A stretch of 64,000 nucleotides of DNA from Actinopolyspora mzabensis (GTDB taxonomy: Bacteria; Actinomycetota; Actinomycetes; Mycobacteriales; Pseudonocardiaceae): NCBI RefSeq assembly GCF_900101095.1, contig NZ_FNFM01000007.1, forward strand, positions 1 through 64,000. Reading direction: 5' to 3'. Of the stretch, positions 1 through 64,000 are shown in pieces. Position 1 is the stretch's first letter. Each line of letters opens with the position of its first letter. Both the position numbers and the translations under genes were made by a program. The notes under the pieces are model-generated. The model worked only from the letters and a program-made list of their open reading frames with translations, searched no databases and was not told the DNA's origin.

Positions 1-423
1 CGAGGCGTAGCCGAACATGAGCCCCTGGTCACCGGCACCCTGCTGGGCGATCTCGTCGATGACACCGTCGACACGGGACTCGTGCGCGGTGTCGACACCC
101 TGACCGATGTCCGGCGACTGCGCGTCGATCGAGACGTTGATGCCGCAGGAATCGCCGTCGAAGCCCTTGGCCGAGTTGTCGTACCCGATCTCCAGGACCT
201 TCTCCCGCACGATCGCGGGCAGATCCACATAGGCCGCGGTGGTGACCTCACCGGCCAGGTGCACCTGGCCCGTGGTGATCATGGTCTCCATGGCCACCCG
301 CGAACGCGGGTCCTGCGCCAGCATCGCGTCCAGGATCGCGTCACTGATCGAGTCGGCCATCTTGTCCGGGTGGCCCTCGGTCACGGACTCACTGCTGAAC
401 AATCGACGCTGGTCGGGTCCCAT
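1..423 (-). CDS. metK: S-adenosylmethionine synthetase, N-terminal part (cut by window edge)
   Basis: This is the first 141 codons of methionine adenosyltransferase, which makes SAM from methionine and ATP in the cytoplasm. The rest lies left of the window. The protein begins [17 protein letters not shown] and continues with the HPDK motif of the ATP site and a GFDGDSCGI segment typical of the family. The ATG at 423 has GATGAGG about eight bases upstream. It is the last gene of the gmk-rpoZ-coaBC-metK series, separated from coaBC by 107 bases. I see no SAM-riboswitch-like structure in that gap. Identification is firm; the C-terminal two thirds cannot be judged. Confidence 0.97.
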
Positions 424-530
424 CGACAAACCTCATCGCACCGCGCGGCTGGTGACGTCGGACATCGGCCCGCGAGACCGGGACGGTACCCGTTCACGCG
501 GGCGAGCACTCCGACGTTTCGGTACGAATT

Positions 531-1799
531 CTAGGCTCGGCGATCCGGAGCCGCAGCGAACTGCTCGGCCACCGCGTCCCACACCCTGGCGGCGAGCAAC
601 GTCTTGGAACCGTGCGGCACGGGATGCTCGACGCCCGAGGAGGCAAGCAGCCATCCCGCGTTGTCCTCGACCTCGAAAGCACGACCGTCGCCGACCGCGT
701 TGACCACCAGCAGGTCGCACCCCTTGCGTACGAGCTTCTTGCGGCCGTACTCCAGCACCGTGGTGTCCGGATCTCCGGTTTCGGCCGCGAATCCGGCGAT
801 CACCCCGGTACGCAACCGACCGTTCGCGCGCTGCTCGACCAACTCCCCCAGCACGTCCGGATTGCGATCGAGTCGGACCGTCGGCGGTTCGCCCTCGGTT
901 TTCTTGATCTTGTGCTCGGCGCTCTCGGATGGCCGGAAGTCGGCCACCGCGGCCGACATCACCACCGCGTCGGCGCCGTCGGCGACTTCGAGCAGTTCGG
1001 AACGCAGTTCCCGGGCCGTGCCGACCCGCCGCAGCCGGACACCAGCCGGAACCACCAGGTCGGAGGTGTTCGCGGCGACCAGCGTGACTTCGGCACCGCG
1101 ATGTGCCGCGACCCGCGCCAGGGCGAACCCCTGTCTGCCGCTGGAACGGTTGCCGAGGTAGCGCACCGGATCCAGCGGTTCCCGCGTCCCGCCCGCCGAT
1201 ACGACGACGTGGCGGCCCGTCAGGTCGCGCGGCAGCCCGGCGGGCTCAGCCAGCAGCAACCGCGACAGATCGACGATCTCACCGGGATCGGGCAGGCGTC
1301 CCTTGCCCGAATCGGCCCCCGTCAACCGGCCGCTGTCCGGCTCGGCGACCACGACTCCCCTGGAACGCAGCACCTCGACGTTGTGCCGGGTGGCGGGATG
1401 CTCCCACATCTCGGTGTGCATGGCGGGAACCAACAGCACCGGGCAGTGCGCGGTGAGCAGTGTCGAGGTGAGCAGATCGTCGGCGAGCCCGTTGGCGGCC
1501 CGGGCGAGCAGGTCGGCGGTGGCCGGAGCGACCACCACCAGATCCGCCTGCTGACCGAGCCGCACGTGGGGCACCTCGGGCACGTCGTCGAACACGTCGG
1601 TTCGCGCCGGATGCCCGGACAGCGCCTCGAACGTGGCCGCTCCGACGAAGCGCAACGCGGCGGCGGTGGGCGCCACCCGGACGTCGTGACCGCTCTCGGT
1701 CAGCCCACGCAGCACCTCGCATGCCTTGTAGGCGGCGACACCACCACTCACACCGAGAACGACGCGGGGCGCGTCACGCGCCTCCTGCTCGTCGCTCAC
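531..1799 (-). CDS. coaBC: Bifunctional phosphopantothenoylcysteine decarboxylase/synthase CoaBC
   Basis: 422 aa, two middle steps of coenzyme A synthesis. The N-terminal CoaC flavoprotein half shows [10 protein letters not shown] near residue 15, the catalytic-histidine segment VPHVRL and the actinobacterial variant PAMHTEMW. The C-terminal CoaB half has [20 protein letters not shown] and the substrate-lysine segment EHKIKK. I chose the GTG at 1799 because it overlaps the rpoZ stop codon as GTGA, which implies translational coupling. An upstream extension of 116 codons in the same frame only mirrors rpoZ. Length matches actinobacterial CoaBC. Confidence 0.96.
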
Positions 1800-2113
1800 G
1801 CGCCCTCGGAGTGCTGCAGCACACCCGCGTGGATCTCGCGGAGCGCGATGGACAGCGGCTTCTCCCGCGGCCCCGGCTCGACCAGCGGCCCCACGTACTC
1901 CAGCAGCCCCTCGCCGAGTTGGGCGTAGTAGTCCTGGATCTGCCTGGCCCGCTTGGCGGCGAAAATGGCCAGCGCGTACTTGGAGCTGACGTTGTACAGC
2001 AGATCGTCGATGGGCGGGTCGGTGATTCCCTCGGCCGCGCCGCTGCTCGACTGGGACTGGATGTTGGAAGACTGGCCGCCGGGGAAGGCGGTCAGCGAGT
2101 TGGGGATGCTCAC
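1796..2113 (-). CDS. rpoZ: RNA polymerase omega subunit
   Basis: 105 aa. Omega binds the beta-prime subunit and helps assemble RNA polymerase. The conserved core reads [20 protein letters not shown], followed by the AKRARQI segment. The GTG at 2113 has AGGAG about ten bases upstream. It sits in its usual actinobacterial place between gmk and coaBC and overlaps coaBC by four bases. In Gram-negative bacteria omega contributes to a ppGpp site; that role should not be assumed here. Confidence 0.95.
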
Positions 2114-2277
2114 GTGTGTGGCTCCTGTGCTCTCCGACGGCGATCAAATTGGTCGGTCCGAGTCCCCACGGCCCGGCGCGCGGAACCGTATCGAACCACC
2201 GGACGGCACTCGAAGGGGCCGCTCTGGTGAAACGCTCCGCCCCACGGCGCCGCCGGGGCGAGCGGAGCGTACGAGGT

Positions 2278-2907
2278 CTACCGATCGTTCGAGGGCAGCG
2301 GCTGCCCGGGAGGGGGACCGACTATCAATCGTACCAACTCGTCCACCGCTCTCCGCACATCGGCGTTGACCACGGTGGCATCGAACTCGGTACGGGCGGC
2401 CAGTTCGGCCCGGGCCGTTTCCAGGCGCTGCCGCACCACCTCGGAGTCCTCGGTCATCCGCCCGGTGAGCCGATGTACCAGATCGTCCCAGGACGGCGGC
2501 AGCAGCATCACCAGCCGGGCATCGGGCATGCTCCGCCGCACCTGACGAGCGCCCTGCAGTTCGATCTCCAGCACGGCGGGACGTCCTGCCGCGAGCGCAC
2601 GCTCGACCGGCGCACGAGGAGTGCCGTAGTAGTTGCCCGCGTACCGGGCGTACTCCAACATCTCCCCCGCCGCGACCATGCGTTCGAACTCGGCACGGTC
2701 GACGAAGTGGTAGTGAACCCCGTCGATCTCCCCGGAGCGGGCGGGACGGGTGGTCACGGACACGCTGAAGTAGATATCCGGTGCCTGTTTCCGCAGTTCG
2801 TCGAGCACGCTCGACTTGCCCACACCGGAAGGTCCGGATACGACGGTGAGCCGGGGCGTACCCGTCGAGGCACGCCCCGGCAGCACGCCGTCGTCCGCGT
2901 CGATCAC
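2278..2907 (-). CDS. gmk: Guanylate kinase
   Basis: 209 aa. Phosphorylates GMP to GDP in the cytoplasm. The P-loop GPSGVGKSS lies at about residues 25-33, and the GMP-binding region has SVTTRPARSGEIDGVHYHF and the GNYYGTP segment. Starts with GTG at 2907, overlapping the mihF stop codon as GTGA, so the two are probably translated from one message. A 164-base gap separates it from rpoZ. Length is normal for the family. Confidence 0.97.
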   Translation of the reverse strand: MIDADDGVLPGRASTGTPRLTVVSGPSGVGKSSVLDELRKQAPDIYFSVSVTTRPARSGEIDGVHYHFVDRAEFERMVAAGEMLEYARYAGNYYGTPRAPVERALAAGRPAVLEIELQGARQVRRSMPDARLVMLLPPSWDDLVHRLTGRMTEDSEVVRQRLETARAELAARTEFDATVVNADVRRAVDELVRLIVGPPPGQPLPSNDR

Positions 2908-3221
2908 GCCCCGTTGAACTCGGCGAGCAACGCCTTGCGCTGACGCTCGCCGAGACCACGAAGCCTGCGGCTACTAGCGATCTCCAGCCGCTCCATGATC
3001 TGTTGCGCGCGGACCTTGCCCACGCCGGGAAGGGCCTCCAACAGCGCGGAGACCTTCATCTTGCCGAGGGTCTCGTCGTTGTCGGCACTGTCCAAGACCT
3101 CGGCCAGGCTGGTCCCACCGCGCTTGAGGCGCTCCTTGAGCTCAGCGCGGGCGCGACGGGCGGCAGCCGCCTTTTCGAGTGCCGCAGCCCGCTGCTCCTC
3201 GGTCAGCTGGGGAAGGGCCAC
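2904..3221 (-). CDS. mihF: Integration host factor, mIHF/sIHF type
   Basis: 105 aa from a GTG at 3221. The start VALPQLTEEQRAAALEKAAA and the core KMKVSALLEALPGVGKVRAQ match actinobacterial mIHF/sIHF, a small basic nucleoid protein with a helix-turn-helix-like DNA-binding fold, unrelated to the proteobacterial IHF heterodimer. GGAGG lies five bases before the GTG (two bases before an alternative in-frame ATG at 3224), which favours the GTG. The frame stays open about 56 codons further upstream to 3389, but that segment lacks family similarity. In Streptomyces and mycobacteria the protein is linked to replication and development. It overlaps gmk. Confidence 0.93.
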   Translation of the reverse strand: MALPQLTEEQRAAALEKAAAARRARAELKERLKRGGTSLAEVLDSADNDETLGKMKVSALLEALPGVGKVRAQQIMERLEIASSRRLRGLGERQRKALLAEFNGA

Positions 3222-3696
3222 CATGTCCTCCGTGATGTGGGTTTTCTTGATCGGTGCGGCGACGGTACCGACCCAGGTCAGCTCGCTAAAACGCGGGTCC
3301 GCCTTTTTCGAGTCGGTTTCATCGGTTCTCCCGTCGCCCGGCCTCTCGGGTGGCTCGCCCACGACGCTGACGACCACCGGCCGCTGCAAGTACTACCAAC
3401 AACGAGCCCGAAGTGCACTAACCCGGGGCAAAACTGGCCTCAACTGTTCGATTTCCGGGCGGTTGAGCGACGCTGAGCGATTCATCGCAGGTCAGTACCC
3501 GCCGCGAGGAGCACTTCGCGAAGGCTCGCGCGTGACCGCGAACACCGGAGAGCGGGAACCGGCGCGGCGTCCCCGAATCACCGCCGGACCGAGGTGGCCC
3601 ATCCCTGCCCGTTCGAGCGAATTCACCGAAGAGTGGCCGATATCACTCCTCGACGCGATCGTTCGCGCGACCGGCGATCGGGCGAACGAGTGACAC
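3222..3696. other. Intergenic region upstream of mihF
   Basis: 475 bases without a supportable gene. It holds the mihF 5' leader, including the open but non-conserved upstream extension to 3389, and should contain the promoter of the mihF-gmk-rpoZ-coaBC-metK series. I could not settle on a clear -10/-35 pair. Short reading frames here lack family features and ribosome binding sites. Confidence 0.5.
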
Positions 3697-4106
3697 TCAC
3701 CGCCGGGCGGTGGGCTCCACCCGCCGAACGCACCACCAGAGCGACAGCAACGCCACGACCGCGAGCAGCACATAACAATCCCCGATCAAATGCTGCGCGG
3801 GTGTCCAGGCCAGTTCGCGGCGCTGCCCGTGCGGCAGGAAGTGACAGGGAACCAGGACGAGTTCGACACGGGCCGCGCCAACGCGCCCATGACCGACTGG
3901 TCGCTGTCGCCTCCGCCGAACAGGTAGACGAGGCACAGCGCGCTCAGGACGAGCGGCAGCATCAACGAGGCGAGCACGAGCGAGGCGCGCCGACGCCGAA
4001 CCACCGACGCGCGGAGGAACTTGGCGACGCGTCGACTCGGTCTTCGGCGCCCCGCTACGGATCCGAGGGGTTCGTGGCTCTTCGTGGTGGCTGTGTCGGA
4101 GGACAC
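3697..4106 (-). pseudogene. Small two-helix membrane protein gene, apparently frameshifted
   Basis: Two adjoining minus-strand frames seem to be halves of one gene. The first half, from a GTG at 4106, has a basic N-terminus and a hydrophobic helix (SLVLASLMLPLVLSALCLVY), then a GGGDSDQS segment. It runs into a stop at 3786 after losing plausible composition. The second half, in the -1 frame, picks up near 3880 with LVLVPCHFLPHGQRRELAW and a second hydrophobic helix (CYVLLAVVALLSLWW), ending at 3697. A one-base deletion between about 3850 and 3890 would explain it; a sequencing error or frameshifting is possible. I do not recognise the family. It lies between pyrF and mihF on the same strand. 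Confidence 0.45.
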
Positions 4107-4157
4107 GGCCGGGATTCGATCATCACGAATCCCGGCCGCGCGGGCATGCCGCGGGAT

Positions 4158-5003
4158 TCACTGTCCGAACACACCGGCGAGGTCGGCCCGCATCCGGCGG
4201 GTGGCCGCGCGGATCTCCGCCACGTCGGGACCGTGCCGCAGCAGCTCGCGGGCGGCCGCAGGCAGCACGTTGGGCAGCATCCCACCGAAGACCGAACACA
4301 GCCCTTGCACGGTGGCTCCCTGTGCCCCGAGCCCGGGTGCGAGCACGGGGCCGTTCAGAGCGGTGAGATCGAGTTCACCCGGCCGCACCGTGGCACCGGT
4401 GACCACACCGACGTGCCCCATCGGCTCCGCTCCCGCGTTGCTCTCCGCGGCGGCGTCCACGATGGACTGGGCCACCGTCCTCCCCTCCGAGGTGACCGAG
4501 CGCTGCAACCCGACCGCCTCCGGGTTGGAGGTGCGGGCCAGCACGAAGACCCCCCGACCGGTCTGCGCGGCGATCCCCAGGGCGGGCGCCAACGAGCCGT
4601 ACCCCAGGTAGGGGGAGACGGTGATCGCGTCCGCCGCCAGCGGCGAGGAGTCGTCGAGGTAGGCGGTGGCGTAGGCGGTCATGGTGGACCCGATGTCGCC
4701 ACGTTTGACGTCGTGGACGACCAACGTGCCCGTCTGAGCGCACTCGGCCACCACCCGTTCCAGCACCGCGAGCCCGCGGGAACCGTAGGTCTCGAAGAAG
4801 GCGGACTGCGGCTTGACCACAGCGACCTCCTCGCCCACGGCTTCGAGCACGGTCATCGCGAACCGCTCCAACCCGGCGGGTGTCTCCTCCAGCCCCCACG
4901 CGTGCAGCAGCGCGGGATGGGGATCGATCCCCACGCAGAGCGGCCCCCGAGCGTGCACGGCCTCGGCGAGCCGCTGCCCGAAGGCCGCGTGCACCACCGT
5001 CAT
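4158..5003 (-). CDS. pyrF: Orotidine 5'-phosphate decarboxylase (mycobacterial type)
   Basis: 281 aa. Converts OMP to UMP, the last step of de novo pyrimidine synthesis. The catalytic cluster [11 protein letters not shown] places Asp98, Lys100 and Asp103 in the D-x-K-x-x-D pattern. GIDPHP near residue 25 and PGLGAQGAT near 226 are also family features. Length fits the longer actinobacterial enzymes. The ATG at 5003 overlaps the carB stop as ATGA, so it is the last gene of the pyr operon. Confidence 0.97.
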
Positions 5004-8000
5004 CGGGTCTCACCACTCCGATCGCTCCGCAGCGCCGCCTGCAACCGCTGCAGCGGCCGCACGCCGATGTTGCCGCGGATGGCGGCCTCCACGCCCTGCA
5101 CCGCCGCCGCGGCGCCCTGCACGGTGGTGATGCAGGGGACGTCGCGGGAGACGGCGGCGGTCCGGATCTCGTAACCGTCCACCCTGGGCCCGGGGTTGCC
5201 GTAGGGGGTGTTGAAGATCATGTCGATCTCGCCCGCCTTGATGAGGTCGATGACGTCGCGGTCACCACCGGGGGCGGTTCCGGAGGGTGCGGAGATGTCG
5301 GCCGGGTCCTCGTTGTGCTTGCGGACAACGCCGCAGGCGATGTCGTTGCGCCGCAGGATCTCGGCCGTTCCCGAGGTGGCGCAGATGTCGAACCCGAGGT
5401 CGGCGAGGCGCTTGACCGGGAACACCATCGAACGCTTGTCCCGGTTGGCCACCGAGACGAACACGCGGCCCGAGGTGGGCAGCGAGCCGTAGGCACCGCT
5501 CTGGGACTTGGCGAACGCCTGGCCGAACGCGGTGTCGATGCCCATCACCTCGCCGGTGGACTTCATCTCCGGCCCGAGCAGCGAGTCGATGCCGTGTCCC
5601 TCCGGGGTGCGGAACCGGTGGAACGGCAGCACGGCCTCCTTGACCGCGACCGGGGCGTGCGGCGGCAGGTCGGCCCCGTCGCCGTTCGGCGGCAGCATGC
5701 CCTCTGCCCGCAGGTCGGCGATCTTGGCACCGAACATGACCCTGGCCGCGGCCTTGGCCAGCGGGGCAGCCGCCGCCTTGGACACGAACGGCACGGTGCG
5801 CGAGGCGCGCGGGTTGGCCTCCAGCACGTAGAGCACGTCGTCCTTGAGCGCGTACTGCACGTTGAGCAGCCCGCGCACCCCGATCCCCTCGGCCAGCGCC
5901 TCGGTGCAGCGCCGGACCTTGTCGATGTCCTGGCGGCCGAGGGTGATGGGCGGCAACGCGCAGGCCGAGTCGCCGGAGTGCACCCCGGCCTCCTCGATGT
6001 GTTCCATCACGCCACCGATGTAGACGTCGGTCCCGTCGCACAACGCGTCCACGTCGATCTCGATCGCGTCGTCGAGGAAGTTGTCCACCAGCACCGGGTG
6101 CTCCGGGGTGACCTCGGTGGCCCTGGCGATGTAGTTCTCCAGCGAGGTCTCGTCGTAGACGATCTCCATGCCGCGGCCGCCGAGCACGTAGGACGGGCGC
6201 ACCAGCACGGGGTAGCCGATGTCGTCGGCGATGCGCTTGGCGCCCTCGAAGGAAGTGGCGGTGCCGTAGCTCGGGGCGGGCAGTCCCGCCCGGTTGAGCA
6301 CCTCGCCGAACGAACCGCGGTCCTCGGCCAGGTGGATGGCCTCCGGCGCCGTTCCCACGACGGGCACCCCGGCTTCGGCGAGCTTGCTCGCCAGCCCCAG
6401 CGGTGTCTGGCCGCCGAGCTGGACCACCACCCCGGCGACGGTGCCCGAGGCCTGCTCGGAGTGCACGACCTCCAGCACGTCCTCGAAGGTCAGCGGCTCG
6501 AAGTACAGCCGGTCCGAGGTGTCGTAGTCGGTGGAGACGGTTTCCGGGTTGCAGTTGACCATGACCGTCTCGTACCCGGTGCCGCCGTTGTCGGGGGCGG
6601 CGCGCAACCCCATGGCGGCGTGCACGCAGGAGTAGTCGAACTCGATGCCCTGGCCGATCCGGTTGGGGCCGGACCCGAGGATGATCACCTTCGGCTTTTC
6701 GCGCTGCCGGGCCACCTCGGACTCGGCGGCGGCGTCGGACTCGTAGGCCGAGTAGTGGTACGGCGTGGCCGCGGCGAACTCGGCGGCGCAGGTGTCCACG
6801 GTCTTGTAGACCGGGCGCACACCGAGCCGGTGCCGCAGCGAGCGAACCCCCTCCTCACCCGCGAGTTCGGGGCGCAGCGCCGCGATCTGCCGGTCGGAGA
6901 TCCCGGCGCGCTTGGTGCTGCGCAACAGCTCGGCGTCCAGCACGGGAGCGGCCAGGATCTGCTCGCGCAGCTCCACCAGCGAGGCGATCTGGTCGATGAA
7001 CCAGGAGTCGATCCCGGAGGCCTCGTGCACCTGGGCCACCGTGGCGCCCATGCGCAGCGCTCGCTCGACGGTGTAGAGCCTGCCGTCGTGGCCGTCGCCC
7101 AGCTCGTCCAGCGTGGAGTCCAGCGTCACGCCCTCCGGGTCCGGCACGGTCCAGAAACCGGCGCGGGAGGACTCCAGCGAGCGCATCGCCTTGCCCAGTG
7201 CCTCGGTGAAGTTCCGCCCCAGCGACATGGCCTCGCCCACGCTCTTCATCGTCGTGGTCAGCCGGGTGTCGGCGCCGGGGAACTTCTCGAAGGCGAACCT
7301 GGGCGCCTTGACCACGACGTAGTCCAGCGTGGGTTCGAAGCTGGCCGGGGTCTGCTCGGTGATGTCGTTGGGGATCTCGTCCAACGAGTAGCCGATGGCC
7401 AGCTTCGCCGCGATCTTGGCGATCGGGAAGCCGGTGGCCTTGGAGGCCAGCGCCGAGGAACGCGAGACCCGCGGGTTCATCTCGATGACGACCATGCGGC
7501 CGGTGCTCGGGTGGATGGCGAACTGGATGTTGCAGCCACCCGTGTCCACGCCCACCTCGCGCAGCACGTCGATGCCCACGTCGCGCATGTGCTGGTACTC
7601 GCGGTCGGTCAGCGTCATCGACGGGGCCACGGTGACCGAGTCGCCGGTGTGCACGCCCATCGGGTCGACGTTCTCGATCGAGCAGATCACGACCACGTTG
7701 TCGGCGTGGTCGCGCATCAGCTCCAGCTCGTACTCCTTCCAGCCGAGCACGCTCTCCTCGATGAGCACCTCGTGCACCGGGGACTCGGTCAGTCCCAGCG
7801 AGGCCATGCGCTCCAGTTCCTCGTGGGTGTGGGCCATGCCCGAACCGAGTCCGCCCATCGTGAAGCTGGGCCGGATCACCACCGGCAGCCCGCGCTCGGT
7901 GACGAAGTCGCGCACCTCGTCCATCGAGTTGCACACCTTGCTCTCGGGCACACCGCCGCCCACGGAGCGCACGATGTCCTTGAACCGCTGCCGGTCCTCG

Positions 8001-8377
8001 CCGCGCTGGATCGCGTCGACGTCGGCGCCGATCAGCTCCACCCCGTACTTCTCGAGCACACCCCGCTCGTACAGCGCCACGGCGGTGTTCAGCGCCGTCT
8101 GCCCGCCCAGCGTGGCCAGCAGCGCGTCCGGACGCTCGGCGTCGATGACCTTTTCCACGAACTCCGGGGTGATGGGTTCGATGTAGGTGGCGTCGGCGAA
8201 CTCGGGGTCCGTCATGATCGTGGCCGGGTTGGAGTTGACCAGACTGACCCGGATCCCCTCCGAGCGCAGCACCCGGCAGGCCTGGGTTCCGGAATAGTCG
8301 AACTCGCACGCCTGGCCGATCACGATCGGACCGGAGCCGATGACCAGAACGTGGTTGATGTCGGTCCTCTTCGGCAT
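5000..8377 (-). CDS. carB: Carbamoyl-phosphate synthase large subunit
   Basis: 1125 aa. Makes carbamoyl phosphate from bicarbonate, ATP and ammonia delivered by CarA. The protein has the expected two ATP-grasp halves: the first begins [20 protein letters not shown], the second near residue 570 with [20 protein letters not shown]-terminal MGS-like allosteric domain includes [13 protein letters not shown]. The length is slightly above the usual 1070-1110. ATG at 8377 overlaps the carA stop by one base, and the end overlaps pyrF by four bases. Long open frames on the opposite strand here are a GC-bias artefact. Confidence 0.98.
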
Positions 8378-9498
8378 CAGCGTGCCTCGCTCATCAGTCG
8401 TACGAAGGAGTCGAACAGGTTCGCCGCGTCGTGCGGCCCGGCGGCGGCCTCGGGGTGGTACTGCACGCTGAACGCCGGGGTGTCCAGCAACCGCAGCCCC
8501 TCGACGGCGCCGTCGTTGGCGCAGTGGTGGCTGACCACCGCGCGACCGAATTCGGTGTCGAAGTGCTCGCCCGGCTCGCCGCGCACGGCGAACCCGTGGT
8601 TCTGCGCGGTGATGGCGACCCGGCCGCTGTCGGAGTCGATCACCGGAATGTTGATACCTCGGTGCCCGTAGGGCAGCTTGTAGGTTCCCCTGCCGAGCGC
8701 GCGCCCGAGGATCTGGTTGCCGAAGCAGATCCCGAACAGCGGCAGGCGCCGCGAGAGGATCTCCCTGGTCAGTTCGACCGCGTGGTCGGCGGTGGCGGGA
8801 TCGCCCGGGCCGTTGGACAGGAACACACCGTCGGGTGCCACGGCCGTGATCTCGGACAGCGAGGAGCCCAGCGGCAGCACGTGCACCTCGATGCCGCGTT
8901 CGGCGAGCATCCGGGGCGTGTTGGACTTGATCCCCATGTCCAGCGCCGCGACCGTGAACCGGCGCTCCCCGACCGCGGGCACCACGTAGGACTCGGTGGT
9001 GGTGACGTCGCCCGCCAGGTCGGCACCCAGCATCTGGTCACCGGAGACGACCCGGTCGATCATCTCCCGGTCGTCGGTGACCTCGGCGCCGGAGAATATG
9101 CCCGCGCGCATCGCGCCCAGTTCCCGGATGTGTCGCGTCAACGCGCGGGTGTCCAGGTTCGCTATGCCCACCACACCCTGGGTACGCAGCTCGTCCTGCA
9201 GCGAGCGGGTGGCACGCCAGGAGGACGGCTTGCGCGCGGGGTCGCGTACCGCGTATCCGGCGACCCAGATCCGTCCGGACTCGTCGTCCTCGTCGTTCCA
9301 GCCGGTGTTGCCGATCTGCGGCGCGGTGGCCACCACGATCTGCCGGTGGTACGAGGGATCGGTCAACGTCTCCTGATAGCCCGTCATGCCGGTGCTGAAG
9401 ACGACCTCACCGAAGCAAGAGCCCTCACTTCCGAAGGCCTCGCCGCGAAAGATCCGGCCATCCTCCAACACCAGGGCGGCGGGGGCCTGCGCGGTCAT
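8377..9498 (-). CDS. carA: Carbamoyl-phosphate synthase small (glutaminase) subunit
   Basis: 373 aa. Hydrolyses glutamine and passes ammonia to CarB. The N-terminal CPSase domain starts [18 protein letters not shown]. The class I amidotransferase domain carries the nucleophile Cys258 in [13 protein letters not shown] and the His/Glu pair in [13 protein letters not shown] near the end. ATG at 9498 overlaps the upstream membrane-protein gene as ATGA. Standard length. Confidence 0.98.
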
Positions 9499-10073
9499 GT
9501 TTCCTCCTGCCGCTCAACGGCGGCCTCGTCGTCGTGCTCGGAATCGGAATCGGTGGTCGCGGTGGGCCGCAACGCCCTGATCGCGCTCACCCACTCGGCG
9601 GGATCGGTCTCGTCGCCGTGGCGGAAGCCGCTGTCGAGCAGCTCGGCCGACGAGGAATACCCGTCCGGGCGCCACGTGATCACCAGCATGCCGACGCCGG
9701 GGACCACCTTGTTGGCCAGCTTGTGATCGACACGGGCGTCGTGCAGTGCCGAAACCGGTATCCAGAGCGGCTCATCGCCCGCTCGGTCCAGCAACACCCC
9801 CGTGCGGTAGAGCCTGGCGGTGGCGCTCGCCCGGTTGCCGAGCGTGGCCGCGGTGACCCGGTTCTGCCAGTCACCGGCCACGGTGGTGCCCACGTACAGG
9901 CCCACCGAGGCGGGCAACAGCTCGGGCAGCGAGTCCAGTCCCGGCGGCACCCCCGGCAACGAGCCCGCCAGCTCGTCGTGCTCGCGTTTGCGCCTGTTCC
10001 AGCCCTTGCGCATCCCGTAGATGACCAGGGCGGCGAGGGCGGCCAGCCCGATCACCCAGAGCGTTCGTGCCAT
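9495..10073 (-). CDS. Membrane-anchored PH-like protein of the pyr operon
   Basis: 192 aa from the ATG at 10073. One N-terminal transmembrane helix (TLWVIGLAALAALVIYGM) is followed by a basic stretch and a soluble domain of about 110 residues resembling bacterial PH-like domains, ending in an acidic tail. In Mycobacterium tuberculosis the gene between pyrC and carA (Rv1382) also encodes a small membrane protein, so this position is conserved. Function unknown; a link to pyrimidine enzymes at the membrane is only a guess. Overlaps pyrC by one base and carA by four bases. Confidence 0.85.
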   Translation of the reverse strand: MARTLWVIGLAALAALVIYGMRKGWNRRKREHDELAGSLPGVPPGLDSLPELLPASVGLYVGTTVAGDWQNRVTAATLGNRASATARLYRTGVLLDRAGDEPLWIPVSALHDARVDHKLANKVVPGVGMLVITWRPDGYSSSAELLDSGFRHGDETDPAEWVSAIRALRPTATTDSDSEHDDEAAVERQEET

Positions 10074-11419
10074 CAGGACCGCCCTCCGATCGGTTCGACC
10101 TTGCCGTCGCGTGCGGTGATCCGTCCCTCGGAGATCGTGGCCAGCACGCGCCCCGGCAGCACCATCCCCTCGAAGGGGGTGTTGACCGCGGTACTCGCCA
10201 GCTCCGCGCCGCGCACCGTCCACTCGGTGTCCGGATCGACCAGGGTGAGGTTGGCCGGTTCCCCCACGCCGATCGGCCGCCCCTGCCGGGACAGTCCGGC
10301 GACGCGGGCGGGCGTCTCGCTCAGCACCCGGGCCACACCCCGCCAGTCCAGCAGCCCGGGACGGACCATGGTGCGCACCAGCACCGACAGCGCGGTCTGC
10401 AACCCGAGCATGCCCGGCCTGGCCGCCGACCACTCGCAGTCCTTGTCCTGGTCGGCGTGCGGTGCGTGGTCGGTGGCGACGCAGTCCACGACGCCCTCGG
10501 CGAGTGCCGTGCGCAGCGCGTGCACGTCCTCGTCGGTGCGCAACGGCGGATTGACCTTGTAGAGCGGGTCGTAGGTCTCCAGCAGCTCGTCGGTCAGCAG
10601 CAGGTGGTGCGGTGTGACCTCCGCCGAGACCGAACCCGCCGTCGAACGGGCCCGCCACCACCGCAGGAAATCCGCGGTTCCCGCGCTGGAGACGTGGCAG
10701 ACGTGCAGCGAGCCGCCGGTGTGCTCGGCGAGCATGCAGTCCCGCGCCACCACGGACTCCTCGGCCGCGGCGGGCCAGCCCGCCAGCCCGAGCCGCGCGG
10801 CGTTCGGCCCCTCGTGGGCCTGCGAACCAGGGGTCAACCTCGGGTCCTGGGCGTGCTGCGCCACCACACCGTCGAAGGCACGGGTGTACTCCAAAGCCCG
10901 CCGCATCAGCAGCGGGTCGTCCACGCAGTGCCCGTCGTCGGAGAACACGCGAACCTCCGCTGGCGAGCGCGCCATCGAACCGATCTCGGCCAGTCGCTTC
11001 CCGTCCAGTCCGGCCGTGACCGCGCCGACGGGGCGCACGTCGACCAGACCGACCTCGCGACCACGGCGCCGCACGTGCTCGACGACCACCGCGTTGTCGG
11101 CGACCGGATCGGTGTTGGCCATGGCCAGCACCGCCGTGTAACCACCGAGCGCGGCGGCCGTCGAGCCGCTCTCGACGGTCTCGGCGTCCTCCCCGCCCGG
11201 TTCCCGCAGGTGGGTGTGCAGATCCACGAAGCCGGGAAGCAGCACCGCGCCCCCGGCGTGGACGATCTCGTCGGCGTCGGTACCGGAGTGCTGCCCGATT
11301 CCGACCACGACGCCGTCGTCGATCAACAGGTCCACCGGATCCCCGGTGCCGTAGGGGCGTACTTCGCGCAGCAGTATCCGCCGCCCGGAAGCGCCCGTGG
11401 GGTGCTCGTTCTCGGTCAC
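10073..11419 (-). CDS. pyrC: Dihydroorotase
   Basis: 448 aa. Zinc amidohydrolase closing carbamoyl-aspartate to dihydroorotate. The metal-binding [10 protein letters not shown] motif has His68 and His70, and a second metal/catalytic motif is CVATDHAPH near residue 315. Length fits the type I enzymes of Gram-positive bacteria. GTG at 11419 overlaps the pyrB stop as GTGA. Part of the tightly overlapping pyrR-B-C-carA-B-pyrF operon. Confidence 0.97.
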
Positions 11420-12351
11420 GCCGTGCTCTCCTCTCCGGCCAGCAGGTGGTACAGCACGGCCATTCGCACGTGGACCCCGTTCCGAACCTGCTGTTCGACG
11501 GCCGCGCTCGGCGAGTCGGCCACTCGCGGCGCGATCTCCATTCCGCGCAGCATCGGCCCCGGGTGCAGCACCACCGCGTGCTCGGGCAGTTTCGCGGTGC
11601 GCGCGGCGTTGAGGCCGTAGCCGATCGAGTACTCCCTGGCCGTCGGGAAGAACCCACCGTTCATGCGCTCGGCCTGCACCCGCAGCGCCATCACCGCGTC
11701 GAGGCCGGGCAGCTGCGGATCCAGCTCGTGCGTGACGGTGGCTCCCCAGCTCTCGATCCCGTCGGGCACCAGCGTGGGGGGCGCGATCAGCACGACCTCG
11801 GCACCGAGGGTGCGCAGCAGGTGCACGTTGGAACGCGCCACCCGGCTGTGCAGCAGGTCACCGACGATGCCGACGCGTCTGCCGGACAGCTCGCCGAGTC
11901 GCTCTCGCAGCGTCGCGGCGTCCAGCAGCGCCTGGGTCGGGTGCTCGTGCATCCCGTCGCCGGCGTTGACGACTCTCGTTCCGGTGTGGTCCAGCCACTC
12001 CGCGAGTCGGTGCGGGGCTCCGGAGGCGCCGTGGCGCAGGATCACGCAGTCCGCGCCCGCCGCCGAGAGCGTGAGCGCGGTGTCCCGCAGCGACTCGCCC
12101 TTGCCGGTGGAGGAGCCCGAGGCCGACACGTTGATCACGTCGGCGCTCATCCACTTGCCCGCCACCTCGAACGAGACCCTGGTGCGGGTCGAGTTCTCGT
12201 AGAACATGGTGATCACGGTGCGACCACGCAGGGTGGGAAGCTTGCGCACCTCCCTGCCGAGCAGCGTCTGCTTGAGCGTGTCCGCGGTGCCGAGCACCGT
12301 GTTCACGGTCTCGCCGTCCAGCCCGTCGGCCGTGAGCAGGTGCCGTATCAC
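11416..12351 (-). CDS. pyrB: Aspartate carbamoyltransferase catalytic subunit
   Basis: 311 aa. Joins carbamoyl phosphate and aspartate, the first committed step of the pathway. The carbamoyl-phosphate motif STRTR is at residues 54-58. Further conserved blocks are [14 protein letters not shown] and [14 protein letters not shown]. No pyrI-like regulatory subunit is present, as expected for actinomycetes. GTG start at 12351 overlaps the pyrR stop codon. Confidence 0.98.
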
Positions 12352-13025
12352 TGTTTTCCTCCGGCCGATTCTGCTGTTTCGGTTCCCGATTCGGTGTCCG
12401 GCTCCCGCCCGGAGGTGGCAGTCGACGAGGTGGCACCCGACGAGCTATCCGGGCGACGCAGCAGCACCGCGTCGGTGTCGTCCACCTCGGTGAGCCGCAC
12501 CGCGACGTCCTCGCTGCGCGCCGTCGGCACGTTCTTGCCCACGTAGTCGGCGCGAATGGGCAGCTCGCGGTGCCCGCGATCGACCAGCACGGCCAGCTGC
12601 ACCGCACGGGGGCGCCCCTGGTCGCGGAGCGCGTCCAGCGCGGAACGAACGGTGCGGCCGGAGAACAGCACGTCGTCGACGAGCACGACCAGCGCGTCGT
12701 CGACGCCCCCGGTGGGCACGCTGCTCGGTTCCAGCGGGCGATTCGGCTGCTGGCGCAGGTCGTCGCGGTACAGCGTGATGTCCAGGGCCCCGGTGGGAAC
12801 CGAGACACCGCTGAAGGTGTCGATGCGCTCCGCGATCCGCCGTGCGAGCGGCACTCCCCTGGTGGGAACTCCCAGCAGCACGACGTGTTCGGCGCCGCTG
12901 TCGAGCGCGGTCTTCTCGATGATCTGATGGGCCATTCGGGCGACGGTGCGCGCGACGTCACCGGCCGAAAGCAATTCGCGCTCTCCGGCCGGAGCCGCCG
13001 CGTCCGCCGATTGGCGTGACGCCAC
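12348..13025 (-). CDS. pyrR: PyrR regulator / uracil phosphoribosyltransferase
   Basis: 225 aa. RNA-binding regulator of the pyr operon that senses UMP, with weak uracil phosphoribosyltransferase activity in the family. The PRPP-binding motif [13 protein letters not shown] is clear near residue 112. The last 40 residues are a Ser/Thr/Glu-rich tail not found in short PyrR proteins. GTG at 13025 is preceded by AAGGAGG at a spacing of seven bases. A PyrR-type hairpin lies immediately upstream, so the gene likely controls its own translation. First gene of the operon. Confidence 0.96.
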
Positions 13026-13041
13026 GGAAGGACCTCCTTCC
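13026..13041 (-). promoter_or_regulatory. Hairpin that can bury the pyrR ribosome binding site
   Basis: In the pyrR message the 16 bases GGAAGGAGGTCCTTCC form a self-complementary block (six base pairs, loop AGGT) containing the whole Shine-Dalgarno core. When folded it would hide the site. It directly adjoins the PyrR-binding hairpin at 13041-13058. That the two compete is my inference. Confidence 0.45.
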
Positions 13042-13058
13042 CCGCCTCACTGGACGGG
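13041..13058 (-). promoter_or_regulatory. PyrR-binding RNA hairpin
   Basis: The message reads CCCGUCCAGUGAGGCGGG: a CCCG/CGGG stem around UCCAGUGAGG. This fits the known PyrR recognition loop UCCNGNGAGGY of Bacillus and mycobacteria. It sits two bases upstream of the pyrR Shine-Dalgarno sequence, the arrangement expected for translational repression by PyrR-UMP as described for mycobacteria. Confidence 0.8.
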
Positions 13059-13077
13059 CCGTTAAAGGACGCCAGGA

Positions 13078-13095
13078 GCCCGGCAGCTGCCGGGC
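13078..13095 (-). promoter_or_regulatory. Upstream stem-loop in the pyrR leader
   Basis: GCCCGGCAGCTGCCGGGC is an 18-base perfect palindrome in the pyrR leader, 20 bases upstream of the PyrR-binding hairpin. No U-run follows it, so it is not an obvious intrinsic terminator. It could be a structural part of the leader or a protein-binding site. Confidence 0.4.
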
Positions 13096-13190
13096 TTGCC
13101 TTGTACGCTATCAGCGTCGGGGGGTCAACCGCCGGGGTGGTGTAACGGGATTCGTGCCACACTCACTCGAAGAGCAGCTTGACCTGGTGA

Positions 13191-13202
13191 CGCTCGCGAG
13201 CG
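13191..13202. promoter_or_regulatory. Palindrome between pyrR and bldD, possible operator
   Basis: CGCTCGCGAGCG is a perfect 12-base palindrome in the divergent pyrR/bldD promoter region, about 87 bases before the bldD start. bldD is autoregulated in Streptomyces, but this site does not match the published BldD box well, so the binder is unknown. Confidence 0.3.
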
Positions 13203-13288
13203 AATATTACTCTCCGTATCAATACTGAGCGTTCCTCCCCGACAACTTGAACTAGGCTGACGGGGCGAATGAAACGGAGAACCGCCAC

Positions 13289-13777
13289 ATGGGCGACTAC
13301 GCCAAGGCGCTGGGCAGCAAGCTCCGCGCTATCCGCCAGCAGCAGGGTCTTTCGCTGCACGGCGTCGAGCAGAAGTCAGGCGGGCGGTGGAAGGCCGTGG
13401 TCGTCGGGTCTTATGAACGAGGTGACCGTGCGGTCACCGTGCAGAAACTCGCCGAGCTGGCCGACTTCTACGGTGTTCCGGTAGCCGAACTGCTGCCGGA
13501 GGGGCGGGTTCCCTCCAGCGCGGAACCCGCGACGAAGGTTGTGATCAACCTCGAGCGGCTGCAACAGCTTCCCGCGGAGAAGGTGGGGCCACTGGCCCGC
13601 TATGCGGCCACGATCCAGAGTCAGCGAGGTGACTACAACGGCAAGGTGCTGTCCATCCGCACCGAGGACCTGCGTTCCCTGGCCATCATCTACGACATGT
13701 CGCCGGGCGAACTCACCGAGCAGCTCATCGACTGGGGCGTCCTTCCCCCCGAGGCCCGTCCGGCCCGCGAGGAGTGA
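13289..13777 (+). CDS. bldD: Developmental master regulator BldD (c-di-GMP-binding)
   Basis: 162 aa. Residues 1-70 are an XRE-type helix-turn-helix DNA-binding domain (LGSKLRAIRQQQGLSLHGVE; VVGSYERGDRAVTVQKLAEL). The C-terminal domain carries the full c-di-GMP signature RXD-X8-RXXD: Arg113-Gly-Asp115, eight residues, then Arg124-Thr-Glu-Asp127. In Streptomyces a c-di-GMP tetramer dimerises BldD to repress sporulation genes; the intact motif predicts the same here. It is the only plus-strand gene between pyrF and the polyol block and lies next to nusB, a conserved actinobacterial position. Confidence 0.96.
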   Translation: MGDYAKALGSKLRAIRQQQGLSLHGVEQKSGGRWKAVVVGSYERGDRAVTVQKLAELADFYGVPVAELLPEGRVPSSAEPATKVVINLERLQQLPAEKVGPLARYAATIQSQRGDYNGKVLSIRTEDLRSLAIIYDMSPGELTEQLIDWGVLPPEARPAREE

Positions 13778-13867
13778 CGAACCCGTGGTCCGCACTCGTT
13801 CCGACACGGGTGCGGGCCACACCGGTGTCCGCCGGTCGTTGGGTCGACGCGACCGCTGCTGACTGCT

Positions 13868-13907
13868 CCGGGTTCTCGTCGGGCGGGTCCGCCCGACGAG
13901 AACCCGG
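13868..13907. terminator. Bidirectional terminator between bldD and nusB
   Basis: An uninterrupted 19-base-pair stem (13868-13886 with 13889-13907) with only two bases at the turn lies between the convergent ends of bldD and nusB. There is no U-run, as is common for actinobacterial stem-only terminators. The strength and position make termination in both directions likely. Confidence 0.8.
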
Positions 13908-14152
13908 AGTCAGTCGATGTGACAGCGCGAATCCGATTCGAACGCGCCCCTCCCCCGGACCGGGGGTGCTCTCGCGACGTGCGCCGCCCCAGCCGTGCCC
14001 AAGACGAGCACCGCACGACAGCCGCGGGATTCGAAACGTCAGCCACCGCCGGAAACGCCGAAGCGCCCCTGGCCGTCCTCGGTGCGGCGGGACGGCGACA
14101 TCGAGCGATAACCGGAAACACCGATCGGTGCGGCCCGACCGGGAAGTCGCGG
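13908..14152. other. Non-coding stretch between the bldD terminator and nusB
   Basis: About 245 bases with no supportable gene. It holds a small hairpin at 13952-13966 (CCCCC/GGGGG). Frames on both strands lack domain features and ribosome binding sites. Confidence 0.5.
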
Positions 14153-14668
14153 TCAGCGCTCCGAGGTCGTGGAGGACTCCGTGTCGTGGTCGGAGTCGTG
14201 CTCGGCCGCGACCGTGTCCTGCTCCTCGGCCGAGGTCTCCGCGGAACCACGCAGCGATTCCCGCTGCTGTTCGTCGATACCGGCCAACCTGCCGAGCACT
14301 CCGTTGACGAAGCGGGGCGTGTCGTCCGTGGAAAGCGCCTTGCCCAGCTGCACGGCTTCGTCGATGACCACGGCAGGGGGAATGTCGTCTCCCCACAACA
14401 TCTCGAAGAAACCCAGGCGCAGCACGGCCCGGTCCACGACCGGCATCCGGGAGAGCGCCCACCCCTGCGAGTACTCGACGATCAGTTCGTCGATCCGTTC
14501 GCGGTGTTCGGCCACCCCGGATACGAGCGTGACGGCGTAGTCACCGACGACCGGCGCCTCGGTAGAACCGACACGCTCCCGGAGCAGCGTGTCGGGGGGA
14601 AGTTCGCGTAGATCGGCCTCGTAAAGCACTTCCACCGCGCGTTTGCGGGCCTTGCTCCGTTCGCCCAA
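14153..14668 (-). CDS. nusB: Transcription antitermination factor NusB
   Basis: 171 aa. Binds boxA RNA with S10 and supports rRNA antitermination. The start MGERSKARKRAVEVLYEAD and PPAVVIDEAVQLGKAL are family hallmarks. The last 30 residues are a Glu/Asp/Ser/Thr-rich tail beyond the core fold. The start is a TTG at 14668, chosen because it gives the canonical N-terminus. It follows efp, as in other actinomycetes, with a 75-base gap. Confidence 0.95.
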   Translation of the reverse strand: MGERSKARKRAVEVLYEADLRELPPDTLLRERVGSTEAPVVGDYAVTLVSGVAEHRERIDELIVEYSQGWALSRMPVVDRAVLRLGFFEMLWGDDIPPAVVIDEAVQLGKALSTDDTPRFVNGVLGRLAGIDEQQRESLRGSAETSAEEQDTVAAEHDSDHDTESSTTSER

Positions 14669-14743
14669 CTCACACCCTCTTTTCGGCAGCGCACGGTCCT
14701 GGAAAGCCCAACCGGACCAGCATACCGGCCGACCGTGAGCCGG

Positions 14744-15304
14744 TCACTTGACGCGTCCCAGATAACGGCCGTCCCGCGGGTCCACCCGGATCTTCTCGCC
14801 ACTCTCGATGAACAGCGGGACCTGCACGGTCGCACCGGTTTCGAGTTCGGCGGGCTTGTTGCCACCGGTGGAACGGTCCCCCTGCACACCGGGGTCGGTG
14901 TGGGCGATGGTCAGCTCCACCGAGGCGGGCAGCTCCACGTAGAGCGGCTCGCCCTCGTGCCGGGCCAGGGTGACGGTGCTGTTCTCCAGCATGTAACCGG
15001 CCGCGTCCCCCACGGTCTCGGGCGAGACGCTGACCTGGTCATAGCTGTGGGGGTCCATGAACACGTAGTCGACGCCGTCGTTGTAGAGATAGGTCATCTC
15101 GCTGCGGTCGACGTTGGCGGTCTCGACTTTGATCCCGGCGTTGAAGGTCTTGTCCACGACCTTGCCGGAGAGCACATTCTTGAGGGTGGTGCGTACGAAG
15201 GCACCGCCCTTGCCCGGCTTCACGTGCTGGAAACTCGTGACGGTCCACAGCTGCCCGTCGATGTTGAGCACGATTCCGTTTTTCAGGTCGTTCGTGGTGG
15301 CCAC
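14744..15304 (-). CDS. efp: Translation elongation factor P
   Basis: 186 aa from a GTG at 15304. Relieves ribosome stalling at proline runs. The KOW-like N-terminal domain has the tRNA-contacting loop [10 protein letters not shown] with Lys32 at its tip; the C-terminal OB domains include the family stretch [20 protein letters not shown]. No lysine-modifying enzyme gene (epmA/B or ymfI type) is nearby, in line with reports of unmodified EF-P in some actinobacteria. The frame extends 30 codons upstream, but only the shorter form matches the family. An AGGAG lies about ten bases before the GTG. Confidence 0.96.
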
Positions 15305-15396
15305 AGTCGGAGTCTCTCCTGTGCTAAGGCTACAGATGTTCGCCGATTCGAGCTGGCGCGCGACCGAGAAGCGGGATCGAGCGCACGTTGTCACAC

Positions 15397-16506
15397 CTAG
15401 AGAATGACGAGCTCCTTCGTCGTCAAGGTGAGCAACTCCGGCGTGTCCGCACGCGCGACCAGCGTGTCCTCGATGCGGACGCCGCCCCGCCCAGGCAGAT
15501 ACACACCGGGCTCGGCGGTGACCGCCATTCCGGCCTCGATGGTACCCGCTCCGCGTTGGGACAACGCCGGTGCCTCGTGGATCTCCAGCCCCACGCCGTG
15601 CCCCAGGCCGTGCGAGAACCGCTCACCGTAACCGGCCTCGGTGATCACGTCGCGGGCCGCGGTGTCGGCGTCGACCACCTCGGTCCCCAGACGGATGGCA
15701 TCCCGCCCCGCGGCCTGCGCCGTGGCGACGAGCTCGTAGATCTCGCGCTGCCAGTCGGCGGGTCGGCCCAGCACGACCGTGCGGGTCATGTCGGAGTGGT
15801 AGCCGTCCACGAGCGCCCCGAAGTCCATCTTCACGAAGTCCCCCGAGGCGAGTTCGGCCTCGGTTGGGCGGTGGTGCGGTACGGCCGAGTTCGCCCCGGT
15901 GGCCACGATCGTCTCGAAGGACGGCCCGGCGGCACCGTGGTCGAGCATCTGGCTCTCCAGCTCGCGCGCCACGGCGAGCTCGGTACGGCCCGGGCGTAGC
16001 CCGCCGTGCTCGATCAGTTCGGCCAGCGCGCGATCGGCCGCCGCGCATGCCGCGCGCAGCGCCTCGATCTCGTTCTCGTCCTTGATCAGCCGCAGGTTCT
16101 CCACCAGGCCGGGGGCGCGGACCAGCTCCACCCCTGGGGCGGTGCGGCTCAGCTCGTCCAACCCGTCCACCGTGACGTGTTGGCTCTCGAAACCCACCCG
16201 CCGGTAGGTTCCGGCCATCGACTCGGCGCGTCGGGCCAGTTCGGCCACACTGGCCCGGTCGATGAGGTGTTCCAGCTCGGGGACCTGCGCGGCTGCCTGC
16301 GTCTCATAACGACCGTCGGTGCAGAACACCGTGCGGCCCTCGTCGGCCGCGGCGTCGGCCGCGTGCACCAGCAGGGCCGCGTTGGATCCGGTGAAGCCGG
16401 TGAGGTACCTGATGTTGAGCAGGTCGGTCACCAGCATGGCGTCCACCTCGCGGTCGCGCAGGTGGCCCCGAAGGGATTCACGGCGATGTACGTGCGATTC
16501 GGGCAT
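15397..16506 (-). CDS. pepP: M24-family Xaa-Pro aminopeptidase
   Basis: 369 aa. Removes the N-terminal residue of peptides with proline at position two. The creatinase-like N-domain has [13 protein letters not shown]. The pita-bread domain carries the metal ligands: Asp in [18 protein letters not shown], His in [12 protein letters not shown], and Glu residues in AVTAEPGVY and GVRIEDT. First gene of pepP-efp-nusB. In mycobacteria this gene sits close to aroQ; here 12 kb separate them. Confidence 0.94.
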
Positions 16507-16846
16507 GCGGGCAGCTTAGTTCCCGACCGGTAACCGCCGCCCGGGCATGTGGGGTGCGGGACGTTTTCGAGCCGTTCACCAGCATCGCGGACATGGGAAG
16601 CCGTGACCGAGCTGTCATCTTCTCGTTTCCCGTCCGCACCGCCCCGAGCTGCCGCGAAATTCTCACCGGACCACTTCGCCGTGACGCCACGGGCAGCGGA
16701 AACGACGCTGGAGAAGCAGTAGCGCTCAGGCTGCTCGGGTGGCCACGGTCAGACGTTCGGTGATCCGGCCGTAGTAATCACCAATCACCCAGCACACTGA
16801 CGTGGCTGCCGGCCGCGCTGGACGGACAGGAGCCTCACTGAAGCCC
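16507..16846. other. Intergenic region upstream of pepP
   Basis: 340 bases containing the presumed pepP promoter and the 3' end of the SUMF1-like gene. A 69-codon plus-strand frame (16554-16763) has no recognisable domain and no convincing ribosome binding site, so I do not call it. This is one edge of the accessory block. Confidence 0.5.
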
Positions 16847-17536
16847 TCAACCGTTCTCGCGTTCCGGCACCACCCCGCGAGCTACGCGAAAGCCGATGTC
16901 GTCGAGCCGATTGGTCGGGTGGGTGCGGCGGCGCACCGAGGCGCGGCAGCTCCAGTGCTCGTCGAACCAGCCGCCGCCGCGCAGCACCCGGTAGGTGCCG
17001 TAGACCTCGGGATCGTAGAAGTCCCAGCACCACTCCCAGACGTTGCCGAGCGTGTCGTGCACGCCCCACGGGTTCGGCTGCTTGCGGCCCACTTCGTGCA
17101 CGTGTTCGTCGGAGTTGTCGCGGTACCAGGCGATCTCGTCGAGTGGTCCGTAGCGCGGCCCGGTGGTGCCCGCGCGGCAGGCGTGCTCCCACTCCGCTTC
17201 GGTCGGTAGCCGGTAGCCGTCGGCGGTGGTGTCCCATTCGACGGAGTCGTCGTGCTCCTGCAGGCGGTAGGCGGGAGTCAGACCCCGCAGCCGGGACAGC
17301 GCGTTGCAGCAGCGGACGGCGTCCCACCACGAGACGCTTTCGACCGGGAGCTGGTCACCTCGTGCCGCGCTGGGCCGCAGTCCGGTGACTTCGGCGTAGC
17401 TGGCCTGCGTGATCGGGGTTGCGGCGAGGCGGTAAGGGGTCAGCTCGACCGACCAGCTTCGCCGCGTCCGGCGATCCGCGAGCACCGCCTGCCCCGGCGG
17501 CAGGTCGAGCAGCTCGATCTCGGTACCGACAGTCAC
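16847..17536 (-). CDS. SUMF1/FGE-fold protein lacking the catalytic cysteine pair
   Basis: 229 aa from a GTG at 17536. The formylglycine-generating-enzyme fold is clear: TPITQASYAEVTG, PVESVSWWDAVRCCNALS, GYRLPTEAEWEHACRAG, NPWGVHDTLGNVWEWCWD and VLRGGGWFDEHWSCRASVRR. True FGEs have two active-site cysteines in the last region; here only one remains, so sulfatase activation is doubtful. The fold also occurs in EgtB-like and other iron enzymes. No sulfatase is nearby. An in-frame GTG at 17620 would add 28 residues but lies inside a strong inverted repeat. No partner gene is evident. Confidence 0.85.
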   Translation of the reverse strand: MTVGTEIELLDLPPGQAVLADRRTRRSWSVELTPYRLAATPITQASYAEVTGLRPSAARGDQLPVESVSWWDAVRCCNALSRLRGLTPAYRLQEHDDSVEWDTTADGYRLPTEAEWEHACRAGTTGPRYGPLDEIAWYRDNSDEHVHEVGRKQPNPWGVHDTLGNVWEWCWDFYDPEVYGTYRVLRGGGWFDEHWSCRASVRRRTHPTNRLDDIGFRVARGVVPERENG

Positions 17537-17586
17537 GGGCGCTCGTTTCGACGAGTACGTTCGTTCGAAGGTGTCACCCCGCCCGG

Positions 17587-17628
17587 CAATCGCCGTTCCC
17601 GCCCCGGTGGGAACGAGCACGGCGATTG
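17587..17628. terminator. Bulged inverted repeat after the polyol operon
   Basis: CAATCGCC (17587-17594) pairs with GGCGATTG (17621-17628), and GTTCCC (17595-17600) pairs with GGGAAC (17609-17614), leaving a five-base bulge on one side. It lies between the ABC-ATPase gene and the SUMF1-like gene and may terminate the polyol operon or shape the SUMF1 leader. A separate 14-base palindrome, TCCCGGTACCGGGA, is at 17672-17685. Confidence 0.5.
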
Positions 17629-17741
17629 GTGAGATCCGATGTGGCCTGGGCGACTGCTGGAGACTACCGGCTCCCGGTACCGGGACGGCAAACCGTTTTC
17701 CACCACGCGATCACCCACGCGAATCGCTTCGAGGGCGGCTC

Positions 17742-18836
<1,095 letters not shown>

Positions 18837-18911
18837 CTCGCACACTCCTCTGCGGGGAGAATCCGCCCGGCCCTCGGAGGGTCCACCACCTACGGCCCCG
18901 GGCGGCGAATT

Positions 18912-20342
18912 TCAACCGTGGACGTCCGGATGCATCCGGTGCAGCGTCGAACGATGTGTCCGTCTGATTCGTGCGCCGTCCGATGCATCGGGGACCGGCA
19001 GTTCCACTTCGGTGTCGACCGCCCATTCCGGCGGTCGGTCGGTGCCCGCCAGCGTCCAGGCGGCCTGTCGCGCCGCGCCGATGGCGACGTACTCGGCGGG
19101 GGCCGGGACGGTGACCGGCACGTCGAATATGCGCGGCGCCGCACGGCGCACGGCCTCGGAACGGGCGGCGCCTCCGATGAGCAGCACGCGGCGCACCGGA
19201 ACGTGCTGTTCCCGCAGCGCGTCCAGCCCGTCGGCCAGGCCGCACAGCATCCCCTCCACGGCGGCGCGGGCCAGGTTCTCGGGCGTCATGTTGTCCCTGC
19301 GGAGCCCGTGCAGCGTCCCGGCGGCGTCCGGCAGGTTCGGGGTGCGCTCACCGTCCAGATAGGGCAGCAGCGTCAGTCCGCCCGCACCGGGCTCGGCCGC
19401 GCAGGCGAGTCGGTCGAATCCCGCGCTGTCGGTGTCGAGCAGATCCGCGGTGGCGGTCAGCACCCGGGCCGCGTTGAGCGTGCACACCAGCGGCAGGAAT
19501 CTGCCGGTGGCGTCGGCGAACCCGGCGACGGTGCCCTCCGGATCGCTGGTGGCCGTTTCCGAGCAGGCGAACACGGTGCCGCTGGTTCCCAGCGAGACCA
19601 CCACGTCGCCGGGTGTGATGCCGAGTCCGAGTGCCGCGGCCATGTTGTCGCCGGTACCCGCCGAGACGAGCCGACCGGAAGGGGTGGTCCCGGCCGCCTC
19701 TCCCGGGGCGAGCACTCGCGGGGTGTTCGGCGAACGCCCGCCGAAGGCGCGGGTGAGCAGGTCGTGGCGGTAGCGTTCCTCGCGCGGGGACCAGTAGCCG
19801 GTGCCGGAGGCGTCACCGCGATCGGTAACGTACTCGCCTCCGGTGAGTTTGGCCGTGAGCCAGTCGTGCGGCAGCAGCACGTCGCTGACCCGGTCGGCCA
19901 GTCGCGGCTCGTGCTCGGCCATCCAGCGGAGTTTGGTGACCGTCAGGCTCGCCACCGGCACGGTTCCGGTCAGCTCGGCCGTGGCGGCGGCACCCCCGTA
20001 CTCGGTAATGAGCTGCTCGGCCGCCTCCGCCGAACGAGTGTCGTTCCAGAGCAGCGCGGGACGCACCACCTCCCCTGCGGAGTCGAGCGCGACCATGCCG
20101 TGCTGCTGGGCACCGACGCCGAGGGCCGTCACGCCGTCCAACAAGCCGTCCGTGGCGTCGCACAGGGCGTCCCACCAGACCGCCGGGTCTATCTCGGTCC
20201 CGCCGTGATGCTCAGCAGTGCCGGTACGCAGGATCTTCCCACTCGAGGCGTCGCAGACGACCACCTTGGTGGACTGGGTGGAGGAGTCGATTCCGGCGAC
20301 CAGTTCGTCGGAACCGAAGGTGGGTTCGTAATCGTTGTTCAT
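18912..20342 (-). CDS. xylB: Xylulokinase (FGGY family)
   Basis: 476 aa. Phosphorylates D-xylulose to xylulose 5-phosphate for the pentose phosphate pathway. It has the FGGY N-terminal motif [14 protein letters not shown], the substrate segment [23 protein letters not shown], and the C-terminal ATP-binding [16 protein letters not shown]. Overlaps the upstream dehydrogenase as ATGA. Its presence suggests that the imported polyol is oxidised to D-xylulose, e.g. from arabinitol or xylitol; exact specificity is not readable. Confidence 0.92.
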
Positions 20343-21364
20343 CGACTGCCATCCTGCGACTGATGCGTCGAGTTCGGAAGGATCTGCAGTTTGCGACCGG
20401 TTCCGGCTCGGAACTTGCGGACCGCCTCCTCGTAGGAGTCCAGCGGGAAGGCGTCGCTGATCATGGTGTCCGCGTCGACCGCTCCGCTGCCCAAGAGCTC
20501 CACGGCACGCGAGTAGCTGTGCAGCACGGCCATGCTTCCCACGATGGTGATCTCGTCGTTGTAGACCCGGAAGGGGGAGAACGAGGCGGTGGCCTCGCCC
20601 GGGGCGACTCCGAACTGCTGGAAGGTGCCGCCGGGGCGGACCCTGCTCAGCCCGTCCTCGATCGCGGCGATGACGCCGGTGCAGTCGATCACGACCTCCC
20701 AGCCGTGGCGGTCGCTCAACGAGTCGGCCGTGGTCGCCGTGGCGTCGACACCGAGCTGCTCGGCCACCTTGAGACGCTCCTCGTTGAGGTCGACGACCGA
20801 GACCGAGGTGGCGCCGCCCCTGCGGGCGAGCTGGGCCATCAGCAGGCCCATGGTTCCCGCGCCGTAGATCAGGTAGTGCTCGCCGAGCTTGCGGGGCAGC
20901 CGGTCGAAACCGCGTACGGCGCAGGAGAGCGGCTCGATGAGCGCGGCCTGCGCGGCGGTCACACCCTCCGGAAGTCGGTGGCAGTTCGCGACGGGGGCCA
21001 CCGCGTACTCGGCACAGGCACCGTCACGGGTGTTGCCGATGGCGTTCCAGTCCTCGCACAGATTGCCGTGCCCCAGCGAACAGTAGTGGCAGCTGCCGCA
21101 GAACAGCGAGGGGTCCACGGCCACCGCGTCACCGACCCGCAGCGAGGTCACCCCGTGCCCGAGGGCGGCCACCCGGCCCGCGAACTCGTGACCGGGCACG
21201 ATCGGGTAGGGGGCGGGGGCGAAGTCACCGTCGACGATGTGGATGTCGGTGCCGCAGATACCGCAGGCGTCGACCTCGACGACGACCTCACCGGGGCCGG
21301 GTTCGGGGTCGGGAACCGTGGTGACCGACAGTTTTCCGGGTGTTTCGATAACCGCTGCGCGCAC
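20339..21364 (-). CDS. Zinc-dependent polyol dehydrogenase 1 (medium-chain)
   Basis: 341 aa, NAD(P)-dependent medium-chain dehydrogenase. Catalytic zinc ligands are in ACGICGTD (Cys34/Cys37 region) and the GHEFAG histidine-glutamate motif; the structural zinc site is [15 protein letters not shown]. The Rossmann motif is [14 protein letters not shown] near residue 168. Next to xylulokinase it most likely oxidises a pentitol or hexitol to its ketose. It differs clearly in sequence from the second dehydrogenase of the same operon. Starts 16 bases after the DeoR regulator gene ends. Confidence 0.9.
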
Positions 21365-21380
21365 TGGAGTGCCTCGTTTC

Positions 21381-22205
21381 TCAATCTCGGACGGTGTCCC
21401 CGGGGAAGTCCTCGGTCGGGTCGACGGGCGTGACCCGCACTTCCGTACCGAATTCCCGGATGGCCGCTATTTCTTCTTCGGGAGTGGCCTCATCGGTGAC
21501 CACCAGGTCGAATGCCGCGACGGTGCCGTGGGAGTAAGTGGCCGTCTTGCCGAACTTCGAGTGGTCGACGAGCAGCACACTGCGTTCGGCCGCCGCGCAC
21601 ATGGCTTCCTTGATCTCGGCGAAGTCCTGCATGGGGTGGAACAGGCGCCCGTCGGTGATCGCGGTGGCCGACATGACGGCCAGGTCGGCCCGCAGCCGGG
21701 AGAGCCCACGCAACACGTCCGGTCCGGTGCAGGAGTCGAACTCGCCCCGGAAACGCCCTCCCAGCAACAGCACCTCACGGTCGGCCCCCGAAAGGGTCCG
21801 CGCCACGCCGAACGAGTTGGTCACCACCGTCAGGCTCTCGACCGCGGTGAGCCTGCGGGCGCAGGGGAAAAGCGTGCTGGAGTCGTCCAGGATGACGGTG
21901 GTGTCCGGACGGACCTCGTCGACGGCCACCGCCGCCAGGGCCTCCTTCTCCGCGACGTGCAGGCCGACTCGGAACCTGGTCGCCGTCTCCATCGTCAGCG
22001 ACGGGAAGGACTCCACGCGGCCCCGCAACTTGTGCAGCAGGTGCCGCGCGGCCAGGTCGTCGAGATCGCGGTGCATCGTCATCAGACTGACGCCGAAGTG
22101 CTCGGCCAGCTCGTCGATGCGTGCCCTGCCGCGGTCGACGACGAACCGCAGTACCTCCTGCCTGCGTTGCTCGACTGCTGCCTCGGACGGGCGGGCCGCG
22201 GCCAT
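21381..22205 (-). CDS. DeoR-family transcriptional regulator
   Basis: 274 aa from the ATG at 22205, which has a strong GGAGGGGAG immediately upstream. The N-terminal winged helix (RRQEVLRFVVDRGRARIDEL; HFGVSLMTMHRDLDDL) is followed by a sugar-phosphate-sensing DeoR effector domain (TVILDDSSTLFPCARRL; LLGGRFRGEF). Being inside the polyol operon, it probably represses it when the phosphorylated sugar is absent. A TGTTAACA palindrome over the -35 of the operon promoter near 26.9 kb is a candidate target. Confidence 0.9.
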   Translation of the reverse strand: MAAARPSEAAVEQRRQEVLRFVVDRGRARIDELAEHFGVSLMTMHRDLDDLAARHLLHKLRGRVESFPSLTMETATRFRVGLHVAEKEALAAVAVDEVRPDTTVILDDSSTLFPCARRLTAVESLTVVTNSFGVARTLSGADREVLLLGGRFRGEFDSCTGPDVLRGLSRLRADLAVMSATAITDGRLFHPMQDFAEIKEAMCAAAERSVLLVDHSKFGKTATYSHGTVAAFDLVVTDEATPEEEIAAIREFGTEVRVTPVDPTEDFPGDTVRD

Positions 22206-22338
22206 CTCCCCTCCCTTCGCTTCGCTGATTTCGGGGTGACCGGTCCGGTTTGCCCGGCCGGTCCAGTGGCGAAACCTCTCGTACCGCTCTCGCTGCGGGT
22301 GCCCCGACATCGGGTAGCGACCTACACAACGTCGGGGC

Positions 22339-22378
22339 CGTCCTCGCGAGAGCATCACGAGAGAACCCGCGGCGGTGC
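22339..22378 (-). repeat. Dispersed intergenic repeat, copy A (core)
   Basis: This 40-base core recurs at 62399-62438 in the opposite orientation with one mismatch. Weaker similarity continues on both sides for a total of about 95 bases, including a shared GGTCGCTACC. The core includes the palindromic CTCGCGAG. Both copies lie in gaps between genes. Confidence 0.85.
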
Positions 22379-22388
22379 CAGCTGCGTA

Positions 22389-22420
22389 AGTGGTCGGAAG
22401 CGGCTACGCCGCTTGACCGC
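22389..22420. other. Imperfect long hairpin, candidate structured RNA
   Basis: AAGCGGC (22398-22404) pairs with GCCGCTT (22408-22414). After a two-base bulge on one side, GTGGTC pairs with GACCGC with one G-U pair. It directly follows repeat copy A. It could belong to the repeat, to the 3' end of the dehydrogenase message, or to the DeoR leader. Confidence 0.4.
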
Positions 22421-22504
22421 AGCAGGCGAGAGCGGCCCGGTCGAATCCCGGGTTCGTCTCGTCGGGAAACGACCGTGCGGGTACGCGGGACATGTCCCGA
22501 GCGG

Positions 22505-23539
22505 TCATTCCTGGGGGCGAACGACCGATTTGACCGCCGTCTCGTCACGTGCCGAAGCGGTGAGCGCCTCCGGAACCCGGTCCAGCCCGAACCGGTGAGT
22601 GACCAGCCTGTCCAGCTCGACCGCGCCGGAAGCGGCGAGTGCTATGGCGCTCGGCCAGGTGTTGGCGTAGCGGAAGGTACCGGTCAGCTCGATCTCCCGC
22701 GTCTGCACGTGCGCCAGCGGGATCGGCAGTTCGTCACCGCCCAGTCCGACGAACACGCCACGCCCGGCACGGGCGAGCGTGCCGACCGCCTCGGCACCGG
22801 CCTTGGTGTTGCCGGAGCACTCCAGCAGCACGTCCGGCTCGTAGCCGCTTTCGGTCAGGCCGCGTTCCCCGACGTCGATCGTGTCGGCCGCTGCCAGTTC
22901 GGCGGCCATCCGCAGCCTGTGCTCGGACACATCGGTGGTCACGACCTCGGTGGCGCCGAACGCGCGCGCGGTCTGCGCGGCAAGCAGCCCGACCGGCCCC
23001 GCTCCGGTGACCAGCACCCGGCTGCCGGGCGAGACCCGTGCCTTGCGGCACGCCCACACCGCCACCGAGAGCGGTTCGACGAGTGCGGCTGCCTCGTCGG
23101 ACATGTCCTCGGGCACCGGGTAGGCGAACTGCTCGTGCAGCGTGACGTACTCGCAGAACGCGCCGTCGATGGGTGGGGTGGCGAAGAACCGCACGTCGGG
23201 GCACAGGTTGTAGCGCCCCGACCTGCACTCGTGGCAGCTGCCGCAGGGAACGCCCGGTTCCAGCGACACCCGGGTTCCGGGAGCGTGCCCGGTCACCTCG
23301 GAGCCACGGGCGACGACGGTGCCGGACGCCTCGTGCCCGAGGATCAAGGGCTCGCGGACCACGAACCCACCGACCCGACCGTGTTCGTAGTAGTGGGTGT
23401 CGGAACCGCACGTGCCCACAGCGGACACCCGTACCAGCACCTCGTGCGGGCCAGGTTCCGGCACGAGGCGGTCCTCGACGGCGATGTCGCCGACCGCGCG
23501 CAGCACGGAAGCGCGCATCGATGTCGGAAGTTCGTTCAT
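22505..23539 (-). CDS. Zinc-dependent polyol dehydrogenase 2 (sorbitol/xylitol dehydrogenase-like)
   Basis: 344 aa from the ATG at 23539, which overlaps the permease stop as ATGA. It has sorbitol-dehydrogenase features: catalytic zinc GTCGSDTHYYEHGRVG and GHEASG, structural zinc CGSCHECRSGRYNLC, and Rossmann VTGAGPVGLLAAQTA. The THYYEHGR stretch is typical of sorbitol and xylitol dehydrogenases. A much longer open frame runs upstream on the same strand but is antisense-like noise across the permease gene. Confidence 0.9.
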   Translation of the reverse strand: MNELPTSMRASVLRAVGDIAVEDRLVPEPGPHEVLVRVSAVGTCGSDTHYYEHGRVGGFVVREPLILGHEASGTVVARGSEVTGHAPGTRVSLEPGVPCGSCHECRSGRYNLCPDVRFFATPPIDGAFCEYVTLHEQFAYPVPEDMSDEAAALVEPLSVAVWACRKARVSPGSRVLVTGAGPVGLLAAQTARAFGATEVVTTDVSEHRLRMAAELAAADTIDVGERGLTESGYEPDVLLECSGNTKAGAEAVGTLARAGRGVFVGLGGDELPIPLAHVQTREIELTGTFRYANTWPSAIALAASGAVELDRLVTHRFGLDRVPEALTASARDETAVKSVVRPQE

Positions 23540-24477
23540 TCTCCGGTCACTGCTCCCAGTGTCAGGCCGGTGACCAACCACCGGCGGACTGCCAGTCCCG
23601 CCAGCATCATCGGCACCACGACGAACGTGCCGATGGCGCACAGCTGGCCCCAGTCGATGCCGGACTGCGTGACCAGCTGGCTGGCGGCTATCGGTAGTGT
23701 CTGTGAGTGCGGACCGCTGAACACGAGGGCGAACGCGTAGTCGTTCCAGGCGAACACCAGGCAGAGCACGAAGGTGGTCACCAGCCCGGACTTGGTCAGC
23801 GGCAACACCACGTACCGGAAAGCCTGCCAGTTGGTGCACCCCTCCACTCTGGCCGACTCCTCCAGCGCTTGCGGAACATCGGCGAAGAAGGCGTTCAGCA
23901 GCCAGATGGCGAACGGCAGGTTGAAGGTCAGGTAGGCCAGTATCAGTCCCGGGACGGTGTCGATCAGCCCGACCTGGCGGAACATCAGGAACAGCGGAAG
24001 CACCACCGCGGCGATGGGCGCCATCCTGGTCGAGATGATCCAGAACGACAGGTGCCTCTTGCCCCGCATCCCGCTGCGCGCGAGCCCGTAACCCGCCAGC
24101 GCTCCCAGGATCACGGAGAGCACCGCGGACCCTCCGGCGGCGGCGACGCTGTGCCACAGGTAGGGCGCCAGCTCGTTGCCGCCGGTGAACAGCCCGGTGT
24201 AGTGCTGCAGGGTGGGGCTGAACAGCCACTGCGGCTCGGCGGAGTTGATGGCCTCGCTCGGCTTGAACGAGGACAGCAACATCCACACCAGCGGGACGAG
24301 GGTCCACAGCAGCGCCAGGGCCAGCGCGACACCGATCACGACCCTGGTTCCGGTGCCGGTTCGTTCCAGCGGACTCAGTCGTGAACCACGAGTGCCCACG
24401 GTCCCGCCACGGTTGTCGGCCGTTCCCCCGCCGGGGGCCGATGCGGCGCGGGAATCCGCGGTGTCGACCACGCTCAT
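23536..24477 (-). CDS. ABC polyol transporter permease (MalG/SmoG type)
   Basis: 313 aa, six predicted membrane helices after a 45-residue cytoplasmic tail. The ATPase-contacting EAA loop reads EESARVEGCTNWQAFRYVVL. Starts at ATG 24477, overlapping the partner permease as ATGA. Together with the second permease, lipoprotein and ATPase it makes a CUT1-class importer. Confidence 0.94.
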   Translation of the reverse strand: MSVVDTADSRAASAPGGGTADNRGGTVGTRGSRLSPLERTGTGTRVVIGVALALALLWTLVPLVWMLLSSFKPSEAINSAEPQWLFSPTLQHYTGLFTGGNELAPYLWHSVAAAGGSAVLSVILGALAGYGLARSGMRGKRHLSFWIISTRMAPIAAVVLPLFLMFRQVGLIDTVPGLILAYLTFNLPFAIWLLNAFFADVPQALEESARVEGCTNWQAFRYVVLPLTKSGLVTTFVLCLVFAWNDYAFALVFSGPHSQTLPIAASQLVTQSGIDWGQLCAIGTFVVVPMMLAGLAVRRWLVTGLTLGAVTGE

Positions 24478-25400
24478 CGGGCCAGCCCCTTCCTGTCCAA
24501 CATGCGTACGAACGTTCGGGCGATCACGATGGAGGCCAGCAGCATGGCGAGCCCGATGACGGCGGCGTAGCCGAAGTCGAAGAACCGGAAGGCCGTCTCG
24601 TACAGCCGCACCGGGACTATCTTCGTGGCGTTGGCGGGTCCACCGTTGGTGGTGACCCAGATGATGTCGAAGTAGCGGATCGCGTCCATCGCCCTGATCA
24701 GCAACGCCACCAGCAGCACGTTGGAGATCGAGGGCAGCACGATGTGGCGCAGCGTCTGCCACCGTCCGGCCCCGTCGAGCGCCGCCGCCTCCCGCAGCGG
24801 AAGCGGCACCGAGGTGAGCCCCGCCAGCGTGATCAACGCGATCAGCGGTGTCCACTCCCACACGTCCATGGCCACCACGGCCGCGAACGCGGAGAAGGTT
24901 CCGCCGAGCACGTCCCCGCCGTAACCGAGCTGCTCCAGCAACCAGCTGTAGAGACCGATCGTCGGGTCGACGAGGAACCTGCCGAGCAGACCGACGAGCA
25001 CCGGGGCGACGAACATGGGCAGCAGCAACATGCTCAGCACCAGGTTTCGGCCACGGATCAGCCGCCACACGCACAGCGCGAGCAGCACCCCGAGCACCAT
25101 CTCCAGGCCCAGGGTCAGCACGAAGTACAGCGCGGTTCGCAGCCAGAACCAGCCCATCTCGGGGTCGGTGAAGAACCGCGCCCAGTTGCTCAACCCGGCG
25201 AAGTCCAGGCTCAGTCCCCCGAGCAGATGAACTTCGGAGAAGCTCATCACGACGATGGTGACGAACGGCAGCACCGTCAGCGCGGCGAGCAACGCGATAC
25301 CGGGGGCCATCATGCGGCCGGTGAATCCGATGCGGCGCCGTGGCGGCGCGGGATCGGCCGAGCGGGCCGCCGTGGTGGGGGATTCGGTGTCAGTGGTCAT
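24474..25400 (-). CDS. ABC polyol transporter permease (MalF/SmoF type)
   Basis: 308 aa with six predicted membrane helices and the EAA loop REAAALDGAGRWQTLRHIVL. The ATG at 25400 overlaps the binding-protein stop codon (ATGA), so I prefer it to an in-frame GTG five codons earlier. Forms the heterodimeric channel with the neighbouring permease. Confidence 0.94.
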   Translation of the reverse strand: MTTDTESPTTAARSADPAPPRRRIGFTGRMMAPGIALLAALTVLPFVTIVVMSFSEVHLLGGLSLDFAGLSNWARFFTDPEMGWFWLRTALYFVLTLGLEMVLGVLLALCVWRLIRGRNLVLSMLLLPMFVAPVLVGLLGRFLVDPTIGLYSWLLEQLGYGGDVLGGTFSAFAAVVAMDVWEWTPLIALITLAGLTSVPLPLREAAALDGAGRWQTLRHIVLPSISNVLLVALLIRAMDAIRYFDIIWVTTNGGPANATKIVPVRLYETAFRFFDFGYAAVIGLAMLLASIVIARTFVRMLDRKGLAR

Positions 25401-26866
25401 CGCGCTGCCACCCACCCTCTGGAGACGATCCGGTCCACCTGCTTGGTCGTGTCGCGCATGGCTTGGGCCGAGGTGGCGTCACCGGCAAGCATCCGGGACA
25501 GCTCGGTGTAGATGGCGGTGTCGCACTCGCTCCACATCGGGATCTTCGGCCGCATGCCCGAGTACTCGGGTTGCCATGCCCGCTGCACCGCCGGAGCAGT
25601 GAGCATGGTGGGCATGTCGGTGGGCCGCTGCTGGGCACTGCGCACTTCCGGCAGCTGGTAGATGGAGCTCAGGGTGGGGGTGGCTCCGCCGACCTCGCCG
25701 GTGAGGTTGCGCAGCTGGGTCCGCCGGGAGGTCGCCCAGTTCAGGAACAGCCAGGCGGCCTTGCGTTCGTTGGGGGCGGTGTTGCCGTTGATGGCGATGC
25801 CCGCCCCGCCGTACATGTTGGCGGATTTGACCGGACCGCTCGGCAGGGCAGCGTAGCCCACCTTGCCGGGCAGCGCTCGTTCGTTGTCGGCGGCGAACTC
25901 GTGCCAGTTCGGGCACATCGCCACCCTGCCCGCCGCGAAGGCGGCTCCCACACCGGTCCAGTCCCAGGTTCGGGAGGCCGGGTCGGCGACCGAGAGCAGG
26001 CGCCGGTAGAACTCCGCGGCCTCCAGCGCGGCGTCGGAGTCCAGTTGGCACGCCCCCGGGTCGACCGCGCCGTAGCGCCCGACGCGTTCCCCGTCGGGGA
26101 AGTACTGCCCGCCGTGGGCGAACAGCACGTTGGAGAAGTCGCACATCAGCGAGTCGTGCTGTTTGGCCTGGTGGCCGGTGCCGTAGGCGACCTCGTCGAC
26201 GTTGTCGTTGAACCACTTGGCTATGCGGAAGTACTCCTCCCAGGTCCGCTGCGGCCCCGGGGTGGGGTCGAATCCCAGATCGGCGGCCATGCGCTCGTGG
26301 TAGGTCTCGAACAGATCCTTTCGGTACTGCCAGATCATCGTGGCGCAGTCGTAGGGCAGCGCCAGGACTCGCTCCCCGTCGCCGAACCGCCCGGAGACGT
26401 CCATCTGCAGCGGGACGAACTCGTCGAACCGCGAGGTCTCGCCGGGCAGGGACGGATCTCCCGCCGGTTCCCGCAGGTCGACCAGCCCTTCGGCGTAGGG
26501 CGCGAGCACTTGGTAGGAGTCGGCGTAGAGCACCTGGTACTGCGACTGGCCGGAAGCCAGGTCCAGCGCCACTTTCTGCACGAGGGCGGACAGTTCCAGG
26601 GTCACGATGTTGATGTGGATACCGGTCAGCTCGGTGAAGCGCTGGGCCTCGGCGGCGATGGCGCTGGTGGGCGCCGTGTTCTCAGAGACGAAGTTCAGGG
26701 TGCATCCGGCGAACTGCCGCCAGGGGTCGGCCGTGTCGTGGCGTCGCACGTCCTGTCGAGTGGAACAACCACTCAGCACCCCACCGCCGGCCAGGGCGGC
26801 TCCGCCGGCGAGTGTGCCCGTCAGCAGGCGTCTTCTGCTGACCGCCGCTGGTTTCGGATCGACCAT
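25397..26866 (-). CDS. Polyol-binding lipoprotein of the ABC importer (Tat-exported)
   Basis: 489 aa, family 1 extracellular solute-binding protein. The leader has a twin-arginine motif SRRRLLTG (residues 10-17), a hydrophobic stretch and the lipobox LSGC with Cys34, so it is exported folded and lipid-anchored. The mature part shows FVSENTAPTSAIAAEAQRF and YGGAGIAINGN segments of sugar-binding proteins. First gene of the operon; the substrate (arabinitol, xylitol, sorbitol or mannitol) is inferred from the downstream enzymes only. Confidence 0.93.
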   Translation of the reverse strand: MVDPKPAAVSRRRLLTGTLAGGAALAGGGVLSGCSTRQDVRRHDTADPWRQFAGCTLNFVSENTAPTSAIAAEAQRFTELTGIHINIVTLELSALVQKVALDLASGQSQYQVLYADSYQVLAPYAEGLVDLREPAGDPSLPGETSRFDEFVPLQMDVSGRFGDGERVLALPYDCATMIWQYRKDLFETYHERMAADLGFDPTPGPQRTWEEYFRIAKWFNDNVDEVAYGTGHQAKQHDSLMCDFSNVLFAHGGQYFPDGERVGRYGAVDPGACQLDSDAALEAAEFYRRLLSVADPASRTWDWTGVGAAFAAGRVAMCPNWHEFAADNERALPGKVGYAALPSGPVKSANMYGGAGIAINGNTAPNERKAAWLFLNWATSRRTQLRNLTGEVGGATPTLSSIYQLPEVRSAQQRPTDMPTMLTAPAVQRAWQPEYSGMRPKIPMWSECDTAIYTELSRMLAGDATSAQAMRDTTKQVDRIVSRGWVAAR

Positions 26867-26906
26867 GGACTCTCCCGCTACTCACCCGTCCGTGTGACTG
26901 GAGTCA

Positions 26907-26935
26907 TTCTTAGCAGAGAAAACCCAACTTGTTAA
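26907..26935 (-). promoter_or_regulatory. Promoter and possible DeoR operator of the polyol operon
   Basis: Reading toward the binding-protein gene, TTAACA (complement of 26930-26935) and TAAGAA (complement of 26907-26912) are spaced 17 bases, a good sigma-70-type -35/-10 pair about 40 bases before the start codon. The -35 box lies within TGTTAACA, a perfect 8-base palindrome, in an AT-rich patch unlike the surroundings. DeoR-family repressors often bind such TGTT-type sites. Confidence 0.55.
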
Positions 26936-27134
26936 CACTTTCTGCGGTATCTATTGGCAAACAGCTCTGCCGGAAACTCTTGATCACCGGAAAGAGGCCT
27001 CGCACTCCTGCGACCGTCCCGAGCGGCGGCGAAGAATCGGGGGGCGCGACGCCGCGGATCCGGGCCTTAGCCCGCGAGCCACTTCGAGGGCGAGTGCGCG
27101 TACGGGCCTTTCCGTACGCGCAGTACGAGTTCGG

Positions 27135-27761
27135 TCAGCGGGACGAGGACCGATCGACCGGGTGGCCGGACAGTGCGCCGGCCACGAGGGTGTTCGCGGC
27201 CGCGCGAGCGGCAACCGCAGCCGATCCTTCGTTCGCGACGGCGTAGCTGATGATGGCGCCCTCGTGCAGGCTCAGCAGCTGCGTGGCGAGGGTCTCGACG
27301 TCGTCGCCCGCCGCGCCCGCCTCGGTGAGCAGGTCGCGGAACAGGGCGCGTAACCACGTCTTCTCGGCGACGGCGATTCGCCTGCCGGGATGGTCGGGGT
27401 CACCCAGCTCGGCGAAGGCGTTGCTGAATCCGCAGCCTCGGGTACTCGGCGCGAGCCAGTCGGGGAGCACGTCGAACGGCACCAGCACGCGGGCCACGGG
27501 GTCGGGAGGTGCATCGTGGAGGCGGGCGGTGAGCGTCTCGCGCCAGCGCCGGTCCCGGGCCTCCAGATAAGCGGCGACGAGGTTGTCCTTGGACCCGAAC
27601 CGGTCGTAGAGGGTCCGCTTGGTCACGCCGGATTCGGCGGCGATGGTGTCCACCCCGACAGCGTTGATGCCGCGCCAGTAGAACAGCTCCGAGGCGACGT
27701 CGAGGATCCGCTGTGCACCGGGTGTCAGCGATTGCTCCGAGTGTGTGCCAGTGCTCATCAT
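27135..27761 (-). CDS. TetR-family transcriptional regulator
   Basis: About 208 aa. The N-terminal helix-turn-helix reads RILDVASELFYWRGINAVGV with the recognition helix SGVTKRTLYDRFGSKDNLV. The C-terminal ligand domain has no assignable ligand. Two ATGs (27761, 27758) and a GTG at 27779 are possible; GGGGTG just upstream favours one of the ATGs. Divergent from the alpha/beta hydrolase with 69 bases between them, which carry two direct repeats resembling TetR operators, so it probably represses that gene and itself. Confidence 0.92.
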   Translation of the reverse strand: MMSTGTHSEQSLTPGAQRILDVASELFYWRGINAVGVDTIAAESGVTKRTLYDRFGSKDNLVAAYLEARDRRWRETLTARLHDAPPDPVARVLVPFDVLPDWLAPSTRGCGFSNAFAELGDPDHPGRRIAVAEKTWLRALFRDLLTEAGAAGDDVETLATQLLSLHEGAIISYAVANEGSAAVAARAAANTLVAGALSGHPVDRSSSR

Positions 27762-27772
27762 CACCCCAATTG

Positions 27773-27828
27773 ACTTCACAGGTCTGTATACCTACGGTTG
27801 GGCAGGTAACTTCACAGATCAGTGTAGG
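27773..27828. promoter_or_regulatory. Two direct-repeat TetR operator sites
   Basis: ACTTCACAGGTCTGT (from 27773) and ACTTCACAGATCAGT (from 27809) repeat with a 36-base period in the divergent TetR/hydrolase promoter. The first contains the dyad ACAG-GT-CTGT. The spacing of about 3.5 helical turns and the near-identity point to cooperative binding by the adjacent TetR protein. The copy at 27809 ends three bases before the hydrolase start, so it overlaps its ribosome binding site. Confidence 0.7.
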
Positions 27829-27830
27829 AG

Positions 27831-28697
27831 ATGTCTACTATGACCTGGTCACTGGACAACGAGTTCGAGACACCGGGCGGGATGATCCGCTGGACGGCCC
27901 TGGGAAGTGGGGAGCCGCTCGTGCTCGTGCACGGCACGCCGTACTCGTCCTTTCTCTGGCGCGACCTCGCGCCCGCGCTCGCCCGAACGCGGCGGGTCTA
28001 CGCATTCGACCTGCTCGGCTTCGGCCGGTCCGAGCAACGCGAGGGACAGGACCTGAGCCTGGCCGCGCACGCCCGGAACCTCGCCCAGCTCCTCGATCAC
28101 TGGAAACTGTCGAACCCCAGTGTCGTGGCGCACGACATCGGCGGCGCGGTCACGTTGCGCAGCATGCTGCTGGAAGGGGCGAGCTTTCGGGATCTCACAC
28201 TGTTCGACGCCGTGAGCGGCGGCGAGTGGGAACGCGGCCTCTTCCGACTCATCCTGGAACACGCCGAGGTGTTCCATCAGCTTCCGGGCTACGCCCACCG
28301 GGAAGTGGTCGCCGGTCACATGCGCCACGCCACGAACCTCGGCTACCCGCAGGCGGTCCTCGACGAATTCCTCGCACCCTGGCACGGCGAGACCGGACAG
28401 GCCGCCTTCTACCGCCAGTACAGCCAGATCAAGCAGGAGCACACGACGGCCTACGAGCACCTGCTCGGCGGGATAACCATCCCGACACGCCTGATCTGGG
28501 GCACCGAGGACCGCATCCTCCCGCCGCAATACGCGCGATGGCTGCACGAGCGGATCCCGCACGCCGAGCTGCACTGGATCGAAGGCGCCGGCCACGTGCT
28601 ACAGGAAGACGCACCAGCGCAGCTGCTGGCCCATCTCACGTCGCCGTTCGACAGCCCCTCGAACACCGCCGCGACCTCCGAGGAGGAGAGGGCTTGA
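27831..28697 (+). CDS. Alpha/beta hydrolase with aspartate nucleophile (dehalogenase/epoxide-hydrolase-like)
   Basis: 288 aa. The oxyanion motif HGTP is at 34-37. The nucleophile elbow VVAHDIGGAV puts Asp102 where serine esterases have Ser, which is characteristic of haloalkane and haloacetate dehalogenases and epoxide hydrolases. A later acid candidate is in WGTEDRILPP and the histidine in EGAGHVLQED. The residue after the nucleophile is Ile, not the Trp of classic haloalkane dehalogenases, so a different substrate is likely. Starts with ATG after GTAGGAG; divergently transcribed from TetR. Confidence 0.88.
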   Translation: MSTMTWSLDNEFETPGGMIRWTALGSGEPLVLVHGTPYSSFLWRDLAPALARTRRVYAFDLLGFGRSEQREGQDLSLAAHARNLAQLLDHWKLSNPSVVAHDIGGAVTLRSMLLEGASFRDLTLFDAVSGGEWERGLFRLILEHAEVFHQLPGYAHREVVAGHMRHATNLGYPQAVLDEFLAPWHGETGQAAFYRQYSQIKQEHTTAYEHLLGGITIPTRLIWGTEDRILPPQYARWLHERIPHAELHWIEGAGHVLQEDAPAQLLAHLTSPFDSPSNTAATSEEERA

Positions 28698-28773
28698 GCC
28701 GACCGGCGCCGCGGGTGCGCCCGCGTTCGACGCGCCGGGGACGAGCCGGTCGAGCGAGCCCCCGCGTTTCCGT

Positions 28774-30415
<1,642 letters not shown>

Positions 30416-31420
30416 TCACCTGACGGCGCTTTGCCAGTCGCGCCACCGCCACAACGACCAGTCGCACCAGGCAGGCGGGAAGCCCATCTCGTTCAGGGAA
30501 CGTCCGGTAGGTGGGAGGACTGTGATCAGCAGGTCGATGAGATGGTCGCGCCACCGCTGCCACGTGTTCGCGTCGGCGCTCTCGGCAAGGAGGAACAGCA
30601 CGAGGCACAGCGGGCCGAAGACTCGGGAGAGCTGCGTGGTCGCCCCGGTACGCAGTGGCGCTAAAAGCTCGATCGGCCCCAGATGTTTCGAAGCGATCTG
30701 AACGTCCATATTACGGTTCCACAGCCGCGAGTGGTGGGCGCAGACGTTGCGCAGGTAGTTGATCACTTGTAGCCAGTTGGCGAGAGCTGAGCCGTTGCCC
30801 GCGCCAGTGGAGTCAACAACGCCGAGGTCGCCCGCGATCTCGTCCCGGTCACGTCTCTTGAGGCCGCTGTAGAGGGTGGAGATCCCGCCGAAATCCAGAA
30901 CCTCGGTCACGACCCATGTCGGCAGCCAACCGTCATACTTGACGCAGAAGTGCTTGACGAAGTCTTCGCTGGATCGCTGCTAGGCGTCCAGCGTACGGCG
31001 TATCCATTCCTGGTAGCGGCTGGGTTTGTCTCCGGTTGAGTTGTCGAAGCGGGCGTCGAGGTTGGTCGGGTCGAGATGCGCGAAGGGATCACGGCGCCCC
31101 AGGACGTGGCCGACCTGAACACGAACGGCGATCTCGATGCGTTCAAGAGCATCGAGCAGGTGCAGCCTCAACCGACGATCGAAGTCGTAAAGACCGACGA
31201 CCTGATCAAGACGGGTTCCGGGAACGAAGTCATCCATTCGTCCCACTCCGTTCGGATCGGGCTGGCGATAGGGATACCAGTAGCCACTGAGCCGGTAATA
31301 CCCCACGGTACGCAGGAGATGCTGCGCGTACTCGGAATCAGCGATAATCAGCCCGCGGGTGGACAACAGCTGCACCTGCTCGTGCATGCCCAGATGTGGT
31401 TTGGTGTACGCCTCAGCCAA
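30416..31420 (-). pseudogene. Abi_2 (AbiD/AbiF-type HEPN) abortive-infection gene with an in-frame amber codon
   Basis: Read through, the frame encodes about 334 aa matching Abi_2 (PF07751) end to end: TKPHLGMHEQVQLLSTRGL and GYYRLSGYWYPYR at the start, LYDFDRRLRLHLLDALERIE in the middle, then DFVKHFCVKYDGWLPTWVV and NYLRNVCAHHSRLWNRNM. The last holds the HEPN ribonuclease motif R-x4-H (RNVCAH). One TAG at 30980-30982 (codon 147) interrupts it; both halves are in the same frame and show no other damage, so a CAG-to-TAG change is likely. The TTG at 31420 has AGAGGG six bases upstream; a GTG at 31447 lacks a ribosome binding site. The truncated product would lack the nuclease motif. Confidence 0.85.
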
Positions 31421-31454
31421 GCACGCCCTCTTCCGGCGTCCGGACACAAGAAAA

Positions 31455-31487
31455 CCAGCCCGTGATCACAAAGATCAGAGGGGCTGG
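31455..31487 (-). ncRNA. Hairpin RNA preceding the Abi_2 gene (abiF-motif-like)
   Basis: In the Abi_2 direction, CCAGCCC pairs with GGGCTGG and an inner TGATC pairs with GATCA around the loop TTTGT, separated by a small internal loop. TTTTCTT follows at once, giving a terminator-like 3' end. It stops 34 bases before the TTG start. Abi_2/AbiF genes are known to be preceded by a small structured RNA (the abiF motif, recalled from the literature) thought to act with the protein, so a separate short RNA is plausible. A plain attenuator is the alternative. Confidence 0.6.
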
Positions 31488-31501
31488 CCATGTTACTGAA
31501 A

Positions 31502-31507
31502 ATGGTA
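31502..31507 (-). promoter_or_regulatory. Possible -10 box for the Abi_2-associated RNA
   Basis: TACCAT on the minus strand fits the actinobacterial -10 pattern TANNNT and lies about 15 bases before the hairpin, so a transcript would begin almost at the stem. I see no strong -35 box. The remaining 31508-31720 stretch up to aroK has no supportable gene. Confidence 0.3.
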
Positions 31508-31720
31508 GCAGAAGATGTCCGTCGACCGCGGCTCCCCGTACTGAACGCCACTACGACCAGGCCATGCCACTGTTTCCGGCCCTACCAGCAGGACATGACT
31601 CGGTCATGGAATCGCTGAGATACACCGCGATGCGGAGATGATTCCGATCATCCCACGGTACCCGTCGCGGCTCGGGCCGTACCCGCCGAGGTCGAGACTC
31701 GTTACCGCAGGCACCTGCAC

Positions 31721-32236
31721 CTAGCTGGCGGCACCGCCGAGGCGGGGCAACAGGTCGTGGACGATCTCCGCGGGGGACGACTCGTCGGTGTCGACCTCCC
31801 AGACGGCGACCTCGCGATAGAGCGGCAGCCGCTCGCGCAGCAACGCCTGGAACGTCGCCCTGGGATTCACCCCGGTCAGCAACGGCCTGGGGGCGGACAG
31901 CCCGGTCCGACGTACCCCCTCGGCCAGGCCCACCGACAGGAACAGCACCGGATGCCCCGCCAGCAGCGACCGATTCCGGTCGGTGGTCACGGCTCCCCCG
32001 CCCAGCGCGAGCACGCCCGAGTGCTCGGCCAGCGCGGCGAGCAGAGCACGTGTCTCCAGCTCCCGGAAGGCCGGTTCACCGTCGTTGGTGAAGATCTCCG
32101 GTATCGTCCTGCCCGCCAGTGCCTCGACGTCGGTGTCGGTGTCCCGGAACGGCACCCCGAGGCGTTCGGCGAGCAACTTCCCCACCTCGGTCTTGCCCGC
32201 ACCGGGTGGTCCGACGATCACCAACCGCGGGCTCAT
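31721..32236 (-). CDS. aroK: Shikimate kinase
   Basis: 171 aa. Phosphorylates shikimate at the 3-hydroxyl. Walker [12 protein letters not shown] at residues 9-19, the shikimate-binding DTDTDVEA and the [11 protein letters not shown] segment are present; the lid Arg is in [11 protein letters not shown] at 32236 overlaps the aroC stop codon (ATGA). Followed downstream by the Abi_2 insertion instead of aroB. Confidence 0.97.
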
Positions 32237-33441
32237 GAGTTCTCCCCCCGGGAATCGGACCGCTCCTGCAGTGCCGTGAGGTAGCCCCGCACGTTGCGCC
32301 GGGTCTCGCCGATGGAGTCACCGCCGAACTTCTCGAGCACCGCTTCGGCCAGCACCAGCGCGACCATGGTCTCGGCCACCACCGCCGCGCGAGGCACGGC
32401 CGTGATGTCGGAACGCTGGTGCATGGCCTGCGCCTGCTCACCGGTGCGCACGTCGACGGTCGACAGCGCCCGGGGCAGGCTGGAGATCGGCTTCTTGGCG
32501 GCCCGCACGATCAACGGCTCCCCGTTGGTGATGCCACCCTCCAAGCCGCCCGCCCGGTTGCTGGCACGGTGCACCCAGTTCGGCCCGTGGGCGGGGTAGA
32601 GCTCGTCGTGGGCGGCGCTGCCCCTGCGGCGTGCGTTGGCGAACGCCTCACCGATCTCCACGCCCTTGACGGCCTGGATGCTCATCAGCGCCTGCGCCAG
32701 TTTGGCGTCGAGCTTGCGGTCCCAGTGGACGTGCGAACCCACCCCGGGCGGTAGCCCGTAGGCGACCACCTCGACCACACCGCCGAGCGTGTCGCCCTCC
32801 GACTTGGCGGCCTCGACCTCGGCCATCATCCGTTCGGTGGCGTGATCGCCGAAGGCCCGTACCGGATTCTCGTCGATGGTGGGCAGGTCGGCGGCCGTGG
32901 GCAGCGTCTCGTGCGCGGCGTCCACGTCCCCCAGCGAGACGACGTGGCTGACCAGTTCCACCCCGAGCAGCTGGCGCAGGAAGTGCCGCGCCACAGTTCC
33001 CACCGCCACTCGGGCGGCCGTCTCCCTGGCGCTGGCGCGCTCCAGCACCGGACGGGACTCGTCGAAGTCGTACTTCTGCATCCCGGGAAGATCGGCGTGG
33101 CCCGGCCGTGGCCGGGTCAGCGGTTCGTTGCGGGCCAACGAGGCCAGTACGTCGGGATCCACCGGATCAGCGGCCATCACCTGCTGCCACTTGGGCCACT
33201 CGGTGTTGCCGATCCGCACGGCCACCGGGCTCCCCTGGGTGAGGCCGTGTCGGATGCCGCCGATCACTTCCAGCTCGTCGGACTCGAAATTCATCCGAGG
33301 ACTACGCCCGAACCCGAGCTTGCGACGCTCGAGCTGGGCGTTGATGTCCTCGGTGGTGACCTCGACGCCGGCCACCATTCCTTCCAAAACCCCCACCAAT
33401 GCGGGACCGTGTGATTCCCCGGCGGTCATCCAGCGCAGCAC
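32233..33441 (-). CDS. aroC: Chorismate synthase
   Basis: 402 aa from the GTG at 33441. FMN-dependent elimination of phosphate from EPSP to give chorismate. The start [20 protein letters not shown], the [13 protein letters not shown] segment and [14 protein letters not shown] are diagnostic. The frame extends 28 codons further upstream without similarity. First gene of the aroC-K-(Abi_2)-B-Q run; 102 bases separate it from the prepilin peptidase gene. Confidence 0.97.
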
Positions 33442-33543
33442 GCCCGCGATCCTGTCACGGGGTGCCGCGTGCCGGACAGCACGGGTGCAAAGTAGGTCAG
33501 GTTCCGCCGAACACCACCGTCCCAACCCGCGGACCGGGAGGGG

Positions 33544-34233
33544 TCAACCCGTGAGATATCCGGTGATGGGCGGAGCCGGAAGGTGCGGGGCGGGAAACGC
33601 CGTCACCAACCAGGCGGGCAGCAGCATCGCCGGTCCGTGCGGTAACCGCCACCGCAGGGTGAGGACGGCGGCCAGCAGGGTCAGCGACGCCGCGGCGAGT
33701 ATTACGGCGGGCACGGCCAGCGGATCCACCACACCCACCGGTAAACCGAGCACGCAGCCGAGTTTCACGTCGCCGGGGCCGAGCACATCGGGCCGGGCCA
33801 GCCGCACCAGCGCGTAACAACCACCGAACAGCAACGAGCCCACCAGCCCGCCCCACAGTGCCGCACCACGCTGGCTCGCCACCGCCCAGTGGCACAGTGC
33901 CGCCAGCAGCGGAACGAGCACGGGAAACGTCAACCGGTCCGGCAACCGGGCCACGGTCAGATCACAGGCGGCGAGCGCGACACCGAACCAACCCACCAAC
34001 ACCGGAACCGGCAACCACCGGAGGTCGAGACCGCCGTAGCACACGGCGGGAGCCAGCGAGGCCCACAACACGGCCAGGGCCGCCCGGCACGGCAACACCC
34101 TGACCGGTGTCGCACCTGCCAGGGCCCGGGTCGCGAGGTGAGCACACCCCGCGCCGCAGGACCACCCCAGTGGGAAGAGCACCCCGACCGCGAGGGAGAT
34201 CGCCGGCGGAGTGGCGAGCGAACAGTCGAACAC
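33544..34233 (-). CDS. A24-family prepilin peptidase (PilD/TadV-like)
   Basis: 229 aa with six to seven predicted membrane helices. It carries both catalytic aspartates of type IV prepilin peptidases: the first in ACDLTVARLPDRLT, the second in the GPGDVKLG motif. It lacks the N-terminal methyltransferase domain of long PilD enzymes. A prepilin peptidase gene also lies between aroC and aroE in mycobacteria, so position is conserved, but no pilin or tad genes are in this window. GTG start at 34233 is the best available. Confidence 0.88.
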   Translation of the reverse strand: MFDCSLATPPAISLAVGVLFPLGWSCGAGCAHLATRALAGATPVRVLPCRAALAVLWASLAPAVCYGGLDLRWLPVPVLVGWFGVALAACDLTVARLPDRLTFPVLVPLLAALCHWAVASQRGAALWGGLVGSLLFGGCYALVRLARPDVLGPGDVKLGCVLGLPVGVVDPLAVPAVILAAASLTLLAAVLTLRWRLPHGPAMLLPAWLVTAFPAPHLPAPPITGYLTG

Positions 34234-34362
34234 GCCGACAGCGTCGGGGTCCGCTCCCCGAGGCGCACGCGAGTACGGCGATGTCCCCGGCGTGTCGGGA
34301 ACCGCGACCGCCGAACCGGCAGCGGTCCCCGAATCACGAACGGCGCCGGCCTGCGGAGCGCA

Positions 34363-34818
34363 TCACGACTCGATGGTGAACAGCGGGTCCCCGCCGTTGA
34401 CCCGCACGTCGTCGGCCATGTCCGACAACGCGTCCTGGCCGACCTCGAGTGCCACCACAGGACACACCGAGGAGTAGCCCTGCTCCTCGACCTCGGTGGG
34501 ATTCCAGCTCACGACCGGGCTGCCCGCCTCGACACGTGCCCCCTTGGCCGCGTGCAGCGTGAATCCCGCACCTTCGAGCTTGACGGTGTCGATTCCCAGG
34601 TGCACCAGAACGGCCTTGCCGTCGTCGGTGGAGACGACGAAGGCGTGCGGGTGCAGCGTCGACAGGACGCCGTCCACCGGCGCCACGGCCTCCGAGGTGC
34701 CACCGCTCGGTTTGACCGCCACACCGGGGCCGACCATCGACTGGGAGAAAACGGGGTCCGGCACCTCGCTCATGGGGGCGACCAGCCCCGTCACCGGACT
34801 GAGTACCTGAACGCTCAC
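34363..34818 (-). CDS. crr: PTS glucose-type IIA protein
   Basis: 151 aa. Cytoplasmic phosphocarrier of the glucose/N-acetylglucosamine PTS. The two active-site histidines are in LSTLHPHAFVV and the phosphorylated one in VLVHLGIDTVKLEG. GTG at 34818 overlaps the IIB stop as GTGA. In some actinomycetes IIA-Glc also regulates permeases; that role cannot be read here. Confidence 0.93.
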   Translation of the reverse strand: MSVQVLSPVTGLVAPMSEVPDPVFSQSMVGPGVAVKPSGGTSEAVAPVDGVLSTLHPHAFVVSTDDGKAVLVHLGIDTVKLEGAGFTLHAAKGARVEAGSPVVSWNPTEVEEQGYSSVCPVVALEVGQDALSDMADDVRVNGGDPLFTIES

Positions 34819-35051
34819 AACAAATCCTCGATATCGCTCGCGATGGTGTCCGCTTCCGGGCCCACTACGACCTGGACAACCGTGCCCTGCTGCATAACGC
34901 CGTGCGCACCCGCTTTCTTCAACGCGGGCTCGTCGACCTTGGCGCCGTCCTCCAGCTCACAACGCAGTCGCGTAATGCACGGCTCGATCTCGACGACGTT
35001 GCCCTGTCCGCCCAGCGCGGCCAGGATCGCCGAAGCCTTGTCATCAGCCAC
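34815..35051 (-). CDS. PTS glucose/GlcNAc-type IIB protein
   Basis: 78 aa, a free-standing EIIB domain. The phosphorylated cysteine is Cys25 in the family motif VVEIEPCITRLRCELED. Passes phosphate from IIA to the sugar at IIC. Overlaps the IIA gene and is divergent from the IIC gene, with about 300 bases between them. Confidence 0.93.
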   Translation of the reverse strand: MADDKASAILAALGGQGNVVEIEPCITRLRCELEDGAKVDEPALKKAGAHGVMQQGTVVQVVVGPEADTIASDIEDLL

Positions 35052-35357
35052 CGAAATCCTCCACTCTCGATCACTCGCGCCTCGAGTGTCCCCACACAGC
35101 TAACCACGCCGCCCCGGGCACGTCCGATGTCGAACCGGCAACGAATCGGCCATCCGCTTGACACCCGTTCGCCCGGAAGCGCAAGGTTCCCTCCAACTGG
35201 TTTAGACCTTACCGTACCAACAGCCTGGCGAAGGTACGAGTGATTCGACGGGCAGTAAGCGACAGGTGCGCCCACCCCCCGACCGGGAGCACCGGGGCGA
35301 ACTGGCCGCGACGTGTCGAAACCGTTCCAACGCACCGGTGTATCCAGGAGGTACTCG
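35052..35357. other. Divergent PTS promoter region
   Basis: 306 bases between the IIB start (minus) and IIC start (plus). It holds a TTGACA at 35158-35163, a possible -35 for the IIC-HPr direction, and the DasR-like dyad at 35196-35211. No gene is supportable. Confidence 0.5.
35196..35211. promoter_or_regulatory. DasR-like operator (dre site)
   Basis: ACTGGTTTAGACCTTA agrees with the DasR consensus ACTGGTCTAGACCAGT in 12 of 16 positions, including the central GGT-TAGACC. DasR is the GntR-family regulator of GlcNAc uptake and PTS genes in Streptomyces and Saccharopolyspora. The site lies between the divergent IIB/IIA and IIC/HPr genes, so one bound repressor could control both. Confidence 0.65.
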
Positions 35358-36632
35358 ATGAGCACCAGCGCCAGCCCGTCCTCGGGCGGCAGCAAGACTT
35401 TCGCGCAGCTACAGCGGCTGGGCAAAAGCCTGATGCTCCCCATCGCAGTGCTGCCGGCGGCGGCACTGCTGCTTCGACTCGGCCAGGATGACCTGATCGG
35501 CGCCATCCCCGGCCTGACCGAGGCAGGCAGCGTCATCAGCTCCGCGGGCGGGGCGTTGTTCGACAACCTACCGCTGCTGTTCGCGATCGGCGTGGCGATC
35601 GGGTTCGCCCGAAAAGCCGACGGCTCCACCGCCCTGGCGGGCGCGGTGGGCTATCTGGTGCTGGCCGGGGTGCTTTACCAGATGACCGGCACCGAGGGCG
35701 AGACCGTCTACAACAAGGGGCCCTACGGGGTGCTGGGTGGCATCATCGCCGGCCTGGTGGCAGCGACGCTGTGGCAGCGCTTCCACCGGATCAAACTCCC
35801 CTCCTACCTGGGCTTCTTCGGCGGACGTCGGTTCGTCCCGATCATCACCTCGGTGGTCATGCTGGCCATCGGCGTGGTGCTGGGAATCGTCTTCCCCTTC
35901 TTCGACCAGGCACTCACGGCTTTCAGTGACGCGGTGACCGGCAGCGTCGTCGCGGGCGGCGGAATCTACGGTGTGGTCAACCGGCTGCTGCTGCCGATCG
36001 GCCTGCACCACATCCCGAACGCCATCCTGTGGTTCAGCACCGGCGAGTACCAGGGCGCCCAGGGCGACATCAACCGGTTCTTCGAGGGCGACCCCAGCGC
36101 GGGAACCTTCATGACCGGGTTCTTCCCCATCTTCATGTTCGCGCTGCCAGCCGCCGCGCTGGCGATCTACCACTCGGCCAAGCCCTCCCAGCGCAAGCTG
36201 GTCGGCGGTATCATGTTCTCCACGGGACTGACCGCCTTCCTGACCGGTGTCACCGAGCCGCTGGAGTTCTCGTTCATCTTCGTGGCGTGGCCGCTGCTGA
36301 TCGTGCACGCGGTCCTGACCGGAACCTCACTGGCGCTGGTCAACGCACTGGACATCCACCACGGCTTCGGTTTCTCCGCCGGGGCCATCGACTACCTGCT
36401 CAACTTCGGAATCGCGCAGAAACCACTGTGGTTGATCCCGATCGGGCTGGTGTACGCGGTCATCTACTACTTCCTGTTCCGGATCATCATCACGAAGATG
36501 AAGCTGCCCACACCGGGCAGGGAGGACGACGCGGAAACCGAGCAGTCGGAGACCGAAACCGCTACGGCGAGCACGGGGAGCACGGGTTCCGCCGAGAGCG
36601 GTGATTCCACCACCAGCGGGAGCAAGACCTGA
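35358..36632 (+). CDS. PTS N-acetylglucosamine/glucose IIC permease
   Basis: 424 aa from the ATG at 35358, preceded by AGGAGG at good spacing. About ten membrane helices; the start LQRLGKSLMLPIAVLPAAAL and HGFGFSAGAIDYLLNF are typical of the glucose/GlcNAc EIIC family. It is a IIC-only protein (IIB is the separate 78-aa gene), similar to NagE2-type systems of streptomycetes. The last 45 residues form a Glu/Ser/Thr-rich tail. HPr follows on the same strand. Confidence 0.94.
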   Translation: MSTSASPSSGGSKTFAQLQRLGKSLMLPIAVLPAAALLLRLGQDDLIGAIPGLTEAGSVISSAGGALFDNLPLLFAIGVAIGFARKADGSTALAGAVGYLVLAGVLYQMTGTEGETVYNKGPYGVLGGIIAGLVAATLWQRFHRIKLPSYLGFFGGRRFVPIITSVVMLAIGVVLGIVFPFFDQALTAFSDAVTGSVVAGGGIYGVVNRLLLPIGLHHIPNAILWFSTGEYQGAQGDINRFFEGDPSAGTFMTGFFPIFMFALPAAALAIYHSAKPSQRKLVGGIMFSTGLTAFLTGVTEPLEFSFIFVAWPLLIVHAVLTGTSLALVNALDIHHGFGFSAGAIDYLLNFGIAQKPLWLIPIGLVYAVIYYFLFRIIITKMKLPTPGREDDAETEQSETETATASTGSTGSAESGDSTTSGSKT

Positions 36633-36683
36633 TTCTCGAGGACTCACGAGGATCGGTAGGCCACGACGAGAACGGACGAGGAG

Positions 36684-36953
36684 ATGCCTGAACGACACGT
36701 CACCGTCGCGAGCAAGGTCGGTCTGCACGCCCGGCCCGCGGCCATGCTGGCCAAGGAAGCGGCCGCGCAGTCGGTGAAGATCACCATCCGCAAGCAGGAG
36801 ACGGACCCGGTGGAGGCCGCCAGCGTCCTGGGGTTGATGACCCTGGGAGCCGCGTACGGCGACGAAGTCGTGCTCGCCGCCGACGGTGAGGGGGCCGACG
36901 ACGCGCTGGATCGGATCGCCGAGCTCGTCAACAGCGAGCTGGACGGCTCTTGA
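36684..36953 (+). CDS. ptsH: Phosphocarrier protein HPr
   Basis: 89 aa. Carries phosphate from enzyme I to IIA. The active-site His15 is in KVGLHARPA and the potential regulatory serine is Ser47 in ASVLGLMTLGA. GAGGAG touches the ATG. No enzyme I gene is in the window, so EI must be encoded elsewhere. Placed 51 bases after IIC and followed by a strong terminator. Confidence 0.96.
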   Translation: MPERHVTVASKVGLHARPAAMLAKEAAAQSVKITIRKQETDPVEAASVLGLMTLGAAYGDEVVLAADGEGADDALDRIAELVNSELDGS

Positions 36954-37036
36954 TGGAAACCGTAGTGGCTCGGTCTCCGTAGTGGGCCGCTTGGCGGAAC
37001 CTCGCGCGGCGGCGCCGATCGCGTGAGTGGTGCAAC

Positions 37037-37073
37037 CGTGGGCCGGTTCCCTGCCCCAGGGGACCGGCCCACG
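37037..37073. terminator. Terminator between ptsH and aroE
   Basis: CGTGGGCCGGT (37037-37047) pairs with ACCGGCCCACG (37063-37073), continued inward by TCCCT/AGGGG with one G-T pair and a five-base loop. It lies between the convergent ends of ptsH and aroE and should act in both directions. Confidence 0.8.
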
Positions 37074-37148
37074 TTCGTGCGAAACCTCGCGGCACCAAGA
37101 CGACCGGGCCACCCCGGCATGTTCACCGCGACGAACCACCCGCCCCGC

Positions 37149-38042
37149 TCAGAGCAGCGGGAGCGGCACCATCCCGCCGGTGGCCTCGGACAGCGCGTCC
37201 CGCATCGCCGGGCGCGGAGCCGGTTTCCCCGTGAACAATTCGACCTGGCCGAACGACTGGTGCAACAGCATGTCGAGCCCGGTCGCCAATCGCCCGCCCG
37301 CCGCGTGCACGGCGGCTGCCAGCGGCGTGGGCCAGGGGTGGTAAACCACGTCCAGCACCCGGCCAGCCGCCGCCAGCTCACGAACGCGGTCATCCACCGC
37401 TCCGGCGGGCAGGGTGGACACCACCACATCGGCCGTCGCGGCGGCCCTCGCCAGATCCAGCGATCCCAGTTCCCGGCTCCCGGCCCGCACACCGACGCGC
37501 TCGGCCGTGGCCAGCGCGGACCCGGCCCGGTCGGGGTCGCGTACCGCCAGGGTCGCGGTACGCACCCCCAGCTCGGCGAACGCGGCGAGTACGGCCAGGG
37601 CAGTGCCACCGGCACCCAGCACCAGCCCGGTGCGCTCCCCCGTGCCGGCCGCACCGGGGAACCCGCAGGCCGCACGCAGCGCCCCGGTGATGCCGTCGAC
37701 ATCGGTGCAGTCCGCGTACCACGCACCGTCGGAACGCCGGACCAGCGTGTTGGCGGCACCGACCGCGACGGCGCGCTCACTGGCCTCCGAGGCCAGCTCC
37801 AGCGCCGCGTGCTTGCCCGGCATGGTCACCGACAGCCCGCGCCAGTCGGCATCGAGCTCACCCACCAGCGTCCGCAACCCCTCGGCGTCCCGTTCGATGC
37901 GCTGGTACGACCAGTCGTGCAGCCCCAGAGCCGCGTAGGCGGATCCGTGCAGCACCGGGGAGAGCGAGTGCTCCACGGGAGACCCCACCACCCCGGCTCT
38001 CACCGCACGAGACTCCACCGCATCGGGTGACTGAGCGGACAT
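37149..38042 (-). CDS. aroE: Shikimate dehydrogenase
   Basis: 297 aa. NADPH-dependent reduction of 3-dehydroshikimate. The substrate site has SPVEHSLSPVLHGSAY (residues 22-37) and the catalytic lysine in SVTMPGKHAAL; the dinucleotide fold shows LVLGAGGTALAVLAAF. It precedes the mltG-ruvX-alaS genes in the order also seen in mycobacteria, separated from aroC by the prepilin peptidase and PTS genes. Confidence 0.94.
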   Translation of the reverse strand: MSAQSPDAVESRAVRAGVVGSPVEHSLSPVLHGSAYAALGLHDWSYQRIERDAEGLRTLVGELDADWRGLSVTMPGKHAALELASEASERAVAVGAANTLVRRSDGAWYADCTDVDGITGALRAACGFPGAAGTGERTGLVLGAGGTALAVLAAFAELGVRTATLAVRDPDRAGSALATAERVGVRAGSRELGSLDLARAAATADVVVSTLPAGAVDDRVRELAAAGRVLDVVYHPWPTPLAAAVHAAGGRLATGLDMLLHQSFGQVELFTGKPAPRPAMRDALSEATGGMVPLPLL

Positions 38043-38108
38043 CCCGGAAGCTCCCTTTCGAAACCGGACTCTCGTACGACGTTTCGGGACCGCTTTCGCG
38101 GACGAACG

Positions 38109-39320
38109 TCACACCCCGTTGCGGTCGGCCTTCTGCTGAGCCTGTTTGTGCTGCTCGAAGGTCTTGGAGAAGCACGAGGTGCCGTCCTGGCGGCATTTGA
38201 CGAAGTACTTCCAGTCCCCCTCGGCGGGGTTGGCGGCCGCCTTGATCGCCGCCGTGCTGGGCACGGAGATCGGTGTGGGCGGCAGCCCGGTCCTGTTGTA
38301 GGTGTTGTACGGGCCTTCCTTGGCCCTGTCCTCGTCGTCGGTGTAGAGCTGCGGGTCCTCGACGACGTAGTTGATCGTCGAATCGAGCTCGAGCCGCATG
38401 TCTATGGCCAGCCGGTTCTCGATCACACGTGCCACCTTGCCGAAGTCCTCGGTGATGCCCTCGCTCTGCACCAGGGAAGCGATCCGCAGCAGTTCGTAGC
38501 GCGAGTGGCCGGAGTCCGAGGCCAGATTCGACAGCCCCACGGCACGCAGCTTGTCGAAGGAGTCCGACAGCACCGAACGCAGCACCTCGACGGGATCGGC
38601 GTTGGGTTGGACGTGGTAGATCCCCGGCAGCAGGAGCCCCTCGAGGCGTCGCCTCGGGTGGGGAACGTCCGAGATCGCGTCGGCGGCCCACTCGGGGAGT
38701 CCGAGTTCGGCAGCCGGGGTCTCGGTGGCGGCACGGGTCAAGCGCTCCTTGCTGATACACCCTTGAGAACTCCCGTCCCCGGTGCAGGTGGCCGCGGCCA
38801 ACCGGGTGAGGATGCCCTCCTTCACCTTCCCGTCCGGAAGGTTGTGATCGGCGAGCTGCATCCCACCGCGGACCTCCACCATGCCCGCCCTGGCCTCGTC
38901 GGAGACGATGCGCTCGACGGCCGCCTCCCCGGACATCTCGGAGCGCATCAGGTAGAAGCCCGGCTGGATGCCCTTGATCTCACTGTTTCCCTCGGCGGCA
39001 CGGATGAACGCGGCGGCGGAGGCCACCACGTCCCGCTCCGAGAGAGTGCCCGCGATGGCACTGGTGGTTTCACCGGGCCGGATCTCGACGACGACCTGCC
39101 CGTTGCCGCTCCCCTCGTAGTCCTCGTAGCTGCCGAGCCGCAGCAACTGCAGCACGCCGTAGCCGGCACCGCCGGCGACGATCAGCAGTACCAGTATTCC
39201 GGAGCACGCCGTGACGATGCGTCGACGTCGTCGACGGTGCAGCCGTTCCCGCTCCGCCGCACGGCCGCCACGTGGTGCGTCTCCAGCGTCATCGGTGAAC
39301 AGACCGAGATCATCGTTCAC
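38109..39320 (-). CDS. mltG: Endolytic murein transglycosylase MltG (YceG-like)
   Basis: 403 aa. A cytoplasmic acidic/basic N-terminus, one membrane helix (residues about 35-57) and an extracellular YceG domain that cuts nascent glycan strands. The catalytic glutamate segment is IASLVQSEGITEDF; GLPPTPISVPSTAAIKAAA is the family C-terminal motif. An insert with two cysteines (ATCTGDGSSQGCIS) may form a disulfide. GTG start; 12 bases after ruvX. Confidence 0.95.
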   Translation of the reverse strand: MNDDLGLFTDDAGDAPRGGRAAERERLHRRRRRRIVTACSGILVLLIVAGGAGYGVLQLLRLGSYEDYEGSGNGQVVVEIRPGETTSAIAGTLSERDVVASAAAFIRAAEGNSEIKGIQPGFYLMRSEMSGEAAVERIVSDEARAGMVEVRGGMQLADHNLPDGKVKEGILTRLAAATCTGDGSSQGCISKERLTRAATETPAAELGLPEWAADAISDVPHPRRRLEGLLLPGIYHVQPNADPVEVLRSVLSDSFDKLRAVGLSNLASDSGHSRYELLRIASLVQSEGITEDFGKVARVIENRLAIDMRLELDSTINYVVEDPQLYTDDEDRAKEGPYNTYNRTGLPPTPISVPSTAAIKAAANPAEGDWKYFVKCRQDGTSCFSKTFEQHKQAQQKADRNGV

Positions 39321-39332
39321 GCCGGGGTCCTC

Positions 39333-39830
39333 TCATTCGCTCCGGCCGCGTGCGTCGAGCCAGGACTGCAGGATCTCGACCGCGGCGGCCTGATCCACCA
39401 CGTCCCGTTGACGCCTACCACGGATCCCGCGATCGGACAGCACCTTGGTGGCCGTCACGGTGGTGAGTCGTTCGTCACTGAGCCGCACCGGAACATCGCC
39501 GGTCCTGGCGTTGAGCGCGTCGGAATAGGAACGCGCCATGTCGGCCGCTGGGCCGTGCCTGCCCGCCAGGGTGACCGGCAGACCGACCACTATCTCGACG
39601 ACCTCGTACTCGCGCACCAGCTCGGCCAGCTCGTCGAGATCGGACTTGCGGGACTTGTCCCGCTTGAGCGTCGTGAGCGGGCTGGCGAGGATGGGCGCCG
39701 GGTCACTGACCGCGACACCCACCCGTGCCTGGCCCACGTCCACGCAGATGCGCCTGCCGGGGCCCGGGTCCTTGCGGTCTCGGCCGGAACCGCCCCGGTT
39801 CGGCTCGGTTTCGGAGCGTTCGGGGTTCAC
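39333..39830 (-). CDS. ruvX: YqgF/RuvX-type Holliday junction resolvase-like nuclease
   Basis: 165 aa. RNase H-like fold with the first catalytic Asp in ICVDVGQARVGVAVSD and VVGLPVTLAGRHGP following; DERLTTVTA and DQAAAVEILQSWL complete the core. The first 25 residues are a charged extension. YqgF proteins act in 16S rRNA 5' processing in several bacteria. GTG at 39830 overlaps the alaS stop codon. Confidence 0.93.
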   Translation of the reverse strand: MNPERSETEPNRGGSGRDRKDPGPGRRICVDVGQARVGVAVSDPAPILASPLTTLKRDKSRKSDLDELAELVREYEVVEIVVGLPVTLAGRHGPAADMARSYSDALNARTGDVPVRLSDERLTTVTATKVLSDRGIRGRRQRDVVDQAAAVEILQSWLDARGRSE

Positions 39831-42505
39831 GCCCGTGCCACCACCTGCTCCAGCTCCTTGCGCAACGCTTCGATCGCGGTGTCGATGCCCGAGGGATCGG
39901 ATCCCCCGCCCTGGGCCATCTCGGCCTTTCCGCCGCCCCGGCCGCCGATGTGCGCGGCGAAGGAGGGCACCAACTCGCCCGCTGCCACACCCCGATCCTG
40001 GGCGCCCGGGCTGGCCGCGACGACGAAACCGACCTTGCCGGTGTCCGGGTCGGCCGAGAACAGCGCCACGACCGAAGGACGGGAGCCCAGTTTACCGCGA
40101 ACCTCGCCCGACAGGGCCCGCAACGAGTTGCCGTCCACGCCGTCGGCGACCCGGACCGCCACCAGGCTGACGCCGTCGATGTCGACGGCACCACCGGCGA
40201 GTTCGCCCGCCGACTGCAGCACCTTGGCCACCCGCAGCTGCTTGAGTTCCTTCTCGGCATCCCGGAGTCGGGTGACCATGCTGTCGATGCGCTCGGGCAG
40301 GTCCTCGGTCTTGACCTTGAACCTGTCCGCGAGTTCGTTGACGAGCATGTGCTCCTTGTTGATGTAGCGCATCGCGTCCATGCCGACCAGGGCCTCGACG
40401 CGGTGCACCCCGGAACCGACCGAGGAGTCGTTGACCAGCTTGACCACACCGAGCTGCCCGATGCTGCCCACGTGGGTACCGCCGCACAGCTCCCTGGAGT
40501 AGTCGCCCATGTCGATCACGCGGACCCGGTCGCCGTACTTCTCACCGAACAGTGCGACGGCGCCGAGCTCCATGGCCCGGTCCATCGAGGTGGTGTAGGA
40601 ATCGACCTCGACATCCTCCTGCAGGTACTCGTTGACCTCCTCCTCGACACCGCCGAGCACGTCGGAGGAGACGGCGGAGGGAGCGGTGAAGTCGAACCGC
40701 ATCCGGCCGGGGGAGTTCAGCGAACCGGCCTGCGCGGCACGCTTGCCGTAGGCGTTGCGCACGGCCGCGTGCACCAGGTGGGTGGCGGAGTGGGAACGGG
40801 CGATGGCGTGCCTGCGTTCCGCGTCGACACCGGCCTCCAGCCGGGTGTCGACCGCGACCTCACCGCCCAGCACCTTGGCGCGGTGCACGGAGAGGCCGGG
40901 AACCGCCTGCTGCACATCGGTGACCTCCAGCTCCACACCGGGACCGACCAGCTTGCCGGTGTCGGCGATCTGGCCACCTCCCTCGGCGTAGAACGGGGTG
41001 CGGTCGAGAACCAGTTCCACCCGACTTCCCTCGCCCGCGACCGGCACCGGAGCACCGTCCCGCAGCAGCCCGAGCACCCGGCTGGTGGAGCTCAGATCGG
41101 TGTAGCCGATGAACTCGGTCGCACCGTGCTCGTCGAGCAGGGTGCGGTAGGTGGACAGGTCGCCGTGCGCGGTCTTGCGGGAGCGCGCGTCCTCCTTGGC
41201 GCGCTGCCGCTGCTGCTCCATGAGCTCGCGGAAACCCTGCTCGTCGACCGAGAGTCCGCGCTCGGCCGCCATCTCCAGCGTCAGGTCGATCGGGAAGCCG
41301 TAGGTGTCGTGCAGCTGGAACGCCTTCGAACCCGGCAGCTGGGCGGCCCCCTGTTCCCGGGTGCGCTCCACCGCCGTGTCGAAGATCTTGGAACCGGCCG
41401 ACAGGGTGCCGAGGAAGGCTTCCTCCTCGTTGCGGATCACCGAGTCGATGCGGTCGAAATCACCGGCGAGTTCGGGGTAGCCCGGCGACATCGCGTCCCG
41501 CACCACCTTGGTGAACTCTCCAAGCACCGGTTCGTGCACGCCCAACAGCCGGGTGGAGCGCACGACGCGACGCAGCAGCCGCCGCAGCACGTAACCCCGG
41601 GTCTCGTTGCTGGGGGTGACACCGTCGGAGACCAGCATCATGCCGGAGCGCATGTGGTCGGCGATCACCCTGAACCGCACGTCGTCGGCGTGTTCCTCGC
41701 CATAGCGCTTGCCCGAGAACTCCTCGGCCTTGGCGATCACGGGGCGCACCAGGTCGGTCTCGTAGACGTTCTCCACGCCCTGCAGCAGACAGGCGACCCG
41801 TTCGACGCCCATACCGGTGTCGATGTTCTTGGTGGGAAGCTCACCCAGGACCGGGTACCCATCCTTGGGGCTGCCCTCCCCCCTGATGTCCTGCATGAAC
41901 ACCAGGTTCCATATCTCGATGTAGCGGTCCTCGTCGACGACGGGCCCGCCCTCCTTGCCGTACTCGGGACCACGGTCGTAGTAGATCTCCGAGCAGGGAC
42001 CACCGGGGCCGGGAACACCCATGTCCCAGTAGTTGTCGTGCGCGTCCCTGCGCTGGATCCGTTCCGGGGGCAGCCCGCTGATCCGCTGCCAGAGCTGCTC
42101 GGCCTCCGGATCGTGCTCGTAGACGGTCACCCAGATGCGGTCGGGGTCGAAGCCGAATCCACCGGAGTCCCGCGAATTGGTCACCAGGCTCCAGGCGTGC
42201 TCGATGGCCCCCTCCTTGAAGTAGTCCCCGAAGGAGAAGTTGCCTGCCATCTGGAAGAAGGTGTTGTGCCTCGTGGTCTTGCCGACCTCGTCGATGTCGG
42301 CGGTCCGCACGCACTTCTGGATGCTCGTGGCACGCGGGTAGGGAGCGGGCGCGTCACCGAGGAAATAGGGCTTGAACTGCACCATCCCGGCGTTGACGAA
42401 CAACAGGTTGGGATCGTCCAGGATCAGTGAGGCGCTGGGTACGACGGTGTGCCCCCGGCCCCGAAAATGCTCGGTGAAACGGTTGTTTATCTCGTGGGTC
42501 TGCAC
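39827..42505 (-). CDS. alaS: Alanyl-tRNA synthetase
   Basis: 892 aa. Class II aminoacylation core with TRHNTFFQMAGNFSFGDYFK, an editing domain with the zinc histidines of HSATHLVHAAV and CGGTHVGSIGQLG, and the C-Ala dimerisation region at the end. Starts with GTG at 42505 after AGAAGGA. Heads the alaS-ruvX-mltG-aroE series. Confidence 0.98.
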   Translation of the reverse strand: MQTHEINNRFTEHFRGRGHTVVPSASLILDDPNLLFVNAGMVQFKPYFLGDAPAPYPRATSIQKCVRTADIDEVGKTTRHNTFFQMAGNFSFGDYFKEGAIEHAWSLVTNSRDSGGFGFDPDRIWVTVYEHDPEAEQLWQRISGLPPERIQRRDAHDNYWDMGVPGPGGPCSEIYYDRGPEYGKEGGPVVDEDRYIEIWNLVFMQDIRGEGSPKDGYPVLGELPTKNIDTGMGVERVACLLQGVENVYETDLVRPVIAKAEEFSGKRYGEEHADDVRFRVIADHMRSGMMLVSDGVTPSNETRGYVLRRLLRRVVRSTRLLGVHEPVLGEFTKVVRDAMSPGYPELAGDFDRIDSVIRNEEEAFLGTLSAGSKIFDTAVERTREQGAAQLPGSKAFQLHDTYGFPIDLTLEMAAERGLSVDEQGFRELMEQQRQRAKEDARSRKTAHGDLSTYRTLLDEHGATEFIGYTDLSSTSRVLGLLRDGAPVPVAGEGSRVELVLDRTPFYAEGGGQIADTGKLVGPGVELEVTDVQQAVPGLSVHRAKVLGGEVAVDTRLEAGVDAERRHAIARSHSATHLVHAAVRNAYGKRAAQAGSLNSPGRMRFDFTAPSAVSSDVLGGVEEEVNEYLQEDVEVDSYTTSMDRAMELGAVALFGEKYGDRVRVIDMGDYSRELCGGTHVGSIGQLGVVKLVNDSSVGSGVHRVEALVGMDAMRYINKEHMLVNELADRFKVKTEDLPERIDSMVTRLRDAEKELKQLRVAKVLQSAGELAGGAVDIDGVSLVAVRVADGVDGNSLRALSGEVRGKLGSRPSVVALFSADPDTGKVGFVVAASPGAQDRGVAAGELVPSFAAHIGGRGGGKAEMAQGGGSDPSGIDTAIEALRKELEQVVARA

Positions 42506-42590
42506 GATGAAGTCCTTCTACGCGGATGCGGGCTACCGGCACGGAGCAGGCGGAACACCGGTCGGCGTGAGCGGAGACTCGCGACGAACG

Positions 42591-42947
42591 TCAGCGCCCC
42601 GCCCTGCGAGCTCGCCGGCCCTGCGATCCGGTCTCCTCCAGCGTTCCCGCCATCCGTGTCACCTGCCGGTTCCCATTGTCCGGCAGCGTAATGGTCCGCT
42701 GCTCACGGCCTCCGGTGACGATACCGGTGCGCTCGGCCACGTCCTCGTGGAGCTCGAGTTCGCGTTCGGTCATGCCCGCGCGCACATCCGCTCCGAACGA
42801 GCCGACCGCTTCCGCCAGCTCCCGGACGGCGTCGCCCAGCTGATCGGCCACACCCGCCGGGGTGGCCTTTCGCGCGGTCCGATTGACCTTGCGGCTCAAC
42901 GCCACGCCCGCGGCGACACCGGCGCCGAGCCAGAACAAACGGCTCAC
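42591..42947 (-). CDS. Small DUF6167-like membrane-associated protein
   Basis: 118 aa. A short hydrophobic N-terminus (SRLFWLGAGVAAGVALSRK) is followed by a charged helical region and a basic tail. Similar proteins lie between alaS and a DUF948 gene in many actinomycetes. Function unknown. GTG at 42947 overlaps the DUF948 gene as GTGA. Confidence 0.82.
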   Translation of the reverse strand: MSRLFWLGAGVAAGVALSRKVNRTARKATPAGVADQLGDAVRELAEAVGSFGADVRAGMTERELELHEDVAERTGIVTGGREQRTITLPDNGNRQVTRMAGTLEETGSQGRRARRAGR

Positions 42948-43348
42948 TTACGACCCCCCTTGCGCCTGCGGGAATGCTTGCCCGCGGCCTGTTCTTCGCG
43001 CTTTCGGCGGGCGCGCAGGGCTTTCCGCACGCCGTAGGTGAAGGCGGCTGACTTCACCAGCGGACTTCCCAGTGTAGCCGTGAACAGCGAAGAAAGTGCC
43101 GACACATTGCTGGAGACCGACTGGGCGTTGGCCGTGATGCCGTCGACACGTTCCAACTGCGTGTTCACGTGGTCCAACGTCGTGTTCGCCCCGGTGAACA
43201 GCGGGTCGGAGTTCTCCTGCGCCTTGCGGATCGCGTTGGTCGCCTCGTCCAGGGTGCGGCCGAGCTTGACCAACGGGATCGCCAGCAGCACGACCAGCAG
43301 CACGAAAGCACCTGCTGCGATCAGCGCGGCGATCTCGGTGGGCGTCAC
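42944..43348 (-). CDS. DUF948-family membrane protein
   Basis: 134 aa from the GTG at 43348, which has GGGAGG four bases upstream. N-terminal membrane helix (AALIAAGAFVLLVVLLAIPL) followed by a predicted coiled coil and a strongly basic C-terminus. DUF948 proteins are small, widespread in Gram-positive bacteria and of unclear role. The pairing with the DUF6167-like gene upstream of alaS is conserved in actinomycetes. Confidence 0.87.
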   Translation of the reverse strand: MTPTEIAALIAAGAFVLLVVLLAIPLVKLGRTLDEATNAIRKAQENSDPLFTGANTTLDHVNTQLERVDGITANAQSVSSNVSALSSLFTATLGSPLVKSAAFTYGVRKALRARRKREEQAAGKHSRRRKGGRK

Positions 43349-43579
43349 GTGTCCTCCCGATTTCCAGCCGATTCGTGCGGCCACCGTGACGAGGCACTCG
43401 AAACGGCGGCGATGATCGCGGCCAGGCTATCGCGTCGCGGTCACCGCCACGTGTGCGGCTTTGGACACGGGGATACGGCGCGGCACGGGTGGTCGGTGCG
43501 AAAGCGCGCGACCCGCACGATAGATTGCTCTCCCGGCCGGGTTGGGCTCCTGCCGGACGAGCACGAGGGGACGCGTCGA

Positions 43580-44755
43580 ATGCGCAAGCGGGCCGTATCG
43601 GCCGCACTGAGGGCAGGGTTCACCAGCCGCACGCCGCTGCTGGTGACGCTGGTTTTCACGTTTCTGTTCAGCACGCTGGCCGGAGTCAGCGGCGGCATAC
43701 AGACCGCCACGGCGCGCGACGTGCTCCGTGCCGACGGCGCGCAGCGCATCGTGATCTCCTCGTTGGACAGCAAGGGCACGTTCGGGATCCTCGACGACGA
43801 ACGGATGGAGTTGATCCGTTCCGTTCCCGGGGTGGAGTACGCGGTCGCGGACTACCCGTCGGCGATACGGACGCCGGTGGGCACCGACATGCCGCGGCTC
43901 TCGCTGGCCACGCATTCCTGGGGAAGCTACGTCCCCCCTCCGATCACGGGGGGCTCGGTGGCCGAGGGTGTGCTCCCCGGCCAGGTGGTGCTCCCCGCCC
44001 GGAGTCAGGGAGTGGACTTCACCCGTTACCTCGGGCGCACGTTGAGCTTCAGCTACCGCGACGAGCTCCCGGCACCCCCGGGCTCGGAGACGGGAATCGA
44101 AGAGGCCGCGGAGGACTCGCGACCGATCCGTACGAACTCGGCGATCATCGAGCTCGAGGTGATCGCCACCTACGATCACCGATGGCACGCGGACGGGCCG
44201 CAGACCGCCTATCTCGCGCCGGCTACCGCCGTCCGAGTGGCCGCGGCGGCCGAAGGCAAAACCGTTTCCCAGCTACGCGAGAGCAGTAACGCCGAACGGG
44301 TAGGCGTGCTGGTCGACGAGCCGCACGAACCGAGGGCGGTGGCTTCCCGACTTCGTGATATGGGGCTCGGGGCCTTCCGGATGCCGCTGCGGGAGCAGAA
44401 AATGATCGCCACAGTGCACACTTGGCGCTACATCGCGCTCGGCGGGCTGCTGGGCGGCGCGGCGCTGTTCGGGGTGCTCACCGCCAGGCGGAACGGCTCC
44501 CGAGAGCGGTTCGAGCACCGGACGACGACGGCAGCGGCCGTCGCACTCGCCGGAGCGGTCCCCGCGACCGCGTTGGGAATCCCGGGGGCCCTGGTGTTGC
44601 GTGCTCCGATGGAGGAGTTCCTCGGGCTGCGGATCGACCACTGGATGTTGCTGCCGAGCCCGGTGTGGGTGCTGCTCGGGATACTGCTCCCCGCGCTCGC
44701 CGCGGCCGCGGGGGTGGTGGGCGAACGCGCGAGCGGACGGTTCCGCCGCGGTTGA
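43580..44755 (+). CDS. Orphan MacB/FtsX-like ABC permease protein
   Basis: 391 aa from the ATG at 43580 (GAGGGG nine bases upstream). One N-terminal helix (LLVTLVFTFLFSTLAGVSGG), an extracytoplasmic region of about 240 residues, then three C-terminal helices: the topology of MacB/FtsX-type mechanotransmission permeases. These normally work with a cytoplasmic ATPase, but no ATPase gene is adjacent. It is alone on the plus strand between minus-strand genes. Possible roles include cell-envelope stress or lipoprotein handling, but none is shown. Confidence 0.75.
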   Translation: MRKRAVSAALRAGFTSRTPLLVTLVFTFLFSTLAGVSGGIQTATARDVLRADGAQRIVISSLDSKGTFGILDDERMELIRSVPGVEYAVADYPSAIRTPVGTDMPRLSLATHSWGSYVPPPITGGSVAEGVLPGQVVLPARSQGVDFTRYLGRTLSFSYRDELPAPPGSETGIEEAAEDSRPIRTNSAIIELEVIATYDHRWHADGPQTAYLAPATAVRVAAAAEGKTVSQLRESSNAERVGVLVDEPHEPRAVASRLRDMGLGAFRMPLREQKMIATVHTWRYIALGGLLGGAALFGVLTARRNGSRERFEHRTTTAAAVALAGAVPATALGIPGALVLRAPMEEFLGLRIDHWMLLPSPVWVLLGILLPALAAAAGVVGERASGRFRRG

Positions 44756-44825
44756 CGCGGGGCGGAACCGTGTCCCGGCGCGAGCCCCGCGCTTCCGGTT
44801 CTCCGCTGCGGTTCCGAATGCGGGC

Positions 44826-45791
44826 TCAACCGTTGACCGGCGAAACCGGGCCGCTGCCGTCCAGCACGCCGATCACGTTGCGAGCGGCCAACTCGGCCAT
44901 CGCCGTACGCGTCTCGGTGGTGGCCGACCCCAGGTGGGGCACCATGACCACGTTGTCCAGGTCGAGCAGCTCCGGGTCCACCGCGGGCTCGTTCTCGAAC
45001 ACGTCCAGTCCTGCTCCGCCGATGGTGCCGTCCCGGAGAGCGCGTGCCAACGCACGTTCGTCGACCACGGCACCACGACTGGTGTTGAGCAGCACCGCCG
45101 AGGACTTCATGGCGGACAGGGCCGCACCGTCGATCAGGTGCCTGGTCGATTCGGTCAGCGGGCAGTGCGGCGACACCACGTCCGAGTCCCGCAGCAGCTG
45201 CGGAAGCGGCAGAAAGCTCGCGTCCAGCTCGCGCTCGACCTCGGGCTCCACGCGGTTCCGAGCGGTGTAGACGACCTCCATGCCGAAGGCACGTGCTCTG
45301 CGTGCCACGGCACGGCCGATCTGGCCCATCCCGACTACGCCCAACGTCTTGCCCTGCAGCCCGCTGCCCAGCATGAACGAGAAGTTCCACTCCCAGGGGG
45401 CACCCGAGCGGATCAACCGTTCCCCCTCCGCGAGCCTGCGGGTGGTCATCAGCAACAGTCCGAACGTCAGATCCGCCGTGGCATCGGTGAGCACACCGGG
45501 CGTGTTGGTAAGCAGCACCCCACGTCGGTCCAGTGCGGGCACGTCGACGTTGTCGTAGCCCACCGCGACATTGGCGACCACCCGCAGCGACGGCCCCGCG
45601 GCGTCGAGGACCTCGCCGTCGATCCGGTCGTGCAGCATGGTGACCACCGCCTCGGCACCGTGCACGGCCTCGTGCAGCTCCGCCGGGGTCATCGCTCGGC
45701 TCTGGCTGCAGAGTCGGACATCACCCACCGACTCCAGCAGTCGCAGCGCCGACTCGGGAATCGTGCGGGTGACCAGGATCCGAGAACTCAC
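44826..45791 (-). CDS. D-2-hydroxyacid dehydrogenase (glyoxylate/hydroxypyruvate reductase-like)
   Basis: 321 aa. NAD-binding motif GVVGMGQIGRAVA near residue 150, catalytic Arg in LLNTSRGAVVDE, Glu in GLDVFENEP, and the catalytic His in VMVPHLGSAT. Most like GyaR/GhrB-type reductases; it lacks the C-terminal regulatory domains of SerA. GTG start at 45791. Not part of an obvious operon. Confidence 0.92.
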   Translation of the reverse strand: MSSRILVTRTIPESALRLLESVGDVRLCSQSRAMTPAELHEAVHGAEAVVTMLHDRIDGEVLDAAGPSLRVVANVAVGYDNVDVPALDRRGVLLTNTPGVLTDATADLTFGLLLMTTRRLAEGERLIRSGAPWEWNFSFMLGSGLQGKTLGVVGMGQIGRAVARRARAFGMEVVYTARNRVEPEVERELDASFLPLPQLLRDSDVVSPHCPLTESTRHLIDGAALSAMKSSAVLLNTSRGAVVDERALARALRDGTIGGAGLDVFENEPAVDPELLDLDNVVMVPHLGSATTETRTAMAELAARNVIGVLDGSGPVSPVNG

Positions 45792-45950
45792 TCATCCGTC
45801 CCTTCCGACCCCGGCCGTAGCGACGGTCGGGGCGTCGACTCGTGGCTTGTCCGGCCGAATCGGCACGTTACCCGAAAGCAGCTCCGAAGCCGACGTTTCG
45901 GGGGACAGTCGCGAACCACCACGGGAAAGGCCGGTGACTTCGTCCGGGAA

Positions 45951-47354
45951 CTACTGGCGGTCCCCTCGGACGATGTTGCGCAGTTTCGGCAACCGTTCCG
46001 CCAGGGTTCGTTCCGCACCGCGCCCGTGGGGCTCGTAGTAGTTCCTGCCGACCAGCGAGTCGGGCGGATACTGCTGTTCGAGCACCCCTTCCGGGCGATC
46101 GTGCGGATAGCGGTACCCGATGGCGTTCCCCTGCCGCTCGGCTCCCGCGTAGTGCCCGTCCCGCAGATGCGCGGGCACGGTTCCGGCCCTGCCCGCACGG
46201 ACATCGGTCAGCGCTGCGTCGATGGCCGTGATCACGGCGTTGGACTTGGGGGCGGTGGCCAGATGCACCGTGGTCTGGGCCAGCGCCAGCCTGCCCTCCG
46301 GCATGCCGATGAACTGCACCGCCTGGGCGGTGGCCACGGCGCTCTGCATCGCGGTGGGGTCGGCCATGCCGACATCCTCGCTGGCGTGCACCACGAGCCT
46401 GCGGGCGATGAATCGTGGGTCCTCGCCCGCCTCGATCATCCTGGCCAGATAGTGCAGCGCGGCGTCCACGTCCGAACCCCGGATGGATTTGATGAACGCG
46501 CTGGCGACATCGTAGTGCTGGTCACCGTCACGGTCGTAGCGCACGGCCGCCTTGTCCACCGTGGCCTCGACGGTGGCGAGGTCGATGGTGGTCGAGCCGG
46601 TGGCGGCCGCCGCTTCGGAAGCGGCCTCCAGTGCCGTCAGCGCGCGGCGCGCGTCTCCCCCCGCCAGCGCCACCAGGTGCTGTTCGGCCTCCTCGTCCAA
46701 GCGGAACTCGCCGTCCAGCCCGCGCTGTTCACCGACGGCGCGGAGCACCAGCTGTCTGACCTCCTGTTCACCGAGCGGTCGCAGTTGCAGCATCAGCGAA
46801 CGCGAAAGCAGCGGTGAGACCACGGAGAACGAGGGGTTCTCCGTGGTGGCGGCCACCAGCAGCACGGTGCGGTCCTCGACCGCGGACAGCAGCGCATCCT
46901 GCTGTGTCTTGGAGAAACGGTGCACCTCGTCGATGAACAGCACGGTGGCCTCACCCGAGTGCCCGAGCCTGCGCCGTGCCTCCTCGATCACCCCGCGCAC
47001 CTCTTTGACACCCGCCGAGAGCGCGGACAGCGCCACGAAACGACGTCCGGTGGCCTGGGAGACCAGCCCGGCCAACGTGGTCTTGCCGGTGCCGGGCGGC
47101 CCGTGCAGCAGCACCGAAGCGGGTGCCGCCCCCTCCACGAGACGGCGCAGCGGCGCTCCGGAGCCGAGGAGATGGTCCTGCCCGATGACTTCGTCGAGCG
47201 TTCGGGGACGCATCCGTACCGCCAGCGGCGCGTTCTCGGCGAGTCGCTGTTCGGCACGGTCCTCGGCATCAGCACCGAACAGGCCACCGTTGAGCAGACC
47301 GCTGTGGAACGAACCGCTGTGGAACGAACCGTTGTCGAACAGACCATCAGTCAC
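45951..47354 (-). CDS. rarA: Replication-associated recombination protein A
   Basis: About 467 aa. AAA+ ATPase related to clamp loaders, acting at stalled forks. [19 protein letters not shown], Walker [13 protein letters not shown], Walker [21 protein letters not shown] and the C-terminal MgsA domain with [17 protein letters not shown] are clear. The first 30 residues contain a duplicated Gly-Ser-Phe-His-Ser unit from a 15-base tandem repeat. GTG at 47354 is preferred; another in-frame GTG lies ten codons earlier. Confidence 0.94.
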
Positions 47355-47434
47355 GTTCCCGACGCTACCCGCGCCGTGCGGCACCGGTGGTGCGGGACGG
47401 CGCGGGAGCTCCTCACCTCCAGCGGATCTCGCTG

Positions 47435-48952
47435 TCAGCGTGCGCCCGGCATGGCCAGCTCCACGGCGCAGGAGTTCTTGCGCCGCTGCTCCGCCCAGTG
47501 CTCGATGGTCTGGTGGCAGGCTCGGTCCAGATGCCGCAGCGGTGTCATGTCGACATGAGCACTACTGGTGTGCGGCAGTTGCTCCAGCCTGTCCTGCAGC
47601 TGCGGCAACCGCAGGAACGTGGCGTTGCCGTGCAACCGCACCCGGGCATGGTTCTCGTCGTGCTCGATCTCCACGGAAAGTCCGGAAACCTCCCACGCGG
47701 TCTTGATCACCGCGGCCGCGATACCGGTGAGCACACCGATCAGCAGGTCGGTGGCCAGGATCGTCCCAGCCGTCAGCAGCAGGATGAACGCCTCCGAACG
47801 CTGTTCCCGGATCAGGTTGGCGACCTGGCGTACCCCGAGCAGTTTCCATCCCGCGTGCACCAACAGCGCTCCGAGCGTGGCCAGCGGGATGAAGGAGAGC
47901 AGCTGGGGAAGCAGCATCACGAACAGCAGGAGCCAGCACCCGTGCAGCACCCGGGAGAGTTTGGTCCGCGCTCCCGCGTGCACGTTGGCGGTACTGCGTA
48001 CGATCACCGCGGTCATCGGCAGCGCGCCGAGCACTCCGCAGACCGCGTTCCCGGTGCCCTGTGCCACCAGCTCGGCGTTGTAGCGGGTCTTGGGGCCGTC
48101 GTGCATCCGGTCCACCGCAGCCGCGCTGAACAGGCTCTCCGCGGAGGCGATCAGCGCGAAGGTCAGAATCGACCCGAGCACTGCGAAGCTGGTAACCGCG
48201 CCGAAGTCACCGGGAGTGACGACATTGATGGTTCCCAGCAGCGAACCGACCCGGATGGTCTCCAGCGGGAGTCCGAACACGTAGGTGAGCGCCGCCGCGA
48301 CGGTGACTCCCACCAGGGGTGCGGGAACGGTCCGGAAGCGCTGGGGCAACCGAGCCCACATCGCCATGGTGAGCAGCGTCACCACGGCGATGGCGACCCC
48401 GGCCCGCCCCGCGGGGGTGGTGAACGCGGCTCGGAACAGTTCGGGCAGCCCGGCGAACTTGGCACCGGTGTGCGAGGGCTGGTCCAGCCCCCCGATCGGG
48501 TAGATCTGGCCGAGGATCAGTACGAGCCCGATCCCCGCCAGCAGCCCTTGCACCACCGAGGGCGAGATCGCGCGGAACCAGGTCCCGATGCCGGTCAGCC
48601 CCATCGCGATCTGCAGCAGCCCCGCCCCGAGCACTACCACTCCCAACGCGGCGAGACCGTGGTCGGCGATCGTGGCGGCGACCAGCACGGTCAAGCCCGC
48701 CGCGGGGCCGCTGACCTGCATGGTGCTGCCGGGCATGCACCCGACGACGATGCCACCGACGATGCCGGTGACGATGCCCAGTTCGGCGGGCACGCCGGAA
48801 GCGACGGCGATTCCCACGCACAGTGGTAACGCCACCAGGAAGACCACGAGCGAAGCACCCAGGTCGAAGCCGAACACCGATTTGTTCCGGCGGATGTGTT
48901 CGCCGAGAGAGCCCGACCGCGTGGGCGGGGTCGATTCGAGTTGTGTGGTCAC
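47435..48952 (-). CDS. SulP-family anion transporter
   Basis: 505 aa, about eleven membrane helices followed by a short C-terminal STAS domain (about 425-500). Family motifs include [20 protein letters not shown], the [16 protein letters not shown] region and a [14 protein letters not shown] segment. Bacterial SulP proteins carry bicarbonate, sulfate or dicarboxylates; several residues resemble BicA-like carriers but the substrate cannot be fixed. No carbonic anhydrase gene is adjacent. GTG start. Confidence 0.92.
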
Positions 48953-49398
48953 GATTCACTCCGTGAGAGTCGACAGGCCCGTGTCCGCGACCGGACACAC
49001 GTGGGCCGGCAAGGGTCATCAGTCGAAATGTGCCGCTGGTACGAGTGGGAATCCGCTCCGGAGATCCGATCGGGTATTCGGATTACTCGTTCGGCGCACC
49101 GTCCGTACCGCTGCTGGTTCCTCCGGAGCACGCTTTCTCCCGGCGTGGAGCGGAATCGAAAGAACCCGCGTCTCGGACGGCTGCTCGGAATGGATTTCCA
49201 ACGGACTCGCGTCGATGCGAGAAGAATTCGGTGAGGAGACCCGTGAGCGTTGTGCCCTGTGGACCGGATCGTGCTACAGCTCGACCTGGTAGTCGTCGAA
49301 CCGAACGTGAACCCGACTCCAACCGTCGCTGCCGCGAAGACGAGGTGAGGGACCTCGCGAGCGGCGCAGGTCCCCGTCGAACCGAATCGGTTGACGAA
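48953..49398. other. Intergenic region upstream of the SulP gene
   Basis: 446 bases without a supportable gene. It should hold the SulP promoter. Several short frames on both strands have random composition. No inverted repeat of note. Confidence 0.45.
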
Positions 49399-49764
49399 TC
49401 ACCTGCGGTAGACCTGGAGTCTCGCCTGTGAATGGGCTGATCTGCACTTCACACTCGAGTCGAGCGCATCGAGTGAGTTTCTGGCGTCTTCCCCGGAGTC
49501 GAAGCGCTGCCTACCGGGAAGAGTTGTGCGGTTCCGTCTGCTGCACGACCGCTCGGAGCGCCGCCCGATCCTTCTGCCGAATTCGGCCACGCTGGGGCGT
49601 TTGCGGAGTTTCTCGCTCTCGCAGGGAGCGCTCTGCTCGGTTTTGTACTCCCCCGAGACGGCTCTGCCGACCTGTGTCGCGGCACCGGCGGCGTGCAGCG
49701 GGGAAAGCACGACGAGGACCACAGCGAACAGCAGGAACAACGCCGCCCGCAGCGCCGAATTCAT
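49399..49764 (-). CDS. Possible small secreted protein
   Basis: 121 aa from the ATG at 49764. The N-terminus NSALRAALFLLFAVVLVVLS then PLHAAGAA looks like a Sec signal peptide with an Ala-x-Ala cleavage site. The mature part is basic and has three cysteines, but its C-terminal half is Arg/Ser-rich and not clearly protein-like, so it may be frameshifted or not a gene. No family recognised. A TAATAT with unusually AT-rich flanks lies upstream (49865-49870). Confidence 0.35.
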   Translation of the reverse strand: MNSALRAALFLLFAVVLVVLSPLHAAGAATQVGRAVSGEYKTEQSAPCESEKLRKRPSVAEFGRRIGRRSERSCSRRNRTTLPGRQRFDSGEDARNSLDALDSSVKCRSAHSQARLQVYRR

Positions 49765-50458
49765 CCCGGCTTTCACTGTCACCCCCGACACTGCCACCTT
49801 CGACACTGCCACCTCCGACTACCGCCCGAACGTGTCGGCCCGCCGCCCGACACGGACATTTCCGATATTACCGGAGAAATGTGTACTCGGAGTAAACCAA
49901 AAGTAACCCGAAAGGATGGAAAAACACCGCGGGAGACAGTGGCCGCGATAAACCTGAAAATTTACTCAGGTCAGCGGGATGACAGAAAAAACAATACCAC
50001 TTTCGTGTGTAAGCTATCACACAGCACACGAGCGACTGCTTCCCAAATAATAGGAATACACGAAAAGACTACATCTTCCTTGGTTTCCCGCTCGATCCCG
50101 GCAGGGCGGCCCGAACAGCGGTTCCCCCAGCGTCGAGTCTCCCGCGCCGAGTCTCCAATGCCGATGCCACAGCGGCGACTCCACAGCGGCGATTGCCCGG
50201 TGAGCCGGTTCCCCGGTGACGGCTTTCCGCACACGAGGCCCATGCGAGGGTTCCGCACAGCCCTACCGGAACGGGGTTGCAACACGGGAAGTCCGAGGTT
50301 TTGCCCGGTAGGCGCGTGGGTTTGCCCGGTAGGCGCGTGCGAGGTGGCGGGCACGGGAGCTTCGGACGGCCGGCTCCCGTTCGGAACCGGCCCCCGAGAG
50401 AGGTTCTCCTGTCCGTGGCGGACGAAAACGCGGTCGCGCGCCCCGGGAGTGGTCGCGT
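49765..50458. other. Non-coding stretch with an AT-rich patch and short tandem repeats
   Basis: About 700 bases. From about 49860 to 50080 the composition is distinctly AT-richer than anywhere else in the window. It includes a GTGTG/CACAC dyad near 50005-50022. Farther on are small tandem repeats: CCACAGCGGCGA twice near 50168-50193, and an 18-base unit repeated with a period of 21 at 50301-50339. No supportable gene. It may be regulatory or the remnant of acquired DNA. Confidence 0.5.
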
Positions 50459-51664
50459 TCAGCGAAAGGCCGGATACGGCCGCAACTCCAGCGCTCCGGA
50501 ACCGAATCGTTCCACCAGCGCCTGAACCATCCGCTCCGCGTACTCGGCGATCTCCGGCATGTCGTTGGCAGCGGCGTCCTTGCCCAAGCGCTGCCAACGG
50601 TCGGCGAGCGCGGTGCTTCGACGCGGCGAAGGCATGTGGGCGTCGATGGGACCGTCCAACTGACCGTCCCGTGGTAGGAACCACCAGGTCGACACCCAGA
50701 CCCAGAGCAGCTGCGCGTCCAGCAGCCGAGGCAGCAGCACGGCGTCGTCGTCCAGGTCCGACCACACCTCGACGATCTCCGAACGCCAGGTGGCGAGCAT
50801 GTTGTCCACCAGCCCCGCGGGCATGGCGTACGAACACCAGGAGGAGGGGAACGGGAACTGCAGATAGGCGGCATCCAGCGCTATGTCACGGACGCACGCC
50901 CATTCGAAGTCCAGAAACCGCACCCCGTTACCCGTCACCAGACTGTTGTCCGGGCAGATGTCGGAGGGGCTGAAGGAGCGGTACTTGGTCGAGCCCAACA
51001 GCCCGGCGGCGGAATCGAGTCGTGCTCGCACCTGCTCGGGCAACGACAGATCGAGGGTGTTGGCCAACAGCTCGGGAAGCTCCCGCAACGAGCGCTGGAT
51101 GTCGTCGGCGACCGGATCGGTCCACGACTCGAGCCCGAGCCTGCGCATCAGAGCGTCGAAGTCGGCCTCCCTGCCCGCCATCGAGGTGTGCAGCCTGCCC
51201 AGCGCACGAGCCCAGGCCAACAACGAGCGCTCGGCGGCACGTGGATCGTCGGCGAACAGCACGTCGGCCAGGTTCGCGCCGCGACCGAGGTCCTCCAGAA
51301 CCAACAGCCGCTTCTCGGTGTCCTGGGCGATCAGTTCCGGCCCGACGCGCAGTTCCGGTGGAAGTGCGGTGGCCAGCTGACAACTTGCCGCCTCGTGGGC
51401 ATACGGATCCGAATGGCCCTTGCCGGGAACCGTTCCGTAATGCTTGATCACGAGCGTGCGCGGCAACTCGAACGGTGTCTCGGCGACACGAACCCGCATC
51501 ACGACCGACCGGCCGCTGCCGCCCAGGTCCTCCGGGTCGGCGAGCCGGACGGGTGCCCCCATTCTCCGGGTGAGCACGGTCTCCGCAGTACCGAGCGTAT
51601 CGGTAACCTCCGCACTCGCGGGCACACGAACCTCCGGCGGACCGGTGGTGATTTCCACGCTCAT
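50459..51664 (-). CDS. APH-fold phosphotransferase (aminoglycoside-phosphotransferase family)
   Basis: 401 aa. Kinase-like APH fold: IKHYG holds the N-lobe lysine, RLLVLEDLGRGANLADVL the hinge, and the catalytic loop SPSDICPDNSL keeps Asp and Asn of the Brenner motif, though the usual His before the Asp is replaced (PSD instead of HGD). VRFLDFEWACVRDIALDAAY supplies the metal-binding Asp. The family includes drug-resistance kinases, choline and homoserine kinases; the substrate here is unknown. No resistance gene context. Confidence 0.85.
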   Translation of the reverse strand: MSVEITTGPPEVRVPASAEVTDTLGTAETVLTRRMGAPVRLADPEDLGGSGRSVVMRVRVAETPFELPRTLVIKHYGTVPGKGHSDPYAHEAASCQLATALPPELRVGPELIAQDTEKRLLVLEDLGRGANLADVLFADDPRAAERSLLAWARALGRLHTSMAGREADFDALMRRLGLESWTDPVADDIQRSLRELPELLANTLDLSLPEQVRARLDSAAGLLGSTKYRSFSPSDICPDNSLVTGNGVRFLDFEWACVRDIALDAAYLQFPFPSSWCSYAMPAGLVDNMLATWRSEIVEVWSDLDDDAVLLPRLLDAQLLWVWVSTWWFLPRDGQLDGPIDAHMPSPRRSTALADRWQRLGKDAAANDMPEIAEYAERMVQALVERFGSGALELRPYPAFR

Positions 51665-52323
51665 CGTCTCCAGACCCTACCGCCACCGCCCGCTGCTCGA
51701 CGGGCCTGACCGGTTAAGTTACACCCGACTCGGGTAACGGCCTTGCGTACCGACGGTACCCACAAGAACACCACCCTCAACGGTTACGCGGCCACCGATC
51801 GCTCGGCAACCCTTGCCACCGAGGTGAACTACCCGTTCCGACGACGAACCAATCACCACAGTGGTTGCACGATGTTTTTCACTCGTTACTGCCCGGCGTG
51901 CCACCCACCTACGCTCCTGGATGGCAGCACGGAGACCGACGACGGGCGGCTCCGAAAGACGAGAACACTCCCGAAAACGGGAACAACCCGAAAGACCAGA
52001 AAATTCCGAACGCCAAACGGCCGATATTTCGCCACCGACCGTAGACGGTGTGCCGCCACGGACGTAACGGGTATTCACGCGATCGGAGTATCAGTTGACG
52101 CTGTGGAACCGTCCGGATCGGAAAGCTCTTCCCGCCGGCGCCGAGGAGAACATCATCCGCAGCCGGAGCACCGGGTGAGAGCGTGCTCACCCCGGGCTCG
52201 GCTGCTCGTTTGCCCATCGGGGTGACACGAAACGACTCACCACCACGAACACGCACCGTGACTCAGCGACACCCGGCGACACGGCGCAACACTTCCCGAG
52301 CGAACGGGAACGGCCAACGTAAG
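51665..52323. other. Intergenic region between aspS and the APH-fold gene
   Basis: About 660 bases. I find no gene with a credible start and composition. One small hairpin, TCCCG-AAAA-CGGGA, lies at 51969-51982. The region should hold the APH gene promoter and the 3' end of the aspS transcript. Confidence 0.45.
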
Positions 52324-54123
52324 TCAGGAGCCCGCCACCTGATCGGTTTCCCCGCCGCCCCGCCGGGTGGGCTTGGCGTCCACCCCGGCCTCCTTGCGCT
52401 GCGCCGCGGTGATGGGCGCGGGAGCACCGGTGAGCGGGTCGAACCCGTTGCCGCTCTTCGGGAAGGCGATGACCTCACGCAACGACTCCGCGCCGCTCAG
52501 CAGCATGCAGATGCGGTCCCACCCGAAGGCCACACCACCGTGCGGCGGCGGGCCGTACCGGAATGCCTCCAACAGGAAACCGAACTTCTCGTCGGCCTCC
52601 TCCTTGGAGATACCGAGCACCTCGAACACTCGCTGTTGCATCTCCCAGCGATGGATACGAACGGAACCACCGCCGATCTCGTTACCGTTGCACACGAGAT
52701 CATAAGCGCTGGCCAACGCCTTCTCCGGGTTCTGCTCGAAGCTGTCGGCCCACTCCGGTACCGGCGCGGTGAAGGGATGGTGCACAGCGGTGTAGCGACC
52801 GGCGCCGACTGCCACGTCGTCGCTGTCGTCGACGGACTCGAACATGGGGGCGTCCACGATCCACACGAACGACCAGGCGTCGTGGTCGACGAGTCCGCAG
52901 TTCTCCGCGACCTCCAGCCGGACCGCCCCGAGCAGCGCGCGCGAGGGTCCGGGCTGCCCCGCCGCGAAGAACACGCAGTCCCCCGGGGAAGCGCCGACTG
53001 CCTTGGCCAGCCCGTCACGCTCCGGTTCCGAGAGGTTCTTGGCCACCGGCCCGGACAGTGTGCCGTCGGCGCCGACCAGCACGTAGGCCAGCCCCTTCGC
53101 GCCGCGCTGCTTGGCCCACTCCTGCCAGGCATCCAGCTGCCTGCGGGGCTGGTCGGCACCACCCGGCATGACCACGGCACCGACGTAGGGAGCCTGGAAG
53201 ACTCGGAAGGGGGTATCGCGGAAGTAGTCGGTCAACTCGGTCAGTTCCACACCGAACCGCAGGTCCGGTTTGTCCGTCCCGTAGCGCGCCATCGCCTCGG
53301 CGTAGGGCAACCGGGGAATCGGAGCGGGAATCTCGTGGTCGGCCAGTTCGCGCCACAGCGCGCGGATCACCCGTTCGCTGATGTCGATGACGTCCTCGGC
53401 GTCCACGAAGCTCATCTCGACGTCGAGCTGGGTGAACTCCGGCTGGCGATCGGCGCGGAAGTCCTCGTCACGGTAGCAGCGGGCGATCTGGAAGTAACGC
53501 TCCAGACCACCGACCATCAGCAGCTGCTTGAACAACTGCGGCGACTGTGGCAACGCGTACCAGCTGCCGGGCTGCAGCCTCGCCGGGATGAGGAAGTCAC
53601 GGGCGCCCTCCGGGGTGGAGCGCGTCATCGTGGGGGTCTCCACCTCGACGAACTCGCGGCCGTGCAGCACCTCCCGCGCGATGCGGTTGGCCTCGCTGCG
53701 CATCCTGATCGCCTTCGCGGGCCCGGGGCGGCGCAGATCCAGGTAGCGGTGCCGCAGCCGGACGTCCTCGCCCACGTCCAGGTGCTCGTCCACCGGGAAG
53801 GGCAGCGGAGCCGACTCGGAGAGCACCTCGAGGTCGGTGGCGGTCACCTCGATGGCACCCGTCGCGATCTCCGGGTTCTCGTTGCCCTCCGGGCGAAGCG
53901 AGATCTCCCCGGTGACGCGGACGCAGAACTCGGCGCGCAACCGGTGGGCGCGCTCCGCCATCTCACCCTCGCGGAAGACCACCTGAGCCACTCCCGAGGC
54001 ATCACGCAGATCGATGAAGATCACTCCACCGTGATCACGGCGACGCGCCACCCATCCGGCGAGGGTGACGGACTGCCCGGCTTGGTCGGCACGGAGCGAG
54101 CCGGCCTCGTGCGTGCGCATCAC
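52324..54123 (-). CDS. aspS: Aspartyl-tRNA synthetase
   Basis: 599 aa from a GTG at 54123 (an ATG follows at once). Class IIb enzyme: N-terminal OB anticodon-binding domain beginning [15 protein letters not shown], catalytic segments [20 protein letters not shown] and motif 3 [13 protein letters not shown], and the GAD insertion domain of bacterial AspRS. AAGGAG lies ten bases before the GTG. It ends in a short Lys/Arg/Gly tail. The upstream frame beyond the GTG shows no similarity. Confidence 0.97.
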
Positions 54124-54473
54124 GGCTGCTGATCTCCTTACGAAGTGAATCGGGTGGTCGTCCGGAGCGGGACCACTCCAGGCTAGCCAACGCCGACCAC
54201 CGACCGTGCACCAGGTTTCGGGTCGCCACCGTGCACGCGGCCCGACGTAGCACACCCGAATGTCACGACGATCGGGAAGGGATGGGAAATCGAACGGGTC
54301 ATTTCCCGCACGGAGCGAACCGTGCTCCCGACAGCACCACGGGAAACCTCGCCACCGCGACCGAATCGGTAACGTTCATCTCCAGGGGACGTCGAATTCC
54401 CGCAATCTCGTTGCACGAACGTGATCAGTGCAATTAGCGTTCCGCGGGAGGCCAGCAAGCACGAGGAGTGGTA
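54124..54473. other. Divergent promoter region of aspS and the XRE-type regulator
   Basis: 350 bases with no supportable gene, carrying the promoters for aspS (minus) and the helix-turn-helix protein (plus). AT content is raised near 54290-54440. I could not settle on a single -35/-10 pair. Confidence 0.4.
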
Positions 54474-55544
54474 ATGGTCGTCCCCCGCACCCGAACACCC
54501 TCCACAGCATCCCCGTTAACCGGACACGAGCACCGACAACTGTCCCCCGAGCTGTCCAAGCTGCTGCGGACCGGCCCGTTCGACGTCGCGCTGCGAGCCG
54601 CGATCCGTTCGAGCAGACTCAGCCTGGAGCGCATTCAGCATCGGCTGCGTGCCAGAGGCACCCCGGTGAGCATCACCGCGCTGAGTTACTGGCAATCCGG
54701 ACGTCGCAGACCGGAACGACCGGACTCACTGGTGGCGCTGCGCGCGCTGGAGGACGTGCTCGGCGTGCCGGACGGCTCGCTGTCGGCGCTGTTGGGCCCC
54801 CCGAAGCCGAGGGGCCGCAACCGGGAGGAGCCCTCGGCGCCGACGCTGGCCACGCTCTGGTCCGACAACGCCTCGGCCGCCGGGCTGCTCAGCAGACTGG
54901 ACACCAGCGCGGACGGTCACCTCACACGGCTGAGCCAGCACGACGTACTCGAGATCGACTCGGCGGGCAAGCAGCGAGTCCTGCGGGTACGCCAGCTGGT
55001 CCAGGCGGAGCGCAACGGGGTGGATCGTTGGGTGACCGTCTTCGACAACGCGGGCAGCGGTGTGGCACCTCCCAACATCAACGCCTCGCATGGCTGCACT
55101 CTCGGCCGGACGCTCTCGGACCACCGCAACGGGGTGGTCGCGGCGGAGTTGCTGTTCGACCACTGCCTGGAAAAAGGCGAGACCGCGCTGCTGGAGTACG
55201 AGATCACCCACGGCCCGAACGGTCTGGTGGGGACCGAACAGGACCACACGTACTCGCGCAGGTTCCGGCTGCCCGTGCGGGAGTACCTGGTGGAACTGTG
55301 GTTCGACCCGGACAATCCACCCGCACACTGCGAGAGTTTCACCGCCCGACCGGACGGTTCGGAGTTGGGAACCGCCAAGCCGATGTCGATCGATCCGCGC
55401 GGCCGCACCCACGCCGTGGCACTGGACTTCGGTCTCGGCGCGTTCTGCGTGAGATGGCAACCCGTTCAGCCGACGCCGAGGGCGAACGGAGTTCCCGGCC
55501 TCGCGAGCCGACCGCCCGCGGCACTGGCCCAACGACTCGGATGA
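54474..55544 (+). CDS. XRE-type helix-turn-helix protein of unknown role
   Basis: 356 aa from the ATG at 54474, with GAGGAG five bases upstream. Residues about 35-100 form a helix-turn-helix (FDVALRAAIRSSRLSLERIQ; TPVSITALSYWQSGRRRPER; ALRALEDVLGVPDGSLSALL). The C-terminal 230 residues are a mixed, probably beta-rich domain with repeated Asp/His segments and no motif I can name. Likely a DNA-binding regulator with an unidentified sensor domain. Divergent from aspS and convergent with the radical SAM gene. Confidence 0.85.
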   Translation: MVVPRTRTPSTASPLTGHEHRQLSPELSKLLRTGPFDVALRAAIRSSRLSLERIQHRLRARGTPVSITALSYWQSGRRRPERPDSLVALRALEDVLGVPDGSLSALLGPPKPRGRNREEPSAPTLATLWSDNASAAGLLSRLDTSADGHLTRLSQHDVLEIDSAGKQRVLRVRQLVQAERNGVDRWVTVFDNAGSGVAPPNINASHGCTLGRTLSDHRNGVVAAELLFDHCLEKGETALLEYEITHGPNGLVGTEQDHTYSRRFRLPVREYLVELWFDPDNPPAHCESFTARPDGSELGTAKPMSIDPRGRTHAVALDFGLGAFCVRWQPVQPTPRANGVPGLASRPPAALAQRLG

Positions 55545-55691
55545 GGTGGGTAACGCTCCCACGCGGCGGAGGCCCGAGTTCGTGCCGGGCGCTACCGGGC
55601 CGCACGGCGCGGCCGGCCCCCTCCCCTCGCGTCCGGGCCTCCCCTGACACCGCGAACCGACGCCGGTGACACCGCACTGACGACCGGCGCT

Positions 55692-55711
55692 GGCACGGCT
55701 CCGTTGCCGTG
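55692..55711. terminator. Small stem-loop between convergent genes
   Basis: GCACGG (55692-55697) pairs with CCGTGC (55706-55711) around an eight-base loop, between the ends of the XRE-type gene and the radical SAM gene. Weak but suitably placed terminator candidate. Confidence 0.4.
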
Positions 55712-55753
55712 CGCGCGAAACGACCACTCTGCCCTCCACCGGCACGGTAGGGA

Positions 55754-56899
55754 TCAGAGCAGGCTGAGCTGCTCGGGCGCGGCTTCGGAAACGGTGTGTT
55801 CCGGGGTCTGGCGTGCCCCGCTGCCGGGGCGGCGGGGCATCCCGTGTGCGCGGCAGGCCTGTTCCACCAGCTCCACCACTTCTCGCTGGTAGGACTCGGG
55901 GGCGTAGGCACTGTTGCGGTACAGCCGCGCATAGCGCGGAACCAGCGACGGATACTCACGTTGCAGCCAGGCGCGATACCACTCGCGGGCACCGGGGCGG
56001 AGATGGAGCGGCAACGGGGTGATGCTTTTCGCCCCTGCCTCGACCAGCGCCCCCACCGTGCGGTCGATCTGCTCCGGTGAATCGCTGAGCCCGGGCAGGA
56101 TCGGGGCGAGCAACACCGAACAACCGATCCCGGACTCGGCGAAGCGCCGAACCACATCCAGTCGCCGGGCGGGCGCGGGAGTACCCGGTTCGACCGTCCG
56201 CCAGAGCCGCTCGTCGAGCGAACCGATGGACACCGCGACCGAAACATCGGTCACAGCAGCCGCCGACTCGATGAGATCGCGATCGCGCAGAATCAGCGTC
56301 GACTTCGTGAGGATCGAGAACGGGTTGGCACGCTCGGTCAGCGCGGTGATGACGTCCCGCATCAACGCGTAACGCCCCTCGGCACGCTGGTAGGGATCGG
56401 TGTTGGTTCCCATCGCCACCGGTTCACCGCGCCACTTCGGGCTCGCCAACTCGCGGCGCAGCAGTTGTCCGGCGTTGACCTTGACCACGATCTTGCTGTC
56501 GAAATCGTGCCCACTGTCCAGGTCGAGATAGGTGTGGGTGTTGCGGGCGAAGCAGTAACGACACGCGTGACCGCAACCCCGGTAGGGGTTCAGGGTCCAC
56601 TCGAACGGAACACCGGACTCCCCCGGCACCCGGTTGAGGATCGACTTCGCCCGGATCTCGATGGCGTAGGCGTCCGCCGTGCCCGCCTCGATCGGCACCG
56701 GCTCGGGCAGTCGCAGCCCCGCGCCCACCCGGCGATCGCCGCTCGGCGACCGTTCTGGTGCCACGGGTTCCGGTGACACGCCCAGGTCCAGCTCGGCCGT
56801 CTCGCCACGGCCAGTGGAGGTGCCCGCTCGCCCCGAAGGACCGCTCGGCGGGGCGATCCGTTGCCTCTCCCAACGCACGACCCCTATTCGAACACGCAT
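55754..56899 (-). CDS. Radical SAM protein, Rv2578c/SplB-like family
   Basis: About 381 aa. The radical SAM cluster motif C-x3-C-x2-C is present as RGCGHACRYCFARNTHTYLD, after the family signature TLNPYRGC. Later blocks include VAMGTNTDPYQRAEGRYALM and SILTKSTLILRDRDL. Mycobacterial Rv2578c lies in the same aspS-hisS neighbourhood. The reaction is unknown; resemblance to spore photoproduct lyase is distant. Start uncertain: ATG 56899, or GTG 56878 closer to the conserved VRWERQ. Confidence 0.88.
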   Translation of the reverse strand: MRVRIGVVRWERQRIAPPSGPSGRAGTSTGRGETAELDLGVSPEPVAPERSPSGDRRVGAGLRLPEPVPIEAGTADAYAIEIRAKSILNRVPGESGVPFEWTLNPYRGCGHACRYCFARNTHTYLDLDSGHDFDSKIVVKVNAGQLLRRELASPKWRGEPVAMGTNTDPYQRAEGRYALMRDVITALTERANPFSILTKSTLILRDRDLIESAAAVTDVSVAVSIGSLDERLWRTVEPGTPAPARRLDVVRRFAESGIGCSVLLAPILPGLSDSPEQIDRTVGALVEAGAKSITPLPLHLRPGAREWYRAWLQREYPSLVPRYARLYRNSAYAPESYQREVVELVEQACRAHGMPRRPGSGARQTPEHTVSEAAPEQLSLL

Positions 56900-57000
56900 T
56901 CGAACCGCTGTCCAGTCGGGGGCACCGCCCCACACGAAGCTGTGCCGGGCTCGTCGGAAGGCGGGAAAAACCGGAGAAGCCGCGGTCGTACCATGATGCG

Positions 57001-58398
57001 GTGCCGTCCCCCGAAGATTCCGCCAACGGCATCCCGAGCACTCCTCCCACCGGCCACGGTCACGGCCACGGTCATTCCGCTCCGAGCGCCTCCCGACGCA
57101 CCCGGCGGCTGCTCGCCGCGGTGCTGACGCCCTTCGCGTTGGCCGCCGTGACAGGGGCGGTCCTGCTGTATCCCTTCGGGCAGCACTCCGCCCCGGAGGC
57201 GAAACCGGGCTTTACCCGCAACCCGGTGGACGGTGTCGTGGTCGCGGCACGCACCGGATCCTGCACCACGGGCGGGACCTCCGGCCAGGGCACCGGAGGC
57301 TCGGGGAACTGCGTGCTGCTTCGCGTCGAACTGCACGGCGGCCCGGCGTCGGGGAGCACGATCGAACAACGAGTGCCCGACGAGCCGACCACCCCGGAAT
57401 TCGGTGTGGGAGACGAGATCGTGCTCTCCTACTCCGGCGACTCGCCACGCGAGTCCACCTCGTACCGGATCGTGGACTACCAACGGGGCGGCTGGCTACT
57501 GGTGCTGGTCGGCCTGTTCGCCGCGTCGGTGATCGCGCTGGGACGCGTCAAGGGAGCGGCCTCCCTGCTGGCGCTGACGCTGACGATGACCGTGCTGCTC
57601 GGATTCGTGCTTCCCGCCATTCTCTCCGGAGCCGGCCCCCTGCTGGTCGCCGTGGTGGCAGCCGGCCTGATCATGTTCTGCGTGCTCTACGCGACGCACG
57701 GCGTCTCGGCACGGACCTCGACCGCCGTGCTCGGCACCCTGGCGAGTCTGAGTCTGATCGGCCTGCTCAGCGCGGGGTTCGCCGCGCTGACCGGACTGAC
57801 CGGACTGGACGAGTCCACTTCGTCCCTGATAAGCGCCCTGGGGCACGACATCGACGCTCGGGGGCTGCTGCTGGCCGGGGTCGTGATCGGGGCGCTGGGA
57901 GTACTCGACGACGTGACCGTTACGCAGACCAGCGCGGTTTGGGAACTGCACCACGCCAACCCACGGTTGCGTTGGCGGGAACTGTACTCGGCCGCGCTGC
58001 GGATCGGTCGGGACCACGTGGCGTCCTCGGTCAACACGCTCGTGCTGGCCTACGCGGGCACGGCGCTCCCGCTGTTGTTGACCTACAAGCTGTCCGGCCA
58101 GTCGTTCGGGGACATCGCCACCACCCAGGACGTGGCCCAGGAAATCGTGCGCACCCTGGTGGGCAGTCTGGGCCTGATCGCCGCCGTGCCGCTGACCACC
58201 GCCATCGCCGCGACGGTGGTGCTGAGCGAGAACGACACGCGGGACGGGGCCGGGGACGGTTCGGGGGCGCGTTCCGAGGAGCGGCGGGCGGACACTTACG
58301 GGGTGCTCGACGTGGTGCGCCGAGCCGCCGCGGAGGGCTCGACGCGTGCGGTGCTCGGCGCGGCGAGACCACGCCGCGGTTCCCGTTCGCGCCACTGA
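57001..58398 (+). CDS. YibE/F-like multipass membrane protein
   Basis: 465 aa from the GTG at 57001. A His/Gly-rich start (GHGHGHGH) precedes the first membrane helix. An extracytoplasmic loop follows with two cysteines in GSCTTGGTSGQGTGGSGNC, then about seven membrane helices, including VVIGALGVLDDVTVTQTSAV, which matches YibE/F proteins. Function unproven; the His-rich terminus might bind metal. Convergent with the following gene. Confidence 0.87.
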   Translation: MPSPEDSANGIPSTPPTGHGHGHGHSAPSASRRTRRLLAAVLTPFALAAVTGAVLLYPFGQHSAPEAKPGFTRNPVDGVVVAARTGSCTTGGTSGQGTGGSGNCVLLRVELHGGPASGSTIEQRVPDEPTTPEFGVGDEIVLSYSGDSPRESTSYRIVDYQRGGWLLVLVGLFAASVIALGRVKGAASLLALTLTMTVLLGFVLPAILSGAGPLLVAVVAAGLIMFCVLYATHGVSARTSTAVLGTLASLSLIGLLSAGFAALTGLTGLDESTSSLISALGHDIDARGLLLAGVVIGALGVLDDVTVTQTSAVWELHHANPRLRWRELYSAALRIGRDHVASSVNTLVLAYAGTALPLLLTYKLSGQSFGDIATTQDVAQEIVRTLVGSLGLIAAVPLTTAIAATVVLSENDTRDGAGDGSGARSEERRADTYGVLDVVRRAAAEGSTRAVLGAARPRRGSRSRH

Positions 58399-58450
58399 AG
58401 CCGCTCCACCGGTTCCCGCCCGTTCGGGGCGAACAGCCCGTCCAGCCGAC

Positions 58451-59095
58451 TCAGTCCAGCATGGCCACGAACTTCGCCACGTCGGTGTTGGCCACTCGCC
58501 GGGCAACGCCGCCCCCCGGAACCGCGGAGGCCAGTTTGTACAGCGGCCGGTCCGCCGCGGCGTCGCCGCGTGCCTCGGCCTTGAGCTGTGCCACGATCAG
58601 TTCCGAGAGCACCAGCGCGCGGGTGTCTCCGGTACCGGCCAACGTGTCGGCCAGCCGCCGCAGCGCGTAGACACCGAGTTCCTTCCCACCGGTACCCGCG
58701 TACATCGCCAGCGCCACGTTCAACGTGCGGTGCCGGGGCGGCCCGGTGACGACCAGGCTGATCGTGCGGGTGCCCCGGATATCGGTGATCAGCACGTCCA
58801 GCGCGGTGGCCGTCGACAGATCGACCCGCCGGGTGCCGAAGGCACGCGCCGCCACTTCGGTGCCGCGCAGCCAGTAGGTCTTGCGTGCCTCGCCGTAGGC
58901 CATCAGCAGCAGCGGCAGCGCCAGTACGACCAACGGGACGAAGAAACCGGCCACACCCGCGAACAGGCCCGCGATGCCGCCGATGGCCGCCCCGATCACG
59001 ACGGCGGCGACGGCGACACTGATCGCCCGCCTGCGGACGACGCGACGATCGAGCAGATCCAGCGTCACGGTCTCCTGGGACTGTTCCTCGCTCAT
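58451..59095 (-). CDS. Conserved membrane protein downstream of hisS
   Basis: 214 aa from the ATG at 59095, overlapping the hisS stop as ATGA. Two adjoining membrane helices (about residues 24-66) are followed by a soluble domain of about 140 residues. No family I can name. The ATGA coupling with hisS indicates co-translation. Confidence 0.82.
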
Positions 59096-60354
59096 CCGGA
59101 AAGCACCGTCCGCGCCTTCTCGACCACCGAGGACAGCGGGATGCTCTCCTGCTGCCCGCCGGAAAGGTCCTTCAGCTGCGCCGAGTCCTCGGCCAGATCC
59201 CGTTCTCCCAGTACCAGCGCGTAGCGGGCGCCGGAACGGTCGGCCGCCTTCATCGCCCCCTTCAGCCCCTTGCCGCCGTAGGCGATCTCCACTCTGATGC
59301 CCGCGTGCCGCAGCTGACCTGCCAGCGCCACCAGTCGACGCTTGGCCTGTTCGCCGAGCGGTACGCAGTAGATGTCGCAACGGGACTGGTCGCCGGGCTG
59401 CACCCCCTCCACCTCGCAGGCGAGCATGGTGCGGTCCAGGCCCAGTCCGAATCCCACCCCGGAGAGCTCGGCACCACCGAGATCGGCCATCAGCCCGTCG
59501 TAGCGACCGCCACCGCCGATGCCGGACTGCGCCCCGAGCCCGTCGTGCACGAACTCGAAGGTGGTCTTGGTGTAGTAGTCCAGTCCCCTGACCAGCCTGG
59601 GGTTCTCGGTGAACGGGACGTCGAGGTCACGCAGGTGCGCCTTGACCTGTTCGTAGTGCTCGGCGGCCTGCTCGGAGAGGTTGTCGGCCATCAGCGGGGC
59701 GTCGGCGACCATCTCGCGGACTTCCGGGCGTTTGTCGTCGAGCACCCGCAGCGGGTTGAGCTCCACCCGACGGCGCGTCTCCTCGTCCAGCGGCAACCCG
59801 CGCAGGAACTCCTGCAGCTTGGCCCGGTACTCCGGACGGCACGTGCTGTCGCCCAGCGAGGTGAGCTCGATGCGGTGGCCGGTCAGCCCCAGTCTGCGGT
59901 AGCCCTCGTCGGCGACGGCGATCACCTCGGCGTCCAGCGCCGGATCGTCCACGCCGATGGCCTCCACGCCCACCTGCTGCAGTTGTCGATAGCGGCCTGC
60001 CTGCGGTCGCTCGTACCGGAAGAACGCCCCGCTGTAGTACAGCTTGAGCGGCAGCTGGCCACGATCGAGACCGTGTTCGATGACCGACCTGATCACACCC
60101 GCCGTGCCCTCGGGACGCAGCGTGATCGAACGTCCGCCCTGGTCGGGGAAGGTGTACATCTCCTTGCTGACCACGTCGGTGGACTCACCCACACCGCGTG
60201 CGAACAGCGCGGTGTCCTCGAACACCGGCAGCTCGATGTAACCGTACCCGGCACGGCGAGCGGCTTCACCGAGGGTGTCGCGCACCGCGAGGAATCGCGC
60301 CGATTCCGGGGGGTAGTACTCGGGAATGCCCTTGGGGGCGGCAAACGTACTCAT
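59092..60354 (-). CDS. hisS: Histidyl-tRNA synthetase
   Basis: 420 aa. Class II enzyme: motif 1 region [20 protein letters not shown], motif 2 [20 protein letters not shown], the His-specific [20 protein letters not shown] and motif 3 [14 protein letters not shown]-terminal anticodon-binding domain from about residue 325. ATG at 60354. Confidence 0.98.
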
Positions 60355-60405
60355 CGCTGACTTCTTCTGGTCTCGTCGGTCCTGGTGCTGGTTGTTCGAG
60401 GGCGG

Positions 60406-61089
60406 TCAGTCGGCCGTCACGTCGGAGGCGCCGAGCCCCCGCAGGAAGGGGTTGCTCTCGCGCTCCCGCCCGATGGTCGTGGTGGATCCGTGCCCCGGGA
60501 GCACGGCCGTGTCGTCGGGATGCGGCAGGATCTCGTTCCGGAGTGTGCGCAGCATCCGCTCGTGGTCGCCGCCGGGCAGATCGGTGCGACCGATGGCTCC
60601 GGCGAACAGGGTGTCACCGGTCAGCAGCAGTCGACCGCCTTCCGGGGTGCCGGTCCCGAACAGCACCGAACCGCCTGTGTGGCCGGGGGCGGGCCGCACG
60701 TCGAACTCCATGCCCGCCAGGTTGAGCACGGTGTCGCCGGAGAGTTCGCGCACGTCCTCCGGCACCTTCACCGCCACACCGTCGAACAGCTGGCGCCCCT
60801 CCGGGCCAAGCGCGGCGCCGGGGTCGGCGAGCATGTAGTGGTCCGCGGGGTGCACCCAAGCGGGTATCCGGTAGGACTCACACAGTTCCCCGGCGGAGAA
60901 CACGTGGTCGAAATGGCCATGCGTCAACAGCACGCCCACGGGGGTGAGCCCGTGGTTGTCCAGCTGCTCGCGCACCGGCTCGGCGGCATCCTGACCCGGG
61001 TCCACCACTACGCACTCGCCGCCCTCGTGCGGGGCGAGCACGTAGCAGTTCGCCTGGAGCTGTCCGACGGGGAAACCAACAACAAGCAC
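60406..61089 (-). CDS. Metallo-beta-lactamase fold hydrolase (glyoxalase II-like)
   Basis: 227 aa. The metal-binding motif THGHFDHVFSAGELC, a bridging Asp in LLLTGDTLFAG and GHTGGSVLFG, plus PGHGSTT, define the hydrolase fold. Its neighbourhood (hisS on one side, cyclophilin and relA on the other) matches Rv2581c of M. tuberculosis. The thioester substrate is unproven. GTG start at 61089. Confidence 0.92.
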   Translation of the reverse strand: MLVVGFPVGQLQANCYVLAPHEGGECVVVDPGQDAAEPVREQLDNHGLTPVGVLLTHGHFDHVFSAGELCESYRIPAWVHPADHYMLADPGAALGPEGRQLFDGVAVKVPEDVRELSGDTVLNLAGMEFDVRPAPGHTGGSVLFGTGTPEGGRLLLTGDTLFAGAIGRTDLPGGDHERMLRTLRNEILPHPDDTAVLPGHGSTTTIGRERESNPFLRGLGASDVTAD

Positions 61090-61316
61090 GGAGTGCTACC
61101 TCTTCAGCGTTCGGGGACGTGCGACCGGGGGCCCGCGGCGCGGGGAACCACCGCACCCCGGACCGGCGGGCCACCCGGATCACTCCAGTGCTCCCAGCCT
61201 AGTCGTGCGGTCTCACAGTTTTCGCACACCGGGCCGTTCTACACTCCCCGAAAACGTGATCCCGTGTTGTTTCCTCGGGACGAACCCGACCGACCCCGAC
61301 CGCGGAGTGGGAACAG

Positions 61317-62177
61317 GTGTCCAGCAACGAACAACGTCGCCAGGCGGCCAAGAGCAAGCTCGAGCGTCAGCTCGCCCGCAGGGAGGAACAAGCCCGCAAA
61401 CGCAGGACCGTGGCGGTGACCACCACTATCGTCGTGGTGATCGCGGCCGTGGTGGGGGTCTACTTCCTCACCCGTACTGGCGCCGGAGACAACAGCGCCG
61501 CGAGTGCGCCGCCGAGCTCCACGGCCACCTCCGAACAGTCGAACTCGGAGCAGATATCCATACCGACCGAACTCGCGCCCGCTCCGAGTCGCCCGGAACC
61601 GCTGCCGAACCAGGTCTCCTGCACCTACCGTTCGAAGGGTGAACCGGCCAAACAGGTAGAGCCTCCCGAGGACGGCAAGGTCTCCTCGAAGGGCACCGTG
61701 CAGGCAACGATCGAGGCGAACGTGGGCACCATTCCGATCACATTGGACCGCTCGCTGGCCCCCTGCACGGTCAACAGCTTCGTCCACCTCGCCGAGTCCG
61801 GGTTCTACAACGACACCCCCTGCCACCGTCTCTCCACCTCGGGGCTGCAGATGCTGCAGTGCGGTGACCCGGCGGGCAAGGGCACCGGCGGCCCCGGATA
61901 CCAGTTCGACGACGAGACCTACTCCGACATCCAGTACGGACGCGGGTACCTGGCGATGGCCAACTCGGGTGCCGACACCAACGGCAGCCAGTTCTTCATC
62001 GTGTACGGCGAGGCACCGCTGCAGTCCAACTACACGGTGTTCGGCACCGTGTCGAAGGAGGGCCTGCAGGTGGTCGATGAGGTCGCGCGTGCCGGGCACG
62101 ACGGCTCGTTCTCGCGTGCCGGTGGCGGCAAGCCGAACAAGAAGGTGACCTTCGAGAAGGTGGCCGTGCAGTCCTGA
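61317..62177 (+). CDS. Membrane-anchored cyclophilin-type peptidyl-prolyl isomerase
   Basis: 286 aa. A basic coiled N-terminus (about 30 residues), one membrane helix (VAVTTTIVVVIAAVVGVYFL), a Ser/Thr/Pro linker and a cyclophilin domain from about residue 125: CHRLSTSGLQMLQCGDPAGK, GYLAMANSGADTNGSQFFIV and FGTVSKEGLQVVDEV. This is the PpiB-like gene adjacent to relA in actinobacteria, probably acting outside the membrane. GTG at 61317. A strong terminator follows. Confidence 0.94.
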   Translation: MSSNEQRRQAAKSKLERQLARREEQARKRRTVAVTTTIVVVIAAVVGVYFLTRTGAGDNSAASAPPSSTATSEQSNSEQISIPTELAPAPSRPEPLPNQVSCTYRSKGEPAKQVEPPEDGKVSSKGTVQATIEANVGTIPITLDRSLAPCTVNSFVHLAESGFYNDTPCHRLSTSGLQMLQCGDPAGKGTGGPGYQFDDETYSDIQYGRGYLAMANSGADTNGSQFFIVYGEAPLQSNYTVFGTVSKEGLQVVDEVARAGHDGSFSRAGGGKPNKKVTFEKVAVQS

Positions 62178-62195
62178 CCGGAAACCCCGCCCCCA

Positions 62196-62229
62196 GTACT
62201 CCGGCCCCGGACCCCCTGGGCCGGAGTAC
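62196..62229. terminator. Terminator after the cyclophilin gene
   Basis: GTACTCCGGCCC (62196-62207) pairs perfectly with GGGCCGGAGTAC (62218-62229) around a ten-base loop; CCCC/GGGG extends the stem after a one-base mismatch. Located 19 bases after the cyclophilin stop codon. Confidence 0.85.
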
Positions 62230-62277
62230 CGGGGAACGCCCGCGTGACCGGGGCCGCGCGGGCGTGGCGGGGGGACT

Positions 62278-62305
62278 GCGTAAATTTCCCGCGAGATCGC
62301 CGCGC
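62278..62305 (+). repeat. AT-centred direct repeat, unit 1
   Basis: Starts GCGTAAATTTCCCGCGAGAT and continues to GCCGCGC at 62305. Unit 2 at 62330-62357 differs at two positions. The central TAAATTTC is unusually AT-rich for this genome. Confidence 0.7.
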
Positions 62306-62329
62306 GGTGCGGCGGTATGGCCCCGGCTC

Positions 62330-62357
62330 GCGTAAATTTCCCACGAAATCGCCGCGC
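62330..62357 (+). repeat. AT-centred direct repeat, unit 2
   Basis: Starts GCGTAAATTTCCCACGAAAT; 26 of 28 bases equal unit 1, spaced 52 bases start to start. It leads directly into the region similar to the 22.3-kb intergenic repeat. Confidence 0.7.
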
Positions 62358-62398
62358 CGCTTCGACGCAGGGCCGAGCTCCCACCACTGCCGCAGCCT

Positions 62399-62438
62399 GC
62401 ACCGCCGCGGGTTCTCTCGTGGTGCTCTCGCGAGGACG
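62399..62438 (+). repeat. Dispersed intergenic repeat, copy B (core)
   Basis: Same 40-base core as 22339-22378 but on the opposite strand, with a single A/G difference. The similarity continues to about 62470 with gaps, ending in the shared GGTCGCTACC. Confidence 0.85.
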
Positions 62439-62686
62439 CCGGAGACGTCGGGTAGCTCTTGGTCGCTACCTGCTCGTGGGAACCGCTCAGAAGCCGAGCC
62501 CTTACTCGAATCATCAGCACAAACGACGCAGCGTGCGTGTCCCCGGTGCGTGAGTCGGATGCATTGCGAGGCCGGGCCGCTCGCCGCGTAGGTCGCTACT
62601 CAAGAGCCGGCCCAACACTCCCAAGGCGCCGACTCACGTGCCGGCTAACCAGCCACCCAGACCAACCGGCACAGCCTGCGGCATCC

Positions 62687-64000
62687 CTATGCCGCGGATG
62701 TCATGCGGTAGACATCGTATACGCCCTCGATGTTGCGCACGGCTTTCAGCACGTGTCCCAAATGCTTGGGATCGCCCATCTCGAAGGAGAACCGGCTCAC
62801 CGCGACGCGGTCCTTGGAGGTGGTCACCGAGGCGGACAGGATGTTGACCTTCTCGTCGGCCAGCACCTTCGTCACGTCCGAGAGCAACCGGTGCCGGTCC
62901 AGCGCCTCGACCTGGATGGCCACCAGGAACACCGAGGAGTTCGACGGGGCCCAGTAGACCTCCACCAACCGTTCGGGCTTGGATCGCAGGTCGTCCGCGT
63001 TGTTGCAGTCGGTGCGGTGCACGCTGACGCCGCCGCCGCGCGTGACGAAGCCGAGGATCTCGTCGCCGGGCACCGGGGTGCAGCAACGCGCGAGCTTCGC
63101 CCAGACCTCCCCCGCGTTGGCACCCTCCACCCGCACACCGGAATCGCCGGAACTGCGACGCTGCTGCTGCACCGTGGAGGGGGTGGAGCGTTCCGCGATC
63201 TCGTCCTCGGCCTGTTCCACCCCGCCGAACGAGGCGACCAGCCGCTGCACCACGTGGTGCGCCGAGACCTGTCGCTCCCCGACCGCCGCGTACAACGCGG
63301 TCACATCGGTGTAGTGCAGTTCCTTGGCCACCGATCCGATGGAATCGGCCGAGACCAGCCGCTGCACGGGCAGCCCCAGCCTGCGCAGCTCCTTGGCGAT
63401 GGCCTGCTTGCCGGACTCGATGGCCTCTTCCCGCCGCTCCTTGGCGAACCACTGCTTGATCTTGGTCTTGGCGCGCGGCGAGGCGACGAAGGACAGCCAG
63501 TCCCTGCTCGGACCGGACCCCTCGGCCTTGGAGGTGAAGATCTCGACGACCTCACCGTTCTCCAGCTTGCGTTCGAGCGCGACGAGTCTGCCGTTGACCC
63601 TGGATCCGATGCAGCGGTGCCCCACCTCGGTGTGCACCGCGTAGGCGAAGTCGACCGGGGTGGATCCCGCCGGAAGCGTGATCACATCACCCTTGGGAGT
63701 GAATACGAAGATCTCCCTGGTGTTGAGATCGTAGCGCAGCGACTCCAGGAACTCCCCCGGATCCGCGGCCTCTCGCTGCCAGTCCAACAGCTGGCGCATC
63801 CAGGCCATCTCGTCGATCTCGACACCGGCACCGCGCCCGCGCGCCTTGGTCTCCTTGTAGCGCCAGTGGGCCGCGATGCCGTACTCGGCGGTGCGGTGCA
63901 TCTCCTCGGTACGGATCTGCACTTCCAGCGGCTTGCCCTCGGGGCCGATCACCGTGGTGTGCAGCGACTGGTAGACCCCGAACTTGGGCTGGGCGATGTA
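62687..64000 (-). CDS. relA: RelA/SpoT (p)ppGpp synthetase/hydrolase, C-terminal part (cut by window edge)
   Basis: 438 codons in the window; the N-terminal hydrolase and most of the synthetase lie to the right. The visible part begins at the end of the synthetase ([16 protein letters not shown]) and continues with [20 protein letters not shown], a TGS domain ([20 protein letters not shown]), a helical region, the conserved-cysteine segment [16 protein letters not shown] and a C-terminal ACT domain. It is the long bifunctional actinobacterial type. It mediates the stringent response; in developing actinomycetes ppGpp also affects antibiotic production. Confidence 0.97.

Follow-up and report, generated by a model that had tools for sequence, protein, structure and literature searches.

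Between the aroK and aroB genes, the window (the whole 64,000-nucleotide stretch of Actinopolyspora mzabensis DNA analysed here) carries an insert on the minus strand, which holds a broken abi_2 gene for an AbiD/F-type HEPN RNase toxin and, in front of it, a short hairpin preceded by a -10-like box (Table 1). The minus-strand open frame running from 31447 to 30416 has a single internal stop, a TAG, before its terminal TGA. Translated across the TAG, abi_2 matches 184/184 profile positions of PF07751 (190.8 bits, E = 6.8e-56), and the two halves also match this profile separately and above the cut-off (87.8 bits before the stop and 89.6 bits after it). PADLOC labels both halves AbiD, and an NCBIfam search gave no match. 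The RNVCAH sequence, which corresponds to the HEPN R-x4-H motif, lies downstream of the TAG within the same frame. In AbiFCd, R202 and H207 of this motif are needed for toxicity (PMC12373285). A working AbiF-type toxin has an uninterrupted frame through the HEPN motif, and the frame in the window is interrupted by the TAG.

Table 1. Features of the abi_2 locus, in window coordinates.
Feature	Positions	Strand	Remarks
Insert between aroK and aroB	30350..31720 (ends approximate)	minus	Absent at the site in 7/10 genus genomes
abi_2 (AbiD/F-type HEPN RNase toxin) gene, broken	30416..31420	minus	TTG start 31420-31418, TGA stop 30418-30416
Pre-stop part of abi_2	30983..31420	minus	146 codons; PF07751 positions 1-100; without the HEPN active-site motif
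In-frame amber codon TAG	30980..30982	minus	Codon 147, after 146 sense codons; from the frame read and the profile match
Post-stop part of abi_2	30419..30979	minus	187 codons; PF07751 positions 107-184; carries the active-site motif
RNVCAH, HEPN R-x4-H motif	30734..30751	minus	Read from the sequence; motif role from PMC12373285
Shine-Dalgarno-like GGAAGAGGG ahead of the TTG start	31426..31434	minus	Read from the sequence; similar in homologue L004
Hairpin RNA, probable antitoxin RNA, 48 nt	31446..31493	minus	Outer stem of 9 bp, internal loop CUC/C and an inner stem, ending in a T-rich run
-10-like box TACCAT	31502..31507	minus	18 nt upstream of the stem, the most frequent distance in homologues
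Sequence missing from sister genome G009	30939..31437	minus	499-nt deletion, boundaries accurate to about 1 nt
Sequence missing from sister genome G007	30590..31406	minus	817-nt deletion, boundaries accurate to about 1 nt

The sequence-only reading had placed here an Abi_2/AbiF-type HEPN gene among the aro genes, cut by one in-frame amber codon, with both halves in the same frame, the family motifs kept and the R-x4-H motif behind the stop; the frame and the PF07751 search bear out this description. Its start at 31420 is plausible, as the TTG codon stands behind GGAAGAGGG in the same way as in the intact homologue L004. The latter comes from another genus (genome G014), shares 74-77% amino-acid identity with the abi_2 of the window, contains no internal stops and has no aro genes near it in the stretch retrieved. 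A further intact homologue, L046 from Blastococcus, shows 77% identity. AbiF units are reportedly the stock from which Cas13 originated, the RNA of the unit being described as a forerunner of the guide. The proposed kinship with Cas13 nucleases holds at the family level: an 11-row profile (ten homologues and the post-stop part of the abi_2 in the window) matches one solved structure, PbAbiF (PDB 8vz6), with an E value of 2.1e-60 over nearly the whole chain. No phage carrier of this abi_2 branch was found by a pattern scan or by a protein scan of viral contigs, both scans being too narrow to argue against a phage origin, and a tblastn search with the post-stop part returned 11 phage and 292 plasmid records, all with less than 60% identity. 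We know of no phage test for this branch.

The hairpin in front of the gene was absent from the earlier reading. It folds better than shuffled sequences (z = -3.3 for a 61-nt stretch and -2.8 for 101 nt), and the leaders of homologues have the same arrangement of hairpin and then gene. Scanning yields an RNA class defined by an ACAY lead, a 9-bp outer stem, a CUC/C internal loop, an inner stem closed by a U-A pair and a T-rich run, and members of this class precede abi_2 genes in both actinobacteria and proteobacteria. Alignment A2 comprises 18 rows from 17 loci (20 scan rows, with L089, L120 and L124 removed and L067 added) and has 14 pairs, with 98.4% of the cells paired, a percentage inflated by the outer-stem pairing that the row-picking scans required. 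Double changes are seen in 7/14 pairs of the 18 rows, compared with a shuffled mean of 3.8 (5/500 shuffles reach 7), and the covariation is 0.506 versus 0.228 in shuffles, none of the 500 reaching the observed value. The U-A closing pair is present in 18/18 rows, and the CUC internal loop and the ACAY lead are conserved. A simple promoter and terminator scan reported no sigma-70 promoter and missed this hairpin, which lies outside its loop limit.

As the rows were chosen for outer pairing, a covariance search with model R2 and the spacing of a TANNNT box are the stronger tests. Model R2 was built from 15 rows, with the window, L004 and L046 left out, and it recognizes the hairpin of the window at 54.9 bits (E = 1.9e-14) as well as those of the genus genomes G009, G007, G001 and G005. 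On seven aro sites that lack the insert (L030 and L033-L038) it gave nothing above 12.5 bits. A relaxed detector finds a hairpin with a T-run upstream of 80/106 distinct abi_2 loci versus 48/530 shuffles; the same detector places hairpins in 36/475 regions upstream of other ORFs (mechanical ORFs of at least 200 aa, with many of these regions lying inside coding DNA). A TANNNT box, which was not a criterion in any hairpin scan, stands 16-21 nt before the stem in 72/80 of the abi_2 hairpins versus 8/475 control regions. The 106 loci are all those that are distinct and have 200 nt upstream among 148, after removal of 23 duplicates, 18 loci that lacked an N-terminal match and one locus that was too short. 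The first, strict detector had found 41/106 loci versus 8/530 shuffles and gave a few evident false matches.

With model R1, scores above 45 bits were obtained in G000, G007, G009, G014, G001, G005 and G208, all of which have abi_2 or a remnant of it; of these, only G001 and G005 are independent of the model, because G000, G014 and G208 are included in it and G007 and G009 share the hairpin of the window. Genome G053, which has an intact abi_2, scored 27.4 bits. Weak matches (24-29 bits) were also found in G806, G554, G368 and G122, and the stretches around weak matches (L156, L157, L189 and L190) gave no abi match. Other hairpin types, with GATCAGCCCG, GACCGGTTC, GGCCAGCCTTCC and CAGGCTCGC stems, stand in this position ahead of abi_2 in L006, L010, L042, L120 and other loci. 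When model R2 was applied to 35 loci with other hairpin types, 22/35 had a match with E <= 0.1 that included the hairpin arm picked out by the detector, and for 17 of the 22 E was <= 0.01; off-place matches comprised one in L135 and three in L060 and L043, one of the three with E <= 0.01.

Several observations concern abi_2 loci elsewhere. In Kribbella antiqua (L049) tandem hairpins of the class, at 3826-3871 and 3946-3992, precede abi_2, an arrangement that recalls the two motifs of RCd22. Hairpins were absent from 26 abi_2 loci; among ten ORFs tested upstream of such genes, 9/10 encoded type I restriction specificity subunits (Methylase_S) and lay immediately ahead of abi_2 (L084, L086, L088, L089, L096, L104, L105, L113 and L115), and 1/10 was gyrase B. 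An abi_2 gene beside hsdS thus seems to do without this hairpin RNA. Fragments of abi_2 follow hairpins outside the genus in L143 (G208), L146 (G467) and L142 (G241), and the best abi_2 match covers less than 60% of the profile in 5/18 matched genomes.

Membership of the hairpin in the Rfam abiF family, RF03085, was rejected. No match at E <= 5 was obtained in window positions 30300-31800, 12 further loci of the same RNA class gave no match at the gathering threshold, and L006, L007, L008, L010, L011 and L042-L045 likewise had no match. RF03085 does score above gathering upstream of abi_2 in 4/15 homologue loci (L012, L013, L016 and L026), so the hairpin occupies the place of a known antitoxin RNA. 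The RNA of the window shares this position and a CCUCU element with RF03085 but differs from it in base-paired layout, and the absence of matches in the window and in the 12 class loci makes it a sister class and not a member. We found no description of this class in the open literature; a prior description is possible, the main paper on AbiF origins lying outside the scope of the search.

AbiFCd/RCd22 of the Clostridioides difficile prophage phi027 resembles the locus in its promoter, hairpin RNA, T-run and closely following abiF gene; transcription of RCd22 starts at its own promoter ahead of abiF and for the most part ends at a terminator, and the RNA binds the protein and counters its toxicity (PMC12373285). 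RCd22 has two RF03085 motifs on about 100-130 nt, whereas the window has one 48-nt hairpin unmatched by RF03085. AbiF/AbiFr (PbAbiF, PDB 8vz6) likewise joins a homologous HEPN protein with an R-x4-H motif to a short structured RNA ahead of the gene, and AbiFr reportedly binds PbAbiF, its bulged bases restraining the RNase (PMC12737573). In the window, by contrast, the toxin is cut by a stop and the RNA is of another hairpin class. The lactococcal AbiD/AbiF abortive-infection proteins belong to the same protein group as this abi_2 (PMC12373285), although the gene in the window is chromosomal and broken. With a covarying hairpin upstream of the gene and a putative promoter at a fixed -10 spacing, the locus has the anatomy of an AbiF-type RNA toxin-antitoxin unit. 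By analogy with AbiFr and RCd22, the hairpin is probably the RNA antitoxin of the abi_2 toxin, and its CUC internal loop may play the restraining part of the bulged bases in AbiFr.

A T-rich run just ahead of the start codon would also suit a leader that serves solely as a transcription attenuator or terminator and binds no protein, and RCd22 itself acts in cis through premature termination (PMC12373285). We consider this reading unlikely. The CUC loop, the U-A closing pair in every row and the ACAY lead are conserved beyond the needs of a terminator, the RNA does bind protein in both RCd22 and AbiFr, and termination and protein binding can coexist.

The history of the site was followed in a genus sample of ten genomes, that of the window included. 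The insert is present in 3/10: at full length and with the TAG in the genome of the window, and with deletions in G009 and G007. The aroK-aroB spacer is 98-238 bp in the 7/10 genomes that lack the insert, so that in this genus, contrary to what had been stated, aroK and aroB do not normally overlap; the overlapping pairs in the window are aroC/aroK and aroB/aroQ. The comparison with sister genomes brought to light other lesions of the same gene. The deletion in G009 starts 10 nt inside the open frame and reaches past the TAG, both deletions are out of frame and the TAG codon itself is deleted in both sister copies, which leaves no position there to compare with the TAG.

The insert copies are far more alike than the genes that flank them. 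Counted over the spacer, the hairpin, the region where the gene starts and the end of the gene that the copies share, the window differs from G009 at 8/804 positions, compared with 25/171 third positions in aroK and 33/369 in aroB; for G007 the corresponding values are 9/485, 24/171 and 37/369. The 104 nt adjoining aroB (five and four mismatches), which are probably not part of the insert, were excluded from the insert counts. Fisher tests gave 1e-13 and 6e-11 for G009; with G007, the test against aroB gave 1e-7. Because the copies at the aro site are only 1-2% different while aroK third positions differ by 14-15%, the lesions there are young, and the copies share an ancestor younger than the flanking genes. 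Transfer or recombination would account for this younger ancestor, and the three lesions arose later.

Two further genomes of the genus, G001 and G005, carry the unit at another locus, about 50 kb from aroB and between genes that resemble, by eye, those for a CDP-alcohol phosphatidyltransferase and EF-G. Only about the first 20-28 toxin codons remain after the hairpin in these copies, followed by unrelated sequence; the break points differ slightly, and the truncations may represent one event or two. The unit is thus carried by 5/10 genomes, with a whole toxin in 0/5 and a model-recognised hairpin in 5/5. The absence of a whole toxin over two loci requires at least four lesions. Protein searches of the ten genomes found no copy of this abi_2 branch without a hairpin. 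The only other abi_2 found in the genus is in G005, where the toxin of the window type is truncated: locus L014, on a 94.8-kb contig (C1), has an abi_2 with no interruption that belongs to another branch (about 29-46% identity), and RF03085 matches there below threshold.

The hairpin and the -10 box are oriented like aroB and are brought nearer to it by the sister deletions, and transcription starting at the hairpin promoter could continue into aroB. That the insert is retained since its promoter now feeds aroB, with the RNA as a passenger, is nevertheless distinctly improbable: 7/10 genomes manage without the insert, and the remnants in G001 and G005 sit elsewhere.

The TAG is best read as a real and recent inactivation. 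The gene has no other frame lesion, the insert copies are little diverged and the sisters carry different lesions, all in favour of the recent inactivation of a toxic defence gene that had been proposed; the phase-like silencing and amber suppression offered alongside it are not supported. No repeat or switch is seen, and the relatives carry deletions, which are not reversible states. An assembly error, leaving abi_2 intact in the organism, would account for a single base in an otherwise perfect frame within one 24-contig draft assembly, but is very improbable: 4/4 sister copies in the genus are independently broken by larger changes, and assemblies of comparable completeness seldom carry such base errors. 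Suppression or leaky read-through of the TAG, giving some full-length RNase under control, is extremely unlikely, for while the post-stop frame is open for 187 codons with all family motifs kept and two of the three codons that differ in the region shared with G009 carry synonymous changes, the youth of the lesion also explains this openness, the intact homologue has a sense codon at the TAG position, the sister copies at the aro site are dead by deletion, so function has not been kept, aroK next door has TAG as its own stop codon and 0/49 typed tRNAs in the draft genome (a 50th match being weak and partial) have a CTA anticodon. No ribosome-binding site was seen by eye at GTG 30910, a possible restart for the post-stop part.

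The gene family, the lesions, the site, the hairpin class with its covariation, the fixed promoter spacing and the retention of the RNA together make it likely that the locus is a two-part RNA/toxin unit with a dead toxin, recently inserted, the toxin having been lost separately in the sisters. We infer how such a unit would be transcribed, bind its RNA, exert toxicity and be triggered. The promoter would drive a short hairpin RNA, with the gene for the AbiD/F-type HEPN RNase close behind. As long as the unit works, transcription would mostly end at the hairpin, and the RNA would hold the RNase in check by binding it; once released by phage infection or stress, the RNase would cut RNA and halt growth. 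In the genome of the window no active RNase is expected, because the amber codon cuts abi_2 before its active site, while the promoter and the RNA remain and the hairpin RNA may still be made. The unit, which three sister species share, would have entered between aroK and aroB recently, and the toxin would have been lost separately in each, with the same outcome at the second locus in two more.

The toxin was lost, and what is, by analogy with the known units, probably its antidote was left behind. On the simplest reading, the toxin is shed for its cost, and the RNA either does no harm or takes longer to decay; cost as the driver of the loss is what we infer. Losing the antidote before the toxin would presumably be lethal. 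Retention of the RNA may reflect mere slowness of decay. It is quite unlikely, in our estimate, that orphan antitoxin RNAs are a stable end state in which the hairpin is kept and still disarms incoming AbiF-type toxins; in G005 the TANNNT box is lost and one base of the CUC loop is changed, which counts against a maintained RNA function. If it were true, an orphan hairpin RNA would protect its host from being poisoned by mobile AbiF units or becoming addicted to them; G001 and G005 would illustrate this state, and the window would show it at an early stage.

More broadly, the locus points to a wide RNA class outside the Rfam abiF model, ahead of AbiD/F genes in both bacterial groups, and supplies a set of naturally dead toxins that still have their RNA. 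The restraint of the RNase by RNA, and the fate of the RNA after toxin loss, therefore become testable with the intact homologues in laboratory strains.
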